From NCBI RefSeq assembly GCF_028737255.1, contig NZ_JAQZAN010000014.1, positions 1 through 64,000 of the forward strand: DNA of 64,000 nt, in the 5' to 3' direction. Of this stretch, positions 1-64,000 are shown one piece after another (positions within the stretch are counted from its first letter, which is position 1; the number at the start of each line of letters is the position of its first letter). Source of the DNA: Actinomycetospora straminea. GTDB lineage: Bacteria > Actinomycetota > Actinomycetes > Mycobacteriales > Pseudonocardiaceae. The translations under genes and the position numbers were made by a program. The notes below the pieces were generated by a model. It was not told where the DNA came from. It made no database searches and saw only the letters and a list, made by a program, of their open reading frames with translations.

Positions 1-1991
1 GTCTCGAGCTCGGGCCCGGGCGCGCGCTCCGACTCCCGCGGGACCTGCCGGAGCGCCTCGGGCCGCCGGGGCTGCTCGGGGCGCGGACCGGCGGCGGGCC
101 GGTCGGGCGCGCCGGGGGGCTCGCCCGCCGCCGGCGGAGCGGGCTCGGGCTCGGCCGGCATCGACCGGGCCAGCTCGCGCAGGGCGTCCCGGGCCGCGTC
201 CACCGACGGCTCGGCGGGCGTGTCCCGGACCGGCTCGCGGGCGTCGACCTCGTGGCGGGGCAGCCGGGTCCCGGGTGCCGGGTCGGTGCGGTCGGCCCGC
301 TCGAGCGGGTCGGTGCCCGCGGCCGCGACCGTCCGGTACTCCTCCTCGACCGGCTCGCCCGCGGTGACGGTGCCGACGCGCTCGTCGGCGCCGTCGCGCG
401 GCACACCGAACGGCGGCACCTCGTCCGCGGGGCGACGCCACGGCGCGGCCTCGGGGCGGTGGTCCACGACCGGGCGGGGACGCACCGCCGCCGGAGCCGC
501 CGGGCGGACGACGGCGGAGGAACCGCCGGTCCCGGCCTCGGGGGTGCCGAGCGGACGGGCCGCGCGCACGGCGGCGCGGTGGTACGCGGGCAGCTCGGCG
601 CCGGCCGCGAACACCTCGACCGAGACGGCCCCGTGCTCCCGCGCCGCGTAGGCCACGTGGTGGGCGACGTGCTCGCAGTCGTCGGGCGAGTGGGTCTCGA
701 CCAGCACCACCCGGTGCGGCACCGGACCGGGCGCGGTGCCCGCCGGCGTCGTCCGCCAGCACTGGCGCACGCGCTGCACCCCCGGCAGGCGGGCGGCGGC
801 ACGGGCGACGGCCTCGCCGGCCCCGCCCGCGCCGGCGCCGGGCGGCGGGTCGGCGGTGAAGCGGTGCTCCTCGCGGCGGTCGGCGTCGGGGTCGCGGGGC
901 AGGGCGTCGACCAGCTCGGGGTCGACCCGCGACGCGGCGAACCACCGGCCGAGCACGGCGTGCTCGCGCGCCGTGACGCCCGCGGCGGCGGCCAGCAGGC
1001 AGCCGCCGAGCAGCTCCGCCGCCGCGGCCTCGTCCTCGACGGCCACGAGCTCGCGTACCGAGGTCAGCGCGTCGTCGTCGATGCGACCGGCGAGCGAGAG
1101 CAGGACCTCGTGACGGCTGCCGCCCTCGCTCGGTGTGCCGGGGCGCGATTCGAGCCCGCTGCGGGCGCTCGGAGCGCCCTGCGGCCCTCGCCCCGGAGCG
1201 CCGCCGGCGTCCCGGGCCTCCGGCTCGACGACGCGGGAGCCGAACCACGGCGCGAGGTCGTCCTCGTCGGCCGAGCCCGGGTCGCGCCCGGCCGCCGGCG
1301 CGTCGACCGGCGCGGGGGCCGGCTCCGGCGTCGGCTCCGGCTCGGGCGTCGGCTCGGGGTCGTGCGACACCGCCGGCTCCGGCGCGGGCTCGTCCACCAC
1401 GAGCACACCCTCGACCTGGACGACGTCCTCCACCTCGTCCCCGGCGTCCACGGCGTCGCCCGCGTCGGGCACCCTCTCGGGCTCCTCCGGCTCGACCGAC
1501 GCCACCCGCCCGGCCTCCGGCTCGACCGGTTCCACCCGCCCGGCCTCCGGCTCGACCGGTTCCACCCGCCCGGTCTCGGCCGGCCCGGCGTCCGCGACCA
1601 CCGTCTCCTCGGACCCGCGGGGCTCGCCCGGCACGGGCTGCCCCGGCACGTCGGTCGCGTGCGTCCCGTCCGCCGGTGTCGCCTCGCCCACCGCGGTGAC
1701 CCCCGAGGCGCGCAGCCGCCGGCGCTCGGCGACGCGGCGCCAGGCGGCGAGGGCGACGGGGTCGCGGTCGGGACGGTCGGCGCCCGCCGCGCGCTCGTCG
1801 CGCACCGACCAGGGCGGGAGGTTGGCGAGGTCCCCGCCGCCGCCGGCGAGGCCGCCGAGGTCGGGGAGCTCGCCCAGGTCGCCGAAGCCGAGCCGGCCGA
1901 TGCGCGGCGAGTCCTCGGCGCGACGGCGGGCAAGGCCGGGCGCGGGGTCGACGTCCGGCCGGTCCTCGCCGGTCATGTCCCGCTCAGCCAT
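1..1991 (-). CDS. Large protein of unknown function, C-terminus beyond window
   Basis: An uninterrupted minus-strand frame of 663 codons runs from an ATG at 1991 off the left edge. It has an N-terminal stretch, a Pro/Glu-rich low-complexity section with a 10-residue tandem repeat (GRVEPVEPEA), then at about residues 292-475 a folded-looking domain beginning HEVLLSLAGRI and ending PAYHRAAVRAA, then a Pro/Glu-rich tail. The same domain forms most of the next gene upstream, so the two look paralogous. Its ATG lies inside the last codons of that gene (8-nt overlap, ATGGCTGA), implying coupled translation. I recognise no family, membrane segment or catalytic motif. Third-position GC is high throughout this frame, which supports it over the overlapping frames. 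Function unknown. Confidence 0.75.
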   Translation of the reverse strand, partial: MAERDMTGEDRPDVDPAPGLARRRAEDSPRIGRLGFGDLGELPDLGGLAGGGGDLANLPPWSVRDERAAGADRPDRDPVALAAWRRVAERRRLRASGVTAVGEATPADGTHATDVPGQPVPGEPRGSEETVVADAGPAETGRVEPVEPEAGRVEPVEPEAGRVASVEPEEPERVPDAGDAVDAGDEVEDVVQVEGVLVVDEPAPEPAVSHDPEPTPEPEPTPEPAPAPVDAPAAGRDPGSADEDDLAPWFGSRVVEPEARDAGGAPGRGPQGAPSARSGLESRPGTPSEGGSRHEVLLSLAGRIDDDALTSVRELVAVEDEAAAAELLGGCLLAAAAGVTAREHAVLGRWFAASRVDPELVDALPRDPDADRREEHRFTADPPPGAGAGGAGEAVARAAARLPGVQRVRQCWRTTPAGTAPGPVPHRVVLVETHSPDDCEHVAHHVAYAAREHGAVSVEVFAAGAELPAYHRAAVRAARPLGTPEAGTGGSSAVVRPAAPAAVRPRPVVDHRPEAAPWRRPADEVPPFGVPRDGADERVGTVTAGEPVEEEYRTVAAAGTDPLERADRTDPAPGTRLPRHEVDAREPVRDTPAEPSVDAARDALRELARSMPAEPEPAPPAAGEPPGAPDRPAAGPRPEQPRRPEALRQVPRESERAPGPELE
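1485..1574. repeat. 30-bp in-frame tandem repeat, about 3 copies
   Basis: A 30-bp unit (core ctcgaccggttccacccgcc) occurs nearly three times in tandem inside the left-edge gene and encodes the repeat GRVEPVEPEA. Because the unit is a multiple of 3, copy-number change would keep the frame. Confidence 0.8.
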
Positions 1992-2676
1992 GGCCCACCA
2001 GCTCCCCGGCCTGGGCGCCCTGCCCGGCGCGCGTGGGCGACGGCACGCGCCCCTCGGCCGAGCGCCAGAGCACCTCGGAGGCCGCCAGCGCGGCCCGGTG
2101 GTACGGCGACGGGCCGGCGGACGGCCCGAGGACCTCCACGCACGGGTCGGCCTCGCCGCGGGCGCGCAGCGCGCGCTGCACGGCGCCGGCGAGCGTCGGC
2201 CGGTCGGCACCGCCGTCGGCGGCGACGAGCACCACGCGCACCGGCGCGCCCGAACCGGCGCGCCAGGCGCGGCGGATCGCGGTGACCCCCTCGGTGACCG
2301 GGGCGAGGGCCCGCAGCACGAGGTCGGTGTCGTCCCAACCCGGGCCGGCGCCGGGGTCGAGGAACGGCGCGCCCGGCTCGCCGACCGCGTCGACGTGCAG
2401 CACCGCGTCCACGAGGCGGGCGGGCCCGCCCCACGCGAGCACCGCGGCGCGCAGGCGGGCGCGCTCGTCCTCGGTGACGCCGACGCGGTGGCGCAGCAGG
2501 GCCCGGGGCAGCGCGGTGCGCAGCGCCACGTGCGCGCCGCAGGACAGCCAATCGCGCAGGCGCCAGAGCAGGCGGTCCGGCAGTCGCCCGGCCATGGCGA
2601 GCAGCACGTCGTGACACGCCTGCTCGGCATCGCCGGACGAGGGGGTCCAGGATCCGGTCCCGGTCCTCGATTCCAC
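1984..2676 (-). CDS. Hypothetical protein, paralogue of the adjacent domain
   Basis: A 230-residue protein with a GTG start at 2676. It opens HDVLLAMAGRL near residue 22 and ends near PSPYHRAALAASEVLW. These match HEVLLSLAGRI and PAYHRAAVRAA in the next gene in both order and spacing (the latter domain is about 180 residues), and both have a VVLV strand between. I infer that it is a free-standing copy of that domain. No signal peptide, transmembrane segment or known motif is visible. The stop overlaps the downstream start by 8 nt, so the two are probably co-translated and may act together. Function unknown. Confidence 0.75.
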   Translation of the reverse strand: MESRTGTGSWTPSSGDAEQACHDVLLAMAGRLPDRLLWRLRDWLSCGAHVALRTALPRALLRHRVGVTEDERARLRAAVLAWGGPARLVDAVLHVDAVGEPGAPFLDPGAGPGWDDTDLVLRALAPVTEGVTAIRRAWRAGSGAPVRVVLVAADGGADRPTLAGAVQRALRARGEADPCVEVLGPSAGPSPYHRAALAASEVLWRSAEGRVPSPTRAGQGAQAGELVGHG

Positions 2677-2747
2677 GCTCAGTGCTCCGATCCGCCCGCG
2701 GCGTCACCGCTCGCCCGCCCGGGGTGCCGGGTGGGTCTTCTCCCAGC

Positions 2748-3209
2748 TCACGTGAGGTCGACGACGACCTCAACCTCGACGGGGGCGTTCAGCGGCAGCG
2801 CCGCCACTCCGATCGCCGAGCGGGCGTGCTCGCCCGCCGAGCCGAACACGGCCCCCAGCAGCTCCGAGGCGCCGTTGACCACCTGGGGCTGACCGCCGAA
2901 CCCGGGGGCCGACGCGACGAAGCCCACGACCTTGACCACCGACGCCACCGCCTCGAGCCCCACCAGCGCGTCCACCGCGGCGAGCGCGTTGAGCGCCGCG
3001 ATCCGCGCGTAGGCGGCCGCGTCGTCGGGGTCGACCTCGGCCCCGACCAGCCCGGTCGCCGGCAGCTCGCCGCCGACGAACGGCAGCTGGCCGGACGTCC
3101 AGACCTGGTCGCCGGTGCGGCGCGCCGGGACGTAGACGCCCTTGGGCGCGGCGACGGGCGGGAGCTCGAGCCCCAGCGCCGCCAGCCGCTCCCGCGGTCC
3201 GTCGCTCAT
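2748..3209 (-). CDS. RidA/YjgF-family protein
   Basis: A 153-residue RidA-family protein (Rv3678c type). RidA proteins hydrolyse reactive enamine/imine intermediates of pyridoxal-phosphate enzymes, but this longer subgroup lacks a proven substrate. The core YVPARRTGDQVWTSGQLPF, the central NALAAVDALVGLEAV helix and the C-terminal LPLNAPVEVEVVVDL strand are typical. Its ATG overlaps the TGA of the 55-residue gene upstream (ATGA), and both lie opposite the divergent ArsA-like pair. This is the order found around M. tuberculosis Rv3678c-Rv3680. Confidence 0.9.
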   Translation of the reverse strand: MSDGPRERLAALGLELPPVAAPKGVYVPARRTGDQVWTSGQLPFVGGELPATGLVGAEVDPDDAAAYARIAALNALAAVDALVGLEAVASVVKVVGFVASAPGFGGQPQVVNGASELLGAVFGSAGEHARSAIGVAALPLNAPVEVEVVVDLT

Positions 3210-3373
3210 CCCCGCGGCTTCTTCAGGTAGGCCACGTGCTGCTCACCGGTGGGGCCGGGCAGCACGGTGACCAGCTCCCAGCCGTCCTCACCCCACTGGT
3301 CGAGGATCTGCTTGGTGGCGTGGGTCAGCAACGGCACCGTCGCGTACTCCCACTTCACGGCCTCGGCACTCAT
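3206..3373 (-). CDS. Small conserved DUF4177-like protein
   Basis: A 55-residue protein beginning [20 protein letters not shown] and continuing [24 protein letters not shown]. The WEY...GWELV pattern is that of the DUF4177 group, and the sequence closely resembles the small protein beside Rv3678c in mycobacteria. The frame is open 10 codons further upstream, but the internal ATG at 3373 matches the family length and is preferred. It overlaps ridA by ATGA. The biochemical role is not known. Confidence 0.88.
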
Positions 3374-3468
3374 GGCCGCGAGGGTAGAGAAGGGCCCCGG
3401 CACCGCTGTGACCCGGACCCCGTGCGCACCGGCCGCGGCCCCCGACCGCCCGGCCTACGCTGGACGCC

Positions 3469-4485
3469 GTGACCGATCAGCGCTGGCCCGCCGCCCTCGC
3501 CGAGGCCCGGCTGCACGTGGTGAGCGGCAAGGGCGGCACGGGCAAGACGACGCTGGCCGCGGCCCTGGCCCTGGCCCTCGCCGCGGGCGGGCGACGGACC
3601 CTGCTCGTGGAGGTCGAGGGCCGGCAGGGCATCGCCCAGGTCTTCGACACCCCGCCCCTGCCCTACGCCGAGCAGCGGATCGCCGTCGCCCCCGACGGCG
3701 GCGAGGTCCGCGGGCTGTCCGTGGACGCCGAGGCGGCCCTGCTCGAGTACCTCGAGATGTTCTACAACCTCGGCCTCGCCGGTCGGACCCTGCGGCGGAT
3801 GGGCGCGATCGAGTTCGCGACCACGCTCGCGCCGGGTCTGCGCGACGTCCTGCTCACCGGCAAGGTCAAGGAGTGCGTGGGCCGCACCGTCGGCGAGGAC
3901 CGCCGCGGCGGCCGCCGGGTGCCGCTCTACGACGCCGTCGTGCTGGACGCGCCGCCCACCGGCCGTGTCGTGAAGTTCCTCGACGTCACCAAGGCGATGG
4001 GCTCGCTGGCGCGCACCGGCCCGATCCACTCGCAGAGCGAGGGCGTCGTGGAGCTGCTGCACTCGTCGCAGACGGTGGTGCACCTCGTCACCCAGCTCGA
4101 GGACCTGCCCGTGCAGGAGACCCTCGACACCGTCGACGAGATCCGGGAGGCCGGGCTGCCGATGGGCGGCGTGCTGGTCAACCGCGTCCGCCCCTCGCGC
4201 CTGCCGGCCACGGCGCTCACCGGGGCGGCCACCGGCGCGGGGCTCGGCGCCGGCCTGCGCTCCGGGCTCGAGGCCGCGGGGCTGTTCCTCAAGGACGAGG
4301 AGGTGGACGGGCTGGTGTCGGAGACGGTCGAGCACGCCGAGCGGGTGCAGGTCGAGGCCGCGGTGCGCTCGCGGCTCGACGCCGCCGGGCTCCCGCAGCT
4401 GGAGCTGCCCGAGCTCACCGAGGGCGTGGACCTGGGCGGGATCTACGAGCTCGCCGAGCTGCTGCGCGAGCAGGGGGTGCGGTGA
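3469..4485 (+). CDS. ArsA/Get3-like ATPase, first subunit (Rv3679-like)
   Basis: A 338-residue P-loop ATPase of the ArsA/Get3 family. It has a deviant Walker [11 protein letters not shown] at residues 19-28, with the signature lysine K21, and a switch motif VLDAPPTGR around residue 160. Its stop and the next ATG overlap by one base (TGATG), so the pair is co-translated. In mycobacteria the orthologous pair forms a complex that has been compared with eukaryotic Get3 but is linked to glycerol and cell-envelope tolerance rather than proven tail-anchor insertion. GTG start at 3469. The divergent ridA operon starts 95 bp away, so the promoters share that gap. Confidence 0.9.
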
Positions 4486-5633
4486 TGGCCGACCAGCGTC
4501 CGGGACGTCCCCGCCACCTCGACCTCGACGAGCTGCTCACCGACCGCTCCACGCGGGTGCTCGTGTGCTGCGGCTCGGGCGGGGTCGGCAAGACCACCAC
4601 CGCCGCGTCGCTCGCGCTGCGCGCCGCCGAGCAGGGCCGGCGCGTCGTCGTGCTGACCATCGACCCGGCGCGGCGCCTCGCCCAGTCGCTGGGGCTCGAG
4701 GAGCTCGACAACGAGCCGCGCACCGTGCCGGGCGCGCTGCCGCCGGGCTCGGGGGACGGCGAGCTCCAGGCGATGATGCTCGACATGCGCCGGACCTTCG
4801 ACGAGATGGTCGCGGGCCACACGACGCCCGAGCGCGCGCAGGTGATCTTCGACAACCCCTTCTACCAGACCATCTCCACCTCGTTCTCCGGGACGCAGGA
4901 GTACATGGCGATGGAGAAGCTGGGCCAGCTGACGGCCACCGGCACCTGGGACCTCGTCGTCGTCGACACCCCGCCGTCGCGCTCGGCGCTGGACTTCCTC
5001 GACGCCCCGCAGCGGCTCTCGTCGTTCCTCGACGGGCGCATGATCCGGCTGCTCTCGGCGCCCGCCCGCGCCGGCGGCAACGCCTTCCGCAAGCTCGTGG
5101 GCTCGACGTTCAACCTGTTCGCCAAGGCCGTGTCGACGATCCTCGGCGGGCAGATGCTCGCCGACGCCTCGGCGTTCGTGCAGGCCTTCGACACGCTCTT
5201 CGGCGGGTTCCAGGAGCGCGCGAACACGACCTACCAGCTGCTGCGCGCCCCGGGCACCGCGTTCGTCGTCGTCGCGGCCCCCGAGCCCGACGCCCTGCGC
5301 GAGGCGAGCTACTTCGTCGAGCGCCTCTCGGCGGAGAAGATGCCGCTGGCGGGCCTGGTGCTCAACCGCACCCACCCCGTGCACGCGACCCTCTCCGGGG
5401 CGCGGGCGCGCGAGGGCGCCGAGACCCTCGAGGCCTCGCGCGGGGACGCGCTCGCCGCCGCGGTGCTGCGCCTGCACGCCGACCGCGTCGAGACCGCCGA
5501 GCGGGAGCGTCGCGTGCTGGGCCGCTTCACCCGCGCGCACCCGACGGTGCCGATCGTCGACGTGCCCGCCATGGCCACCGACGTGCACGACCTCGCGGGC
5601 CTGCGCGAGATCGGTCGCCGACTGGCCTCCTGA
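4485..5633 (+). CDS. ArsA/Get3-like ATPase, second subunit (Rv3680-like)
   Basis: A 382-residue paralogue of the upstream ATPase with Walker [11 protein letters not shown] at residues 30-39 and switch [18 protein letters not shown]. The signature-lysine position of the deviant Walker A, Lys in the partner, is Ser31 here, so the two subunits of the presumed heterodimer are not equivalent. The long hydrophobic middle ([17 protein letters not shown] and the following 100 residues) corresponds to the client-binding or alpha-helical region of Get3 proteins. The start ATG at 4485 overlaps the preceding TGA. It converges on whiB4, with a hairpin between. Confidence 0.9.
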
Positions 5634-5647
5634 GCCTCCTGGGCGAC

Positions 5648-5676
5648 GGCCCGGTCGCCCCCGCGGCGACCGGGCC
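5648..5676. terminator. Hairpin between converging genes
   Basis: GGCCCGGTCGCC (5648-5659) pairs perfectly with GGCGACCGGGCC (5665-5676) across a 5-nt loop. It lies between the ArsA-like operon and whiB4, which converge. There is no U-tract, as is usual in actinobacteria. Confidence 0.6.
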
Positions 5677-5689
5677 CACGCTCGGTCCG

Positions 5690-6097
5690 TCAGCCCACGT
5701 CCCGCTGGTCGCCGCCCTCGGCAGCCCCGGCCGTGCGCGGCGCCTCCACCGCGGCCGGGCGGGCCGTGCGACGCGGGCGGGCGGGGGCCTGCGGGTTGGC
5801 CGGCGGGCTCGCGGCCGCCGCGCGGCGCGCCGACTCGAGCAGCGCCGCCCAGGAGATGACGTCCGGGCGGCGCTTGAGCAGCGCGCGCCGCTCGCGCTCG
5901 GTCATGCCGCCCCAGACGCCGAAGCGGATGCGGTTGTCGAGCGCGTGGGCCAGGCACTCCGTGCGCACCGGGCAGGCCGTGCACACCTCGCGGGCGTCGC
6001 GCTGCTGGGCGCCCTGGACGAAGAGCGTCTCGGGATCCTCGTCGCGGCAGCGTGCGGAGTGCCGCCAGTCGATCGAGGTCGCCGCGCTCGCCGGCAT
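5690..6097 (-). CDS. whiB4: WhiB-family iron-sulfur regulator (WhiB4-like)
   Basis: A WhiB protein of 135 residues from the ATG at 6097. It has the four cluster cysteines (SARC, then CTAC and VRTEC), the GVWGG turn and the basic ERERRALLKRR segment that contacts DNA or sigma factor. WhiB proteins bind a redox-sensitive [4Fe-4S] cluster and tune transcription. The C-terminal tail is Ala/Pro/Arg-rich. The frame extends 29 codons upstream, including a GTG, but the chosen ATG fits the family. Position next to the ArsA-like pair and opposite a ponA2-type gene matches M. tuberculosis whiB4; the paralogue number rests on that synteny. Confidence 0.88.
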   Translation of the reverse strand: MPASAATSIDWRHSARCRDEDPETLFVQGAQQRDAREVCTACPVRTECLAHALDNRIRFGVWGGMTERERRALLKRRPDVISWAALLESARRAAAASPPANPQAPARPRRTARPAAVEAPRTAGAAEGGDQRDVG

Positions 6098-6355
6098 CGA
6101 CTCACCTGTCACGTCGTGTCCCCACCCTCTGTTCCCCGTGCGGGCCCCTCGTCCGTGGACACACCTCCCCGCAGGTGGGTCCACGTGCGCGCGCCGGATC
6201 GGTCCCCGGGCGCGTCCTGCCCGTCACTGGGGTCTGACGCAGCGTAGGAGCGGACGGTTCCACCCACAACGGGATCGGAAGGATCTCTGACGATCTGTGC
6301 TCGACCCGGCACGCGCCGACGGGCCGCTCACGCCCGGCCGCGTACCCTCGTCGCC

Positions 6356-8731
6356 GTGGCGCGGGGTGGACGGGACATCGGGACGAAGGTGCGACCGATC
6401 ACCAAGCTCCTGGCGATCTGCCTGGTCGCCGGGGTGATCGTGGCGGGGATGGCGTTCCCGTTCGTGGGCGGCGTCGGCCTGCTCTCGAACGACGCCAGCG
6501 ACACCGTGAACGCGACGTCGTCGGACCTCGCGGCGGGCCAGCTGCCCGGCGTCACCACCGTCCAGGACAACCAGGGCGCCCCGATCGCCTACCTGTACGA
6601 GCAGAACCGCACGCCGGTCCCGCTGGAGCAGATGTCGCCGGCGATGCGCGGCGCGATCGTCGCCATCGAGGACCGCCGGTTCTACGAGCACGACGGCGTC
6701 GACTGGACCGGCACGCTGCGCGCGCTGGTGACCAACCAGACCGCCGGCTCCACCCAGCAGGGCGCCTCGACGCTGACCCAGCAGTACATCAAGAACTACC
6801 AGCTCTACGTCACGGCGCAGACCGAGTCGGAGCGGCTGGAGGCCACCGAGCCGACCTACGCCCGCAAGCTGCGCGAGGTCCGGGTGGCCCTGCAGCTCGA
6901 GCGCGAGCTCGCCTCCGGGCGCAGCAAGCGCGAGGCCAAGGACGAGGTGCTCGAGCGCTACCTCAACATCGTCTTCCTGGGCAACAACTCGTACGGCGTC
7001 GCCGCCGCCGCGCGCACCTACTTCAACACCACGCCCGACCGCCTGACGATCCCGCAGGCCGCGATGCTCGCCGGGATGGTGCAGTCGACCACCCAGTTCG
7101 ACCCGACCCGCCACCCGCAGGCCGCCACCGGCCGGCGCAACGAGGTCATCAACCAGATGCTGGGCCAGGGCATGATCACCCAGCAGCAGGCGCAGGAGGC
7201 CGTCGCGTCGCCCCTCGGCATCGTCGAGCCGCTGGCCACGCCGTCGAACGGCTGCATCGGCGCCGGCAACGCCGCGTTCTTCTGCAAGTACGTCGTCGAC
7301 TACCTCGGTGAGTCCGGCATCTCGGCCGAGCAGCTCGACCGCGGCAGCTACACGATCCGCACCACGCTCGACCGCAACGCCATGAACGCGATGCAGCAGG
7401 CGCTGAACGACGAGGTGCCCGCCCAGCAGCGCAACGTCGCCGACGTCATGGCGACCGTGGCACCCGGGCAGGACCGACACCGCGTGGTCGCCATGGGCGC
7501 CAGCCGCGTCTTCGGCGTGAACGGTGACGCGTTGCAGACGAGCTACGGGCTGCCGTGGGAGCCGGTGAACCTCGGCGCCGGCTCGACCTACAAGATCTTC
7601 ACGGCGGCCGCGGCCCTCGAGGAGGGACTCGGCATCAACTACAACATGCCGATCCCGCCGGACGGCTACGCGTCGCCGATCTACCGCGACGGCTCCGGTC
7701 GCCCGTTCCCGGTGCGCAACGCGGAGGAGGGGCTCGCGCCCTTCCTGTCCATGACCGACGCGCTGGCGCAGTCGCCGAACACCGGCTTCGTCAAGCTCAT
7801 GGAGACCACGGGCGTGCCCCCGGTCGTCGACATGGCGGTCAAGCTCGGCCTGCGCTCGCTCGCCGACCCGGGGCCGAGCGGCGAGTCCATCGCCGACACC
7901 GCCCGCGAGCAGAACCAGGGCTCGTTCACCCTCGGTGTCACGCCGACCAGCCCGCTGGAGCTCGCCAACGTCGGGGCCACGCTGGCCTCCCACGGCACGT
8001 GGTGCCCGCCGAGCCCCATCGAGTCGATCACCGAGGCGTCCGGCGCGCCGGTGCCCGTCGCCGAGCAGCCGTGCGAGCAGGTCGTCGACCCGGCCCTGGC
8101 CGACACGCTGATGACCGGGCTGAGCAAGGACGACCAGCCGGGCGGGACCGCGGCGGCCGCCGCCGCGGCCAACGGCTGGAACCGGCCCCTGTCGGGCAAG
8201 ACCGGCACGACCCAGAACAACCGGTCGGCGGCCTTCCTCGGCTTCAACCCGCAGTACTCGGGCGCGGTCATCACGTTCGACGACTCGTCCTCGCCCCGGA
8301 CGCTGTGCGACGGCGGCGGTGAGAACCCGCCGTTCCCGTGCAGCGACGGGAACCTCTTCGGCGGCACCACGCCGGCCCGGACGTGGTTCAAGGCGATGAA
8401 CCCGATCTTCGCGCCGCTGCCGGTCGCGCCGCTGCCGCCGACGACGCCCCGCTACCTGCAGGGCGGGTCGAACGAGCAGGTCCCCGAGGTCATCGGCGAC
8501 CAGGCCGACGAGGCCACCGAGGAGCTGCGGGACGCGGGCTTCCAGGTGCAGCAGGTGCCCGTGGGCAACCGCGCGCCCGTCGGCACGGTCGTCGGCCAGA
8601 ACCCGCGGGGCTCGGTGCTGCCCGACCAGGTCGTGACGCTGCAGGTCTCCGACGGCCGAGTGCCGGCGGCGCCGTCGCCGCCGAGCGGCCCGCCGCCGCT
8701 GGCCGGCGCCGCACCGGGGGCCGGCGGATGA
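6356..8731 (+). CDS. ponA2: Class A penicillin-binding protein with PASTA domain
   Basis: A 791-residue bifunctional peptidoglycan synthase. One N-terminal membrane helix (residues 18-40) is followed by a GT51 transglycosylase with EDRRFYEHDG (catalytic Glu105) and GASTLTQQYIKN. The transpeptidase domain has STYK (Ser410), SPN (Ser473) and KTG (Lys615), and there is a single C-terminal PASTA repeat at about 705-765 followed by a Pro-rich end. It polymerises and crosslinks cell-wall glycan outside the membrane; PASTA repeats bind peptidoglycan or lipid II. All catalytic motifs are intact. GTG start at 6356. Its stop overlaps the next ATG (ATGA). Confidence 0.93.
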   Translation: MARGGRDIGTKVRPITKLLAICLVAGVIVAGMAFPFVGGVGLLSNDASDTVNATSSDLAAGQLPGVTTVQDNQGAPIAYLYEQNRTPVPLEQMSPAMRGAIVAIEDRRFYEHDGVDWTGTLRALVTNQTAGSTQQGASTLTQQYIKNYQLYVTAQTESERLEATEPTYARKLREVRVALQLERELASGRSKREAKDEVLERYLNIVFLGNNSYGVAAAARTYFNTTPDRLTIPQAAMLAGMVQSTTQFDPTRHPQAATGRRNEVINQMLGQGMITQQQAQEAVASPLGIVEPLATPSNGCIGAGNAAFFCKYVVDYLGESGISAEQLDRGSYTIRTTLDRNAMNAMQQALNDEVPAQQRNVADVMATVAPGQDRHRVVAMGASRVFGVNGDALQTSYGLPWEPVNLGAGSTYKIFTAAAALEEGLGINYNMPIPPDGYASPIYRDGSGRPFPVRNAEEGLAPFLSMTDALAQSPNTGFVKLMETTGVPPVVDMAVKLGLRSLADPGPSGESIADTAREQNQGSFTLGVTPTSPLELANVGATLASHGTWCPPSPIESITEASGAPVPVAEQPCEQVVDPALADTLMTGLSKDDQPGGTAAAAAAANGWNRPLSGKTGTTQNNRSAAFLGFNPQYSGAVITFDDSSSPRTLCDGGGENPPFPCSDGNLFGGTTPARTWFKAMNPIFAPLPVAPLPPTTPRYLQGGSNEQVPEVIGDQADEATEELRDAGFQVQQVPVGNRAPVGTVVGQNPRGSVLPDQVVTLQVSDGRVPAAPSPPSGPPPLAGAAPGAGG

Positions 8732-9714
8732 GCGGCCTCGGCGGGACGCTCCTGCGCGCCGGTGCCGGCCTGACCGCGGCCGGCGCCCTCGGGCTCGGCT
8801 ACGCCGTCGGCGTCGAGCGGCAGTGGTTCGCGCTGCGCCGGGCCCGGCTCGAGGTCCTCGACCCCGGGACCGCCGCCGGCCGCAGCCTGCGCGTGCTCCA
8901 CCTCTCCGACCTGCACCTGCGCCCGGGGCAGCGCCTCGAGCGACGGTTCGTCGAGGGCCTGGCGGCGCTCGAGCCGGACCTGGTGGTCGACACCGGCGAC
9001 AACCTGTCGCACCCGCGCGCCGTGCCGGAGGTGCTGCGAGCGCTGGGCACCCTGCTCGACCGGCCCGGCGTCGTCGTGTGGGGCAGCAACGACTACCACG
9101 GGCCGAAGCCGAAGAACCCGGCCGACTACCTGTTCCGCCCGCAGCACCGGATCCTCGGCCCGGAGCTGCCGTGGCGTGACCTGCGCGCCGCGATGCTCGA
9201 GCGTGGGTGGCTCGACGCGACCCACACCCGGCACACGCTGACCGTCGCCGGGGTGCGCATCGCCGTCGCCGGCGTCGACGACCCCCACATCGGCCGCGAC
9301 GACCACGACCGCATCGCCGGGCCCGTCGACGAGCCCTGCGACCTGCGCCTCGGGCTCACCCACTCCCCCGAGCCGCGGGTGCTCGACGCGTTCGCCGCCG
9401 ACGGCTACGACCTCGTGCTCGCCGGCCACACCCACGGCGGCCAGCTGCGCCTGCCCGGGTACGGAGCGCTCGTCACCAACTGCGGCATCGACCGCTCGCG
9501 GGCCCGCGGGGCGTCGCGGTGGGGGTCGCACATGAGGCTGCACGTCTCGGCCGGTCTGGGCACCTCGCCGTACGCGCCCGCCCGCTTCTCGTGCCGGCCC
9601 GAGGCGACGCTGCTCGAGCTCGTGCCGCGGCCCGCCGCGCGCGGTGCGGTCGGCGCCGCCGTCCACGACCGGGAGGGGCGGCCCCCGTCAGCTCGCTCGA
9701 GGGCGGACGGGTAG
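8728..9714 (+). CDS. Membrane-anchored metallophosphoesterase (Rv3683-like)
   Basis: A 328-residue calcineurin-like phosphoesterase. A hydrophobic N-terminus (residues 5-26) is followed by the metal motifs HLSDLHL, VDTGDN, WGSNDYH and AGHTHGGQ; a late VSAGLGTSPY segment is typical of the YaeI/YkuE-type group, some of which act on lipid-linked phosphates. Translation is coupled to the upstream penicillin-binding protein through an ATGA overlap, and this pairing is conserved in mycobacteria, so a role at the envelope is likely. The substrate is unknown. Confidence 0.9.
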   Translation: MSGLGGTLLRAGAGLTAAGALGLGYAVGVERQWFALRRARLEVLDPGTAAGRSLRVLHLSDLHLRPGQRLERRFVEGLAALEPDLVVDTGDNLSHPRAVPEVLRALGTLLDRPGVVVWGSNDYHGPKPKNPADYLFRPQHRILGPELPWRDLRAAMLERGWLDATHTRHTLTVAGVRIAVAGVDDPHIGRDDHDRIAGPVDEPCDLRLGLTHSPEPRVLDAFAADGYDLVLAGHTHGGQLRLPGYGALVTNCGIDRSRARGASRWGSHMRLHVSAGLGTSPYAPARFSCRPEATLLELVPRPAARGAVGAAVHDREGRPPSARSRADG

Positions 9715-9737
9715 AGTCGTCCCTGCGCGATCGCCTC

Positions 9738-9811
9738 CGGGGTGTGGCGCAGCTTGGTAGCGCGCCTCGTTCGGGACGAGGAGGCCGTGGGTTCGAATCC
9801 CGCCACCCCGA
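9738..9811 (+). tRNA. tRNA-Pro (CGG)
   Basis: A complete cloverleaf: acceptor CGGGGTG/CACCCCG, D-arm with TTGGTA, anticodon stem CCTCG/CGAGG around loop TTCGGGA (anticodon CGG, reads CCG), and T-arm GTGGG-TTCGAAT-CCCGC. Discriminator A at 9811; CCA is not encoded. It sits after the metallophosphoesterase, as in mycobacteria. Confidence 0.95.
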
Positions 9812-9824
9812 CACGCAGCACGAC

Positions 9825-9853
9825 AGCCCTCATCCGCCGAGCGGATGGGGGCT
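9825..9853 (+). terminator. Rho-independent terminator after tRNA-Pro
   Basis: AGCCCTCATCCGC and GCGGATGGGGGCT form a 13-bp stem (one G-U pair) with a CGA loop, followed directly by TTTCGTCGTT. Confidence 0.8.
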
Positions 9854-9995
9854 TTCGTCGTTCCGGAGCAGTGACGTGGCGTCCCTCATCCGCTCCAACA
9901 CTTGGCGGTCTCCGTCCGGTAACGACACGATGTCGACCGACGATGCCCCTCACGGATCACCCTGTCGGGGGGCTCTCACACGGATCGGGGACACC

Positions 9996-11306
9996 ATGCG
10001 ACACGGACGGGCACCGGGACCGCCCGCCGGCCGGCACGCCGCGCCGGTGACGCCGCTGCACCGCGACGCCGGACCGGGCGACGAGGTCCACGCGCCCGTG
10101 GCTCCGCTGCCCGGCGGACGGCACACGCGCCCGGCGCCGGCTGGGCTCGGCGGTGCCGGCGAGGAGTCCTTTCCGCACCTGCGGGCGGTGCCGGGCCCCG
10201 GTGTGCGCCCCGAGGACGGGCGCCGGACGCCGCGGCTCGCCGACATCCTGTCCGCGACGCCGGCCCCGCCCGCCCGGTCCTGGCACGCCGACACCCCGGA
10301 GATCGTGCCCGCGCCCCGCTCGGCGTCGGGGCCGTCGGCGCCCCCCGCGCCGCGTCCGGCCCCGCGCGGCGGCGAGCACCCCTCGTTCCCGGACCTCGCC
10401 CCCGTCCGGCCCGCCGGCCCCGTGCCGCCGCAGGGCCCCGCACCCGCGACCACCCGCCACGCGGCCCCGGTGCCCCGCGAGACGCCGCGACCCGCCCCGG
10501 TCCAGCCCGCCCAGTCCGCGGCCCCGACCACGTCCGCGCCCCCGATGACCGCGACGTCGGTGACGCCGATGCGCCCGCCGGTGAGGAGCGCCGCCGCCCC
10601 GACAGGTGTCGTCACGCCGAGCGTCACCACGAGCGCCACCGGGACGGTCGCCACGAGCATCACCCCCGCCGGCGCCACGAGCGTCACCCCGACCGGCACC
10701 ACCGCGTCCCCGGCGGCGCCCGCCCGCCGCCCGGCCGCCCGGCGCTCGGACCCCGCCGAGATCGCCGCCCGCTCGTCGACCACGCTGCGGCGCGAGTCGT
10801 CCCGCACCAGCGCCACGGCGGTCGCCCCGGAAGCCCCCGCCACCCCCGTCTTCGCCGACGGCACGGGTCGCCGGGCGCGGCGCTTCCGGACCGTGGCGAT
10901 CGCGGCGACGGCGGTCTGCGCGTCCTACGTCGGCGTGGTCGCGGTGGGCGCGGTCGCGGGCCCGGTCGGGCCGACCGCCGCGCCGACCCTGCTGCCCGCC
11001 CCGACGGCCGCACTCCCGCCGCCCGTCGCGGTCCCGCCGACGGTCGACGCGCGCAACGTCGCCGAGGTCGCGCCGACCACCACGACGAAGCGCTCCGCGC
11101 GGGCCACCACCCGCAGCACGCCGCGCTCGACCACCGCCCGGGCGCCGCGTGCGGTCCCTCGCCAGGTCGTCGAGCCCGCCGAGCCGGTGGCCCCGGCCCC
11201 CCGCGCCCAGGCCGTCCCGCCGGCCCAGCAGGCCCCGCAGGACGAGCTCCAGGGCCCGCAGAACCAGACCGACGGCGGCGCCGACGACGACGCCGCGGAC
11301 ACCTGA
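9996..11306 (+). CDS. Pro/Thr/Ala-rich single-pass membrane protein
   Basis: A 436-residue low-complexity protein of unknown function. About 290 Pro/Ala/Thr-rich residues are followed by a basic patch RRARRFR, one transmembrane helix at about 296-322 (VAIAATAVCASYVGVVAVGA) and an external Pro/Ala/Thr/Gln-rich tail ending DDDAADT. The basic patch before the helix suggests that the long N-terminal part is cytoplasmic. An in-frame ATG at 9930 is possible, but the ATG at 9996 has a better upstream GGGG. It is directly followed by a secreted GH18-like gene whose frame overlaps its stop, so the two are probably one transcript, perhaps both acting at the wall. Confidence 0.7.
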   Translation: MRHGRAPGPPAGRHAAPVTPLHRDAGPGDEVHAPVAPLPGGRHTRPAPAGLGGAGEESFPHLRAVPGPGVRPEDGRRTPRLADILSATPAPPARSWHADTPEIVPAPRSASGPSAPPAPRPAPRGGEHPSFPDLAPVRPAGPVPPQGPAPATTRHAAPVPRETPRPAPVQPAQSAAPTTSAPPMTATSVTPMRPPVRSAAAPTGVVTPSVTTSATGTVATSITPAGATSVTPTGTTASPAAPARRPAARRSDPAEIAARSSTTLRRESSRTSATAVAPEAPATPVFADGTGRRARRFRTVAIAATAVCASYVGVVAVGAVAGPVGPTAAPTLLPAPTAALPPPVAVPPTVDARNVAEVAPTTTTKRSARATTRSTPRSTTARAPRAVPRQVVEPAEPVAPAPRAQAVPPAQQAPQDELQGPQNQTDGGADDDAADT

Positions 11307-11371
11307 GCCGCCGGCGGCGCCGCGCGGCACGACCGTCGCCGGGCGCCGTCCTGGTCGCCGCGCTGGTCGCG

Positions 11372-12397
11372 GTGCTCGTCACCGCACCCGTGGTCACCGG
11401 GGAGACGCCCGTCCACGAGTCGGCGCTCACCGACGTCGCGGGCACGCGCGCCCCGGCCGCACCCGCGCGCCCCGGCGTCGCAGCCCCTGCCGGACCGCTG
11501 CCCGACGTGGCGTTCGCGCCCTACGTCGACCTGACGACCCCGCCCCTGCCGGCGATGACCGACATGGCCGACGCCACCGGCCACGCCGACGTGGTGCTCG
11601 CCTTCGTCCTGGCCGGCGCCGAGGACTCCTGCACGCCGACCTGGGGCGGCACCACACCGCTCACCGACCCCGCGATCGCGGCGCGCGTGGCCGGGCTCCG
11701 GGCGCACGGCGGGCGGATGACCGTGTCGTCGGGCGGCGCGCTCGGCGACTACCTCGAGACCGCCTGCCCCGACGCCCGCTCGCTGGCGAACGCCTACGCG
11801 GGCGCGCTCGACGCGGTCGGCGCCGACCACCTCGACGTCGACGTCGAGACCGACACCGGGCGCGAGGTGTCGACGCGCCGGATCGCCGAGGCGCTCGCGC
11901 TGCTCCAGCACGAGCGCGGCACGCGGGTCACGCTGACCGTGCAGGTCGACGGCGTCGCCGAGGGCCTGTCCGCGGACGCCCGCCGGCTCGTGGAGGACGC
12001 CACCGCGGCCGGCGTGGCGGCGCGCGTGAACCTCATGGTCATGAACTTCTCGTACGACGGTGGCTGGGCCGACGCGATGATCGGCGCGACGCGCACCGCG
12101 GTGGGCCAGCTCGAGGCGATGTGGCCGGGGAGCGAGCCCGCGGACGTCCGCCGCCGCGTCGGCGTCACCGTCATGATCGGCCGCAACGACATGGACATGA
12201 CCACGACGCCCGACGACGCCCGCGCGGTCGTCGACGACGCCCGGGGCAACGGCTACGGCGGCGTCGGCTTCTGGTCGCTCGCCCGGGACAACGGCTCGTG
12301 CCCCGGCACCGAGGACGAGGCCGACGACTGCAGCGGTATCGAGCAGGAGCCCTGGGCGTTCACGCGGATCGCCCAGGGCTTCACCGCCCCGCGCTGA
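11372..12397 (+). CDS. Secreted GH18-like chitinase/glycosidase
   Basis: A protein of the glycoside hydrolase 18 fold: FAPYVDLTTPP at the first strand, SSGGALG, and the catalytic strand DHLDVDVET, which carries the DxDxE pattern of chitinases. LMVMNFSYDG and GVGFWSLARDNG are later barrel strands. It probably cleaves GlcNAc-containing polymers outside the cell. The start is uncertain: GTG at 11372 truncates the signal peptide, while the frame upstream reads a run of Arg residues then GAVLVAALVAVLVTAPVV, a convincing signal. The only start-like codon giving that whole signal is CTG at 11303, overlapping the previous stop as CTGA. Confidence 0.8.
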   Translation: MLVTAPVVTGETPVHESALTDVAGTRAPAAPARPGVAAPAGPLPDVAFAPYVDLTTPPLPAMTDMADATGHADVVLAFVLAGAEDSCTPTWGGTTPLTDPAIAARVAGLRAHGGRMTVSSGGALGDYLETACPDARSLANAYAGALDAVGADHLDVDVETDTGREVSTRRIAEALALLQHERGTRVTLTVQVDGVAEGLSADARRLVEDATAAGVAARVNLMVMNFSYDGGWADAMIGATRTAVGQLEAMWPGSEPADVRRRVGVTVMIGRNDMDMTTTPDDARAVVDDARGNGYGGVGFWSLARDNGSCPGTEDEADDCSGIEQEPWAFTRIAQGFTAPR

Positions 12398-12550
12398 CCT
12401 CCCGGGCCGTGGTCGGCCGGCGCACCGGGCATCCGTGACCGGACCCGGGGGCGCCGCTCACCGGGGGTCCGCGGGCCGTGCCACCGGGTAGGGTCCGGGG
12501 CAGCACGGAGCCGCGACGTCACCGCGGCACGGGGTCGCGAGGGGTGGGCG

Positions 12551-14941
12551 TTGAGCACGCAGAACGATCTGGCGAGGCTCCCGGACTCGGGTGACCGGCC
12601 GCTGGTCGTCCTCGTCGACGCCCCGTCGAGCACCGAGCGCCGCCTGGTCGACCGCTGGCTCGCCGCGATCCGCCACGACGTCGCGCGCAACCGGGGCATC
12701 GAGGTGCTGCCGGCCGAGGGCCAGCAGCTCGCCGGCCGGCTGACCCGCGGCGACAACCCGCTGCTCGTCCCCGTGCGCGTCGTGTGGTCGAACGACCCGG
12801 AGCCCGACCGCACCGTGCTGCGGCTCGTCGACGTCCTCACCCGCGGCTGGGCCCTGCGCTCGCGCGCCCGCGCCGCGCGCCGGACACCGCCCCAGCACCG
12901 CGTGGTCGTCGGCCGTCCGGCCACCGTCCGCGAGCTCATGCGCCGCCACCACCGCGAGCGTCCCGCCACCGACACCGCGGACTTCGTGCGCTTCGTGGCC
13001 CGCCAGGCGACGCTCGCGCTCGACCGTGCCGAGCGCGCGCTCACGGGCAACCGGTTCAAGGTGCCGCGCGAGGTCGCCGGGCAGATCGTCGGGTCGGCGC
13101 ACTTCAGCCAGGAGATCCGGCGGCTGGCGGCGTCGACGGGACGGCCCGAGGACGAGGTGGCCACCGAGGCGGCCGCCGATCTCGAGAGCATCGTCGCCTC
13201 GCTCGACCCCGCGGCCGTCGACCTCTTCTCGGGCGTCCTGCGGCCCATGCACCAGAAGGCGTGGACGGTGCACGCCGACACCGCGGGGCTGGAGCCGCTG
13301 CGCGAGCTGAACGCCGAGCACGCGCTGGTGTTCCTGCCCTCGCACCGCTCGTACACCGACCCGTTCGTGCTGGCCGACGTGCTGCGCAGCAACGACTTCC
13401 CGCGCAACCACGTGCTGGGCGGCGACAACCTGCGGATCTTCGGGCTCGAGCAGCTCGCCCGCCGCAGCGGCATCATCTTCATCCGCCGCAGCTTCGGGGG
13501 CGACCCGGTCTACAAGGCCGTCGTGCGCGAGTACTTCTCGTGGCTGTGCGCCAAGCGCTTCAACCTCGAGTGGTACATGGAGGGCGGGCGCACCCGCACC
13601 GGCAAGCTGCGCCCGCCGAAGTACGGGCTGCTCTCCGACGTGGCCAGTGCCGTGGAGACGCGTCGCACCGAGGACGTCTACCTCGTCCCGGTGTCGATCA
13701 TCCACGACCAGCTGCAGGAAGTGCACCAGATGGCGGCCGAGCAGACCGGCGCCGACAAGACGCCCGAGGGCCTGCGGTGGCTCGCCGGCTACGCCCGCGC
13801 GCAGCGCCGGCCGGTCGGCGGGGTGCACGTGAGCTTCGGCGAGCCGCTGTCGCTGCGGTCCGCGCTGACCGCCGCCAACGACCCCGCGCTCGACGCCCGG
13901 CGCGCCACCGAGGAGGGGGGCGAGTGCGCCGAGGACGCCGAGGACTCGGCGGCCCGCCGGCTCGCGCTGCAGAAGACGGCGTTCGAGGTGTTCGTGCGCA
14001 TCAACCGGGTCACGCCGGTGACGCCGATCGCCCTCGCCGCGCTGGCGCTGCTCGGGGTGCGCGACCGCGCGCTGACGCTCTCGCAGGTCCGCCGCGTCGT
14101 GGAGCCGGTGCTCGACTACGTCGACGCCCGCCGGCTGCCCCACACCGGCATCGCGTCGCTGCGCACCAACGGCGGCGTCGCCGAGGCCCTGCTCTCGCTG
14201 CGGCGCGAGAAGGTCGTCAGCGCCTACACCGAGGGCTCCGAGCCGGTGTTCTCGGTGGAGAGCGGGCACCACATCGTCGCGGCGTTCTACCGCAACTCGG
14301 CGATCCACCACTTCGTCAACCGCGCGATCGTCGAGCTCGCGATCCTCGAGGTCGGTGACCTCACGGGACGCGAGGCGCTGGCCAAGGGCTTCCAGGCCGC
14401 GCTCGACCTGCGCGACCTGCTCAAGTACGAGTTCTTCTTCCCCGACAAGGAGACCTTCCGCCGCGAGCTGGCCGACGAGCTCACGCTCATCGACCCCGAC
14501 TGGCGCTCCGACGACGGCGACATCGCCCGCACCCGCAAGATGCTGCGCCAGAGCCGGTTCCTGTGCGCGCACCGCGTGCTGCGCTCGTTCGTCGACGCGC
14601 AGTGGGTGGTGGCCGAGCGTCTCGCCGAGCACGACCCGGACACCCCCGTCGACCAGGACGCGCTGCTCGGCCGCTGCGCCGCCGTCGGGCAGCAGCTGCT
14701 GTTGCAGGGCAAGCTGCACGGGCCCGAGTCGCTGTCGCGGGAGCTCTTCGCGTCGGCGATCCGGCTGGCCGCCAACCGTGGCCTGCTCGCCCCGAACTCC
14801 TCGCCGGGCGACGGCGGGCCCGACCTCGCGACCCGGCGTCGCGCGTTCGCCGCCGAGGTCCGCGGGGTGGTGGAGCGGGTCGTGGCCATCGACGAGACCG
14901 ACGCGACGAACCGACAGGAGTCCGCGGGTGTCCGACCCTGA
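12551..14941 (+). CDS. plsB: Glycerol-3-phosphate 1-O-acyltransferase PlsB
   Basis: A 796-residue membrane-associated acyltransferase that transfers a fatty acyl group to sn-1 of glycerol 3-phosphate, the first step of phospholipid synthesis. The catalytic HxxxxD box is HRSYTD (His265). GGDNLRIFG, SGIIFIRRSFGGDP and MEGGRTRTGK are the further conserved blocks, and VYLVPVSIIHDQ follows. Length matches the long PlsB class (Rv2482c type). A TTG start at 12551 is used. It overlaps the downstream acyltransferase by 14 bp, so both acylation steps leading to phosphatidic acid are translationally linked. Confidence 0.92.
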   Translation: MSTQNDLARLPDSGDRPLVVLVDAPSSTERRLVDRWLAAIRHDVARNRGIEVLPAEGQQLAGRLTRGDNPLLVPVRVVWSNDPEPDRTVLRLVDVLTRGWALRSRARAARRTPPQHRVVVGRPATVRELMRRHHRERPATDTADFVRFVARQATLALDRAERALTGNRFKVPREVAGQIVGSAHFSQEIRRLAASTGRPEDEVATEAAADLESIVASLDPAAVDLFSGVLRPMHQKAWTVHADTAGLEPLRELNAEHALVFLPSHRSYTDPFVLADVLRSNDFPRNHVLGGDNLRIFGLEQLARRSGIIFIRRSFGGDPVYKAVVREYFSWLCAKRFNLEWYMEGGRTRTGKLRPPKYGLLSDVASAVETRRTEDVYLVPVSIIHDQLQEVHQMAAEQTGADKTPEGLRWLAGYARAQRRPVGGVHVSFGEPLSLRSALTAANDPALDARRATEEGGECAEDAEDSAARRLALQKTAFEVFVRINRVTPVTPIALAALALLGVRDRALTLSQVRRVVEPVLDYVDARRLPHTGIASLRTNGGVAEALLSLRREKVVSAYTEGSEPVFSVESGHHIVAAFYRNSAIHHFVNRAIVELAILEVGDLTGREALAKGFQAALDLRDLLKYEFFFPDKETFRRELADELTLIDPDWRSDDGDIARTRKMLRQSRFLCAHRVLRSFVDAQWVVAERLAEHDPDTPVDQDALLGRCAAVGQQLLLQGKLHGPESLSRELFASAIRLAANRGLLAPNSSPGDGGPDLATRRRAFAAEVRGVVERVVAIDETDATNRQESAGVRP

Positions 14942-16376
14942 CCACCGCTTCCAGGACCTGATGGACGCGGTCGACGCCGCGCCCGACGGGCCCGAGGTAG
15001 GCGCGTTCTTCGACTTCGACGGCACGGTGATCGCCGGCTACTCGGTGACGGCGTTCATCCGCCACCACATCCGGCACCTCGACCTGCACCCGCGCACCAC
15101 CCTCGGCACGCTCGCCAACGGCTGGCAGGGGCTGAACGACGAGGAGGACTTCCGCAAGTTCCTCGGCATCACCCTGCGCACGTGGGCGGGCCGCACGCCC
15201 GAGGAGCTCGAGAAGATCGGCAACAAGCTCTTCCGCGACGAGATCGGCCCGAGCGTCTACCCCGAGTCGTGGCGGCTGATCCGGGCGCACCTGGAGAAGG
15301 GCCACACGGTCGTGCTCGCCAGCTCGGCGACGCGCTTCCAGGTCGAGCCGGCCGCCAAGGCGCTCGGCGTCGACCACACGATCTACACGGCCGTCGAGAT
15401 CGGCGAGGACGGGACGCTCACCGGGCGCCCCGACGGCCGCTCCCCCTACGGCGAGGGCAAGGCCGCCGCGGTCAAGGAGTTCGCCGCCGCGCACGACGTC
15501 GACCTCGACGCGAGCTTCGCCTACTCCAACGGCGGCGAGGACGTGCCGTTCCTCGCGACCGTCGCCCACCCGGCCGCGGTCAACCCGAGCGCGGGCCTGC
15601 GAGGCGCCGCGGCCGAGCGCGCCTGGCCGGTCGTCGACTTCACCGGGCGGCCCTGGACGACGCCGGTCGAGGTCGCCCGCACCGCGGCCACGTTCGCCGG
15701 GATGATGGGCGGCTTCGCCACCGGCCTGGGGCTCGGGCTGCTCGGCGGGTCACGGCGCGCCGGGCTCAACCTCGGCATCGGCCTGGGCGGCGACCTCTCG
15801 CTCATGGCCTCCGGGGTCTCGCTCGACGTGTACGGGGCGCGCCACATCTGGGAGTCCCAGCCGGCGGTCTTCCTGTTCAACCACCAGAGCCAGCTCGACG
15901 TCCTCGTGCTCGGCGGGCTGCTGCGCGGCAACTTCGCGCCGGTGGCGAAGAAGGAGCTCGCCAACGACGTGCTCTTCGGCGGGCTCATGCGCCTGCTCGA
16001 GACGGCGTTCATCGACCGCGCCGACAACGCCCAGGCCCGCAAGGCCCTGGAGCCGGCCGTCGAGCGCCTGCGCGAGGGCACCTCGATCGTCATCGCCCCC
16101 GAGGGCACCCGCTCGCCCACCCCGACGCCGGGCCGGTTCAAGAAGGGCGCGTTCCACCTGGCGATGCAGGCCGGGGTGCCGATCGTCCCGCTCGTCTTCC
16201 GCAACACCGGCGCGCTCATGAGCCGCAACGCGATGATCATCCACCCGGGCGTCGTCCAGGTCGCGGTGCTGCCGCCGGTCGACGTGTCCGACTGGACGCG
16301 CGAGGACCTCGACGAGCGCATCGAGGGCGTGCGCCAGCAGTACCTGCACACCCTCGCGCACTGGCCCGGCGAGTAG
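14928..16376 (+). CDS. plsC: HAD phosphatase fused to 1-acylglycerol-3-phosphate acyltransferase
   Basis: A 482-residue two-domain protein (Rv2483c type). The N-terminal half is a HAD-IB phosphatase with DFDGT (residues 29-33), SSATRF and a motif reading YSNGGEDVPFL instead of the usual YSDSxxDxPML. The C-terminal half is a PlsC acyltransferase with NHQSQLD near residue 319 and EGTRSP near 391. It adds the second acyl chain to give phosphatidic acid; the HAD part may act on a phosphorylated lipid or on phosphoserine, which the sequence does not decide. GTG start at 14928, with an ACAGGAG site upstream, lies inside the end of plsB. Confidence 0.9.
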   Translation: MSDPDHRFQDLMDAVDAAPDGPEVGAFFDFDGTVIAGYSVTAFIRHHIRHLDLHPRTTLGTLANGWQGLNDEEDFRKFLGITLRTWAGRTPEELEKIGNKLFRDEIGPSVYPESWRLIRAHLEKGHTVVLASSATRFQVEPAAKALGVDHTIYTAVEIGEDGTLTGRPDGRSPYGEGKAAAVKEFAAAHDVDLDASFAYSNGGEDVPFLATVAHPAAVNPSAGLRGAAAERAWPVVDFTGRPWTTPVEVARTAATFAGMMGGFATGLGLGLLGGSRRAGLNLGIGLGGDLSLMASGVSLDVYGARHIWESQPAVFLFNHQSQLDVLVLGGLLRGNFAPVAKKELANDVLFGGLMRLLETAFIDRADNAQARKALEPAVERLREGTSIVIAPEGTRSPTPTPGRFKKGAFHLAMQAGVPIVPLVFRNTGALMSRNAMIIHPGVVQVAVLPPVDVSDWTREDLDERIEGVRQQYLHTLAHWPGE

Positions 16377-16806
16377 CCGGACCGACGCCCTCAGCCGATC
16401 GCGGCATGACGCCGGCGCGCTGGAGCCAGCCGAGCCAGTCGCCGAAGTGCCAGATCTCGACCGGGCGCTCGCCCTCCCAGTGGACGACGTGACTGCCGGA
16501 CGCCTCGGTGGCGTTGCCCGTCGGAGCGCCGGGCAGGAGGCCGCCCTCGCCGGTGAACGTCGCCGTGCAGGTCCACCGGTGGGCGCTGCGGTCGCCGTCG
16601 ACGAGGGTCTCCTCGATGCGGAGCGAGAAGTCCGGGAACGACCGGCAGAACCCGGCCATGAACCCCTTCAGCGCTTCCCGGTCCATGTCCGGGAAGCCGG
16701 CGAGGTGGTAACGGATGTCGGCGGGGAGGAGGTCGTCCACCTCCTCGACGCGACCGGTCTCCCAGACCTCACCGAACTGTGCGAAGAACTTGCCCTGATC
16801 CGGCAT
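16237..16806 (-). CDS. SnoaL/NTF2-like ester cyclase family protein with extended tail
   Basis: From the ATG at 16806 it reads about 140 residues of a SnoaL-like fold (FAQFGEVWETGRVEEVDDLL, DMDREALKGFMAGFCRSFPDF, HVVHWEGERPVEIWHFGDWLG, WLQRAGVMP). Family members normally stop shortly after the last of these. Here the frame continues 46 more Arg/Ala-rich codons antisense to the 3' end of plsC and stops only at 16237. A TGA lies in another frame just after the MPRSA codons, so a small indel may have removed the original stop. Such proteins fold as small alpha+beta cups; the substrate is unknown. Confidence 0.7.
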   Translation of the reverse strand: MPDQGKFFAQFGEVWETGRVEEVDDLLPADIRYHLAGFPDMDREALKGFMAGFCRSFPDFSLRIEETLVDGDRSAHRWTCTATFTGEGGLLPGAPTGNATEASGSHVVHWEGERPVEIWHFGDWLGWLQRAGVMPRSAEGVGPATRRASARGCAGTAGARPRCARRGPRASSRTRRPAAAPRPGRRPGG

Positions 16807-16961
16807 CGTCGACCCCGATCGACGTGGACGTGTGTGGGTCACGCAGTGTGCGAGCGTCCGGCAGGAACGGACAACACCGACCACCCGGGCAGCCGAAGAT
16901 CGAGCGCGCAGGGCACCGCTGCCGTCACCCGGCGTCGACCGCGTGGTCTCCGCGGCGCTGG

Positions 16962-17693
16962 TCAGCGCCCGCGGAAGACCGGCGCCCGCTTCTCCTCGCG
17001 CGCCCGGCGGCCCTCGGCGAGGTCCTCGCTCGCCCAGCAGGCGTCGAACGCCGCGGCGACCTCGTCGGGCACGGGCGCGTCCTCGAGCAGGCGGGCGACG
17101 GCGAGCTTGTTGTAGGCGAGCGTCAGGGGTGCGAGCGCCGCGATCTCGGTCGCCCAGGCCAGCGCGGTGTCCCGGTCGCCGACGCGGTCGACGAGCCCGG
17201 CCGCGCGCGCCGCGTCGTGGTCGAGGCGCTCGCACGCGAGCAGCAGCCGCCGCGCCGCTCCCCCGCCCGCGACGAGGGCGAGGCGGCGGACGGTCCACGG
17301 GTCGACCGCGAGCCCGAGCGCGGCGGTCGGCAGGCCGAACACGGCGGCCTCGGCGCCGACGCGCAGGTCGGCGGCCAGGGCGAGCTGGGTGCCGGCGCCG
17401 ATCGCGGGCCCGTGCACCGCCGCGACGACCGGCACCGGGACCTCCGCGAGCCGGTGCAACATGCCGTAGAGCGCGGCGAGGAAGTCGGTGTCGCCGACGG
17501 TGTCGAGGTCGGCGCCCGAGCAGAACGCCGTCCCCGCGCCGCTGAGCACGAGCGCGCGGGCCCCGTCGGCGACCGCGGCGTCGACCGCCGCGTGCAGGTC
17601 GCGGCAGTGCGCGGTGTCGAGGGCGTTGCGCCGCTCGGTGCGGTCGAGACGGATCTCGTGGACGCCGGCGTCGTGGCGCTGGGTGCCGATCAC
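16962..17693 (-). CDS. Enoyl-CoA hydratase/isomerase family protein
   Basis: A 243-residue crotonase-fold protein. Visible are RNALD, the oxyanion block SGAGTAFCSGADLD, and HGPAIGAGTQLALAADLRVG followed by FGLPTAALGLAVD. At the positions used by classical hydratases for the catalytic glutamates there is Gln (GAGTQ) in one loop and Ala-Leu in the second, so the exact reaction is unclear. GTG at 17693 is taken as start because it precedes the first family strand; the frame extends 18 codons further. It follows a minus-strand methyltransferase with a 31-bp gap. Confidence 0.82.
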   Translation of the reverse strand: MIGTQRHDAGVHEIRLDRTERRNALDTAHCRDLHAAVDAAVADGARALVLSGAGTAFCSGADLDTVGDTDFLAALYGMLHRLAEVPVPVVAAVHGPAIGAGTQLALAADLRVGAEAAVFGLPTAALGLAVDPWTVRRLALVAGGGAARRLLLACERLDHDAARAAGLVDRVGDRDTALAWATEIAALAPLTLAYNKLAVARLLEDAPVPDEVAAAFDACWASEDLAEGRRAREEKRAPVFRGR

Positions 17694-17724
17694 GGGGTCA
17701 TCACGGCAGCGATCATCCCGGCCG

Positions 17725-18531
17725 TCACGGCACCCGCGCGACCACACCCCACAGCCCGCTGCCCGTGACCTCGGCGCCGGGCGCGGGCCCGGTGGGCGTC
17801 CAGTCCGGCGCGGACACCCAGCCCGGGCCGATCAGCTCCATGCCCTCGAACCAGGGCGCCATGTCCTCGGGGTCACGCAACCAGGGCGCGTAGGAGTAGC
17901 CGGAATGGCGGATGTCGCACCAGGCCCGCAGGTCGGGGTGCGCGAGGCCCGTCGGGTGGCTGAGGGCGATGACGCTGCCCGGGGCCAGCGCCTCGCGGTA
18001 GCCCTGCACGGTCCGGCGGGCGACGTCGTCGGTGGAGCTGTGGAGCACCGCCACCGCCAGCACCGCGACGGGACGATCGAGGTCGAGCAGGCGTCTGACG
18101 CCCGGCGAGCCGAGGACGGCCCGCACGTCGGTCGCGTCGGCGCACTCGACCGCGACGCCGGGCTCGTCGGCCACGAGCCGCGCGGCGTGCTCGACCGTCT
18201 CCGGCACCCGGTCCACGTAGACCACGCGCCGGTCCGCGACGGACCGGGCGGCCACGGTGTGGACGTGGTCGACCGTCGGCAGCCCCGAGCCCAGCTCGAG
18301 GAACTGGTCGTACCCGCTGTCCGCGAGGTGGCGCACCACCGCGCGGGAGAAGCGGCGGTGGTCCCGGCACAGCTGCCGCATCGCCGGGAAGACCCGGTCG
18401 GCCTCCTCGGCGAACTCGCGATCGATCGCGAAGTTCTCCGTCCCCCCGAGGAAGTGGTCGTAGATGCGCGCCCGATTCGGAGTCGGGCCCGCCAGTTCCG
18501 GTGGCTCCTCGCGCACCTGGTGTCCCCCCAT
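17725..18531 (-). CDS. SAM-dependent methyltransferase, DUF574 family
   Basis: A 268-residue member of the actinobacterial DUF574 (Methyltransf_19) family. It shows the family opening PNRARIYDHFLGGTENFAIDRE, the SAM-binding FLELGSGLPT and a second VVYVDRVPETVEHA. These enzymes are numerous in Streptomyces and relatives and their substrates are mostly unknown. The ATG at 18531 fits the family start; the open frame extends 60 codons upstream with no support. It is divergent from the S9 peptidase (79-bp gap). Confidence 0.9.
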   Translation of the reverse strand: MGGHQVREEPPELAGPTPNRARIYDHFLGGTENFAIDREFAEEADRVFPAMRQLCRDHRRFSRAVVRHLADSGYDQFLELGSGLPTVDHVHTVAARSVADRRVVYVDRVPETVEHAARLVADEPGVAVECADATDVRAVLGSPGVRRLLDLDRPVAVLAVAVLHSSTDDVARRTVQGYREALAPGSVIALSHPTGLAHPDLRAWCDIRHSGYSYAPWLRDPEDMAPWFEGMELIGPGWVSAPDWTPTGPAPGAEVTGSGLWGVVARVP

Positions 18532-18610
18532 GTGTGCTGGTCGAGACCATCCTCTCCCACGCCCGGGTCCGTGCGGCGCACGCGGCACCGCGACGGGCAG
18601 GATCGGGGGC

Positions 18611-20464
18611 ATGACGTCGTCGCCCACCCGCCGCTCCGACCCGGTCCCCGCCGTCCCCGAGGCCCTGTTCGCCGACCCCGAGGTCGAGGCCCGCTGGCGC
18701 GGCCGGTTCACCGCGGCGCGCGTCTCGGTGCCCGACTGGGCCCGCGACGCCCCCGACCGCAGCGTCTACTCGTCGAACGCGACGGGCACCTGGGAGATCT
18801 ACGCCTGGGACCGGGCCGCGGACACCCACCGCCGCGTCACCGACCGTCCCCAGGGCACCCGCGGCGGCGCGGCCAGCACCGACGGCGAGAGCATCTGGTG
18901 GTTCGACGACACCGACGGCGACGAGTTCGGCGTCTGGGTGCGCGAGCCCTTCACCGGCGGGGAGGCCTCCCCCGCGGTGTCCGGTGCGGCACCGGGCTAC
19001 CCGGCCGGCCTCGAGCTCGGTCGGCGGACGGTGGCGGTGGGCTGGTCGACCGACGACGGGTCGACGCTGGCGGTCAGCGAGGACGGCGGGGACGCGCGCG
19101 TCGTCTACACCCACACCGAGGACGCCGGCATCGGCGCGCTGTCCCGCGACGAGACGCTGCTCGCGATCTCGCACGCCGAGCACGGGGACTCGCGCCACCC
19201 CGCGATCCGGGTCATCCGGGTGTCCGACGGCGAGCCCGTCGGCGAGCGCCACGACGGCGAGGGGAAGGGCCTCGACCCGATCGAGTTCGCGCCGGTCGAG
19301 GGCGACCAGCGGCTGCTCGTCGGCCACGAGCGCCGGGGCCGCGACGAGCTGCTGGTCTGGGACCTCGCGACCGACACCGAGACCGAGGTGGCCATCGACC
19401 TGCCCGGCGACCTCTCCGCGGGCTTCTACCCCGACGCGTCGGCGCTGCTCGTCGCGCACACCCGCGCCGGGCGCACGACCCTGCACCGCTACGACCTCGC
19501 CACCGGTGAGCTCACCGACCTGCCCACCGCGCCCGGCTCGGTCGGCGGCGCGGACGTGCGTCCCGACGGCACCGTCGAGTACGGCTGGTCGTCGGCGGCG
19601 TACCCGTCGTCGGTGCGGGCGCTGCGCCCCGACGGCACCGACACCGAGCTGCTCGCCCCGCCCGGCGAGCGCCCGGCGCCGTCGGTGGCGCTCGACGACG
19701 CGTGGGTCGACGGGCCGGGCGGGCCGGTGCACGCGCTGTGGACCCGCCCGGCGGGCACCACCGGACCGGTCCCGACCGTCTTCATGATCCACGGCGGGCC
19801 CCAGGCCGCCGACGAGGACCGCTGGTCGCCGGTGCGCGCGGTGTGGGTCGACGCCGGCTTCGCGGTGGTGCACGTGAACTACCGCGGCTCGTCGGGCTAC
19901 GGCTCGGCGTGGCGCGACGCCATCGAGGGGCGCCCGGGCACCACGGAGCTCGAGGACGTCGCCGCCGTGCACGACTGGGCGGTGTCGACGGGCCTCGCCG
20001 ACCCGGCCGCCTGCGTCCTCGAGGGCTGGTCGTGGGGCGGGTACCTGACCCTCCTGGGTCTGGGTCGCCAGCCCGAGCGCTGGGCGGTCGGCTGCGCCGG
20101 TGTGCCCGTCGCCGACTACCTCGCGGCGTACGAGGACGAGATGGAGCCCCTGCGGGCGTTCGACCGCTCGCTGTTCGGTGGCTCGCCGGACGAGGTGCCC
20201 GAGCGCTACCGGGAGGCCTCGCCCCTGACGTGGGTGGACGCGGTGCGCGCGCCGGTGCTGGTGCTCGCCGGCGAGAACGACCCTCGCTGCCCCATCCGCC
20301 AGATCGACAACTACCTGGACGCCCTCGCCGAGCGGGGTCGCGAGTACGCGATGGTGCGCTACGACGCCGGCCACGGCTCGCTGGTCGTCGCCGAGACGCT
20401 CGCGCACACCGTCGCCGAGATCGCCTACGCCCGCGCGGCCCTGGGGCTCCCGGTCCCGGCCTGA
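18611..20464 (+). CDS. S9-family prolyl oligopeptidase-like serine peptidase
   Basis: A 617-residue protein with an N-terminal beta-propeller (repeated DGxxxL, DLATGELTDLP strands) and a C-terminal alpha/beta hydrolase. The nucleophile elbow is GWSWGGY (Ser474), followed by AGENDPRCP with the acid and DAGHGS with the catalytic His. HGGPQ is the oxyanion loop. S9 enzymes cleave short Pro- or acyl-containing peptides in the cytoplasm; no signal peptide is present. The ATG at 18611 is used. A second, diverged S9 gene lies at 31047-32870. Confidence 0.9.
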   Translation: MTSSPTRRSDPVPAVPEALFADPEVEARWRGRFTAARVSVPDWARDAPDRSVYSSNATGTWEIYAWDRAADTHRRVTDRPQGTRGGAASTDGESIWWFDDTDGDEFGVWVREPFTGGEASPAVSGAAPGYPAGLELGRRTVAVGWSTDDGSTLAVSEDGGDARVVYTHTEDAGIGALSRDETLLAISHAEHGDSRHPAIRVIRVSDGEPVGERHDGEGKGLDPIEFAPVEGDQRLLVGHERRGRDELLVWDLATDTETEVAIDLPGDLSAGFYPDASALLVAHTRAGRTTLHRYDLATGELTDLPTAPGSVGGADVRPDGTVEYGWSSAAYPSSVRALRPDGTDTELLAPPGERPAPSVALDDAWVDGPGGPVHALWTRPAGTTGPVPTVFMIHGGPQAADEDRWSPVRAVWVDAGFAVVHVNYRGSSGYGSAWRDAIEGRPGTTELEDVAAVHDWAVSTGLADPAACVLEGWSWGGYLTLLGLGRQPERWAVGCAGVPVADYLAAYEDEMEPLRAFDRSLFGGSPDEVPERYREASPLTWVDAVRAPVLVLAGENDPRCPIRQIDNYLDALAERGREYAMVRYDAGHGSLVVAETLAHTVAEIAYARAALGLPVPA

Positions 20465-20481
20465 GCCGCCCCCGAACGAAG

Positions 20482-20524
20482 GAACGGCGCTCTCGCTGCA
20501 TCGCAAGCAGCGAAAGCGCCGTTC
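20482..20524. terminator. Strong hairpin between S9 peptidase and dps
   Basis: GAACGGCGCTCTCGCTGC (20482-20499) pairs with GCAGCGAAAGCGCCGTTC (20507-20524), 18 bp with one mismatch and a 7-nt loop. It lies between converging genes and can serve both. Confidence 0.8.
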
Positions 20525-20579
20525 GTTCTCGCAGGTCGGGAGGCATCCAGCCGCCCGCGCTGGCCCGGGTGGACGCGGC

Positions 20580-21056
20580 TCAGGCCGTCTTGGCCTGCCA
20601 CATCCAGTGGGCCTCCTCGAGCTTCGCGGTTTGCGCGATGAGCAGGTCCTGGGTCACCGGGTCGGGCTCGTCGGTGGCGGCGATGCGCTCCCGCATGCGC
20701 TCGATGAGCGTCTCGAGGGTCTGCACGACCGCCTGGTTGACGTCCTCGACCTGGCGCCACCCCTCCTCGGTGGTGGGCAGGCCGCTGCTCTTGGCGACGG
20801 TCTCGGCGCGCCCGTCGGGCGAGACGCCGAGTGTGGCCGCGCGCTCCGCGACCTCGTCGGTGTAGGTACGGGCGAGGTCGACGAGCTCGTCGAGGTGCAG
20901 GTGCGCCTCACGGAAGTTCCTGCCGACCACGTTCCAGTGCCACTGCTTCGCGGTCAGGGACAGGTCGACGTAGTCGGCCAGGCTGTCCTGGAGGACCGTC
21001 CCGACGACCTGCTTGGCGTCGTCGGACAGCGGGCTGGTGATCGGGGCTCCTGCCAT
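20580..21056 (-). CDS. dps: Dps-family DNA-protection ferritin
   Basis: A 158-residue Dps protein. The ferroxidase signature KQWHWNVVGRNFREAHLHLDELVD is intact, with the His, Asp and Glu ligands that lie at the dimer interface. Dps forms dodecamers that oxidise iron with hydrogen peroxide and bind or compact DNA. The ATG at 21056 has an AAGGAG site 11 nt upstream; a GTG four codons earlier would overlap that site. It lies downstream of the catalase and Fur genes, separated by a hairpin, so it belongs to the same oxidative-stress neighbourhood. Confidence 0.92.
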   Translation of the reverse strand: MAGAPITSPLSDDAKQVVGTVLQDSLADYVDLSLTAKQWHWNVVGRNFREAHLHLDELVDLARTYTDEVAERAATLGVSPDGRAETVAKSSGLPTTEEGWRQVEDVNQAVVQTLETLIERMRERIAATDEPDPVTQDLLIAQTAKLEEAHWMWQAKTA

Positions 21057-21151
21057 GGTGGTGTTCACTCCTTCACGACCGTGGATCGCACGGTGCACGA
21101 CGGGTCAGACCGGGGTTAGCCGTCGCGGCGGTGGCGATAACGCCGGACACA

Positions 21152-21190
21152 CCGCGACCCGCCCCACGTACAGCGTGGGACGGGCCGCGG
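21152..21190. terminator. Hairpin between catalase and dps
   Basis: CCGCGACCCGCCCCACG (21152-21168) faces CGTGGGACGGGCCGCGG (21174-21190) across a TACAG loop, 15 of 17 positions paired. It probably ends the fur-catalase transcript before dps. Confidence 0.7.
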
Positions 21191-21232
21191 TTGTTCCCGC
21201 TGTTGTTCACGAAAGGGCAGGTCAGGAGCGGG

Positions 21233-22717
21233 TCAGCTCTGGCTGAGGACCTTCTGCTCCTTGCCCGTGAGCTCGCGCACGCGGGCCTCGACGCGCTCGC
21301 CCATGCCCTGGTCGATCGACTTCCAGTAGTCGAACGCGCGGGCCAGTACGTCGTCGCCGACGCCCTTGGCGAGGTGGCCGGAGACGTTCTCGACGAAGCG
21401 GTCGCGCGCGGCGTCGTCCCAGACCTCGAGCATCATCGTGCGGGCCTGGACCTCGTCGGTGTCCTCGGCGTGCGGCACGTAGGCAGCGCGCTGGATCTGT
21501 CCGTCGGAGTACCACGTCGGCGGCTGGATCGTCTCGGTCGTCTGCGGGCCGCCCTTGGTGTTGGGCGCGTAGACGGGGTCGGGCGCGTTCACGACGCGCA
21601 TCGCCCCGGCGACCGTGTACGGGTGCGCCTCGGTGCCCTGCGGCGAGTTCACCGGGATCTGCTTGTAGTTGACGCCGAGCCGGGCGCGGTGGGCGTCCGC
21701 GTAGGAGAACCCGCGGGCCAGCAGCATCTTGTCCGGCGACAGGCCGAGCCCCGGGGGCTGGTTGTTCGGCTCGAACGCGACCTGCTCGATCTCCGTGTGG
21801 TAGTCCTCCGGGTTGCGGTTCAGGGTCAGCTTCCCGACCTCCTGCAGCGGGTAGTCGCCGTGCGGCCACACCTTGGTCAGGTCGAACGGGTTGAACCGGT
21901 AGGTCTTGGCGTCCTCGAAGGGCATGATCTGCACCTTGAGGGTCCAGCTCGGGAACTCCCCGCGCTCGATGGCCTCGTAGAGGTCGCGCTGGTGGTAGTC
22001 GGCGTCCTCACCGGCGAGCCGGCCGGCCTCCTCCTCGGTCAGGGTCTCGACGCCCTGGTCCGAGATGAAGTGGTACTTGACCCAGAACTCCTCGCCGGCG
22101 GCGTTGATCCACATGTACGTGTGGCTGCCGTAGCCGTTCATGTGGCGCCAGTCCTTGGGGATGCCCCGGTCGCCCATGAGCCACGTGACCTGGTGCTTCG
22201 ACTCCGGCGAGAGCGTCCAGAAGTCCCACTGCATGTCGTGGTCGCGCAGGCCGTTGCGGGCGAGGCGCTTCTGCGAGCGGATGAAGTTCTGGAACTTCAT
22301 GGGGTCGCGGATGAAGAAGACCGGCGTGTTGTTGCCGACCATGTCCCAGTTGCCCTCGCGGGTCCACAGCTTGAGGGCGAAGCCGCGCGGGTCGCGCCAG
22401 GTGTCGGGGCTACCCCGCTCACCGGCGACCGTCGAGAAGCGGATGATGCCCTCGGTGGTCTCGCCGGGCTGGAACACCGCGGCCTTCGTGTACGCGGTCA
22501 CGTCCTGGGTGACCTCGAACGTCGCGAACGCGCCACTGCCCTTCGCGTGCGGCTGGCGCTCCGGGATGCGCTCCCGGTTGAAGTTCGCCATCTGCTCGAT
22601 GAGGTAGTGGTCCTGCAGCACCAGGGGGCCGTCGGTCCCGACCGTGGCCGAGAACTCGTGGCTGGGCGCCGGGATGCCGGCGTCGTCGGTGGCGTAGGAG
22701 CGATGCGAATTGGTCAC
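21233..22717 (-). CDS. katA: Monofunctional heme catalase
   Basis: A 494-residue small-subunit catalase that disproportionates hydrogen peroxide. The active-site block [18 protein letters not shown] carries the distal His, [10 protein letters not shown] the Asn, and [14 protein letters not shown] the proximal Tyr heme ligand (the usual form is RLFSYxDTHRHRLG). The GTG start overlaps the TGA of the upstream Fur-type gene (GTGA), so regulator and enzyme are co-translated. This arrangement parallels furA-katG of mycobacteria but with a different type of peroxidase. Confidence 0.93.
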
Positions 22718-23304
22718 GTTCGCCTCTCAGGGTGGTGGTGGCTCTCGTGCAGGACCGCGACGGCGCCGCGCACGGCACGCCGCGAGTCCCGGGTACCCGC
22801 TCCTGCTCCGGCGCAGGTCGGACACGTCCCCCAGAAGACGACCTCGGCCTCGTCGATGACGAAGCCGCCGGCATCGGAGGGGACCAGGCACGGGGGCTCG
22901 CCGACGACGCAGTCGACGTCGGCGGTGGCCCCGCACGAGCGGCAGACCACGTGGTGGTGGTTGTCCCCGGTGCGGGTCTCGTAGCGGGCCGCCGAGCCCG
23001 CGGGCTCGATGCGGCGGACGAGACCGGCGTCCACGCACGCGGCGAGGACGTCGTACACGGCCTGGGTGCTGACGGACCCCAGCCGCGCACGCACGTTCGA
23101 CGCCACGGCCTCGGCCGTGGAGTGCGGGTGCTCGCCCAGGACCCCGAGGACGGCCTGCCGCGGCGCGGTGACCCGCAGGCCCGCCTGACGGAGGCGGGCC
23201 CGCGGGTCGGCGATGTGGTGGCGCGGATCCGGGGCCGGACCGGGCACCGACTCGGCCGCGGCGATGGGCGCAGCCTCGTCCCGAGGACCGGTCGGTGGGG
23301 TCAT
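22714..23304 (-). CDS. Fur-family peroxide/metal-responsive repressor
   Basis: A 196-residue Fur-family regulator. An N-terminal extension of about 40 residues precedes the winged helix ([45 protein letters not shown]). The dimer domain has the metal block [18 protein letters not shown] and a C-terminal CPTC, giving the CxxC pairs of a structural zinc site. Position upstream of catalase with coupled translation indicates a CatR/FurA-type peroxide sensor that probably represses its own operon. The ATG at 23304 is used. Confidence 0.88.
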
Positions 23305-23350
23305 GATGGCCCCACGGTGCCAGCGAGATTGGAACGAGTCAAGAAAAGCG
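23305..23350 (-). promoter_or_regulatory. Probable promoter/operator of the fur-katA operon
   Basis: The 59-bp gap upstream of the Fur gene holds, on the minus strand, an AT-richer stretch reading TTTTCTTGACTCGTTCCAAT with a good -35 (TTGACT). The start codon is about 35 nt away, leaving room for a short leader. I infer that Fur autoregulation would act here. Confidence 0.4.
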
Positions 23351-23363
23351 GGGCGCGGCCGGG

Positions 23364-24416
23364 TCAGCGCCGGACGAGCTCCTCGGCGATCTCGTAGGTG
23401 TTCAGCGCCGCGCCCTTGCGCAGGTTGTCGCCGCACACGAAGAAGTCGAGGGTGTTGGGGAAGTCGAGCGCCTGGCGCACGCGGCCCACGTACGTCGGGT
23501 CCTCGCCGACGACGTCGGCGGGCGTCGGGAAGCGCTTGGCCTCCGGCTCGTCGACCAGCACGATCGACGGCTGCGACGCGAAGACCTGGTGCGCGGTGGC
23601 CACGTCGACCGGCCCGTCGAAGGTCGCGTGCACCGCGATCGAGTGCGTCGTGACGACCGGGACGCGCACGCACGTCGCCGACACCTTGAGCTCGGGCAGC
23701 CCCAGGATCTTCCGCGACTCGTTGCGGACCTTGAGCTCCTCGGAGGTCCAGCCGCCGTCCTTGAGCGAGCCGGCGAACGGCACCACGTTGAGCGCCAGCG
23801 GCGCGTTGAAGGGCGACTCCGCCGACAGGCCCGCCGACGCGATGGCCTCGGCGACGTCCCCGCGCCGGTGGCCCACGCCCTTGCCGGCGACCGCGGCGAT
23901 CTCGTCCTGCAGCCGGTCGATGCCCTCCTGGCCCGCGCCGGACGCGGCCTGGTAGCTCGCGACCACGAGCTCGCGCAGCCCGAAGGCACGGTGCAGGGCC
24001 CCGAGCGCGGCCATCATCGACAGCGTCGTGCAGTTCGGGTTCGAGACGATGCCCTTGGGGCGCTCGTGGGCCTGCTCGGCGTTGACCTCGGGCACCACCA
24101 GCGGCACCTCGGGGTCCATGCGGAAGGCGCCGGAGTTGTCGACCGCGATCGCCCCGCGCGACACCGCGACCGGCGCCCACTCGGCGCTCACGGCGTCGGG
24201 GACGTCGAACATCGCGATGTCGACACCGTCGAAGGCCGCCGGCGACAGGGCGACGACCTCGATCTCCCGGCCGCGGACGGTCAGGCGCTTGCCGGCCGAG
24301 CGGGGCGAGGCGATGAGCCGGATCTCGCTCCACGGCACGCTCTCGCGCTTGTCGATGATGTCGATCATGACGGAGCCGACCGCACCGGTGGCCCCGACGA
24401 TGGCGAGCGTCGTCAT
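23364..24416 (-). CDS. asd: Aspartate-semialdehyde dehydrogenase
   Basis: A 350-residue NADPH-dependent enzyme that reduces aspartyl phosphate to aspartate semialdehyde, the branch point to Lys/diaminopimelate, Met and Thr. NADP-binding [11 protein letters not shown], the catalytic-Cys block [10 protein letters not shown] and [11 protein letters not shown] are all present, as is the late [12 protein letters not shown]. It follows lysC with a 15-bp gap, the standard ask-asd operon. Confidence 0.95.
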
Positions 24417-24431
24417 GGCTCTCTCCCGTCC

Positions 24432-25697
<1,266 letters not shown>

Positions 25698-25790
25698 CGC
25701 GACTGACCTCCACCTGCTGGTCGGCGAACGCGCTCGACCCTATCCGAGGCGGGGGACGTCACGAGGTGTCCGGTGACACCCCTGGGCCGC

Positions 25791-26150
25791 CTACGGCGCG
25801 AGGGCGTTGAGCAGCTTCGAGACGACGATCCCGATCACGATCCACACCACGGCCGCGAGGCCGAAGTTGAGGATGATCCGCAGCGACTCGCTCGCGGGCA
25901 GGAACAGGTCGCCGATGCCGAGCGTGAGGTTGGACGCGAGGTCGCGGAAGAAGACCGTGATGCCGTTCGCGGGGTTGGCGCCCGCGACCGACAGGATCAC
26001 GTGGATCACGAGGATCGCCGCGAAGACGACCGTGAGGACGCGGATCACCGAGGCGGCAACCGTCAGGACCTTCCGGGTGAGCGCACGGAGGTCCTCTCCG
26101 GTGTGCGAACGCCGCTGTTCGGACGTCTCCGTGCTCGCATCCTGCGCCAT
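25791..26150 (-). CDS. Small two-helix membrane protein
   Basis: A protein of about 119 residues with a short polar N-terminus, an amphipathic basic segment (LRALTRKVLTVAASVIRVL) and two hydrophobic helices (VVFAAILVIHVILSVAGA, and IILNFGLAAVVWIVIGIVV). ATGs at 26159 and 26162 are also in frame and none has a clear ribosome site, so a leaderless start is possible. It is conserved-looking in composition but I do not recognise a family. Divergent from the leuA leader. Confidence 0.75.
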   Translation of the reverse strand: MAQDASTETSEQRRSHTGEDLRALTRKVLTVAASVIRVLTVVFAAILVIHVILSVAGANPANGITVFFRDLASNLTLGIGDLFLPASESLRIILNFGLAAVVWIVIGIVVSKLLNALAP

Positions 26151-26301
26151 GCGCGACATCATGGCACGCGACTTGACTCGTCGGTAGCCAGGGCTGCGAC
26201 CTGTGTCACCAGCGGTCGATCGTCGCAGTTCAGCGGCACTGTCCGGCCCTCGAGACACCCTCCGTCAGGGGCCCGGGGTACCGGGTCGGCGCGTCGCGGG
26301 G

Positions 26302-26316
26302 CTACCGTGGAAGGTG
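26302..26316 (+). promoter_or_regulatory. Likely -10 and transcription start of the leuA leader
   Basis: TACCGT at 26302-26307 fits an actinobacterial -10 hexamer. The leader-peptide ATG at 26317 is only 10 nt beyond it, so the transcript probably begins at or next to the leader start codon. The -35 side is not clear. Confidence 0.4.
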
Positions 26317-26373
26317 ATGTCCCTCGCGCTCGCAGCCCTCGGGCTGCTCCTTCGCCGCCGCGGCGGGGTCTGA
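26317..26373 (+). CDS. leuL: Leucine-rich leader peptide of leuA (attenuation)
   Basis: An 18-codon ORF reads MSLALAALGLLLRRRGGV and stops with TGA 81 bp before leuA. Six of 18 residues are Leu, with three adjacent Leu codons, as expected for ribosome-mediated attenuation: when charged tRNA-Leu is scarce the ribosome stalls and changes folding of the following RNA. Leu-rich leaders ahead of actinobacterial leuA are an established type. Its ATG follows a -10-like TACCGT by 10 nt, so it may be leaderless. Confidence 0.75.
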   Translation: MSLALAALGLLLRRRGGV

Positions 26374-28266
<1,893 letters not shown>

Positions 28267-28290
28267 GAGCTCGTGTCGTAGGTGTCCTGG

Positions 28291-28325
28291 GTGGCGGAAC
28301 CCGCGCCGGGCGCGGGTTCCGCCAC
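28291..28325 (+). terminator. leuA terminator hairpin
   Basis: GTGGCGGAACCCGCG (28291-28305) pairs perfectly with CGCGGGTTCCGCCAC (28311-28325) across a CCGGG loop, 24 bp after the leuA stop. Confidence 0.8.
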
Positions 28326-28342
28326 CGAAGCCCTTGATCGCG

Positions 28343-28390
28343 GTCTCGGTGACGGAGCGCCGCAGATCTGCGGGGGTTCGTCACCGAGAC
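28343..28390. terminator. Second hairpin between leuA and the DUF397 gene
   Basis: GTCTCGGTGACG (28343-28354) and CGTCACCGAGAC (28379-28390) form a perfect 12-bp outer stem that encloses a 14-bp palindrome CCGCAGATCTGCGG (28360-28373). It abuts the end of the converging DUF397 gene and probably serves that strand. Confidence 0.65.
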
Positions 28391-28395
28391 GTTGA

Positions 28396-28596
28396 TCATG
28401 CCTCGGGGAGGTCGAACTCCCCCGCCTTGACGCCGGCGACGAACGCGGCCCACTCGCCCGGGGTGAAGCGCAGGGCCTCGGACGACTTGGTGTCGACGAC
28501 GCGCACCTCGCCGTCCCCGATCGCGACGCCGACGCAACTCCCGTCACTGCAGAAACTGCTCGTCACCAGCACGTTCGCGTCACGATGCGGTTGCAC
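28396..28596 (-). CDS. DUF397 small protein (WhiJ-module partner)
   Basis: A 66-residue DUF397 protein: VTSSFCSDGSCVGVAI, VRVVDTKSS and FTPGEWAAFVAGVKAGEFD are the family blocks. In Streptomyces and relatives such proteins are encoded next to WhiJ-type helix-turn-helix regulators and are thought to bind and modulate them, in some respects like a toxin-antitoxin arrangement. Here it follows the XRE/DUF5753 gene by 42 bp on the same strand. GTG start. Confidence 0.9.
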   Translation of the reverse strand: MQPHRDANVLVTSSFCSDGSCVGVAIGDGEVRVVDTKSSEALRFTPGEWAAFVAGVKAGEFDLPEA

Positions 28597-28638
28597 CGAG
28601 GCATCTTCGACGGCAGCTGCTCGCCGCGGAAGGCGGAC

Positions 28639-29517
28639 TCACCCGTCGGAGGCGGCCATGCGGCGAACGGCTCGTTTCAGCAGGGGGATGGACTCCGGCT
28701 CACTCAACGCCGCCGCGTACAGGCTCCCCAACCAGACCTCGTGGTCGGCGATCTCCGCCGGGTCCGCGAGGAACTCCCCCGCGATCGGCGGCCGCTCGAC
28801 GTACACCAGGCCGTGCTCGATGCCCTCGCTGTAGTCGAGCTTGGCGAAGGCGCCACGGCTCCCGGGCACGAGGCCCGCCGAGAAGGGGAGGACGCGCACG
28901 TCGACGTGCTCCTCCTCGGCCGTGGCCAGCAGGTGCTCCAGCTGCGCGCGAAGGATGTCCGGTGATCCGACGACGCGGTTGAGGATCGACTCGTCGAGCA
29001 CGCAAGAGAACGAGAGCCCGTGCTCCTGCTTCAGGGCGTCCTGACGCCGCATCCGGACCTCGACGAGCTTCTCGATGGCGCGCTCGGGAGCGTCCGGTCC
29101 GAGCGCGCTGCGGAGCACGACGCGCGCGTAGTCCGGCGTCTGCAGGAGCCCGTGGACGACGAACGGCTCGTAGGCCTGGATGCGCGCCGCGTCCCACTCG
29201 AGCTCGACGTAGGTCGCCATCACGGGCGGCATCACGTCGGCGTACTTCGACCACCACATCGGCGCACGGCCGCTCTGCGCCCAGTCGAGCAGCCGCGCCC
29301 GCTCGTCGCCCTCGGGCACGCGGTAGACCTCGAGCATGTCCCGCACGTCGCGCCAGCGGGGCACGCCCTTGCCGTTCTCGAGCCGACTGATCTTCGAGGG
29401 CGAGCACTCGAGGCTGCGTGCGACGTCCTCGAGCTTGAGGCCCAGGCCTTCACGGAGTCGCTTGAGCTCGCCGCCGAGCCGGCGACGGGTCACCACGGGG
29501 CCGGGTGACTGGGACAT
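28639..29517 (-). CDS. WhiJ-type XRE/DUF5753 transcriptional regulator
   Basis: A 292-residue regulator. An N-terminal Cro/XRE helix-turn-helix (RLGGELKRLREGLGLKLEDVARSLECSPSKISRLENGK) is followed by a DUF5753 domain (WWSKYADVMPPVMATYVELEWDAARIQAYEPFVVHGLLQTPDYAR ... YVERPPIAGEF in its later part). This family accompanies DUF397 proteins and influences development and antibiotic production in Streptomyces. The ATG at 29517 is chosen; the frame runs 50 codons further into the intergenic region. Two adjacent dyads about 100 bp upstream are candidate operators. Confidence 0.9.
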   Translation of the reverse strand: MSQSPGPVVTRRRLGGELKRLREGLGLKLEDVARSLECSPSKISRLENGKGVPRWRDVRDMLEVYRVPEGDERARLLDWAQSGRAPMWWSKYADVMPPVMATYVELEWDAARIQAYEPFVVHGLLQTPDYARVVLRSALGPDAPERAIEKLVEVRMRRQDALKQEHGLSFSCVLDESILNRVVGSPDILRAQLEHLLATAEEEHVDVRVLPFSAGLVPGSRGAFAKLDYSEGIEHGLVYVERPPIAGEFLADPAEIADHEVWLGSLYAAALSEPESIPLLKRAVRRMAASDG

Positions 29518-29615
29518 CCGTACGCCTCCTGCGTCGGGCGAACGATGGCGGAGAGGCCGGCTCCCCCTCGACCGGCGGCTGTCCGTACACGGTAGACCGC
29601 GCAGGGCCATGTCGT

Positions 29616-29667
29616 CACGCAATCGTTGCGTGCAATTGCAGAATTCGCTTGTGCGGTGAACTCGCAC
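29616..29667. promoter_or_regulatory. Cluster of dyads, candidate operator for the WhiJ-type regulator
   Basis: CACGCAA-TCG-TTGCGTG (29616-29632) is a perfect 7-bp inverted repeat. It is joined to the perfect palindrome TGCAATTGCA (29631-29640), and a looser GTGCG/CGCAC pair follows (29651-29667). The stretch is AT-richer than its surroundings and lies between the regulator and the divergent small genes, so it could control both. Confidence 0.55.
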
Positions 29668-29752
29668 ACAGCACTCTCATGAAGACCGGAGCTGTTTCGC
29701 CGGAGCCGTGGACCGCACAACGGACTGCACGACTCGACGGGAGGCACTGATC

Positions 29753-29782
29753 ATGAAGGCGACGAAGGGCGGCCGACGATGA
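29753..29782 (+). CDS. Nine-residue micro-ORF upstream of a small membrane protein
   Basis: An ATG at 29753 preceded by GGGAGG at good spacing encodes MKATKGGRR and ends in a TGA that overlaps the next ATG (ATGA). The ribosome site belongs to this ORF rather than to the gene after it, so it may exist to couple translation to the downstream protein. Too short for any family assignment. Confidence 0.4.
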   Translation: MKATKGGRR

Positions 29783-29976
29783 CCGCCATGACGATCATCA
29801 TCGCGGTGGTGATCTTCTGGGCCCTGTTCGTGGTGGGCGTGCTCGTGGGCATCTCGGTGCACCGCGAGGCGACGCGACGTCGCAGCGCCCGCCTGCACCG
29901 CGCCGAGATGGCGTTCGACCACGACACAATCATCGCCGGCCGCACGCCCGTGCGCGGCCGGGACTTCCGCATCTGA
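29779..29976 (+). CDS. Small single-pass membrane protein
   Basis: A 65-residue protein with an N-terminal transmembrane helix (MTIIIAVVIFWALFVVGVLVGISV) followed by a basic, helical cytoplasmic segment HREATRRRSARLHRAEMAF and a tail ending RGRDFRI. No family recognised. An alternative ATG lies three codons in. It overlaps a micro-ORF by ATGA and is divergent from the WhiJ-type regulator, whose dyads lie upstream. Confidence 0.7.
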   Translation: MTAMTIIIAVVIFWALFVVGVLVGISVHREATRRRSARLHRAEMAFDHDTIIAGRTPVRGRDFRI

Positions 29977-30028
29977 CCTGCACGACGTCTGAGCAGATCG
30001 ACGTCCGACCGGCGAGACGCCTGCCCGG

Positions 30029-30637
30029 CTAGAAGGCGCGGCGACCGGCGAGGGCGCGGCCGAGCGTGAGCTCGTCGGCGAACTCGAGGTCGCCGCCCAT
30101 GGGCAGGCCCGAGGCCAGCTTGGTGACGGTCAGGCCCGGGAAGTCGCGCAGCAGCCGCACGAGGTAGGTGGCCGTGGCCTCGCCCTCGGTGTTCGGGTCC
30201 ATCGCCAGGATGACCTCGGCGATCTCGGGCTCGTCACCCGCCCCGCCGATGCGCTGGAGGAGCTCGCGGACCCGCAGCTGGTCGGGACCGATGCCCGAGA
30301 GCGGGTCCAGCGCCCCGCCCAGCACGTGGTAGCGACCGCGGAACTCGCGGGTGCGCTCCACCGCCACGACGTCCTTGGGCTCCTCGACCACGCAGACGAG
30401 CGTGGCGTCGCGCCGCGCGTCACTGCAGATGCGGCAGCGGGGCTGCTCGGAGACGTTGCCGCAGACCTCGCAGAACACGACCCCGATCTTGACCTTCTGC
30501 AGGGCCTCCTGCAGGCGCGTCACGTCCGCCTCCTCGGTGGCGAGGAGGTGGAACGCGATGCGCTGGGCACTCTTCGGCCCGATGCCGGGCAGACGGCCCA
30601 GCTCGTCGATGAGGTCCTGGACCGGCCCCTCGAACAC
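30029..30637 (-). CDS. recR: Recombination mediator RecR
   Basis: A 202-residue RecR: helix-hairpin-helix [20 protein letters not shown], a C4 zinc finger (CEVCGN...CRICSD) and a Toprim domain ([28 protein letters not shown]...[13 protein letters not shown]). It helps load RecA at single-strand gaps with RecO/RecF. It follows ybaB with a 4-bp gap, the usual pair. Confidence 0.96.
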
Positions 30638-30641
30638 GGGC

Positions 30642-30995
30642 CTACTGGCCGGGCAGGCCCAGCCCGCCGCCCATGTCCCCGAGCCCGCCGGCGAGCGGGC
30701 CCATCTTCTCCGCCTGCAGGTCCGCCGCGGCCTGGGCCGCGTCGGAGATCGCGCCGACGATCAGGTCCTGCAGCGTCTCGACGTCCTCCGGGTCGACGAC
30801 CTTCGGGTCGATCGTGACCGAGCGGATCTCGCCGGTGGCGGTCTGCGTGACCGTGACCAGCCCGTTGCCCGCCTGGCCGGTGACCTCGGCCTCGGCCAGC
30901 TCCGCCTGGGCGCTCATCAGCTGCTCCTGCATGGCCTGCGCCTGCTGCAGCAGGGCGCCCATGTCCATGCCTTCGGGGTTCTGGCCGGGTTGCAT
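30642..30995 (-). CDS. ybaB: YbaB/EbfC nucleoid-associated protein
   Basis: A 117-residue YbaB/EbfC protein with the typical Met/Gln-rich N-terminal helix ([24 protein letters not shown]), the [20 protein letters not shown] hairpin and a C-terminal Gly/Met/Leu tail. It forms pincer-like dimers that bind DNA. Immediately upstream of recR. In most bacteria dnaX precedes it, but here dnaX is 3.9 kb away. Confidence 0.93.
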
Positions 30996-31046
30996 GTGCC
31001 CACACTAACCGCGCCGTCGCGTGCTCGACCGGGCACGCTGGGCTCG

Positions 31047-32870
31047 ATGGACTCCACCGACGCCGGCACCCTGCTGCACCGCCTCCTCGACGCCACCACC
31101 TGGCGCTCCTTCGACGTCGACGCCGAGGGCCGCATCCTCGCGGGCCACGACGCGTCGGGCTCCGTCCAGCTCGTGGAGCTGCACCCCGACGGCACGCGGG
31201 TGCCGCTGACGGCGCTGCCCGGGGCGGTCAGCGGGCGCTACCTCCCGGGGCGCCGGCAGGTCGTCGTGTCCCACGACGTCGGCGGCAACGAGCGCGCGCA
31301 GCTCTCGCTGCTCGACCCGGACGCCGTCGCGAAGGAGGGCGAACCGGTCGGCGAGGACGGCCTGACCCCGCTCGTGCACGACCCCGACCACCTCCACGGC
31401 CTGGTCGAGGTCCTGCCGGGCGGCACCGTCGTCTACGCCACCAACCGCCGCAACGGCGTCGACTTCGACCTCGTCGTCCGCGACGTCGACGCCGGGACCG
31501 AGACCGTGCTCTACGACGGCGGCGGGATGGTCGGCAACGCCGCGATCGCTCCGGACCGCACGCGCGCGCTGATGACCCGGCCCGCGCGCCCGGCGCTGAG
31601 CTCGCAGGTCCTGCTGCTCGCCGGCGACACCGTCACCGAGCTCACCGACGCCGACGAGCACGCCCGCCACCTCGCCCCCGAGTGGCTGCCCGACGGCACC
31701 GCGGCGGTCATCACCACCGACGTGGGGCGCGACCACCTCGGCGTCGCCCGGCTCGACGTCGCGACCGGCGCGGTCACCTACCTGATCACCGACGACGCCC
31801 ACGACGTCACCGGGCGGCTGTCTCCCGACGGCCGGCTGCTGCTCGCCGTCACCGACGACGACGGCGCGAGCCGCCTCGCCGTGCACGACGTCGACGGCAC
31901 CTTCCTGCGCGCGATCGCCCTGCCGCCCGAGCTGCGCGGCGGCGTCGCCGACTTCCTCGCCGTGCCGCGCTGGTCCCCGGACTCCACCGGCCTCGCGATC
32001 ACCTGGACCGACCCCGCCACGCCCGCCGACGTCTTGCTCGTCGACGCCGGCCGCGGCCGCGCGGGCGTGCTCGCCTCGTCGCGGGAGCAGCTCTCCGACC
32101 TGTCCTTCGTCGACCCCACCAGCCACGGCGTCCCGACCCCCGACGGCGAGACCGTGCCGTGCTTCGTCTACGCCCCCGCGCAGCCGGCCGGGTCGAGCGT
32201 GGTGATCGTGCACGGCGGGCCCGAGGGGCAGTCGGTGCGCTCGTTCTCGGCGATCGTGCAGGCCCTGGTCGGCGACGGGCACACCGTCCTCGTGCCCAAC
32301 GTCCGGGGCTCGGTGGGCTACGGGAAGCGCTGGTATTCCCTCGACGACGTCGAGCGCCGCCTCGACTCGGTCGCCGACCTCGCCGCCCTGCACGCCTACC
32401 TGCCCCGCCTCGGTCTCGACCCCGCCCGCGCGGCGCTGTGGGGCGGCTCGTACGGCGGCTACATGGTGCTCGCAGGGCTCGCGTTCCAGCCCGAGCTGTG
32501 GGCGGCGGGCGTCGACATCGTCGGCATCTCGTCGCTCGTGACGTTCCTCGAGAACACCTCGGCCTACCGCCGCGCCCACCGCGAGCGGGAGTACGGCTCG
32601 CTCGAGCGCGACCGGGAGTTCCTCGAGCGCGCCTCGCCGCTGAACCGCATCGGCGACGTCCGCGCGCCGCTGTTCGTCATCCACGGCGCCAACGACCCGC
32701 GGGTGCCGCTGTCGGAGGCCGAGCAGGTGGCCGCGGCCGTGCGGGCGAACGGCGTCGAGGTCGAGATGGTCGTCTACGACGACGAGGGTCACGGACTGGC
32801 GAAGCGGGTCAACCGGCTCGACGCCTACCCGCGGGCCGTCGCGTTCCTGGGGCGCACCCTGCTCGGGTGA
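31047..32870 (+). CDS. S9-family acyl-peptide hydrolase/prolyl oligopeptidase-like protein
   Basis: A 607-residue protein with a beta-propeller N-terminal part and an alpha/beta hydrolase C-terminal part. The nucleophile elbow is GGSYGGYM (Ser468), with HGANDPRVP (Asp) and DEGHGL (His) completing the triad, and HGGPEGQ the oxyanion loop. It is closer to acylaminoacyl-peptidases than the S9 gene at 18611. No signal sequence. ATG at 31047. It starts a three-gene plus-strand insertion between ybaB and dnaX. Confidence 0.9.
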   Translation: MDSTDAGTLLHRLLDATTWRSFDVDAEGRILAGHDASGSVQLVELHPDGTRVPLTALPGAVSGRYLPGRRQVVVSHDVGGNERAQLSLLDPDAVAKEGEPVGEDGLTPLVHDPDHLHGLVEVLPGGTVVYATNRRNGVDFDLVVRDVDAGTETVLYDGGGMVGNAAIAPDRTRALMTRPARPALSSQVLLLAGDTVTELTDADEHARHLAPEWLPDGTAAVITTDVGRDHLGVARLDVATGAVTYLITDDAHDVTGRLSPDGRLLLAVTDDDGASRLAVHDVDGTFLRAIALPPELRGGVADFLAVPRWSPDSTGLAITWTDPATPADVLLVDAGRGRAGVLASSREQLSDLSFVDPTSHGVPTPDGETVPCFVYAPAQPAGSSVVIVHGGPEGQSVRSFSAIVQALVGDGHTVLVPNVRGSVGYGKRWYSLDDVERRLDSVADLAALHAYLPRLGLDPARAALWGGSYGGYMVLAGLAFQPELWAAGVDIVGISSLVTFLENTSAYRRAHREREYGSLERDREFLERASPLNRIGDVRAPLFVIHGANDPRVPLSEAEQVAAAVRANGVEVEMVVYDDEGHGLAKRVNRLDAYPRAVAFLGRTLLG

Positions 32871-32954
32871 CGCGGCACGAGCCGCCACGCGATCCATCAC
32901 CGGCGCTCACCGCGCGTTCATCCGGTGCCCCCGTGGGTGGGTTGGGGTGGCGGC

Positions 32955-34061
32955 GTGTTGCAGCGACCCCGAGTGCTGGTGCTCAGTGCGGCGATCGGCC
33001 AGGGCCACGACGGCGCGGCCCGCGAGCTCGTCCGGAGGCTCGACCGTCGCGGCCTCGACGCCCACGTCGTCGACTGGACCGACCTGCTCCCCGCGTGGGG
33101 CCGCCGGCTGCTGCGCGACCTCTACGCCCCCTCGGTGCACCACGCGCCCGCGCTGTTCGACCGCATCTTCACCGACCTCGAGCACCCGCGGCGTCCGGCG
33201 AGCGTCGTCACCCGGCGGCTGATCACGCTCGCCGAGGAGCCGGTCCTGGCCGCGGCCGCCGACGTCGACGCCGTCGTCGCGACCTACCCGCTCGCCGGCC
33301 AGACGCTCGGCCGGCTGCGGCTCGACGGCCTCCTCGACGTGCCGGCGCTGACCTTCCTCACCGACCCCGCCGCCCACCGCCTGTGGTGCCACCCGGGCCT
33401 CGACGACCACCTCACGGTCAGCGACGCCACCGCCCTCGACGGCGCGCGCTACGGCGTCGCGCTGACCAGCGTCGGGCCGCTGTGCGCGCCGCGCTTCTCG
33501 CGGCCCATGCCGGTCGCGACGCGCGGGCGGGTGCGCGCCGAGCTGGGGGTGCCCGACGACGTGCCGGTGGCCCTGCTGGTCGGCGGGTCGCTCGGGATGG
33601 GCGACGTCGAGCACGCCGTCGACGCGCTCGGACGGGACCCGCGGGCGTGGACGCTCGTCGCCTGCGGGCGCAACGGGAAGCTGCGGGCGCGGCTCGCCGG
33701 CCGCGAGCGCGTGGTGACGCTCGGGTGGCGCGACGACGTCCCCGAGCTCATGGCCGCCGCGGACGTCCTGGTGCACAACGCGGGCGGGCTGTCGTGCACC
33801 GAGGCGCTGGTCGCGGGGCTGCCGGCGATCACCTACCGCCCGATCCCCGGGCACGGCCGCGCGAACGCCGCGGTGCTCGACGACGCCGGGATCGCGCCGT
33901 GGCTGCGGGGTCCCGACGAGCTCGTCGAGGCCGTCGACCGGGTCGGCGCGCGGCCCCGGCGCCGCCGACCGCCGCGGCCCTGGTGGACCGAGGAGCGCGA
34001 CGCCTCGGCGGCCGTGGCCCGCCACGTGCTCGGTGCCCCGGACCTGGTCGCGGCGGGGTAG
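32955..34061 (+). CDS. Glycosyltransferase of the MGDG synthase/MurG type
   Basis: A 368-residue GT-B enzyme. The N-terminal LSAAIGQGHDGAARELVRRL matches the GxGHxxAA motif of diacylglycerol glycosyltransferases. The C-terminal half has LLVGGSLGMGD and the nucleotide-sugar loop VHNAGGLSCTEALVAGLPAITYRPIPGHG. It probably adds a sugar to a membrane lipid. GTG at 32955 is preferred over the GTG at 32925, which would add ten Gly/Trp/Pro residues ahead of the first strand. The next gene starts 4 bp after its stop. Confidence 0.85.
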   Translation: MLQRPRVLVLSAAIGQGHDGAARELVRRLDRRGLDAHVVDWTDLLPAWGRRLLRDLYAPSVHHAPALFDRIFTDLEHPRRPASVVTRRLITLAEEPVLAAAADVDAVVATYPLAGQTLGRLRLDGLLDVPALTFLTDPAAHRLWCHPGLDDHLTVSDATALDGARYGVALTSVGPLCAPRFSRPMPVATRGRVRAELGVPDDVPVALLVGGSLGMGDVEHAVDALGRDPRAWTLVACGRNGKLRARLAGRERVVTLGWRDDVPELMAAADVLVHNAGGLSCTEALVAGLPAITYRPIPGHGRANAAVLDDAGIAPWLRGPDELVEAVDRVGARPRRRRPPRPWWTEERDASAAVARHVLGAPDLVAAG

Positions 34062-34065
34062 GCTC

Positions 34066-34932
34066 GTGCTCGCCGAGGTGCTCGCCGTCGGGTCGGCCGC
34101 CGCGGCCGGGTCGGCGGTGGTCGCCCAGCAGCGGGCCACCCACGAGCTCGGCGCGGCGGACGCGCGGCTCCTGCGCCGGCCGTGGTGGCTCGCGGGGACC
34201 GGTGCCTCGGTGGTCGCGAGCCTGCTGCAGGCCGTCGCGCTGGCGTCGGGCGCGGTGGTCGTGGTCCAGGCCCTGCTGGCGACGGCGGTGGCGTGGACGA
34301 CGGTCGGCGAGTCACTGCTGGCCCGGCGGCTGCCGGGGCGCGGGCCGGTGCTCGGGGTCCTGCTCGCGATGCTCGGCCCGCTGCTCGTCGTCGTGCTGCT
34401 CGGGCCGGTCGAGGCGGCGGCGAGCACGCCGGTCGACCTCGCCGGACTCCCGGTCGCGCTGAGCGTGCTCGGCGTCGGGGCCGTCGCGGCCGGTGGCCTG
34501 TGGTGGGCGCGGCGGCGGCCCGGACGGCCCGGAGCGCTCGGGCTCGCGCTGGCCTGCGGGGTGGGCTACGGCCTCGGCGCCTCGCTGCTGGCGGTCCTCG
34601 CCCGCGACCTGGCCCGCGACCCCGGCGCCGCGCTCACCGACCCGCAGCTGGTCCTCGCCGGGCTCCTGCTGGTGCTGGCCGGCCCGGCGGCCTTCGTCGC
34701 GAGCCAGCGAGCGCTCGCCCGGGCGCGGCGGGCGGGGCCGGTGGTGACCGTGATCCTGCTCGCCGACCCCCTGACCGCGACGGGCATCGGGACGGTGTGG
34801 TTCGGCGAGCGCGTGGCCCTCGACGCCCCGACCGCCGCCGGGATCGTGCTGGCCGCGGGCCTCGCCGTGCTCGGCGTCCGGTTGCTGGACCCGGCGCGGG
34901 CGCGGGACCGGACCACGGTCGGACCCTCCTAG
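34066..34932 (+). CDS. DMT/EamA-like multi-pass membrane transporter
   Basis: A 288-residue protein with about nine hydrophobic helices and two similar halves, as in drug/metabolite transporters: VLAEVLAVGSAAAAGSAVVAQQ opens the first, and VILLADPLTATGIGTVWFGERV near the C-terminus resembles the EamA signature. Substrate unknown. GTG at 34066 is chosen, 4 bp after the glycosyltransferase stop, which suggests one transcript. Its TAG shares the CTAG palindrome with the dnaX stop on the opposite strand. Confidence 0.8.
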   Translation: MLAEVLAVGSAAAAGSAVVAQQRATHELGAADARLLRRPWWLAGTGASVVASLLQAVALASGAVVVVQALLATAVAWTTVGESLLARRLPGRGPVLGVLLAMLGPLLVVVLLGPVEAAASTPVDLAGLPVALSVLGVGAVAAGGLWWARRRPGRPGALGLALACGVGYGLGASLLAVLARDLARDPGAALTDPQLVLAGLLLVLAGPAAFVASQRALARARRAGPVVTVILLADPLTATGIGTVWFGERVALDAPTAAGIVLAAGLAVLGVRLLDPARARDRTTVGPS

Positions 34933-37133
34933 CGGCCGTCCACCCGGCGGGCGCCGAGCTGCGAGGTCAGCAGCTCCATCGCCGCCTCCTCCGGGTCGAC
35001 CCGTGTGCCGCCGGCGGCGCCGCCCGGGTCGGCGGCGGCCTCGTTGTACATGTCCTCCTCGGTGACCTCGCCGTCCTCGGGCGGCGGCTCCGGCGGCGGG
35101 GGGACGTCCGACGGTCCGGGCGCGGGGCGGCTCGGTCGACGGATCTCGCGGGGCCCGCCGTCCCGGCCCTGCTCGCGGCCCTGCTCGCGGCCCTGCTCGC
35201 GGCCCTGCTCGCGGCCCTGGTCCCGGCCCTGCTCGCGCGCGGGCTCGGGCGGGGCGTCCTCGCGGCGGGGGCGCTCCGGGCGCTGGGGCGGGTCGGGGCG
35301 CCGGCGCGCGGGCTCGGGACGCGCGCCTCCCCCGCCACCCCCGCCGCCGTCCCCCGTGCCGTGCACGGCGTGCACCGTCCACTGCCCGGACAGCACGACC
35401 CCGAGCGCCGCCGCCACGTGGTCGGCGCGGTTGGGCTGGGAGAGCTGGCGCGCGAGCGGCGGCGTCGGCATACCGAGCGTGACCGTGGTGCCCTCGACCG
35501 CCGTGACCGTGGCGTTCTGCAGCAGCGCGTGGGTGGGCTTGTTGCGCTCGCGGACCTGGTTCATGACCTCCGGCCAGACCCGGCGCAGCGCCGCGGCGTC
35601 GACGGCGCCGGGCCCGGCCGACGCGGCGGGTGTCGGCGCGGGCTCCGGCCGCGACGGCTCCGGACGAGCGGGCTCGCTGCGCTGCGGCGCAGGCTGCTCC
35701 CGGCGCGGCGGCTCGGGACGCTGCGGTCCGGGACGCTGCGGCTCGCGGCGGGGCACGTCGCGCGGGGGGTCGTCGGTGCTGGCGACGGTGGCCGTCGGGC
35801 GGTCGGTGGGCGGGGCGACGGTGGCGTCGAGGTCGCCGGCACGGTCGGGGGCACGCTCGGGCCGGGGCGCGCCCTCGCCGTCGTCCGATCCCTCGCTGCG
35901 CTGCGAGGGGCGGCTGAAGCGGGCGGGGGCGTCGTCACCCGGCGCTCCGGCGGCAGGCGCTCCCGACGCGCCCAGCGCCAGGCGCCGCTCGACGCCCTCG
36001 AGGCGCTGGACCATCGCCGCGTCCTCGGACGACGCCGCGGGCAGCAGCATCCGCGCGCAGACCAGCTCGAGCAGCAGGCGCGGGGCCGTCGCGCCCCGCA
36101 TCTCGGTGAGCGCGGTGTGCACGAGCTCGGCGTACCGGGCGAGCGCGGCGGGACCGAGGCGCTGGGCCTGGTCGACCATCCGCTCCATCTCGTCGGCGGG
36201 CACGTCGACCAGCCCGCGCTCCCCGGCGTCGGGGACGGCCTGGACGAGGATGAGGTCGCGCAGGCGCTGCAGGAGGTCGGCGGCGAAGCGTCGGGGGTCG
36301 TGCCCGGCCTCGACGAGCCGGTCGACCGCCCCGAACACTGCGGGCCCGTCCTGGGCACCGAGCGCGTCGACGACGTCGTCGAGGATCGCGACGTCGGTGA
36401 CCCCGAGCAGCCCGACGGCGTGCGCGTAGGTGACGCCGGCGTCGTCCGCGCCCGCGAGCAGCTGGTCGAGCACCGAGAGCGAGTCGCGCGCCGAGCCCCC
36501 GCCCGCGCGGACGACGAGCGGGTAGACCGCCGGCTCGACGGTGACGCCCTCCTCGGTGCAGATGCGCTCGAGCAGCCCGCGCAGCGTGCTCGGCGGCAGC
36601 AGGCGGAAGGGGTAGTGGTGGGTGCGCGAGCGGATGGTGGTGAGCACCTTGTCCGGCTCGGTGGTGGCGAAGATGAAGATGAGGTGGTCGGGAGGCTCCT
36701 CGACGACCTTGAGCAGCGCGTTGAACGCCGCCGTCGTCACCATGTGCGCCTCGTCGATGATGAAGACGCGGTAGCGGGAGCTCACCGGCGCGAAGTGGGC
36801 GCGGTCGCGCAGCTCGCGGGCGTCGTCGACGCCGTTGTGGCTGGCCGCGTCCATCTCGGTGACGTCGAGCGAGCCCGGCCCGTTGGGGGCGAGCGCGATG
36901 CACGACTCGCACACCCCGCACGGCTCGGGCGTCGGGCCGCGCTCGCAGTTCAGCGAGCGGGCGAGGATGCGCGCGCTCGACGTCTTGCCGCAGCCCCGAG
37001 GCCCGGAGAAGAGGTACGCGTGGTTGATGCGTCCCGCCGCCAGCGCCGTGCGCAACGGCTCGGTGACGTGGTCCTGCCCGACGAGATCGGCGAACGTCGC
37101 CGGCCGGTACCTGCGGTAGAGCGCCAGAGCCAC
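34929..37133 (-). CDS. dnaX: DNA polymerase III subunits gamma/tau
   Basis: A 734-residue clamp-loader ATPase. The N-terminal AAA+ domain has HAYLFSGPRGCGKTSSARILARSL (Walker A), a zinc module (CERGPTPEPCGVCESC) and DEAHMV (Walker B), with the SRC-type arginine finger block GSARDSLSVLDQ. Residues 365-735 form a disordered Arg/Pro/Glu-rich linker with a collapsed repeat REQG, and the tail ends MELLTSQLGARRVDGR. The SRP RNA gene lies directly upstream, as in other actinobacteria. Start ATG at 37133. Confidence 0.95.
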   Translation of the reverse strand: MALALYRRYRPATFADLVGQDHVTEPLRTALAAGRINHAYLFSGPRGCGKTSSARILARSLNCERGPTPEPCGVCESCIALAPNGPGSLDVTEMDAASHNGVDDARELRDRAHFAPVSSRYRVFIIDEAHMVTTAAFNALLKVVEEPPDHLIFIFATTEPDKVLTTIRSRTHHYPFRLLPPSTLRGLLERICTEEGVTVEPAVYPLVVRAGGGSARDSLSVLDQLLAGADDAGVTYAHAVGLLGVTDVAILDDVVDALGAQDGPAVFGAVDRLVEAGHDPRRFAADLLQRLRDLILVQAVPDAGERGLVDVPADEMERMVDQAQRLGPAALARYAELVHTALTEMRGATAPRLLLELVCARMLLPAASSEDAAMVQRLEGVERRLALGASGAPAAGAPGDDAPARFSRPSQRSEGSDDGEGAPRPERAPDRAGDLDATVAPPTDRPTATVASTDDPPRDVPRREPQRPGPQRPEPPRREQPAPQRSEPARPEPSRPEPAPTPAASAGPGAVDAAALRRVWPEVMNQVRERNKPTHALLQNATVTAVEGTTVTLGMPTPPLARQLSQPNRADHVAAALGVVLSGQWTVHAVHGTGDGGGGGGGGARPEPARRRPDPPQRPERPRREDAPPEPAREQGRDQGREQGREQGREQGREQGRDGGPREIRRPSRPAPGPSDVPPPPEPPPEDGEVTEEDMYNEAAADPGGAAGGTRVDPEEAAMELLTSQLGARRVDGR
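35166..35237. repeat. 12-bp tandem repeat in dnaX, six copies
   Basis: The unit gccctgctcgcg is repeated six times (the fifth is gccctggtcccg), encoding (REQG)n in the tau linker. The multiple-of-3 unit tolerates copy-number change without frameshift. Confidence 0.85.
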
Positions 37134-37208
37134 ACGGCGAGGCTACGCGGAGGGTCCGACGACCGGACGCCGGTCCCACAGAGACAGGGGAGCACGCCGA
37201 GAGGGAAG

Positions 37209-37298
37209 GGGACCCCGCGCACCCGCCAGAGCCCGCTGACCCTTGCTGCCTTCCGGCCCTGGGGGAGTTCACAGGATGGACGCCGCGCGGGGTCCGTG
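37209..37298 (-). ncRNA. ffs: Signal recognition particle RNA (4.5S type)
   Basis: The minus strand carries the universal SRP tip: CAGGGCCGGAAGGCAGCAAG followed by GGTCAG. Flanking sequences pair as a long stem: GGACCCCGCGC (37220-37210 on the minus-strand 3' side) with GCGCGGGGTCC (37285-37295). This is a short SRP RNA that guides Ffh to membrane-protein signal sequences. The ends are estimated from the stem. It sits just upstream of dnaX in the same direction. Confidence 0.9.
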
Positions 37299-37384
37299 CG
37301 CCAGTGTATCGAAGACGGCCAGCCCCTCCGTGCCCCCCGCCCCGACCCCCGGGACACACCGGGGGGAGCTGTATCGTCTCCCGC

Positions 37385-37473
37385 GGAGGATTGGCCGAGC
37401 GGCCTAAGGCGCACGATTGGAAATCGTGTTGGGGCAACACCCCTCACGGGTTCGAATCCCGTATCCTCCGCCA
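37385..37473 (+). tRNA. tRNA-Ser (GGA)
   Basis: Acceptor GGAGGAT/ATCCTCC, anticodon stem CACGA/TCGTG around TTGGAAA (anticodon GGA, reads UCC/UCU), a long variable arm typical of class II, T-arm ACGGG-TTCGAAT-CCCGT, discriminator G and an encoded CCA. Confidence 0.95.
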
Positions 37474-37483
37474 CGCTGACCAG

Positions 37484-37526
37484 CACCGATGCCGGCCGAC
37501 CCCTCGAGGGCCGGCCGGCATCGGTG
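37484..37526 (+). terminator. Terminator after tRNA-Ser
   Basis: CACCGATGCCGGCCG (37484-37498) pairs perfectly with CGGCCGGCATCGGTG (37512-37526); the loop contains a small CCTCGAGG palindrome. It also faces the end of the converging gene at 37543. Confidence 0.8.
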
Positions 37527-37542
37527 TGTCGGGGCCGCGGTG

Positions 37543-38691
37543 TCAGCGCGCGGTCCCGGTGGTCGACGAGCCGGACCGGCTGCTCGTGCCCTTGGTGCCG
37601 GACGTGCGGCGCGCGGGCCGTGAGGCCCCCGACGACCCCGAGCTCTTGCGCGTCCCGCTCGCGCGGCGGCGCTCCCGGCGATCGGTGGCCTCGGCGCTGG
37701 CGGCGTCGACGGTCGCGACGGCCTCGGTCCCGGAGTCCCCGGAGTCCCCGGAGTCCCCGGAGTCCCCGGAGTCCTCGGCGTCGGCCGAGGCATCCGGGCC
37801 GATGTCGAGGGCCGCGATCACCTCGCCGGTCTCCGCGCCCGGGTCCGCGCCCGGGTCCGCGCCCGTGTCCGCGCCCGTCTCCGCCGCGGCGCCGCCCGTC
37901 TCGTCGTCCTCGGCGTCGACGGTCCCGCCGACCTCGACCCCGGCATCGACCCCGGCATCGACCCCGGCATCGACCTCGAGCACGCCACCCTCGACGGCGG
38001 CGCCCTCGCTGTCGGCACCCTCGCTGTCGGCACCCTCGCTGTCGGCACCCTCGCTGTCGGCACCCTCGACGTCGTCGCTCGCGCCGGCCTCGATCTCGTC
38101 CCGCTCGGTGTCGACGACGTCGGCCTCGTCGAGGTCCATCTCGACCACGCCGTCCTCGACGCCGCCCTCGCGCGCGAGGTCCGCGTCGCCGAGGACGGTC
38201 TCGCCGGGCCCGCCCTCGACCCCGGCGTCCTCGAGCCCCTCGACGTCGTCGAGCACGAGGTCCTCGGCATCACCGACGTCACCGGCCCCGGCGTCCCCGA
38301 GCCCGGCCACGTCGACGGGCGCGTCCACCCACGCACGATCGGTCTCGGCGTCCTCGTCCCCGGCCCGGTCGCCGAGCTCCGGCACCACGACCGGCACGAC
38401 GGCCTCGGCGGGATCGACGGGCTCGGGCGTCCCGGCGACCGGCGCCGCGGCCGTGGCACCTCCCGACCTGCGCGCCTGCACCGTCGCCGACAGTCGCTCG
38501 GCCCCGTCGGCGACCTTCTCCCCGGCCTTCTCCCCCACGTCCAGCACCGGCGCCGATGCCTTCACCAGCGCGACCGCGAGGCGGCGCTGCGAGTCGATCA
38601 TCTCGCCATAGATGCGGAACACGTCGTCGAACCAGCTCGCGACGGCATCGGACACCATCGGTGGCGTCCGCCCGTAGTCCTCGGAGGTCAT
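37543..38691 (-). CDS. Polyampholyte low-complexity protein
   Basis: A 382-residue protein starting at ATG 38691. Residues 1-75 look helical and amphipathic (VSDAVASWFDDVFRIYGEMI, QRRLAVALVKASAPVLDVGEKAGEKV), faintly like phasins. Residues 80-325 are extremely acidic and repetitive (GADSE x4, DAGV x3, GDS x4-5), and residues 335-382 are basic, Ser/Arg/Lys/Gly-rich. No membrane segment or known family. The strong charge separation suggests a scaffold, a granule- or nucleoid-associated protein or a condensate former; this is inference from composition only. Confidence 0.7.
   Translation of the reverse strand: MTSEDYGRTPPMVSDAVASWFDDVFRIYGEMIDSQRRLAVALVKASAPVLDVGEKAGEKVADGAERLSATVQARRSGGATAAAPVAGTPEPVDPAEAVVPVVVPELGDRAGDEDAETDRAWVDAPVDVAGLGDAGAGDVGDAEDLVLDDVEGLEDAGVEGGPGETVLGDADLAREGGVEDGVVEMDLDEADVVDTERDEIEAGASDDVEGADSEGADSEGADSEGADSEGAAVEGGVLEVDAGVDAGVDAGVEVGGTVDAEDDETGGAAAETGADTGADPGADPGAETGEVIAALDIGPDASADAEDSGDSGDSGDSGDSGTEAVATVDAASAEATDRRERRRASGTRKSSGSSGASRPARRTSGTKGTSSRSGSSTTGTAR
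37732..37776. repeat. 9-bp tandem repeat, five copies
   Basis: The unit ggagtcccc repeats four times with a fifth imperfect copy and encodes (GDS)n in the polyampholyte gene. Confidence 0.8.
38003..38062. repeat. 15-bp tandem repeat, four copies
   Basis: The exact unit ccctcgctgtcggca occurs four times and encodes (GADSE)n in the polyampholyte gene. Identical copies suggest recent expansion. Confidence 0.85.
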
Positions 38692-38893
38692 CCGCACTCC
38701 CGTTCGCTCCTTGTCCTGGGGCCGCTCCGCGGTGTCGGGGGCGGCCGGATCGCCGGGTGGTGCCCGGCGCGTCGCGGCGACACGCGGGATGCGCGCGACG
38801 CGCCAGGGAGTCACGCCGACCGGTCCAGGCGGGTGCGCCGCCCGCCCGGGGAGGGTGCGCCCGGCGGCGAGCGGTGCGGCGGCTGATGACACG

Positions 38894-39724
38894 GTGTCCC
38901 CCGTGCGTGGATGCCTGGTCACCCTGCTCGTGCTCGTCGCGGTGGTCGTGGGCGTCGACTTCGGCGCCCGCTGGATCGCCGAGGACCGGGTCGCCGTGGC
39001 GCTGCAGGACTCCCTGTCGCTGCCCGCCGAGCCGGACGTCGACGTGCGCGGCTTCCCGTTCCTCACCCAGGCGCTGTCCGGCCAGTTCGAGGACGTCGGG
39101 CTCTCGGCGCCACACATCCCGTACGGCGAGCTGCGCGACATCACGCTGACCGCGGACCTCACGGGCGTCTCGGTGCCGGTGGAGAGCCTGCTGAACGGGC
39201 AGGTCCCCGAGATCCCGGCCGAGCAGGTCGTGGCGTCGGCGCGGGTGAACCCGACCGACCTCGCCCGTCTGCTCGACGTCGGGGACCTGACGATCGAGCC
39301 GCTCACCGAGGCCGACCTCGAGGCCCTGCGCGCCGACGCCGCGGCCGACGACTCCGGCGCGTCGGGCAGCAGCAGCGCACTGGCCGACGTCGATCCCGCC
39401 CAGGCGGTGCGCCTGAACTCGACGCGGACGATCGGCGGCCAGCAGGTCCAGGTCTCGGTCGTGGCGACCTTCCGCCTCTCGGGCGGGCGGATCACCCTGC
39501 AGGCCCGCGACATCCGCGCCGAGGGCGGCGAGGGCAGCAACGATCCTGCGGGGCAGGTGGCGGCGGCCGCGCTGCGCCGTCAGCTCTCCGGGTTCTCGAC
39601 GAGCGTCGACCCCGGCCAGCTCCCGTTCGCGATCACCGCGACCGAGCTGCGCGCCGAGGGCGGCGAGCTCGTCGTGTCGGGGACCGCGCGGGACGTCGAC
39701 CTGCTGGCCCGCCCGGGGTCGTGA
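38894..39724 (+). CDS. LmeA-like DUF2993 membrane-anchored protein
   Basis: A 276-residue DUF2993 protein. An N-terminal hydrophobic helix (GCLVTLLVLVAVVVGVDFGARWIAE) precedes the domain: VDVRGFPFLTQALSGQFEDVGLSA is the family signature, and SVPVESLLNG and LPFAITATELRAEGGELVVSG follow. The mycobacterial member LmeA supports lipomannan elongation at the cell envelope, so a role in periplasmic lipoglycan handling is plausible. GTG at 38894 is chosen; the frame extends upstream without a ribosome site. Divergent from the polyampholyte gene. Confidence 0.85.
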   Translation: MSPVRGCLVTLLVLVAVVVGVDFGARWIAEDRVAVALQDSLSLPAEPDVDVRGFPFLTQALSGQFEDVGLSAPHIPYGELRDITLTADLTGVSVPVESLLNGQVPEIPAEQVVASARVNPTDLARLLDVGDLTIEPLTEADLEALRADAAADDSGASGSSSALADVDPAQAVRLNSTRTIGGQQVQVSVVATFRLSGGRITLQARDIRAEGGEGSNDPAGQVAAAALRRQLSGFSTSVDPGQLPFAITATELRAEGGELVVSGTARDVDLLARPGS

Positions 39725-39750
39725 CACCGCACGCTGACACAGTGAGCGCC

Positions 39751-40764
39751 ATGCCAGACAACGGGGCCGCCATCCGATGGGGCATCGCCGGCCCCGGCCG
39801 CATCGCCGCGAAGGTCGCCGAGGACCTCGCCCTGGTCGAGGGGGCCACGCTCGCGGCCGTCGGGTCGCGCTCGGAGGAGCGGGCCCGGGCCTTCGCGGAC
39901 GCGAACGGCGGCGCCCAGGTGCGCGCCCACGGCAGCTACCGCGCGCTGGTGGACGACCCGGACGTCGACGTCGTGTACGTCGCGACCCCGCACCCGCAGC
40001 ACGCCGCCTTCGCGGTCGCCTGCCTCGAGGCCGGCAAGGCGGTGCTCGTCGAGAAGGCGTTCACCGCGACGCTCGCCGGGGCGTGGCGGGTGGTCGACAC
40101 CGCACGCACGAGCGGTGTGTTCGCGATGGAGGCGATGTGGACGCGCTTCCAGCCCGCCGTCGTGCGCCTGCGCGAGCTGATCGCCGAGGGCGCCATCGGC
40201 GAGCCCCGCTCGGTGCAGGCCGACCTCGGCACCGTCCGCGACGTCGACCCCACCGACCGGCTCTTCGCCCCCGAGCTCGGCGGAGGTGCGCTGCTGGACC
40301 TCGGCGTGTACCCGGTGTCGTTCGCGCAGATGGTGCTGGGCACGCCGGACCGCGTCACCGCCGTCGCGTCGCGGGAGACCACGGGCGTCGACGCCGACGG
40401 GGCGATGCTGCTGGGGTTCCAGGACGGCCGCTACGCCACGCTGCACACGTCGTTCCACAGCCCCTCGCCGGGCCAGGCGCGGGTGTTCGGCACGACGGGC
40501 TGGATCGACGTCCTCCCGCGCTTCCACCACCCGAGCACGATCGTGCTCCACCACGACACGAACGACCCGGGCGAGCGGATCGAGCTGCCCGCGACCGGGG
40601 CCGGCTACTACCACGAGCTGCTCGAGGTCACGGAGTGTCTGCGCTCCGGGGCCACCGAGAGCACCGTCATGCCCCTCGACGACACCCTCGCCGTCCAGGG
40701 CGTGCTCGCGGAGGCCGCCGACCAGATCGGCATCGTCTTCCGCGAGGACGACACCGCCGTGTGA
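39751..40764 (+). CDS. Gfo/Idh/MocA-family NAD(P)-dependent oxidoreductase
   Basis: A 337-residue oxidoreductase with Rossmann GIAGPGRIAAKVAEDL, the VYVATPHPQHA loop and the family signature EKAFTATLAGAWRVV containing the conserved EK; GGGALLDLGVYPVSFAQ carries the D...G..Y/H catalytic region. It is the dihydrodiol/sugar dehydrogenase type. ATG at 39751 follows the LmeA-like gene by 26 bp, and a ROK-type gene follows, so a sugar-related role is possible. Substrate unknown. Confidence 0.88.
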   Translation: MPDNGAAIRWGIAGPGRIAAKVAEDLALVEGATLAAVGSRSEERARAFADANGGAQVRAHGSYRALVDDPDVDVVYVATPHPQHAAFAVACLEAGKAVLVEKAFTATLAGAWRVVDTARTSGVFAMEAMWTRFQPAVVRLRELIAEGAIGEPRSVQADLGTVRDVDPTDRLFAPELGGGALLDLGVYPVSFAQMVLGTPDRVTAVASRETTGVDADGAMLLGFQDGRYATLHTSFHSPSPGQARVFGTTGWIDVLPRFHHPSTIVLHHDTNDPGERIELPATGAGYYHELLEVTECLRSGATESTVMPLDDTLAVQGVLAEAADQIGIVFREDDTAV

Positions 40765-40809
40765 GGCGCTCCCCCTCTACCCTTTCCCTCCCGGATGGTG
40801 GGAGGTGGC

Positions 40810-41955
40810 ATGACGGACCGTGAGCGCGGGACGGCGGCGAGCGCGCGGAGCACGTCGCCGCACAGCGGGCTGCGCCGCGCGACCACCGAACGCGCGATCC
40901 TCGACGAGCTCGCCGCCGAGTTCGGCCCGCTGACCCGCGCCGAGCTGTCGCGGCGCACCGGCATCTCGCCGCCCGCGATCAGCGAGGCCGTGCGGCGTCT
41001 CGAGGTCGACGCGGTGCTCGTGCCCGTCGGCCCGCGCTCCGGGGTGCCGGGGGCGGTCGCCACGCTCTACGACCTCGCGCCCGGCGCCGGCGTGGTCATC
41101 GCCGTCGAGATCAACCGTCGCGTCGTGCGCACCGCGGTCGCCGACCTCGCCGGCCGGCGCCTCGAGCACCTCGACCACGACCCGCCCGACGACGGCATCG
41201 TCGCGCCGCGCCTCGACGACGTGCTCGCCACGGTCGGCGGACGCTGGAGCGCCGAGGGCCGCCCGGTGCGGTCGGTGGCCGTGTCGATCGCGAACCCCGT
41301 CGACCCCGCCACCGGCCGGGTGGTCGAGCTGCGCGAGTCGGCGTTCCCCGCCGGCGTCGTCGGCGTCGACGACGTGCGCGGGGTCGACCGATCGATGGTG
41401 GTGCTCGACAACGACGTGAACTTCGCGGCGCTCGCCGAGCGCGACCACGGCGCCGCCGTCGGCGCGGCGACGTTCGCCTACCTCTACGTCGGCGAGCGGC
41501 ACAGCGTCGGCCTGGGCCTCGTGCTCGACGGGGTGCTGATCCGCGGCGCCCGCGGGCTCGCCGGCGAGATCGGCTACCTCCCGCTCGGCGAGGGCACCGG
41601 GCGCTTCCGGTTCGGCGAGGCGATGGCGGCCCACGGGCTCACGCCGCCGGCCGACGCCCCCGACGATGCGCCCGAGGCGGCGGGCGACGACCCGGCCCTC
41701 GCCGCCGCCGGCCGCACGCTCGGCGAGGCCGCGGTGGCGGTGTGCGCGACGGTGGACCCGGCCCTGCTCGTGCTCGGCGGCCCGGTCGGCCTCACCCCGG
41801 GGCTGCGGCCGCACGTCGAGGCCACGGTCGCGGAGCTGGCCCCGCGCCCGGTGCCGGTGGTCGCCGGCGCGCTCGGGGAGACCGCGCCGCTGTGGGGCGC
41901 GCTGGCCGAGGCCCGGCACCGCGCGTGGGAGGGCCTGCTGTCCGGACGGCGGTAG
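40810..41955 (+). CDS. ROK-family transcriptional regulator lacking the zinc motif
   Basis: A 381-residue ROK protein with an N-terminal winged helix (RATTERAILDELAAEFGPLTRAELSRRTGISPPAISEAVRRLE) and an actin-like sugar-binding domain (VLDNDVNFAALAERDHGAAVGAATFAYLYVGERHSVGLGLVLDGVLIRGARGLAGEIGYLPLG). After GEIGYLPLG the normal CxCGxxGC zinc motif is absent and the usual DLQ/E-kinase lid is shortened, so it is unlikely to be a kinase and may bind sugar differently. GGGAGG site before ATG 40810. It probably regulates adjacent oxidoreductase genes. Confidence 0.85.
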   Translation: MTDRERGTAASARSTSPHSGLRRATTERAILDELAAEFGPLTRAELSRRTGISPPAISEAVRRLEVDAVLVPVGPRSGVPGAVATLYDLAPGAGVVIAVEINRRVVRTAVADLAGRRLEHLDHDPPDDGIVAPRLDDVLATVGGRWSAEGRPVRSVAVSIANPVDPATGRVVELRESAFPAGVVGVDDVRGVDRSMVVLDNDVNFAALAERDHGAAVGAATFAYLYVGERHSVGLGLVLDGVLIRGARGLAGEIGYLPLGEGTGRFRFGEAMAAHGLTPPADAPDDAPEAAGDDPALAAAGRTLGEAAVAVCATVDPALLVLGGPVGLTPGLRPHVEATVAELAPRPVPVVAGALGETAPLWGALAEARHRAWEGLLSGRR

Positions 41956-41959
41956 GTGA

Positions 41960-42856
41960 TCAGGCGAGCCACCCCGCCGCGTCCTCGACCAGCGCTCGCT
42001 GGGCGGCGTGGTCGTCGCGCGCGGCCGTGTCGGCGTCGCGGTGGGTGTCGAGCAGGACGTGGGTGGCGCCGAGCGCGCGCAGCTCGTCGAGGTCCGCGCG
42101 GATCTGGTCGGGGCGGCCCTCCCCGAGCAGGCGGTCCTCGTCGGGGCGCCGCTCCGCGGTGGGGTGCAGGACGATGCGCGGGGCGAGCGCGGGCAGCGGG
42201 CGCCCGGCGTCCTCGGCGGCGCTCCGCAGCCCCGGCGCCCCGGTGGTGCGCAGCCAGCCGACCGGCACCCGCAGCGGGTGCCAGGCCTGCCCGAGCTCCA
42301 CCGCCCGGCGACGCGCGGCCGTGCCGTTGCCCCCGACCCAGACCGGCGGGTGCGGGCGCCGCCGGGGCCGCGGGCGGCTGTCGACGTCGGTGAAGGCGAC
42401 GTGGCGGCCGTGGAAGCTGACGACGTCGTCGGACCACAGTGCGAGCAGTGCGCGCAGGTACTCGTCGGTGACCTCGCCGCGCCGGTGCGGGTCGAGGCCG
42501 AGCGCGGCGAACTCGTCGGCGGCCCAGCCGACCCCGACGCCGACGATCAGCCGCCCGTCGCTGAGCTGGTCGAGGCCCGCCAGGCTGCGCGCGGTGAGCA
42601 GGGGCTCGCGGTAGGGGACGACGAGCACCGTGGTGCCCAGCTCGACACGACGCGTGACGCCCGCGAGGTAGCCGAGCAGCGTCAGCGGCTCCCAGAACGG
42701 GCCGGGATAGGCGGCGGTGACGTCCGGGGTCGCGGCGACGTGGTCGCCGACCATGAGGAAGTCGAACCCCGCGTCCTCGACGACCGCCGCCCACGCCCGC
42801 AGCGAGTCCGCCGTCGCGGCCGGCCCGAAGTTGGGGACGGTGATCCCGATCCTCAT
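41960..42856 (-). CDS. Luciferase-like F420-dependent oxidoreductase
   Basis: A 298-residue LLM-class enzyme with a TIM-barrel pattern: MRIGITVPNFGP, FDFLMVGDHV, LGTTVLVVPYREPLLTARSLAGLDQLSDGRLIVGVGVGW and PPVWVGGNG. This is the F420-dependent TIGR03619-like group common in mycobacteria and Pseudonocardia. The ATG overlaps the TGA of the Gfo/Idh gene before it (ATGA), so both oxidoreductases are co-translated and may act in one pathway. Substrate unknown. Confidence 0.9.
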   Translation of the reverse strand: MRIGITVPNFGPAATADSLRAWAAVVEDAGFDFLMVGDHVAATPDVTAAYPGPFWEPLTLLGYLAGVTRRVELGTTVLVVPYREPLLTARSLAGLDQLSDGRLIVGVGVGWAADEFAALGLDPHRRGEVTDEYLRALLALWSDDVVSFHGRHVAFTDVDSRPRPRRRPHPPVWVGGNGTAARRRAVELGQAWHPLRVPVGWLRTTGAPGLRSAAEDAGRPLPALAPRIVLHPTAERRPDEDRLLGEGRPDQIRADLDELRALGATHVLLDTHRDADTAARDDHAAQRALVEDAAGWLA

Positions 42857-44166
42857 CCGCAGGCCCGCACCGGGGACGCCGACACGGCGCCGTCCGCGCC
42901 CTCCCCGTCCCACGTCATCCGCACGGTCTGGCCCGAGCGCCGCGACCGCTCGGCGGCCCAGACGATGCGGTGGCTCGCGAGCGCCTCGTCCAGGCCGGTG
43001 AGGTTGGCGTCCGGGTCGTCGTGCGCGACGGCGTGCAGGAACGCCCGGACGAGCTCCTCGTCGCCCTGCTGGTGCGGGGCCCGCCCGTCGCCGGTGGTCA
43101 GCGTCTCCACCGTGGTCCGGGGGTGGGCGCGGAAGTCGTGGAAGCGCAGCACGGCGCCGTCGACCTCGACCGAGCCGTGCGTCCCGAAGACGCGCGTCTG
43201 GCGGGAGGCGGGCTCGGTGAACGCGGTGACGGTGTGCGTCGCGCTGACCCCGTTCGCGAACTCGAACGCGACGACCTGGTGGTCGACGACGTCGTTGTCG
43301 CCGCCGTAGACGCAGCGACCGTAGGGCCCGTCGCGCAGCGCGGCGTCGAGGGCCGCGGGCGTCGGGGCCTCGGTGACGGCGCTGAGCAGCTGCTCCTCCC
43401 AGTCGGGGTCGCCGAGGCACGAGCGGTAGAGCCGCGGCGCGGAGAACGGGCAGGTCGGCTCGACCGGGCAGTCCAGGCAGCGTGCGGCGGCGTCCGCCGG
43501 CCGGTGCTCGGGGCGGAAGTGGCTCAGCCGCCCGAAGGAGGACAGGCGCGCGGGGCGGTCGCCGACGAGGTGGGTCAGCAGGTCGATGTCGTGCGAGCAC
43601 TTGGCGAGCAGCAGCGACGACGCCGTCTCCTCGCGCCGCCACGGCCCGCGGACGTAGGAGTGGGCGAAGTGCCAGGCGCCGACCGGCTCGAGGTGCTGGA
43701 CGGACACGACGTCGCCGACGCGCCCGGCCCGCAGCGCGGCCACGAGCGCGCGCGTGGAGGGGGCGTAGCGCAGCGGGTGGCAGACCGTGAACTGCACGCC
43801 CGCCCGGCGGACCGCGTCGGCGACGCGCCGCGCGCCGGGCTCGTCGGTGGCGACCGGCTTCTCGCAGAGCAGGTGCACCCCGCGCTGCGCGAAGGCGACG
43901 GCGGGCTCGACGTGGTCGTGGTCCTGCGTGGCGATCACGACGACGTCGAGCCGGTCGGCCCCGCGCTCCGCGAGGTCGGCCCAGTCCGCGTACCGCGCCG
44001 CGGCGGGGACGTCGTGCGCGTCGGCGATCCGGTCGCGCCGCCCCGCGTGCGGCTCCGCGATCGCCGCGACCCGCCCGCCGGCGCGGTGGACGTGCCGGGC
44101 GTGCAGGCGGCCCCGGCTGCCGGCCCCGACGATGCCGACGCGGACCGGACCTGCCCCGAGGCTCAC
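42853..44166 (-). CDS. Gfo/Idh/MocA oxidoreductase with a cysteine cluster
   Basis: A 437-residue enzyme: VRVGIVGAGSRGRLHARHV (Rossmann), VVIATQDHDHVEPAVAF, LLCEKPVATDEPGARRV (signature EKP) and AKCSHDIDLLTHLVG (catalytic His/Asp region). Between residues 240 and 275 it has RCLDCPVEPTCPF and a further YRSC, a four-Cys set seen in one Gfo/Idh subgroup and suggestive of a metal site. GTG at 44166 has a GGAGGAGCGAGG site. It is followed, with ATGA overlap, by the F420-dependent oxidoreductase. Confidence 0.87.
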   Translation of the reverse strand: MSLGAGPVRVGIVGAGSRGRLHARHVHRAGGRVAAIAEPHAGRRDRIADAHDVPAAARYADWADLAERGADRLDVVVIATQDHDHVEPAVAFAQRGVHLLCEKPVATDEPGARRVADAVRRAGVQFTVCHPLRYAPSTRALVAALRAGRVGDVVSVQHLEPVGAWHFAHSYVRGPWRREETASSLLLAKCSHDIDLLTHLVGDRPARLSSFGRLSHFRPEHRPADAAARCLDCPVEPTCPFSAPRLYRSCLGDPDWEEQLLSAVTEAPTPAALDAALRDGPYGRCVYGGDNDVVDHQVVAFEFANGVSATHTVTAFTEPASRQTRVFGTHGSVEVDGAVLRFHDFRAHPRTTVETLTTGDGRAPHQQGDEELVRAFLHAVAHDDPDANLTGLDEALASHRIVWAAERSRRSGQTVRMTWDGEGADGAVSASPVRACG

Positions 44167-44288
44167 CCTCGCTCCTCCCGCCGGAACCGTCCTGTGCTCC
44201 CCCCGGCCCCTCATCTTGCCCCCGGACGGGCGACCCGAGACAGCCGGTGACCGCAGCCATGCCCCCGCTCGGCGGTGCGAGCAACACC

Positions 44289-44301
44289 ACGTTTCGAACG
44301 T
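44289..44301. promoter_or_regulatory. Inverted repeat in the divergent control region of the Tat-molybdoenzyme operon
   Basis: ACGTT-TCG-AACGT is a perfect 5-bp dyad located midway in the 239-bp gap between the divergent Gfo/Idh gene and the molybdoenzyme operon. A CGTTCGTTACGTTCC stretch follows at 44310-44324. It could be a regulator site; nothing identifies the regulator. Confidence 0.35.
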
Positions 44302-44405
44302 CCGATCGGCGTTCGTTACGTTCCCGTGACCTGAACATTGGTCCTGTCAGCTCCCCACCACTCCGGCGGACGGTCTCTCCCGGCTCGCCCGAAGGGACCT
44401 CCTTC

Positions 44406-46928
44406 ATGCCCGGCAAGCACCACACCGCGCCCCGGCCACCACGTCGTCCGATCGCGAACAAGAGATCCGCGACGACGGGCCCCCCGACCGGCATGCACCG
44501 GCGCCGGTTCCTCGGCTACCTCATCGCCGCCCCGACGCTCGCGGTCGGCGCGAAGCTGACCGGCGACTCGCTCCTCTCCGCCGAGGCGCTGCCCTCGCCC
44601 GCGCCGGAGGTGTCGGAGGTCTACGACCTGTCCGACCTCCTGCTGGACTCCACCCGCCCGACCGCGAACCTCATCACGGTCGTCGTGAACTCCGACGGGA
44701 CGGTCTCGTTCACCATCCCGCGGGCCGAGAGCGGGCAGGGCATCACCACGACGGCGGCGATGCTCATCGCCGAGGAGATGGGCATCGACGTCTCCGACGT
44801 CACCGTCGACCTCGCCGACGCGCGACCGGAGCTGCTGTTCAACCAGCAGACCCAGGGCTCGGCCTCCGTCATCTCGATCTACACGCCGGTCCGGGTCGCC
44901 GCGGCGCTCGCCCGCGGGCGGCTGGTCGAGGCGGCGGCGACGATCCTCGGCGACGAGGCCGAGAACCTCCGCACCACCGCGGGCCGGGTGCTGTCCACCG
45001 GCGGCTCGAGCATCCCGTTCGCGGAGCTGGCCGCGGCCGCGGCGAACGAGGTGACCCGCGAGGCGGTCACCGAGCTCAAGGCCGTCGACGAGTTCGAGAT
45101 CATCGGCAAGGGGCAGCGCCGCGACGACGTCGTCGCCGCGGTCACCGGGCGCAAGAAGTACACGATGGACCTCGACGTCCCCGACGCGCTGCCGACCATG
45201 ATCGCCCGGCCGCCGACGATCAAGGGCACGGTCGAGTCGGTCAACAACCTCGCGCAGGTCAGGGGCATGCCCGGGGTCACCGACGTCGTGGAGATCTCCA
45301 CCGACGCCGAGCCCGGTCGCGGCACCACGTCGTCCGCGGTGGCGGTGCGGGCGCGCACGTTCGGGCAGTGCATCGACGCCGTGAACGCCCTGGACATCAC
45401 CTGGGGCCGCGGCAACGTCGACGGCGAGTCCGACGCCTCGATCCTCGAGCAGCTGCGGGCGGCCGACGCCCCCGCCAACCTGCCCTCGCCGGGGCCGGTG
45501 GACGAGGTGGGCGGGCGGCTCCCGCTCGTCACCGAGCCCGTGGGCGACGTCCTCGACGGCGTCGGGGCGGTGGAGACGATCGACCAGGAGTTCGTCTTCT
45601 ACTGGCGCAGCAACGCCGCCATGGAGCCCAACGTCGCCATCGCCGACGTCCGCGACGGCGAGGCGGAGGTCTGGACGCCCAGCCAGATCCCGATCGTCAC
45701 CCAGACCCAGCTCGCCCAGGTGCTGGACCTGCCCCAGAGCCAGGTCACCGTGCACGTCCCGCGGGGCGGCGGGGCCTTCGGCCGCCGGCTGTTCAGCGAC
45801 GCCGCCCTGGACGCCGCGCGGGTGTCGAAGAAGGTCGGCAAGCCGGTGCGGCTCATGTGGCACCGGGCCGACGAGTGCCGGGCCGGGCGCGTCCACCCGA
45901 TGTGCATCTCCCGGGTGCGGGCCACCTACAGCCCGACCGCCGGCGAGGTCGTCAGCTTCGAGCAGCGCCACACCAGCGTCGCCACCGACTACACCGAGTC
46001 GTTCGGCGACATGATCACGTCCCAGGCCGCGAAGCTCCCGTTCGCCAACGAGCTCACGCTCTCGCAGACGGTCTTCCTGCTGACCGCGAGCGTCCCGTAC
46101 GACCTCGGCGCCATCGCGCTGGGCTACAACGAGATCTTCGACTTCGACCGCTTCGCCACGGGCAGCGTCCGCAACCTCAACAACCAGGACTTCCGGCCCG
46201 CCCAGGAGCTCGTCGTCGACCAGCTCGCCGAGCGGCTCGGCGAGGACCGCCTCGAGTTCCGGCGCGACCGCGTCGAGGACGAGCGCGCGAAGGCCGTGCT
46301 GGAGGCCGTCCGCGACCAGGGCGGCTGGGGCGAGGACCTGCCCGAGGGCGTCGCGCAGGGCGTCGTCGTCCACAACGAGTACAAGGGCTCGGTCGCCGTG
46401 CTCGCCGAGGTCGACACCCGGCCCGCCACCGCCGAGCGGGAGATCCCCGGCGCGACGACGGGACCGCGGGTGCGCAAGGTGACCGTCGCGGTCGACGTCG
46501 GCCTGCCCATCAACCCGCTGGGTCTCAAGGCGCAGATGGAGGGCGGGGTGATGACCGGCATCGCCCACGTCTTCACCGGCAGCCTGCACCTGCGCGACGG
46601 GAACTTCCTCGAGGGCAGCTGGGACGACTACCGCTACACCCGGCACTGGAACGCGCCGCCGGAGATCGACGTGATCGTCATGCCGCCGAGCGGCGACCGC
46701 CCCGGCGGCGCCGGCGAGCTGGCCGTGGGCGCGGCGACGGCCGCCGTGGCCTGCGCCTACGCCCGCGCCGTCGGGGAGATGCCGACCAGCTTCCCCATCG
46801 GCCACACCAAGGACGTCCCGTTCGAGGTCAAGGACTTCGTCCCGCCGCTGCCCCCCTCGCCCACGGACGGCCTGGAGGCGTACCCCGCGCCGTCCGCGGC
46901 CGGCCCGGCGTTCAACCCCGCGAGCTGA
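44406..46928 (+). CDS. Tat-exported molybdopterin-binding aldehyde/isoquinoline oxidoreductase large subunit
   Basis: An 840-residue xanthine-dehydrogenase-family large subunit of the IorB type. A twin-arginine signal (HRRRFLGYLIAAPTLAVGAKL) lies at residues 30-50. The molybdopterin-binding domains follow: ESGQGITTTAAMLIAEEMGI, NAAMEPNVAIADV, VPRGGGAFGRRLFSDAAL, VAVDVGLPINPLG and PGGAGELAVG with the catalytic Glu. It would hydroxylate an aldehyde or N-heterocycle outside the membrane after export with its folded [2Fe-2S] partner, encoded 10 bp downstream. ATG at 44406; an internal ATG at 44493 directly before the twin-arginine is possible. Confidence 0.9.
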   Translation: MPGKHHTAPRPPRRPIANKRSATTGPPTGMHRRRFLGYLIAAPTLAVGAKLTGDSLLSAEALPSPAPEVSEVYDLSDLLLDSTRPTANLITVVVNSDGTVSFTIPRAESGQGITTTAAMLIAEEMGIDVSDVTVDLADARPELLFNQQTQGSASVISIYTPVRVAAALARGRLVEAAATILGDEAENLRTTAGRVLSTGGSSIPFAELAAAAANEVTREAVTELKAVDEFEIIGKGQRRDDVVAAVTGRKKYTMDLDVPDALPTMIARPPTIKGTVESVNNLAQVRGMPGVTDVVEISTDAEPGRGTTSSAVAVRARTFGQCIDAVNALDITWGRGNVDGESDASILEQLRAADAPANLPSPGPVDEVGGRLPLVTEPVGDVLDGVGAVETIDQEFVFYWRSNAAMEPNVAIADVRDGEAEVWTPSQIPIVTQTQLAQVLDLPQSQVTVHVPRGGGAFGRRLFSDAALDAARVSKKVGKPVRLMWHRADECRAGRVHPMCISRVRATYSPTAGEVVSFEQRHTSVATDYTESFGDMITSQAAKLPFANELTLSQTVFLLTASVPYDLGAIALGYNEIFDFDRFATGSVRNLNNQDFRPAQELVVDQLAERLGEDRLEFRRDRVEDERAKAVLEAVRDQGGWGEDLPEGVAQGVVVHNEYKGSVAVLAEVDTRPATAEREIPGATTGPRVRKVTVAVDVGLPINPLGLKAQMEGGVMTGIAHVFTGSLHLRDGNFLEGSWDDYRYTRHWNAPPEIDVIVMPPSGDRPGGAGELAVGAATAAVACAYARAVGEMPTSFPIGHTKDVPFEVKDFVPPLPPSPTDGLEAYPAPSAAGPAFNPAS

Positions 46929-46938
46929 GGAGCCCCCC

Positions 46939-47415
46939 ATGCCTCCCCGCACCCTGTCCGTCAACGGCCGTCAGGTGACGGTGGACGTCGAGGACGACGT
47001 CCGCCTGCTCTGGGTGCTGCGTGATCTGTTGAAGATCAACGGCCCGAAGTACGGCTGCGGCATCAACGTCTGCAAGGCCTGCACGAGCCACATCAACGGC
47101 CGCGCCTTCAACCCCTGCTCCGTGCCGGTGGGCCGGATCCGGCCCACGGACGAGATCACGACGATCGAGGGCCTGCCCGACACCGTCGGCGCCGACCTGC
47201 ACCCGATGCAGGAGGCGTGGATCGACCGGGACGTGCCCCAGTGCGGCTACTGCCAGCCCGGCCAGATCATGGCCGCCGTCGACCTGGTCAGGAAGGTCAA
47301 GGCCGAGGGCGGGTCGGTCACCGACGACGACATCGACGAGATCCGCAACATGTGCGCCTGCGGCACCTACGCCCGCATCCGCGAGGCCATCAAGCAGGGC
47401 GCCGAGAACATGTGA
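46939..47415 (+). CDS. [2Fe-2S] small subunit of the molybdenum hydroxylase
   Basis: A 158-residue IorA/XdhC-type electron-transfer subunit. The plant-ferredoxin cluster is bound by CGINVCKAC plus a later NPC, and the second cluster by CGYCQPG and CACG. It shuttles electrons from the molybdenum site of the large subunit. It has no signal of its own, as expected when it is carried through the Tat pore attached to the partner. It precedes tatA by 57 bp. Confidence 0.93.
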   Translation: MPPRTLSVNGRQVTVDVEDDVRLLWVLRDLLKINGPKYGCGINVCKACTSHINGRAFNPCSVPVGRIRPTDEITTIEGLPDTVGADLHPMQEAWIDRDVPQCGYCQPGQIMAAVDLVRKVKAEGGSVTDDDIDEIRNMCACGTYARIREAIKQGAENM

Positions 47416-47472
47416 GCCCGGCTCCTCCCCACGCCCTCTCCCCACGCCGTCTCCCCACCGGAAGGACCCGTC

Positions 47473-47727
47473 ATGACCGGAGCACTGAGCCCGTCCCACT
47501 GGCTGATCATCCTCGTCGTCCTGCTGCTGCTGTTCGGCGCGAAGCGCCTGCCCGACGCCGCCCGCGGGATCGGCCGGTCGCTGCGCATCTTCAAGGCCGA
47601 GACCTCGGCGCTGGCGGAGGACGACAGGACCGGCGCCACGAAGGTCGAGGACGCCGCGCCCGCGGCCGTGGAGGGCGCGACGGTGACCGCGCCGCCGACC
47701 CGCACCACGAACGGCACCACGGTCTGA
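47473..47727 (+). CDS. tatA: Tat translocase subunit TatA
   Basis: An 84-residue TatA: a short external N-terminus, a transmembrane helix HWLIILVVLLLLFG, the AKRLPDAARGIGRSLRIFKAE amphipathic helix and a disordered tail. TatA oligomers form the pore for folded proteins. It is encoded in the same strand and operon as the Tat-dependent molybdoenzyme, four bp before tatC. Confidence 0.93.
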   Translation: MTGALSPSHWLIILVVLLLLFGAKRLPDAARGIGRSLRIFKAETSALAEDDRTGATKVEDAAPAAVEGATVTAPPTRTTNGTTV

Positions 47728-47731
47728 GCGC

Positions 47732-48643
47732 GTGACCACCCTGACGCGCCCCTGGGCGCAGCGGCTGCGGTGGTGGCCCGGCCGGCGACGGCGCGACCCC
47801 GAGGCGACGATGTCGGTCCTCGACCACCTCCTCGAGCTGCGCCGCCGGCTGGCGTGGGCGCTGGTCGCGCTCGCGGTCGGGACCGTGGCCGGCTTCGTCT
47901 GGTACGAGCACGGGGTGCTCGGTGTCCCGAGCCTCGGCGCGCTGCTCATCGAGCCCTACTGCTCGCTGCCCCCGTCGGCGCGGGCCGGGCTGAACGGCAC
48001 CGACTGCCGCCTGCTCGCGACCGGCCCGTTCGACCAGTTCCTGCTGCGGGTCAAGGTCGCGGCGACGGCCGGCGTGGTCCTGTCCGCGCCGGGCTGGCTC
48101 GGGCAGCTCTGGGCGTTCGTGACGCCCGGGCTGCGCCGGCACGAGCGCCGCGGCGCCGTGGTCTTCACCGGCACGGCCTCGCTGCTGTTCGCCGGCGGGG
48201 CGGTCGTGGCCTACCTCGTCGTGGCCCAGGCGCTCCGCTTCCTGCTCGGCATCGGCAACTCGGTGCAGACGACGGCGCTGCGCGGCGACGAGTACTACTC
48301 GCTGGTGCTCTCGCTGATGGTCGTCTTCGGCGTCGGCTTCCTGACCCCGCTGGTCGTCGTCATGCTCAACCGCGTCGGCGTCGTCTCCTACCGGCGGTTG
48401 GCGAGCTGGCGGCGCGGGATGATCTTCGGTGCCTTCCTGTTCGCCGGGATCGCGACCCCGGGCGGCGACCCGATCTCCATGGCGGTGCTCGGCCTCGCGC
48501 TCTGCGTGCTGCTCGAGCTGGCCGTCCAGGTCTGCCGCCTGCACGACCGCCGCCGCGCGCGGCGCGACCTCGGCTGGGCGGACCTTGCCGACGACGAGGC
48601 CTCGCCGCGCCCCGACGCCTCCCCGCTCGCGGACGGGAGGTGA
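47732..48643 (+). CDS. tatC: Tat translocase subunit TatC
   Basis: A 303-residue TatC with six membrane helices. The signal-recognition N-terminus is retained (SVLDHLLELRRRLAWALVA), and the later conserved block FAGIATPGGDPISMAVLGL is typical. Cys residues in the first external loop (YCSLP, DCRLL) could form a disulfide. TatC reads the twin-arginine motif. GTG start at 47732; its TGA overlaps the next GTG. Length and charge pattern are normal. Confidence 0.93.
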   Translation: MTTLTRPWAQRLRWWPGRRRRDPEATMSVLDHLLELRRRLAWALVALAVGTVAGFVWYEHGVLGVPSLGALLIEPYCSLPPSARAGLNGTDCRLLATGPFDQFLLRVKVAATAGVVLSAPGWLGQLWAFVTPGLRRHERRGAVVFTGTASLLFAGGAVVAYLVVAQALRFLLGIGNSVQTTALRGDEYYSLVLSLMVVFGVGFLTPLVVVMLNRVGVVSYRRLASWRRGMIFGAFLFAGIATPGGDPISMAVLGLALCVLLELAVQVCRLHDRRRARRDLGWADLADDEASPRPDASPLADGR

Positions 48644-48942
48644 CCGTGCTCGGTCTCGGCATGGGGGAGCTCGTGCTGCTCGCCCTCATCGGGTTCTTCG
48701 TCATCGGCCCGGAGCGCCTGCCCGGCGCCATCCGCTCGCTCGCCCGCGTCGCCACGCAGGCCAAGGGGTACGCGGCGTCGGTCCGGGAGCAGGTCGACAC
48801 GGCCGCGGACCTCGCCGAGGTGCGCCGCCAGCTCGACGAGCTGCGGGAGCCGCTGGCCGAGATCCGCTCCGCGGACCCCCGCCGGGCGGTGCGGGAGGCG
48901 TTGCGGGACGCAGCACCCCCGGGTCCCCGCACGCGCGCCTGA
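48640..48942 (+). CDS. tatB: Tat translocase subunit TatB
   Basis: A 100-residue TatB/TatA-family protein. It begins at a GTG that overlaps the tatC stop (GTGA). It has an N-terminal helix LGLGMGELVLLALIGFFVIG, then PERLPGAIRSLARVATQAKGYAASVREQVDTAADLAEVRRQLDEL in its amphipathic stretch, which is longer than in tatA and contains the Glu in the membrane helix (GMGELVLL) typical of TatB. It partners TatC in substrate binding. The gene closes the operon 3 bp before a converging gene. Confidence 0.9.
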   Translation: MTVLGLGMGELVLLALIGFFVIGPERLPGAIRSLARVATQAKGYAASVREQVDTAADLAEVRRQLDELREPLAEIRSADPRRAVREALRDAAPPGPRTRA

Positions 48943-48945
48943 GGG

Positions 48946-49725
48946 TCACGCCCGGGGGCGCCACAGCGCGCCCTCGAGCGCCTCGGGGCTCCCCGCCGGC
49001 GCCGCCCGCAGGTCGCCCAGCTCGTCGCGGTGCTCGGCCAGCGCGAGCGCCGAGAGGGCGGCGTCGAACGCGTCCTCGGTGGCGACGACGTCGTCGAGGA
49101 GGGCCGCGGGGATGCGGGGGTCGGCGCCCGCCACCGCCCGCCGGGCGGTCGCCGAGCGCTTCACCACCGGCCCCGTGTGCACGCGCGGGTAGATCTCCAC
49201 GAGCGTCGCGGGGCCGGCGTCGTCGAACGGCCACACCGCGAACCCCGCCGCGCGCAGCCGCGCGAGGTGCGGCATCCCGCGCAGAGAGCCCGTGCCGACC
49301 GCGCCGGCGCCGCCGATCTGGAAGGTCGAGCGCGGGTCCAGGCCGTCGGCGCGCGCCGCCTCCTCGGTGACGCGGAACCCCGGCCGCGCCGGGTCGAGCG
49401 GCGGCCGCGGCGTCGCGCCGCGGCCCCAGAACGGCGGGCGGCACTCCCGCAGCCACCGCTCGCCCTCGCGCGCGACGAGGTCCCAGAGCGCGGCGACGTC
49501 GGCGCACCCGTGCTCGCGCGCGAACCAGGCGGGCAGGGCGAACGAGAAGTCGAGGCCCGCCACCAGCGGGCCCGCCGCGGCGCGCTTGCGCAGGAGGGCC
49601 GCCACGCCGTCCCGGTCGAGGCCGCCGCGCACCGCGACGAGGCGCCCGGGCTCCGCGGTCGCGACGCGGATGCGCCGGTGGGCCGCACGTGCGTCGCCCG
49701 ACCAGTCGACCGCGATGGCCTCCAC
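48946..49725 (-). CDS. DUF429 (predicted RNase H-fold) protein
   Basis: A 259-residue DUF429-type protein. It opens AIAVDWSGD, has GLDFSFALPAWF, VEIYPRVHTGPVVKR and ends TEDAFDAALSALALAEH, all matching the acidic-residue layout of a predicted RNase H-like nuclease family. The role in cells is unknown. GTG at 49725 is preceded by GGGAGGAGGGCC. It converges on the Tat operon. Confidence 0.88.
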   Translation of the reverse strand: MEAIAVDWSGDARAAHRRIRVATAEPGRLVAVRGGLDRDGVAALLRKRAAAGPLVAGLDFSFALPAWFAREHGCADVAALWDLVAREGERWLRECRPPFWGRGATPRPPLDPARPGFRVTEEAARADGLDPRSTFQIGGAGAVGTGSLRGMPHLARLRAAGFAVWPFDDAGPATLVEIYPRVHTGPVVKRSATARRAVAGADPRIPAALLDDVVATEDAFDAALSALALAEHRDELGDLRAAPAGSPEALEGALWRPRA

Positions 49726-49955
49726 GGCCCTCCTCCCACGCTTCCCCGACCGCGCCGCTCACCTCGGCCGACCTGCCGCTCGTCGCGCCGCACCCACCGC
49801 TGGTCCCGCCGTACCCGCCACCACGCTTTCCGGTGGCCCTTCGTCGCACCGATTGCCGGGCCTCCCCCGGACGGGTTGAGTCCGATCTGGCCGTTCACCG
49901 CAGCTGCAGATGCGACGAACGGTCTCCTTCGTTCACGCGTTCGCGAGGAGACCTC

Positions 49956-50222
49956 ATGTTCCGACGCACTGCCGCCACCGCCTCGGCGGCGGTCGCCCTC
50001 ACCGCTGCCGGGCTGTTCGCGGCCGCCCCGCTGGCCGCGGCCGACCCCGTCACCACCGACGACGACATCACGGGGATCAGCCTGCTCGACGACCTGACCG
50101 TGCTGCCCGTCCAGACCTGCGGGCTGGACGCGAGCATCCCGATCCTCTCCGACCTGCTCGAGCCCGGCGACGCCGCACCCGACGCGTCCTGCGCGATCGT
50201 GGACGACGCCGAGGACGACTGA
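49956..50222 (+). CDS. Small secreted two-cysteine protein
   Basis: An 88-residue preprotein: signal peptide MFRRTAATASAAVALTAAGL ending near AAAD, then a 55-residue mature part with LDDLTVLPVQTCGLDASIPIL and a second Cys near the acidic end DDAEDD. The spacing VPVQTCG...C faintly recalls the chaplin-type or related small exported proteins of actinobacteria, but the match is weak. Strong ribosome site GCGAGGAG before ATG 49956. It converges on the ligase-kinase fusion gene. Confidence 0.75.
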   Translation: MFRRTAATASAAVALTAAGLFAAAPLAAADPVTTDDDITGISLLDDLTVLPVQTCGLDASIPILSDLLEPGDAAPDASCAIVDDAEDD

Positions 50223-50317
50223 CCGCCGCGACACCCCGGGACCCCGGGCTCCGGGCGGCCCCGAGCCGTCCGGCGCCCGGGTCTCGCGTCGGGTCTCGCG
50301 TCGGGATTCGGCGTCGG

Positions 50318-52054
50318 TCAGCCGACGAGGACCCGGCTCGGCGCCTCCGCCGCGGTCACGGCGGGCATCCGCAGCCGCACCGCCGTGCCCACCCCGGGCC
50401 GGGTGTCGACGTGCACGTCGCACTGCGAGCCGAACGTCGCGTGCAGCCGGCGCGAGACCTCGGCGATGCCGCCGTGGCGCCGGTCGACCTGCGACGCCGC
50501 GCGCGTGGCCTCCGGCCCCATGCCGGCGCCGTCGTCGGACACGGTGATGACGCAGTCGGCGCCCGAGCCCGACGCGAAGACGCTCACCGAGCCCCCGCCC
50601 GGCACGGGCTCGATGCCGTGGCGCACCGCGTTCTCCACCAGCGGGGCCACGACGAACGGCGGCACCAGGACGCCGCGGACCTCCGGGGCCACCGCGACCT
50701 CGGCGCGCAGCCGCTGCCCGAAGCGCGCCTGCTCGAGGGTGAGGTAGCGCTCGGCGTTGAGGAGCTCGTCGCCGACCGTGGTGAGCTCGCCGCCCGACCG
50801 GAACGAGTAGCGGGTGAAGTCGGCGAACTCGGTGAGCAGCTCGCGGGCCCGTCCCGGGTCGGTGCGGACGTAGGCCGCGATCGCGGTGAGCGTGTTGTGC
50901 ACGAAGTGCGCCGAGAACCGCGACCGCAGCGCCGACTCCACGTCCTCGCTCGACGGGGCCGCGACGACGTCGGCGACCCGGGCCGGGGTGCGGGCATGGG
51001 TCCGCGCATCGGCGACCTCGAGGTCGTCGAGCTCCAGGTCGGTGTCGACCACGGGCGCGGAGAGCACCGGCGCGGCGACGGTGGCGGGGTGCGCCGAGCG
51101 CAGGCCCTGCCAGATCGGGCGCTCGAGCAGGCCGGTCGCGGTCCAGCGGCGGTGCTCGACCTGCCCGACCAGCCGCGGCGCCAGCCAGTGCACCGTGCCG
51201 CCCGCGTCCTCGGGCAGCGGGGTGGCGAACGGGCTCACCGAACGCTCCAGGCCGCCGAGCAGCCCGTCGAGCTCGCGGCGCGCGGCCGCGGTGACCCCGG
51301 TGACGACGCGGCCCGAGTAGCTCAGCCCCGCCTCGCCCGGCACACCGACGAGCAGCGCGCCCACCGCGTCCGGTCGCCCGCGCGCGGGGACCCAGCCGCC
51401 GACGACGACGTCCTGGGTGCGCCGCACCGGCGTCTCGATCCAGCTCCGGGAGCGGCGACCGACCTGGTAGGTCGACTCCAGGCGCTTGGCGACGACGCCG
51501 TCGAGCCCGTAGCGCCGGGCGGTGTCGACGACGGCGTCGGCGGCGACGCCGGTGAAGAACGGCGGGATCACGACCCTGCTCCCGGAGAGATCGAGCTCGG
51601 CGAGCAGCTCGCGGCGCTGGCGGTAGGGCAGTCGGCGTGTCGAGGCGCCGGCCACCTCGAGGACGTCGAAGACGTAGAAGGACACCGGCACCTGGGCCTG
51701 GAGCACCTCGGAGGGGTGCGCGACGCGGTGGCGGCGGCGCAGCTTGCCCGCGCTCGGCCGCCCGACCCCGTCGAGCGCGACCACGACGCCGTCGAGCACG
51801 AGGCCATCGGTGTTGGTCCACGGCGCGGTGACGCCGAGCTCCGGGAAGTGCGAGGTGACGTCGCGGCCCGCGTCGGTGACGAGGCGCAGGCCGTCGGGGC
51901 CCGTGCGCGCGAGGCAGCGCAGCCCGTCCCACGCGAACTCGAACGCCCAGCCGGCGCCGCGCGGCACGTCGCCGGCGCTCGCGAGCATGGGGCGCCCGGG
52001 CGAGGCCTCGGTGGCACCCGGCAGTCCGGTGGCGAGGGTCGCCACGTCCGTCAT
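50318..52054 (-). CDS. Degenerate ATP-dependent DNA ligase fused to a LytS-type histidine kinase
   Basis: A 578-residue fusion. Residues 20-320 follow a LigD-type ligase: nucleotidyltransferase (YVFDVLEVAG, LPYRQRREL, GVVAKRLESTY) and OB-fold (ALLVGVPGEAGLSYSGRVVTG, WLAPRLVGQVEHRRWTATG). Motif I reads EFAWDG, with Ala41 where the catalytic Lys should be; motif III has Val90 for Glu; motif IV Asp185 for Glu; and motif V lacks its Lys (WIETPV). Residues 370-578 are a His_kinase/HATPase pair: FSAHFVHNTLTAIAAYVRTDP (candidate His383), PLVENAVRHG (Asn475) and VSDDGAGMG. It is probably a signalling protein with a ligase-derived sensor. ATG 52054. Confidence 0.88.
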   Translation of the reverse strand: MTDVATLATGLPGATEASPGRPMLASAGDVPRGAGWAFEFAWDGLRCLARTGPDGLRLVTDAGRDVTSHFPELGVTAPWTNTDGLVLDGVVVALDGVGRPSAGKLRRRHRVAHPSEVLQAQVPVSFYVFDVLEVAGASTRRLPYRQRRELLAELDLSGSRVVIPPFFTGVAADAVVDTARRYGLDGVVAKRLESTYQVGRRSRSWIETPVRRTQDVVVGGWVPARGRPDAVGALLVGVPGEAGLSYSGRVVTGVTAAARRELDGLLGGLERSVSPFATPLPEDAGGTVHWLAPRLVGQVEHRRWTATGLLERPIWQGLRSAHPATVAAPVLSAPVVDTDLELDDLEVADARTHARTPARVADVVAAPSSEDVESALRSRFSAHFVHNTLTAIAAYVRTDPGRARELLTEFADFTRYSFRSGGELTTVGDELLNAERYLTLEQARFGQRLRAEVAVAPEVRGVLVPPFVVAPLVENAVRHGIEPVPGGGSVSVFASGSGADCVITVSDDGAGMGPEATRAASQVDRRHGGIAEVSRRLHATFGSQCDVHVDTRPGVGTAVRLRMPAVTAAEAPSRVLVG

Positions 52055-52250
52055 CGGCGCCCCTCCCCGACCCGTCGCGCTGCCGTGCCGGCGAGGTGAT
52101 CGCCGGCTCGGTCCACGGTAGACGCGCACCGCGACGCTGACACCGTCGTCGCGGACGCGGCGCGCGCGAACTGCGACCGGGGACCACCGAGCAGCGACGA
52201 ACGGTGGAACGGCGCGTGGCGCGCGGGTCACACCCCGGCCGGGGAGAGCG

Positions 52251-53054
52251 TCAGCCCGCCACCAGACCGACGGCGACGACCGTCGACGGCCGGGGCGGCA
52301 CGGGCCCGCTGGCCTCGACGGACACCGCCCAGCCACGGGGCGCCGGTGTCCCCGGACCCGGTGCCGGCGCATCGCCGAGCGGGCGTGTCACGCCGTCGTC
52401 CGGATCCATGACCGCCACCGCCTCCGGCGCGTTGCCGGGCAGGCCGGTGGCCCACACGACGTAGTCGCGCGCGGTCCCGGTCGACGGGAGGTCGAGCGCG
52501 ACGAGGCGGACGCCGGCGGTGGGGTCTCCGGGGTCGAGCAGGACGGCGACCGGGGCGCCGGTCTCCCCGCGCAGGACGGTCGCGCGCACCCCCGGGTCGG
52601 CGGCGCGGGCGTCGGCGACCACGCGGTCGGCGCGCTCCTCCGTCGCGGTGACCGGCGTGTCGGGCACCGGCGAGCGCGTGGGCAGCACGCCACCCGCGAC
52701 GACGAGGACGAGCCCCAGCACGACGGCGGCGACGAGCGCGCCGGCCGTGGCGAGGACCGGGCGGCGGGCCGGCGCCGGGGTGGACGGGGGCGCGCTGGGA
52801 GGCACGGTGGGGGGCGAGGGCTCGCGCCCGCGCTCGGCCCGGACGGTCTCGAGGAGCCGGCCGCGCAGCGCGGGCGGCGGGTCGGTCTGCGGCACCGCGG
52901 CCCCGAGGGCGGCGACGATCTCCGCCGCCGCGGCGAGGGTCCGGCGGCAGGCCGCGCAGTGCGCGAGGTGGGCCCGGAACGCCAGATCCTCCTCGGGCTC
53001 GAGCGCGGAGAACGCGGCACCGACGGCGTCGGCGTGCAGGTCGCAGGTGCTCAC
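52251..53054 (-). CDS. RskA-like zinc anti-sigma factor
   Basis: A 267-residue single-pass membrane anti-sigma factor. The N-terminal zinc domain has HLAHCAACRR (HxxxCxxC). One membrane helix (VLATAGALVAAVVLGLVLVVAGGV) follows a Pro-rich linker, and the external part ends in a RskA-type beta domain (VVWATGLPGNAPEAVAV ... GWAVSVEASGPVPPRPSTVVAVG). It holds its ECF sigma inactive until proteolysis. GTG start overlaps the sigma stop (GTGA), the usual coupled arrangement. Confidence 0.9.
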   Translation of the reverse strand: MSTCDLHADAVGAAFSALEPEEDLAFRAHLAHCAACRRTLAAAAEIVAALGAAVPQTDPPPALRGRLLETVRAERGREPSPPTVPPSAPPSTPAPARRPVLATAGALVAAVVLGLVLVVAGGVLPTRSPVPDTPVTATEERADRVVADARAADPGVRATVLRGETGAPVAVLLDPGDPTAGVRLVALDLPSTGTARDYVVWATGLPGNAPEAVAVMDPDDGVTRPLGDAPAPGPGTPAPRGWAVSVEASGPVPPRPSTVVAVGLVAG

Positions 53055-53710
53055 GCCAGATCCCCGAGCGCGTCGGCCGCCGACGCGCCCAGCACCGGCC
53101 CGAGCAGCACGCGCAGCCGCGCGACCCCGGCGAACATGCGCGACTTGACCGTGCCGATCGGGACGCCGGTGAGGCTCGCGACCTCGCGCTGCGAGTAGCC
53201 GCCGTAGTAGGCGAGGCCCAGGGCGGTGCGCTGCTCGGTCGGCAGCCGGTGCAGCGCGGCGCGCACCTGCTCGCCGATCACCGCGCCCAGCGCCTGCCGC
53301 GCCGCCGACGGACCGCCCGCGGGGACGCCCTCGTCCGGCTCGCCGGTGGTCGGGTGGTGGCGGCGCCGGGTGGCCTCGCGGCGCACGGCGTCGACGGCCT
53401 TGTGGTGCACGAGCGTCATGAGCCAGCCCGCGACCGTGCCGCGCGACGGGTCGAAGCGGGCGGGGTCGCGCCACAGCGCGAGGAACACCTCCTGGACGAC
53501 ATCCTCCGCCAGCCCGTCGTCGCCGCAGATCCGCCGCGCGAGCGAGTACGCCGGGCGCCCGTAGCGCTGGTAGAGCTCGTCGAGCGCCGCCTGCTCCCGC
53601 CCGGCCAGGCGGGCGACCACGGCGGCGTCGAGGCTCGCCGGGCCGTCGGTGTCGGGCTCGGCCTCCTCCGCGGCTGGTGCGGTGTCCGCCGGCATCACGG
53701 GCAGGGCCAC
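53051..53710 (-). CDS. ECF RNA polymerase sigma factor (SigK-like)
   Basis: A 219-residue ECF sigma. Region 2 reads LDELYQRYGRPAYSLARRICGDDGLAEDVVQEVFLALW and region 4 has LPTEQRTALGLAYYGGYSQREVASLTGVPIGTVKSRMFAG. GTG at 53710 has GAGGAGG upstream and is preferred over the ATG 15 bp later. With its RskA-like anti-sigma it would answer an envelope or redox signal. It is divergent from the ferritin-like gene, 62 bp away, which may be a target. Confidence 0.9.
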   Translation of the reverse strand: MALPVMPADTAPAAEEAEPDTDGPASLDAAVVARLAGREQAALDELYQRYGRPAYSLARRICGDDGLAEDVVQEVFLALWRDPARFDPSRGTVAGWLMTLVHHKAVDAVRREATRRRHHPTTGEPDEGVPAGGPSAARQALGAVIGEQVRAALHRLPTEQRTALGLAYYGGYSQREVASLTGVPIGTVKSRMFAGVARLRVLLGPVLGASAADALGDLA

Positions 53711-53772
53711 GCGGCCACCTCCTCGTCGGTTCCCGGGCATCGTTCGCCCACGGGTCGTCGGCGGTTCGGCCG

Positions 53773-54840
53773 ATGGGAGGAACTGCTCGGGCGTGGGCGC
53801 GCCGGCAGGGCCACGGCTTCACGACGCTCACCGACCGGACCGCGACCTTCCAGCTCGTGCGCGGCCCGGCCGAGCTGCAGCGCTGGCAGGGCGCCGAGCG
53901 CGCCGGCGGGCCCGGGGTCGACGGCATCGTCGACCGGCCGCCGGCCCGCTGGGGCCTCGCCGCCCGGGGCGCGCTCGTCGAACCGGGCGGGCCGACCACG
54001 GGGTTCGACATCGACCGCCGCGAGGTGGTCTGGGCCGACCTCGCCCCGCGCCTCGACGCCCACGCGGCCGCCGCCCAGTGGGACCCGGCGACCGCGGTCG
54101 ACTGGGACGCCGCCCCCGCCGACCCGGTGCCCGACGTCGAGGCCGCCGTGGTGCAGGTGATGACCTACCTCGTCGAGAACGAGCAGGCCGCCCTCGTCGT
54201 GCCGGCGGGCCTGCTCGCGCGCGTGCACCCGCACTTCCGCGAGGTCCAGCAGCTCCTCGCCGTGCAGGCGGCCGACGAGGCCCGGCACATGGAGGTCTTC
54301 ACCCGGCGCGCGATGCTCCACGGCGGGCCGATGGGCACCTCCTCGGCCGGCGGTCGCTCGTCGCTCGCGACCCTCCTCGCCGAGCCGGACTTCTCGCTCG
54401 CGTCGTTCCTGCTCTCGGTCCTCGGGGAGGGCAGCTTCCTCGCCCTGCTCGGCTTCCTCGAGCAGCACGCCCCGGACCCGGTCACGGCCCGGATCACCCA
54501 CCTCGCCCGCGTCGACGAGGCGCGGCACGTGGCGTTCGGCGTCGCGCACCTCGAGCACCAGAGCACGCTCGACCCGTCGCTGCGCGGGTCGCTGCGCACG
54601 GCGATCGCGCGGCGTCACGACGCGCTGGTCGACACCGCCGGGCTCAACGCGGACGTGCTCGACGCCCTGGTCCTGCTCGCCGCCGGGTCGTGGGCGCCGG
54701 AGGCGATCGCGCGCGGGTACGACCGCGTCCAGGAGCTGCACCGCGCGATGGACGAGGGCCGCCGCGGGCGGCTGGCGCGGCTGGGCTTCCCGCCCGACGA
54801 GGCCGCCGAGCTCTCGGCCCTGCACACGCGCAACGTCATG
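53773..54840 (+). CDS. Ferritin-like di-iron domain protein without a recognisable stop
   Basis: A ferritin-like protein of about 356 residues. Two helix pairs provide the di-iron ligands: YLVENEQAAL, AADEARHMEVF, LLSVLGEGSFLALLGFLEQH and VDEARHVAFG. Such proteins include N-oxygenases and related oxidases. The family-like end is LHTRNVM at 54840, but no stop follows there: the frame remains open through an antisense gene and into the LacI gene, reaching TGA only at 56316. The true C-terminus is therefore unknown; the coordinate given marks the end of recognisable sequence. Start ATG 53773. Confidence 0.7.
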
Positions 54841-54854
54841 GAGGCGCGCTCAGC

Positions 54855-55097
54855 TCAGGCGACGAGCGCGGCCTGCAGGTCCTCGCGCGCGTGCTCGAGG
54901 GCGCGCAGCCGGCGCCCCCGCGCGGGCACGTACTCGTCGGCGAGCAGCGCGGCGATCTCGGCCTCGACGGCGCGGAGCCGGTCGCGGGCCGCGGCCCGGG
55001 CGACGACCCGCTCGGCCTCGCGCGCCACCTCCCGCGCGGCGGCGCTGCGCCAGGTGTCGCGGTCGACCAGGTCCCGCCAGCTCCGTGGGAGTCGCAT
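54855..55097 (-). CDS. Small helical protein under LacI-type operators
   Basis: An 80-residue protein, MRLPRSWRDLVDRDTW at the start and mostly charged helix after that (AREVAREAERVVARAAARDRL, EIAALLADEYVPARGRRLRALEHAREDLQ). No family recognised. ATG 55097 has GGAGGAGG upstream, and the first operator-like palindrome (55127-55138) is 30 bp ahead of it, so it is probably regulated by the divergent LacI protein. It is antisense to the open-frame extension of the ferritin-like gene. Confidence 0.7.
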   Translation of the reverse strand: MRLPRSWRDLVDRDTWRSAAAREVAREAERVVARAAARDRLRAVEAEIAALLADEYVPARGRRLRALEHAREDLQAALVA

Positions 55098-55126
55098 GTC
55101 CCCTCCTCCTGTCGTCGCATCCTTAC

Positions 55127-55138
55127 TAAACCGGTTCA
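55127..55138. promoter_or_regulatory. LacI-type operator 1
   Basis: TAAACCGGTTCA is a palindrome with one mismatch and a central CG, typical of LacI/GalR sites. It lies 30 bp upstream of the small minus-strand gene. Confidence 0.7.
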
Positions 55139-55184
55139 AAGCAGGAGCGCGCAAGAGGTGGCGAGAAGTCGATCGACCTGCGGT

Positions 55185-55196
55185 TGAACCGGTTCA
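55185..55196. promoter_or_regulatory. LacI-type operator 2
   Basis: TGAACCGGTTCA is a perfect 12-bp palindrome, 49 bp upstream of the LacI start. Its centre is 58 bp from operator 1; two sites could be bridged by one regulator tetramer or act separately on the divergent promoters. Confidence 0.75.
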
Positions 55197-55245
55197 TCTG
55201 CTCGTCGGCTCCCGGCCACCACGCCGGGCGCGGGAGAATCGGGGG

Positions 55246-56316
55246 GTGCAGACCGACGGGCGCCGGGGCGGGCGGGTCACCCTCGCGACGGTGGCCGACG
55301 CGCTGGGCGTCTCGCGGGCGACGGTGTCCAACGCCTACAACCACCCCGAGCGGCTGAGTCCCCGCCTGCGCGATCGGGTCCTCGACACCGCCCGCGAGCT
55401 GGGCTACGCGGGACCGCACCCGCTGGCCGCGACGCTGTCGCGGGGGCGGGTCAACGCCCTGGGCCTCGTCTACGACGACCCGATGTCGTTCGCGTTCAGC
55501 GACCCCGCCGCGGTGCTCTTCCTGCAGGGGGTCAGCGAGGTCTGCGAGGACGAGGACCTCGCCCTCGTGCTCATCAGCGGCGGGCCCGCCGGGGCCGTCG
55601 CCCGCGTGGCGCTGGTCGACGCCGTCATCTGCTACTGCGACGTGCCGATCGAGGGCAAGCTCGCCGCGATCGTCGACCGCGGCCTGCCCTTCGTGGTCGT
55701 CGACGGGCCGCGGCTGCCGGGCGCCGGGCACGTCGGCATCGACGACCGCCGGGGCGCCGCGTCCGCCGCCCGCCACCTGCTCCACCTCGGCCACACCCAC
55801 CTCGGCGTCATCGCCATGCCGATCGTCGACGACGAGTGGGAGGGCACCGCCGACCTCGACCGCCAGGCCCGCGCCCACTACCGCGCCGCGCGCGAGCGTC
55901 TCGTCGGCTACCGCGAGGCCGCGGAGCAGGCCGGCCTGACCTGGGCCGACGTGCCCGTCGAGGAGCGCTCGCCGTACGGGCGCGACGCGGGCCGCCGGGC
56001 CGCCGCCGCGCTGCTCGCCCGCCGGCCGCGGCCGACGGCGCTGCTCGCGATGAGCGACGAGCTCGCCCTCGGGGCGATGGCCGCCGCGCAGGACGTGGGG
56101 CTGTCGGTGCCGGGCGACGTGTCGATCGTCGGGTTCGACGACGTCCCGGCCGCCGCCGACGCCCACCCCGCCCTGACGACGGTGCGCCAGCCGCACCGCG
56201 AGAAGGGCCGGCGCGCGGCGGCCCTGCTGCTGCGCCCGAGCACCGTCGACGACGAGCACCGCCTGCCCGTCGAGCTCATCGTGCGCGCCTCCACCGGCCC
56301 GCCGCCCCGGCACTGA
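55246..56316 (+). CDS. LacI-family transcriptional regulator
   Basis: A 356-residue LacI/GalR regulator: helix-turn-helix VTLATVADALGVSRATVSNAYNHPERLSPRLRDRVL, hinge helix HPLAATLSRGRVNALGL, then a periplasmic-binding-protein-like sensor (VVDGPRLPGAGHVGIDDRRGAASAARHLLHLGHTHLGVI and VSIVGFDDVPAAADAHPALTTVRQP). The effector is probably a sugar or small metabolite. GTG at 55246 is the natural start, but the same frame is continuous with the ferritin-like gene upstream. Two palindromes directly upstream are likely autoregulatory sites. Confidence 0.9.
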   Translation: MQTDGRRGGRVTLATVADALGVSRATVSNAYNHPERLSPRLRDRVLDTARELGYAGPHPLAATLSRGRVNALGLVYDDPMSFAFSDPAAVLFLQGVSEVCEDEDLALVLISGGPAGAVARVALVDAVICYCDVPIEGKLAAIVDRGLPFVVVDGPRLPGAGHVGIDDRRGAASAARHLLHLGHTHLGVIAMPIVDDEWEGTADLDRQARAHYRAARERLVGYREAAEQAGLTWADVPVEERSPYGRDAGRRAAAALLARRPRPTALLAMSDELALGAMAAAQDVGLSVPGDVSIVGFDDVPAAADAHPALTTVRQPHREKGRRAAALLLRPSTVDDEHRLPVELIVRASTGPPPRH

Positions 56317-56317
56317 A

Positions 56318-56383
56318 CAGGTCCGGCGCAGGTCCGGGGCAGGTCCGGGGCAGGTCCGGGGCAGGTCCGGAGCAGGTCCGGCC
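56318..56383. repeat. 11-bp tandem repeat, six copies
   Basis: The unit caggtccgggg (with minor variants at both ends) is repeated six times between the LacI stop and the mftD gene. An 11-bp unit equals one helical turn, which could align bound proteins on one face, or it may be neutral slippage. Confidence 0.85.
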
Positions 56384-56399
56384 CCCTCCGAACGGAGGG
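56384..56399. terminator. Short hairpin after the LacI gene
   Basis: CCCTCC-GAAC-GGAGGG follows the 11-bp repeats and probably ends the LacI transcript. Confidence 0.5.
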
Positions 56400-56484
56400 C
56401 CCCCGGACCGTCCGCGCAGACACCGTGCGCCGCGCCACGCGCCGGTACGGTGCTGTGGAGCGAGTCACGCGGAGAAGGGTCGTC

Positions 56485-57663
56485 ATGGCTGGTCAGTGGT
56501 TCGAGTCCGTGGCCGAGGCGCAGCGGCGCGCCCGCAAGAGCCTCCCGAAGTCGGTGTACGGCGCGCTGGTCGCCGGCAGCGAGGCCGGCGCGACGCTCGA
56601 GGACAACGTCAACGCCTTCCGCGAGCTGCAGTTCCTGCCGCACGTGTGCGACCTGCCGTTCGAGAAGGACCTGACGACCACCGTCATGGGCCAGGACATC
56701 TCGATGCCGGTGATCATCTCCCCCACCGGGGTGCAGGCGGTCAACCCGGAGGGCGAGGTCGCGGTCGCGCGCGCGGCGAAGAACGCGGGCACGGCCATGG
56801 GCCTGTCGTCGTTCGCCAGCCGCGCGATCGAGGACGTCGTCGAGGCCAACCCGACGACCTTCTTCCAGATGTACTGGGTGGGCGACCGCGACACCCTCGC
56901 CGCCCGCGCCGAGCGGGCGAAGAAGGCCGGCGCCAAGGGCCTCATCGTCACGCTCGACTGGTCGTTCTCCCACGGGCGCGACTGGGGCAGCCCGGCCATC
57001 CCGGAGAAGATGGACTGGAAGACGATCCTCAAGTACATCCCCGAGGGCGCGACACGGCCGAAGTGGGGCCTCGCGTTCCTGCGCTCGGGCAAGATCCCCG
57101 ACCTGACGGTCCCGAACATCCCCACCCAGGGCGAGCAGGCCCCGACGTTCTTCGGCGCCTACGGCCAGTGGATGTTCACCCCGCCGCCCACCTGGGCCGA
57201 CGTCGCGTGGCTGCGCGAGCAGTGGGGCTCGGACCTCCCGTTCTGCGTCAAGGGCATCACCCGCATCGACGACGCCAAGCGCGCGGTCGACGCCGGCGCC
57301 ACGGCGATCCAGGTGTCCAACCACGGCGGCAACAACCTCGACTCCACCCCGGCGCCGATCCGCGTGCTGCCCGGCATCGTCGACGCGGTCGGGCGCGACG
57401 TGGAGGTCATCCTCGACGGCGGCATCCGCCGCGGCAGCGACGTCGTCAAGGCCCTGGCGCTCGGCGCGCGCGCCGTCGCCATCGGCCGCGCGTACCTCTG
57501 GGGCCTCGCCGCGGCCGGCCAGCCGGGCGTGGAGAACGTCTTCGAGATCCTGCGCGGGGGCATCGGCTCGGGCCTCATGGGGCTCGGCAAGTCGTCGGTG
57601 CACGACCTCGTGCCCGAGGACCTCATCATCCCGCCGAACTTCACCCGCCAGGCCGTGCACTAG
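56485..57663 (+). CDS. mftD: MftD-type FMN-dependent alpha-hydroxy-acid dehydrogenase
   Basis: A 392-residue FMN enzyme of the lactate/glycolate oxidase fold. It matches the mycofactocin-system member (Rv0694) closely: GQWFESVAEAQRRARKSLPK, SPTGVQAVNPEGEVAVARAA, WSFSHGRDWGSP, VSNHGGNNLDSTPAPIRVLP and LDGGIRRGSDVVKALALGARAVAIGRAYLWG. MftD oxidatively deaminates the peptide intermediate to pre-mycofactocin. No other mft gene is in the window, so it may be an isolated copy or a paralogue with another substrate. ATG 56485 follows GGAGAAGG. Confidence 0.85.
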   Translation: MAGQWFESVAEAQRRARKSLPKSVYGALVAGSEAGATLEDNVNAFRELQFLPHVCDLPFEKDLTTTVMGQDISMPVIISPTGVQAVNPEGEVAVARAAKNAGTAMGLSSFASRAIEDVVEANPTTFFQMYWVGDRDTLAARAERAKKAGAKGLIVTLDWSFSHGRDWGSPAIPEKMDWKTILKYIPEGATRPKWGLAFLRSGKIPDLTVPNIPTQGEQAPTFFGAYGQWMFTPPPTWADVAWLREQWGSDLPFCVKGITRIDDAKRAVDAGATAIQVSNHGGNNLDSTPAPIRVLPGIVDAVGRDVEVILDGGIRRGSDVVKALALGARAVAIGRAYLWGLAAAGQPGVENVFEILRGGIGSGLMGLGKSSVHDLVPEDLIIPPNFTRQAVH

Positions 57664-57674
57664 CGGCCCCGGCA

Positions 57675-57718
57675 GACGACGAGGGCCCCTCCCGATCACG
57701 GGAGGGGCCCTTCGTCGT
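57675..57718. terminator. Strong terminator between mftD and tRNA-Ser
   Basis: GACGACGAGGGCCCCTCCCG (57675-57694) pairs with the facing copy at 57699-57718 through 19 to 20 bp with one bulged A and an ATCA loop. It can terminate the flavoenzyme gene and the converging tRNA transcript. Confidence 0.85.
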
Positions 57719-57732
57719 CCTGCTGCACAGCG

Positions 57733-57818
57733 CGGTAGCGGTGGGATTCGAACCCACGGTGGGCAGAACCCACACGCGCTTTCGAGGCGCGCTCCTTTGG
57801 CCGCTCGGACACGCTACC
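57733..57818 (-). tRNA. tRNA-Ser (CGA)
   Basis: Minus-strand class II tRNA: acceptor GGTAGCG/CGCTACC, anticodon stem CGCGC/GCGCG around CTCGAAA (anticodon CGA, reads UCG), long variable arm, T-arm GTGGG-TTCGAAT-CCCAC. Discriminator G at 57733. No encoded CCA. Confidence 0.94.
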
Positions 57819-57828
57819 GCCGACAAGG

Positions 57829-58275
57829 CTACGGGACCGCTCCTCCGCGCTGACGACCGGGCCAGAAGCCGACCATCAGTGCCGCGCACTCGGCCTCCCG
57901 CACGCCGGCGACGACCTCGGGCCGGTGGTTGAGCCGCCGGTCGCGCACGACGTCCCACAGCGACCCGACGGCCCCGGTCCGCGGCTCCCAGGCCCCGAAC
58001 ACGATCCGGTCGACCCGCGCGAGGACGGCCGCGCCGGCGCACATCGTGCAGGGCTCCAGGGTCACCACGAGTGTGCAGCCGCTCAGCCGCCACCCGTCGC
58101 CGTGGTGCGTGGCCGCCTCCCGCAGGGCGAGGATCTCGGCGTGCGCGGTCGGGTCGCCGAGGGCCTCGCGGGCGTTGGCGGCGGCGGCGAGCTCGCGGCC
58201 GTCGGCGTCGACGACCACGGCCCCGACGGGCACGTCGTCACCCGAGGACCGGGCCACCTCGAGGGCCCGGTCCAT
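57829..58275 (-). CDS. tadA: tRNA adenosine(34) deaminase TadA
   Basis: A 148-residue zinc deaminase that converts A34 of tRNA-Arg(ACG) to inosine. Zinc and catalytic motifs are HAEILAL and PCTMCAGA. VPVGAVVVD and DRIVFGAWEPRTGAVGS are typical of TadA rather than of free cytidine deaminases. It is 7 bp downstream of its actinobacterial partner gene. Confidence 0.94.
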   Translation of the reverse strand: MDRALEVARSSGDDVPVGAVVVDADGRELAAAANAREALGDPTAHAEILALREAATHHGDGWRLSGCTLVVTLEPCTMCAGAAVLARVDRIVFGAWEPRTGAVGSLWDVVRDRRLNHRPEVVAGVREAECAALMVGFWPGRQRGGAVP

Positions 58276-58282
58276 CCACGCC

Positions 58283-58822
58283 TCAGGTCCCAGCGGTCTC
58301 CACGACCTTGGCCAGCTCGTCGGCGAAGCCGCACCGGCGGGCGATCGCCGTCAGCTGCTCGTCCGGGTAGAGGTCGATCTCCTCGACCAGCACCGCGAGC
58401 TCGTCCGCGGGCACGCCGAGGTCGGCGAGCATGCCGAGGTCGCCCTCGGGCCACGGGTCGTCGTCGGCCTCGTCCTCGTCGGGCACCTCGAGGCGCAGGA
58501 GGTCGAGCACGTCGGCGGCGACGTCGTAGTCGAGCGCCGCGACGGCGTCGGAGAGCAGCAGCGCCACCCCGCCCGGCGTCGGGCGCACGAGGACGAAGAA
58601 CTCGTCGTCGACGTCGAGCAGGCCGAGCACCGCGCCGGTCGACCGCAGGCCGCGCAGGGCGCTGATGGCCGCGTCGAGGTCGGCCAGGCTGTCGCGGTCC
58701 ATCGCGACGGCGCGCCAGCGGCCCTCCTCGCGCGTCACCGCCACGGCCCACCCGTCGAGGGGCGCGACGGTGCCGGCGCCCCCGCGTGTCGCGGCGGAGC
58801 CTCCGGGGCCCTGACCTGCCAT
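58283..58822 (-). CDS. tRNA adenosine deaminase-associated protein
   Basis: A 179-residue member of the actinobacterial family found next to tadA. Visible are WAVAVTREEGRWRAVAMD, LRSTGAVLGLLDVDDEFFVLVRP and the C-terminal YPDEQLTAIARRCGFADELAKVVE. It is acidic in the middle (DEDEADDDPWPEGDLG). Its function has not been established; conserved adjacency suggests a role with TadA. ATG at 58822; the open frame extends upstream by 69 unsupported codons. Confidence 0.9.
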   Translation of the reverse strand: MAGQGPGGSAATRGGAGTVAPLDGWAVAVTREEGRWRAVAMDRDSLADLDAAISALRGLRSTGAVLGLLDVDDEFFVLVRPTPGGVALLLSDAVAALDYDVAADVLDLLRLEVPDEDEADDDPWPEGDLGMLADLGVPADELAVLVEEIDLYPDEQLTAIARRCGFADELAKVVETAGT

Positions 58823-58986
58823 GCCACTACGGTAGGTGCGGGTGTGCCTGCGTGGAAGTCCAGCGAGGTCACGGGCGCCGGGCGGTCGTCGGCGCACTGC
58901 CTCCGGGCATCCGGGGGGTCGCCGGCGGGTGAACGGGCGGTGCGCGCACGCCGCGAGCACACGACGGGGGTGCCAGGATCGGACGG

Positions 58987-60240
58987 GTGACGGCTCCGGA
59001 GCGGCGAGCGGGCGGTCGCCGGGCGGCACACCGCGCCCCCGAGCGGGCGCTCCTCGCCGAGGCCCGCGCGCTGCAGCCCCGCACCCTCGCCCTGCGCCGG
59101 GTCCTGCACCGCCACCCCGAGGTCGGGCTGACGCTGCCCGTCACCCAGGCGGCGGTGCTCTCCGCGCTGCGCGAGCTGCCCCTGGAGATCGACACCGGCC
59201 GCGACTGCACCTCCGTCACGGCCGTCCTGCGGGGCGCCCGCCCCGGTCCGACGGTGCTCGTGCGCGCCGACATGGACGCGCTGCCGATGACCGAGGACTC
59301 CGGCGTGCCGTTCGCCTCGGAGACCGACGGCGCCATGCACGCCTGCGGGCACGACCTGCACACCGCGATGCTCGCCTCCGCCGCCCGGCTGCTCTGCGGG
59401 CGGCGCGAGCGGCTGGCCGGCACCGCGGTGTTCATGTTCCAGCCGGGCGAGGAGAGCGCCCACGGCGCGCGCACGATGATCGACGAGGGCCTGCTCTCGG
59501 CGGACGGGCCGGGCGGCGTCCCGGAGTCGGCGATGGCCCTGCACGTCACCTCGCGCCTCGCGGCCGGCACGCTGCAGACCCGCCCCGACTCGATCATGGC
59601 GTCGTCCGACGACCTGCACGTGCGCGTCACCGGCCGCGGCGGCCACGCCTCGGCGCCACAGGACGCGCTCGACCCGGTGCCCGCCGCCGCCGCGATGGTC
59701 GGCGCGCTGCACACCATGATCACGCGGCGGGTCAGCGCCTTCGACCCCGCGGTGCTCACCGTCGCCCACATCAGCGCCGGCACCACGACCAACGTCATCC
59801 CGGAGACCGCCGTGCTCGAGGGCACGGTGCGCACCCTCTCCGAGGAGACCCGCGCCCGGGTGCTCGACGAGATCCGGCAGGTCTGCACGGGCGTCGCCGC
59901 GGCCTACGGGTGCGAGTGCGACGTGCACATCGAGGTCGGCTACCCCGTCACCGTCAACGACCCGGACGTCGCCGAGCGCGTCGCCGACGTCGGGCGCTCG
60001 GTGCTCGGGTCGCGCTTCGTCGAGCCGATGCCCGACCCGATCATGGGCTCGGAGGACTTCTCCTACGTGCTCGGCCGCGTGCCCGGCGCGCTCGCGTTCC
60101 TCGGCGCCTGCCCGACCGACGTCGACCCGGCCGAGGCGCCGCCCAACCACTCCAACCGTGTCGTGTTCGACGAGGACGCCATGGTCGCCGGGGTCGCCCT
60201 GTACTCGGGGTACGTCCTGGACGCCCTGCGAGCCCGCTGA
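58987..60240 (+). CDS. M20-family amidohydrolase/deacylase
   Basis: A 417-residue zinc amidohydrolase of the IAA-amino-acid hydrolase type. Metal and catalytic motifs: VRADMDALPM, HACGHDLHTAML, FQPGEES, and GSEDFSY near the C-terminus; GRGGHASAPQDALDPV is the dimerisation-domain signature. It removes an acyl group from an N-acylated amino acid or similar small amide in the cytoplasm. GTG start at 58987, divergent from the tadA pair. Confidence 0.9.
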   Translation: MTAPERRAGGRRAAHRAPERALLAEARALQPRTLALRRVLHRHPEVGLTLPVTQAAVLSALRELPLEIDTGRDCTSVTAVLRGARPGPTVLVRADMDALPMTEDSGVPFASETDGAMHACGHDLHTAMLASAARLLCGRRERLAGTAVFMFQPGEESAHGARTMIDEGLLSADGPGGVPESAMALHVTSRLAAGTLQTRPDSIMASSDDLHVRVTGRGGHASAPQDALDPVPAAAAMVGALHTMITRRVSAFDPAVLTVAHISAGTTTNVIPETAVLEGTVRTLSEETRARVLDEIRQVCTGVAAAYGCECDVHIEVGYPVTVNDPDVAERVADVGRSVLGSRFVEPMPDPIMGSEDFSYVLGRVPGALAFLGACPTDVDPAEAPPNHSNRVVFDEDAMVAGVALYSGYVLDALRAR

Positions 60241-60306
60241 CCTGCGTCCAGCGACCCGTTCGGGCGCACCGCCCTCACTCTCCCGGGTCGCCCTACCCTC
60301 GCTCGC

Positions 60307-61377
60307 GTGGATGCCGACACGGAGACCGTGGAGTCCGCCGGGGTGGACGGGCTGGCCTCGGCCGGGGCCACCCTGGCCGCCGCCCAGCAGCGTCCGGTGT
60401 GCGTCATCGGGCTCGGCCTGATCGGGGGGTCGCTGCTGCGCGCCGCCACCGACGCCGGGCGGCGCACCTGGGGCGCCTCCGCCTCGACGACCACCGCGGA
60501 GAAGGCCGCCGCCGACGGCTACGACATCGCCGCCTCGGTCGACGAGGCGCTGGCCCGCGCCGCCGTCGAGGACGCCCTGGTCGTGCTCGCGGTGCCGCTC
60601 ACGGCGCTCGACGACGTGCTCGCGACCGTCGCCCGCGAGGCGCCGGAGTGCCGGCTGACCGACGTCACCAGCGTCAAGGTGCCCGTCGCCGAGGCCGTCG
60701 CCCGCCGCGCGCCCGCGACCCGCTTCGTCGGGGGCCACCCGATGACCGGCACCGAGTTCTCCGGCTGGGACGCCGGCTCGCTGCAGCTGTTCCACGAGAA
60801 GGTCTGGGTCGTCGCGACCGAGGACGACGCCGACCTCGAGGTGTGGGTCGACGTCGCCGCGCTCGCGCTGGCGTGCGGAGCCGTCGTCGTGCCCGCGGCC
60901 GCCGACGAGCACGACCTCGCCGTCGCCCGCATCTCCCACCTCCCGCACCTGTTCGCCGCCGTGCTCGCCGCGGTCGGCGCCGACGGCGGCGAGCTCGCCC
61001 TGGCCCTGGCCGCCGGCTCGTTCACCGACGGCACCCGGGTCGCGGCCACCCGCCCCGAGCTCACCGCGGCGATGACCGAGGGCAACCGCTCGGCCCTGCT
61101 CTCGTCGCTGGACGACGCGCTGGGACGGCTCGGGGCGGCGCGGGGCTCGCTGGCCTCCACCGGGGGGCTGCTGGCGACCCTCACGGCGGGCCACGACGGG
61201 CGGACCGCGCTCGACGGCGCGCGCAGCGCCCGCCGCGAGGTCCGCATCGACCTCGAGGGCACGCCGGCGGAGTTCCTCGAGGACATGCGCGAGCTCGGCC
61301 GCACCGGCGGGCGCGTCATCGGCTGGACCTCCGAGGCCCTCGACGCCGCCGACGAGGCGATGGGGATCGAGGCGTAG
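60307..61377 (+). CDS. tyrA: Prephenate dehydrogenase
   Basis: A 356-residue TyrA that oxidises prephenate to 4-hydroxyphenylpyruvate for tyrosine synthesis. NAD-binding VCVIGLGLIGGSLLRA, VVLAVPL, LTDVTSVK, VGGHPMTGTEFSGW and the HDLAVARISHLPH catalytic helix are present. GTG start at 60307. It lies two genes from tadA, as in mycobacteria. No ACT or chorismate mutase domain is visible. Confidence 0.92.
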   Translation: MDADTETVESAGVDGLASAGATLAAAQQRPVCVIGLGLIGGSLLRAATDAGRRTWGASASTTTAEKAAADGYDIAASVDEALARAAVEDALVVLAVPLTALDDVLATVAREAPECRLTDVTSVKVPVAEAVARRAPATRFVGGHPMTGTEFSGWDAGSLQLFHEKVWVVATEDDADLEVWVDVAALALACGAVVVPAAADEHDLAVARISHLPHLFAAVLAAVGADGGELALALAAGSFTDGTRVAATRPELTAAMTEGNRSALLSSLDDALGRLGAARGSLASTGGLLATLTAGHDGRTALDGARSARREVRIDLEGTPAEFLEDMRELGRTGGRVIGWTSEALDAADEAMGIEA

Positions 61378-61395
61378 CTCCCCCTCCTGATGGGA

Positions 61396-61647
61396 CCTGT
61401 CGGTCCTGGTTCTGCCAGGCTCGGCTGCGGTAGCGGCCGGCGGGTCAGCACTCACCTCTCCAGGGCGATAGTCAGCTCTAGCCTCAGATCGTGCGCCCGC
61501 CGGTCGTGAGCAGACGTGGATCGCTGATGGGATGACGTGCCCCGCCGCTGGCTTCGGTGTGCGGTGAGCACTTGACCATCAGGTCGCGGCTGGTCTGCTC
61601 CGCGCTGCCGAACGAGAAGGTCGTGAGCGCGATCAGGAGGCCGACGC
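61396..61647 (+). other. Non-coding left end of the IS110 element, possible bridge RNA
   Basis: This 252-bp stretch has no convincing ORF. IS110-group elements are now known to express a structured bridge RNA from this position that guides recombination by base-pairing. It contains ATGGGATG at 61527-61534, which repeats the first eight bases of the proposed right-end site at 62916, as a donor guide would. Folding has not been computed. Confidence 0.4.
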
Positions 61648-62904
61648 GTGGTGCTGTTCGTGGGCGATGACTGGGCCGAAGACCACCACGACGTGGAGGT
61701 CCTCGACGACACCGGTCGCCGGTTGGCGAAGGCCCGGCTGCCCGAGGGCATGACGGGCATGTCGCGGCTGCACGAGCTGCTCGCCGAGCACCTCGGCGAG
61801 GACGCGATCGATGCTGAGACCGGAACCCTGGCCGAGGGGGAGGTGATCGTCGGGATCGAGACCGACCGCGGCCCGTGGGTGGCCGCGCTGATCGCGGCCG
61901 GCTACCAGGCGTTCGCGATCAACCCGCTCTCGGCGGCACGCTATCAGGAGCGGCACTCGACCTCCGGGGCGAAGTCCGACCCTGGCGATGCCCACGTGCT
62001 GGCCGAGATCGTGCGCCTGGACCGGGCCCACCACCGCCCGATCGCCGGCGACAGCGACGCCGTGGACGCTCTGAAGCTGGTCGCGCGCAGCCACCAGTCG
62101 CTGATCTGGGAACGCACCCGGCACCTGCAGCGGTTGCGCCAAGCGCTGCGGGAACACTTCCCCGCCGCGCTCGTCGCGCTGGCCGCGGGAGGCCTCGAGC
62201 TCGCCGACCCCGACGCGTTGGAGCTGCTCGAACGCGCCGGCGACCCGGACCGCGCCGCGCGGCTGTCCCGAGCGAAGATCGCCGCCATTCTCAAGCGGGC
62301 CCGCCGCCGCGAGGTCGAGGTCAAGACCGAGGCCATCCAGGCCACACTGCGGGCCCCAGCGCTGCGCCAGCCCGCGGCGATCGAGGCGGCCTACGCCACC
62401 ATCGCCGCCTCCCAGATTCGGCTCATCGTCGGGCTCAACGCCCAGATCCCGGCGCTGCAGGAGGTGGTGGCGCAGGGTTTTGGCCAGCACCCGGACGCTG
62501 AGATCTACCTCAGTCAGCCGGGTCTCGGGACCGTGCTGGGCGCCCGGGTGCTAGCCGAGTTCGGCGACGACCCGCACCGCTACCAAGATCACAAAGCCCG
62601 CCGGAACTACGCCGGCACCTCCCCGATCACCCGCGCCTCGGGCCGCAGAACCGTCGTCCTGGCCCGTTACGCCCGCAACCGCCGCCTCGGCGACGCGGTC
62701 CACCAGTGGGCGTTCTGCGCCCTGGGCGCTTCACCCGGCGCCCGGGCCTACTACGACCAGCTCCGCGCCCGCGGCGCGAACCACCACGCCGCCCTGCGCC
62801 AACTCGGCAACCGCCTCGTGGGCATCCTGCACGGCTGCCTCAAGACCCACACCCGCTACGACGAGACCAACGCCTGGGCCCACCGGCAGGCCGCCGCCGC
62901 TTGA
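61648..62904 (+). CDS. IS110-family transposase
   Basis: A 418-residue IS110 recombinase. The N-terminal RuvC-like DEDD domain shows FVGDDWAEDHHDVEV, VGIETDRGPW and KSDPGDAHVLAEIVRLD. The C-terminal transposase_20 domain shows YLSQPGLGTVLGARVLAEFGD, YAGTSPITRASGRRTVV and the conserved Ser/Gly turn followed by NRRLGDAVHQWAF. The gene is intact. GTG start at 61648 with AGGAGG upstream. Codon use has slightly lower third-position GC than its neighbours, consistent with acquisition. Confidence 0.94.
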   Translation: MVLFVGDDWAEDHHDVEVLDDTGRRLAKARLPEGMTGMSRLHELLAEHLGEDAIDAETGTLAEGEVIVGIETDRGPWVAALIAAGYQAFAINPLSAARYQERHSTSGAKSDPGDAHVLAEIVRLDRAHHRPIAGDSDAVDALKLVARSHQSLIWERTRHLQRLRQALREHFPAALVALAAGGLELADPDALELLERAGDPDRAARLSRAKIAAILKRARRREVEVKTEAIQATLRAPALRQPAAIEAAYATIAASQIRLIVGLNAQIPALQEVVAQGFGQHPDAEIYLSQPGLGTVLGARVLAEFGDDPHRYQDHKARRNYAGTSPITRASGRRTVVLARYARNRRLGDAVHQWAFCALGASPGARAYYDQLRARGANHHAALRQLGNRLVGILHGCLKTHTRYDETNAWAHRQAAAA

Positions 62905-62976
62905 CCTCCCAACCCATGGGATGTCTGAGGTCGTCTCAGCGAAATGGGCCCGCGCTGTCGGGGTCGGCGGCTAGAC

Positions 62977-62992
62977 TCGAACACGTGTTCGA
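62977..62992. promoter_or_regulatory. LexA SOS box over the start of the DUF222 gene
   Basis: TCGAACACGTGTTCGA is a perfect 16-bp palindrome that matches the mycobacterial SOS box TCGAAC-N4-GTTCGA exactly. It overlaps the GTG start codon at 62985, so LexA binding would block transcription. Genes of the 13E12/DUF222 family in mycobacteria are known LexA targets. Confidence 0.85.
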
Positions 62993-64000
62993 AGGATTCG
63001 TCGACGAGACGGTCGGCCCCCGTGTGGTGGGTCTGGACGACGTCGCCCCGGGGGCCGAGCTGGCCGATCAGCTCCTGGCCGCCGAGCTCCTGGCGCCGTG
63101 CGCCGAGGCGGGCGACCACTCGCCGGCCGGCGAGCTGGCCTGGCAGGTCGCGTCCGCGGAGGGTCTGGCACGGCTCGAGGGCTGGGCGCGGATGACCGCG
63201 TGGGTCCAGGCGCAGGAGATGATCTCGATCGAGGCGCTGGTCTCCCGCGCGGTCGACCGGGCGGAGCAGCGCCCACCGGGCACACTGCTCGATGACGTGG
63301 TGGGCGGCGTGAGCGCCGAGGTCGACTCGGTGGTCGCCGAGCTGGCGCTGGTCTGGCAGGTCGCCCAACGCACCGCCGCTCGGCGGGTCGACGAGGCGGT
63401 CAGCCTTGTCAGCGGCCTGCCGCTGTTCGTCGAGGCGATGCTCGACGGGCGCCTGGGGCTCGCCCACGTCCGCGCGGTCGGCGGGGTCCTGCTCGACCTC
63501 GACCCCGGGCTGCGCGAGCGCCTCTGCCGCGACCTGCTCGAGGGCACGTCGGCCGGCCGGCCGCTCGCCCGCACCCCCGCCCAGCTCGCGGGGTCCGCCC
63601 GGCGGGCCGCGGTGCGCCTCGACCCCTCGAGCGCCCGCCGGCGCGAGCGCGCGGCGGTGCGGGAGCGCGGGGTCCACCTCGGCGCGGAGGACCACGGCAT
63701 GGCGACGGTCACCGCCTACCTCCCGGCCGCCGAGGCGCTGCTGCTCTACCGCACCCTCGACGCCCACGCGCGCCGCGCCGACCCGGTGGACCCCGAGCCC
63801 GCGAGCGTCGAGGACGGCGACCGCACCCCCGACGCCCGGCGCGCCGACGCCCTCTGCGACCTCGTGGCCCTGGGCGCCCTCGCGGCCGCCGGCGCCGTGC
63901 CGGCGGGTCCCGACGGCCCGGAGGGCGAGCGTCGTGACGGTCTCGACGACGAGGTCCGGGCCCGCGACGCCGCCGACGCCTCCGGGGACCCCGCCGCTCA
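62985..64000 (+). CDS. DUF222 (13E12-type) protein, C-terminus beyond window
   Basis: A partial protein of at least 338 residues with the DUF222 domain: EGWARMTAWVQAQEMISIEAL, EVDSVVAELALVWQVAQRTAARRVDEAV, VEAMLDGRLGLAHVRAVG and VTAYLPAAEALLLYRTLDAHAR. The family usually ends in an HNH nuclease domain, which would lie past the right edge. These genes occur in many copies, often as mobile or repeat-like families, in actinobacteria. GTG start at 62985 lies inside a perfect SOS box, so expression is probably DNA-damage induced. Confidence 0.9.
   Translation, partial: MFEGFVDETVGPRVVGLDDVAPGAELADQLLAAELLAPCAEAGDHSPAGELAWQVASAEGLARLEGWARMTAWVQAQEMISIEALVSRAVDRAEQRPPGTLLDDVVGGVSAEVDSVVAELALVWQVAQRTAARRVDEAVSLVSGLPLFVEAMLDGRLGLAHVRAVGGVLLDLDPGLRERLCRDLLEGTSAGRPLARTPAQLAGSARRAAVRLDPSSARRRERAAVRERGVHLGAEDHGMATVTAYLPAAEALLLYRTLDAHARRADPVDPEPASVEDGDRTPDARRADALCDLVALGALAAAGAVPAGPDGPEGERRDGLDDEVRARDAADASGDPAA

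Follow-up and report, generated by a model that had tools for sequence, protein, structure and literature searches.

What a DNA ligase could be doing in the same protein as a histidine kinase is the question raised by a gene of Actinomycetospora straminea. It lies on contig NZ_JAQZAN010000014.1, of which positions 1 to 64,000 were analysed (this whole stretch of 64,000 nucleotides is referred to as the window). The sequence-only reading of the gene had proposed that a LigD-type ligase core shares a frame with a His_kinase/HATPase module, that the ligase residues needed for catalysis are gone, and that the ligase fold has become a sensor driving a phosphorelay. The gene was found to be a single open frame of 578 aa on the minus strand, running from an ATG at 52054 to a stop at 50318 (Table 1). 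Four Pfam domains were matched above cut-off, namely DNA_ligase_A_M (residues 33-206, E = 3e-19), DNA_ligase_A_C (residues 229-320, E = 1e-15), His_kinase (residues 375-449, E = 6e-16) and HATPase_c (residues 468-565, E = 5e-9). The top PDB relative in a phmmer search was the ligase domain of M. tuberculosis LigD (1vs0), which matched residues 21-321 (E = 2e-51). The nucleotidyltransferase (NTase) and OB fold of an ATP-dependent DNA ligase are therefore present at the sequence level, and the proposed architecture is borne out.

Table 1. Coordinates of the fusion gene, its parts and the two genes upstream of it (positions in the window).
Feature	Residues	Position	Strand	Basis or remark
Whole fusion gene, pseudo-DNA-ligase and LytS-type kinase, 578 aa		50318..52054	-	Open frame; Pfam; 84 further such genes
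Nucleotidyltransferase domain, catalytic residues lost	20-210	51425..51997	-	DNA_ligase_A_M, 1vs0; limits approximate
Codon GCG, Ala replacing the adenylated Lys (LigD Lys481)	41	51932..51934	-	Alignment to LigD
Val replacing the motif III Glu (LigD Glu530)	90	51785..51787	-	Alignment to LigD
Asp replacing the motif IV Glu (LigD Glu613, Mg ligand)	185	51500..51502	-	Alignment to LigD
OB-fold domain	211-322	51089..51424	-	DNA_ligase_A_C; limits approximate
Variable linker	323-372	50939..51088	-	Invariant columns 0/50 in 51 Pseudonocardia members
His-containing dimerisation domain	374-449	50708..50935	-	Pfam His_kinase; His383 at 50906-50908
HATPase domain	455-565	50360..50692	-	N box and G1 kept, G2 altered
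Asn475 (N box)	475	50630-50632	-	
DDGAGMG (G1)	507-513	50516-50536	-	
Anti-sigma-like gene, ending about 200 bp before the fusion		52251..53045	-	zf-HC2, just above cut-off
ECF sigma factor, upstream of the fusion on the same strand		53051..53740	-	Pfam Sigma70_r2, r4

The fusion is not peculiar to this assembly. A profile search of 390 Pseudonocardiaceae genomes gave matches in 95, of which 84 carry the fusion, in 85 genes with that of the window included. The carriers are 17 of the 18 Actinomycetospora genomes (genus g1), 55 Pseudonocardia genomes (g30, with at most about 62 genomes in the search), ten genomes of genus g14 and two of genus g45 (three genes). The single Actinomycetospora genome without it, G015, is 83% complete. 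In the other 11 matching genomes (ten of g7, one of g40) the ligase part alone was matched. Both halves share one frame in 84/85 genes; L261 has no readable kinase half, and L144, at a contig end, is missing about its first 100 residues. The architecture is common to four genera; none of the readable fusions keeps the catalytic lysine, and the fusion proved neither unique to this assembly nor split into two genes in close relatives. Of 394 genomes drawn from the class 45 matched, the window's own included, and no fusion was seen elsewhere. The other matches were confined to the ligase part. Those that extended furthest stopped at model positions 363-384 of 561, near the H box, and four of these (G553, G617, G714 and G598) all hold the ligase part, with no kinase match. 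At the thresholds used, the fusion looks restricted to part of the Pseudonocardiaceae, although more diverged fusions could escape them.

Counting along the alignment to LigD sets Ala41 opposite Lys481, Asp61 opposite Arg501, Val90 opposite Glu530, Asp185 opposite Glu613, and Glu207 and Pro209 opposite Lys635 and Lys637, so that the losses claimed for motifs I, III, IV and V are all confirmed. According to excerpts of the LigD literature (PMC8656161), Lys481 is the nucleophile and Glu613 binds Mg, while Arg501, Arg629 and Lys635 align the gamma-phosphate, Glu479 and Lys618 contact adenine, and Arg486 and, via water, Glu530 contact the ribose. The motif I lysine is present in 0/84 readable fusions compared with 34/34 ligases (those of the 42 ligase hits that retain the catalytic residues), and the same holds for the motif III glutamate (0/84 against 34/34) and the equivalent of Arg501 (none against 34/34). 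The motif V equivalent of Lys635, found in all 34 ligases, survives in 6/85 fusions, the window protein not among them, and the motif IV glutamate in 14/85. Position 41 is occupied by Ala in 46 fusions, Val in 10, Ser in 8, Gly in 8, Leu in 5, Thr in 3, Asp in 2, and Arg and Tyr in 1 each (85 were aligned, one of them without this region). Since the motif I lysine and the motif III glutamate are both missing throughout, no fusion relative can, judging by its active-site positions, be a normal ligase. The pattern of loss is strong, yet not exclusive to catalysis, because His110, Leu259, Ala47, Gly224 and other non-catalytic positions have been lost as well.

Other parts of the pocket are retained. 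Glu39 (LigD Glu479) is kept in 84/84 fusions, Arg46 (Arg486) in 83/84 and Arg201 (Arg629) in 85/85, and position 190 (Lys618) is Lys in 60/85 and Arg in the other 25. Among the 79 columns that are invariant in ligases, 16 are unchanged, to rounding, throughout the fusions. ATP has been seen bound in a LigD domain with Lys481 changed to Met (again from excerpts of PMC8656161), and loss of the lysine alone therefore need not abolish nucleotide binding. The nucleotide pocket is nonetheless putative, as the ribose contact Glu530 and Arg501 are lost and the retention of Glu39, Arg46 and Arg201 may serve folding.

Besides the fusions, 42 ligase-like hits were recovered, two of which duplicate a gene already counted. 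The motif I lysine is retained in 40 and missing from two, both from the window's own genome. This genome contains a LigD variant with the order ligase-phosphoesterase-polymerase and Thr in place of the lysine (locus L005, positions 1-2157, minus strand, on contig C15). It also contains a ligase NTase domain alone, divergent from Ku, with Asp at this position (locus L007, positions 1336-2184, minus strand, on contig C5). An ORF resembling the L007 protein is found near Ku at locus L140, with Arg at the motif I lysine position.

In the kinase half, the HF motif with candidate His383, Asn475 and DDGAGMG had been reported, and all three are present. The H box (HF..N) is the most constant element, His383, Phe384 and Asn387 occurring in 84/84 readable fusions. 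Asn475 is found in 31/84, comprising 17/17 in Actinomycetospora, 10/10 in g14, 3/3 in g45 and 1/54 in Pseudonocardia. Among the 55 Pseudonocardia members the N box asparagine is lost in 51, replaced in two, kept in one and unreadable in one. Both the N box and the G1 box of a LytS-type kinase are present in the window protein and in 17/17 Actinomycetospora members. A point overlooked in the sequence-only reading is that the G2 box of the window protein is altered, reading HGGIAEV as opposed to HVGLGNV in 22/22 LytS compared. Across Actinomycetospora, Asn has changed to Glu at 532 in 17/17 members and Gly to Ala, Ser or His at 531 in 16.

A closer look at Pseudonocardia reveals further decay. 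The 51 members without an N box have a shortened ATPase, most of it lost, and retain the histidine. The median pairwise identity among these 51 is 0.72 for the His domain, 0.51 for the NTase domain, 0.50 for the OB fold, 0.43 for the ATPase remnant and 0.27 for the linker. When fusions were compared with the LytS of the same genome (22 pairs), the His domains were 45-72% identical; for the ATPase domains the figure was 41-60% in 10 pairs but fell to 17-30% in the remaining 12, all from ATPase-poor Pseudonocardia. A kept His domain beside a degenerate ATPase describes the 51 Pseudonocardia members well, and the window protein only partly. These comparisons indicate that the kinase ATPase of the family is eroding. 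It may still work in Actinomycetospora and should not in most Pseudonocardia members, which would then be doubly dead pseudoenzymes that keep their phospho-acceptor site. Because the N box and the greater part of the ATPase are missing from 51 Pseudonocardia members and the G2 box is altered, autophosphorylation cannot be what the family has in common. As G2 is altered even in Actinomycetospora, autokinase activity is not to be assumed there.

Phylogenies were built for each half. The ligase halves form one clade (support 100/99) among 37 ligases, in a tree of 27/85 fusions and 37/42 ligase hits (one too short, two distant and two duplicates were omitted). The rows closest to this clade are LigD-type ligases of Pseudonocardiaceae, the exact sister being modestly supported. 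The kinase halves likewise form one clade (99/95) relative to LytS, in a tree of 20/84 kinase halves and 50 LytS; several of the fusion rows there, from Pseudonocardia, sit on long branches. Because each half forms one clade, a single fusion event is likely and is the simplest reading of the trees. Between the window gene and five near relatives, dN/dS (Nei-Gojobori) was estimated at 0.06-0.17 in the ligase half and at 0.01-0.08 in the kinase half. With two relatives at a greater distance the ranges were 0.39-0.49 and 0.36-0.37, respectively, and two further pairs gave 0.09 and 0.17 (ligase half) and 0.10 and 0.22 (kinase half). The fusion family is under purifying selection.

The genomic neighbourhood offers a connection to end joining in some of the genera. 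Ku lies directly upstream on the same strand in 9/9 g14 loci examined (the tenth contig is too short and was left out of the count), with a Pfam E-value of 2.5e-47 in the one locus scanned, and is the convergent neighbour in 2/3 g45 loci. In Actinomycetospora, Ku is 8.0-13.6 kb from the fusion in 15/15 genomes where one contig carries the two; the remaining 3/18 have them on separate contigs or yielded no fusion. This proximity is shared synteny and not 15 independent events. No Ku was found within 20 kb of the fusion in 11 Pseudonocardia genomes (two viewed on one side only); the shorter flanks examined at 19 Pseudonocardia loci, 6-8 kb at most, had none either. The g45 genome G388 has two fusion genes, L140 and L146, with Ku beside one and none within the 8 kb examined of the other. 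The Ku of M. tuberculosis is reported, in the same excerpts (PMC8656161), as a weak binder of the LIG domain. Ku proximity may have a functional meaning.

Other neighbours are confined to single genera. The ECF sigma gene lies ahead of the fusion, in the same orientation, in 7/7 Actinomycetospora loci with enough flank, so the fusion may belong to an ECF sigma regulon in this genus; the anti-sigma-like gene is present in five of the same seven loci, at E 1e-6. No ECF sigma factor was found beside the fusion in the loci of other genera. An ORF at 48946-49725 recurs in Actinomycetospora only, and its tentative identity as DUF429 was dropped as there was no Pfam match. In Pseudonocardia a GH65 enzyme (Pfam, one locus scanned) is a neighbour in 15/19 loci. 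Neither the sigma factor and the ORF at 48946-49725 nor the GH65 neighbour is common to different genera.

Upstream of the fusion, at 52194-52205, is the 12-mer ACCGTTCGTCGC, which occurs again, inverted, at 49912-49923, about 30 bp upstream of a small secreted-looking ORF on the plus strand. Ahead of the fusion, the last 11 bases of ACCGTTCGTCGC do not vary among the 9/9 Actinomycetospora sequences aligned, and neither do the blocks TCCCCGGTCGCA and TACCGTGG. A promoter and terminator scan found none, and a LytTR-site pattern matched the window three times compared with 3.4 expected. A role in anti-phage defence (PADLOC, 0 families for 3 proteins) and a plasmid or phage carrier (of 1170 plasmid and 31 phage records with a match, none covers 80% of the query at one place) were both rejected.

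With a signalling partner in mind, genomes were screened for LytTR and His_kinase proteins. The window's genome encodes a single LytTR protein; its His_kinase proteins number two, namely the fusion and one LytS. As had been stated from the sequence, no LytR-type regulator is adjacent to the fusion; the sole LytTR gene found lies about 4 kb from the only other LytS, on a different contig from the fusion. A further neighbour of this LytS/LytTR pair is what we take to be an SSS-type symporter. Six further Actinomycetospora genomes have two His_kinase proteins each, with one LytTR (four genomes) or two (two genomes). There are two His_kinase and one LytTR proteins in each of three g14 genomes, three and 3-4 in two g45 genomes, and 2-3 and 2-5 in 14 Pseudonocardia genomes. 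Within the LytTR family, there is thus a sole candidate in 5/7 Actinomycetospora and 3/3 g14 genomes examined, and in several genomes the partner is a guess because 2-5 LytTR proteins are present. In G005, a single-contig genome, the fusion is about 200 kb from LytS. This distance, like the lack of Ku in the Pseudonocardia flanks examined, counts against the reading preferred below.

Since the ligase chemistry has been lost, and the remainder is fused to a kinase signalling half and kept under selection, these data suggest that a DNA-end-joining enzyme has been turned into a signalling input. The reading that we prefer, and to which we give an even chance, is that the dead LigD-type ligase is a non-catalytic input for a DNA end, Ku or an adenine nucleotide, and that the His domain acts on the LytS-LytTR pathway. 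The family would have arisen once, by fusion of the ligase domain of a non-homologous end-joining (NHEJ) LigD-type enzyme to a LytS kinase signalling half with loss of the ligase chemistry, and its ligase fold would serve as a recognition module for an end-joining context. Candidate ligands would be DNA at an end or nick, Ku, or an adenine nucleotide bound non-covalently in the old pocket; the kept nucleotide-contact residues favour the nucleotide, and the Ku linkage favours a DNA end or Ku. The state of the ligase fold would then be passed to the His-containing dimerisation domain, whose readout would no longer depend on its own ATPase. This domain would influence the LytS-LytTR pathway in trans, whether or not it is itself an active autokinase. 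Its output could be acceptance or donation of a phosphoryl group, dephosphorylation of the LytTR regulator, or a heterodimer with LytS. Ligand, partner and phosphotransfer are all steps that we infer.

A tentative proposal is that the fusion signals double-strand breaks, a dead ligase on Ku or a DNA end reporting unrepaired breaks via the conserved histidine to LytTR. The doubly dead Pseudonocardia proteins would then act by phosphoryl transfer or dephosphorylation in trans only.

It is doubtful that the His domain is a dimerisation scaffold only, within a structural NHEJ accessory that would hold or block DNA ends or Ku with no phosphoryl transfer. The degenerate ATPase of 51/55 Pseudonocardia members, the altered G2 of Actinomycetospora and the Ku neighbour in g14 and g45 are all consistent with such an accessory. 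However, a scaffold is not expected to keep a phospho-acceptor, and His383, Phe384 and Asn387 are unchanged in every readable fusion; moreover, the N box asparagine is kept in Actinomycetospora, g14 and g45, and the Pseudonocardia genes examined have no Ku near them.

The fusion could also be an ordinary soluble LytS-type sensor kinase, in which a ligand on the ligase-derived domain switches autophosphorylation and transfer to LytTR. The intact H box, N box and G1 of the window protein, the single LytTR in its genome and the strong purifying selection on the kinase half point this way, but the reading is improbable given the altered G2 in all 17 Actinomycetospora members, the loss of the N box in 51 Pseudonocardia members and the lack of an adjacent regulator. 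The original proposal of a sensor driving a phosphorelay therefore stands in one part: conversion of the ligase fold to a regulatory input is the best reading, with the lysine and the motif III glutamate absent from all 84. The part not supported is a phosphorelay driven as by an ordinary kinase, given the changed G2 of Actinomycetospora and the 51 Pseudonocardia members that lack the N box and the bulk of the ATPase.

That the protein is still an active ligase or nucleotidyltransferase using another nucleophile was rejected as very improbable, for although the fold and part of the pocket are kept, the equivalents of Glu530 (0), Arg501 (0) and Lys635 (6/85) are lost besides the lysine, and the fusions have no common replacement at position 41, where Ala, Val, Leu, Ser, Gly, Thr, Asp, Arg and Tyr all occur. 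A decaying pseudogene or assembly artefact, which the loss of catalytic residues in both enzymes might suggest, was rejected as next to impossible in view of one frame in 84/85 genes, one clade per half, dN/dS well below 1 among near relatives, and 16/79 ligase-invariant columns kept throughout while catalytic positions were lost.

Returning to the preferred reading of a dead ligase as signalling input, open-licence PMC full text (most subscription journals and bioRxiv lie outside it) gave no earlier report in which a DNA ligase serves as a regulatory domain or a kinase is joined to an end-joining enzyme, in line with the initial view that no system of this kind had been described. As far as found, the regulatory use of a DNA ligase is without precedent, and from the signalling side this is a His-domain protein whose type of input is, to that extent, new. 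A coupling of end joining to two-component signalling in bacteria can now be tested, and studies of pseudoenzyme evolution gain a natural series that begins with an almost complete kinase and ends with a His domain poor in ATPase.

Among known systems, the ligase domain of LigD (M. tuberculosis Rv0938; PDB 1vs0, 6nhz) is shared as NTase and OB fold over fusion residues 21-321. The positions of Glu479, Arg486, Lys618 and Arg629 are mostly kept, and Ku is a neighbour in two genera. Unlike LigD, the fusions have no nucleophile and no motif III glutamate, most have lost the motif V lysine, and they are joined to a kinase and carry no polymerase or phosphoesterase domain. The L005 LigD variant and the L007 NTase-only protein of the window's own genome resemble the fusion in missing the motif I lysine, but have no kinase part and keep the motif III glutamate. 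LytS-type kinases that work with LytTR, such as the own-genome LytS and E. coli BtsS (the latter from excerpts of PMC10653868), share the Pfam His_kinase and HATPase_c domains, and the own-genome LytS is 46% identical to the fusion over 249 aligned positions. In contrast to these kinases, the fusion has a dead ligase as its sensor part, no adjacent LytTR and an altered G2, and in most Pseudonocardia fusions the ATPase is degenerate.

Kinase-like proteins with a conserved histidine are a further point of comparison. Spo0B is a kinase-like His phosphotransferase, and we know of no DNA-repair domain in ChpT, PhyT or Spo0B. In the excerpts cited, ChpT is a dimeric His phosphotransferase resembling a kinase (PMC3433190) and PhyT uses a conserved His to hand on a phosphoryl group (PMC5898713). 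As ChpT and PhyT work through His, a phosphotransfer role for the fusion has precedents, and by analogy its own conserved histidine is a candidate for such transfer.
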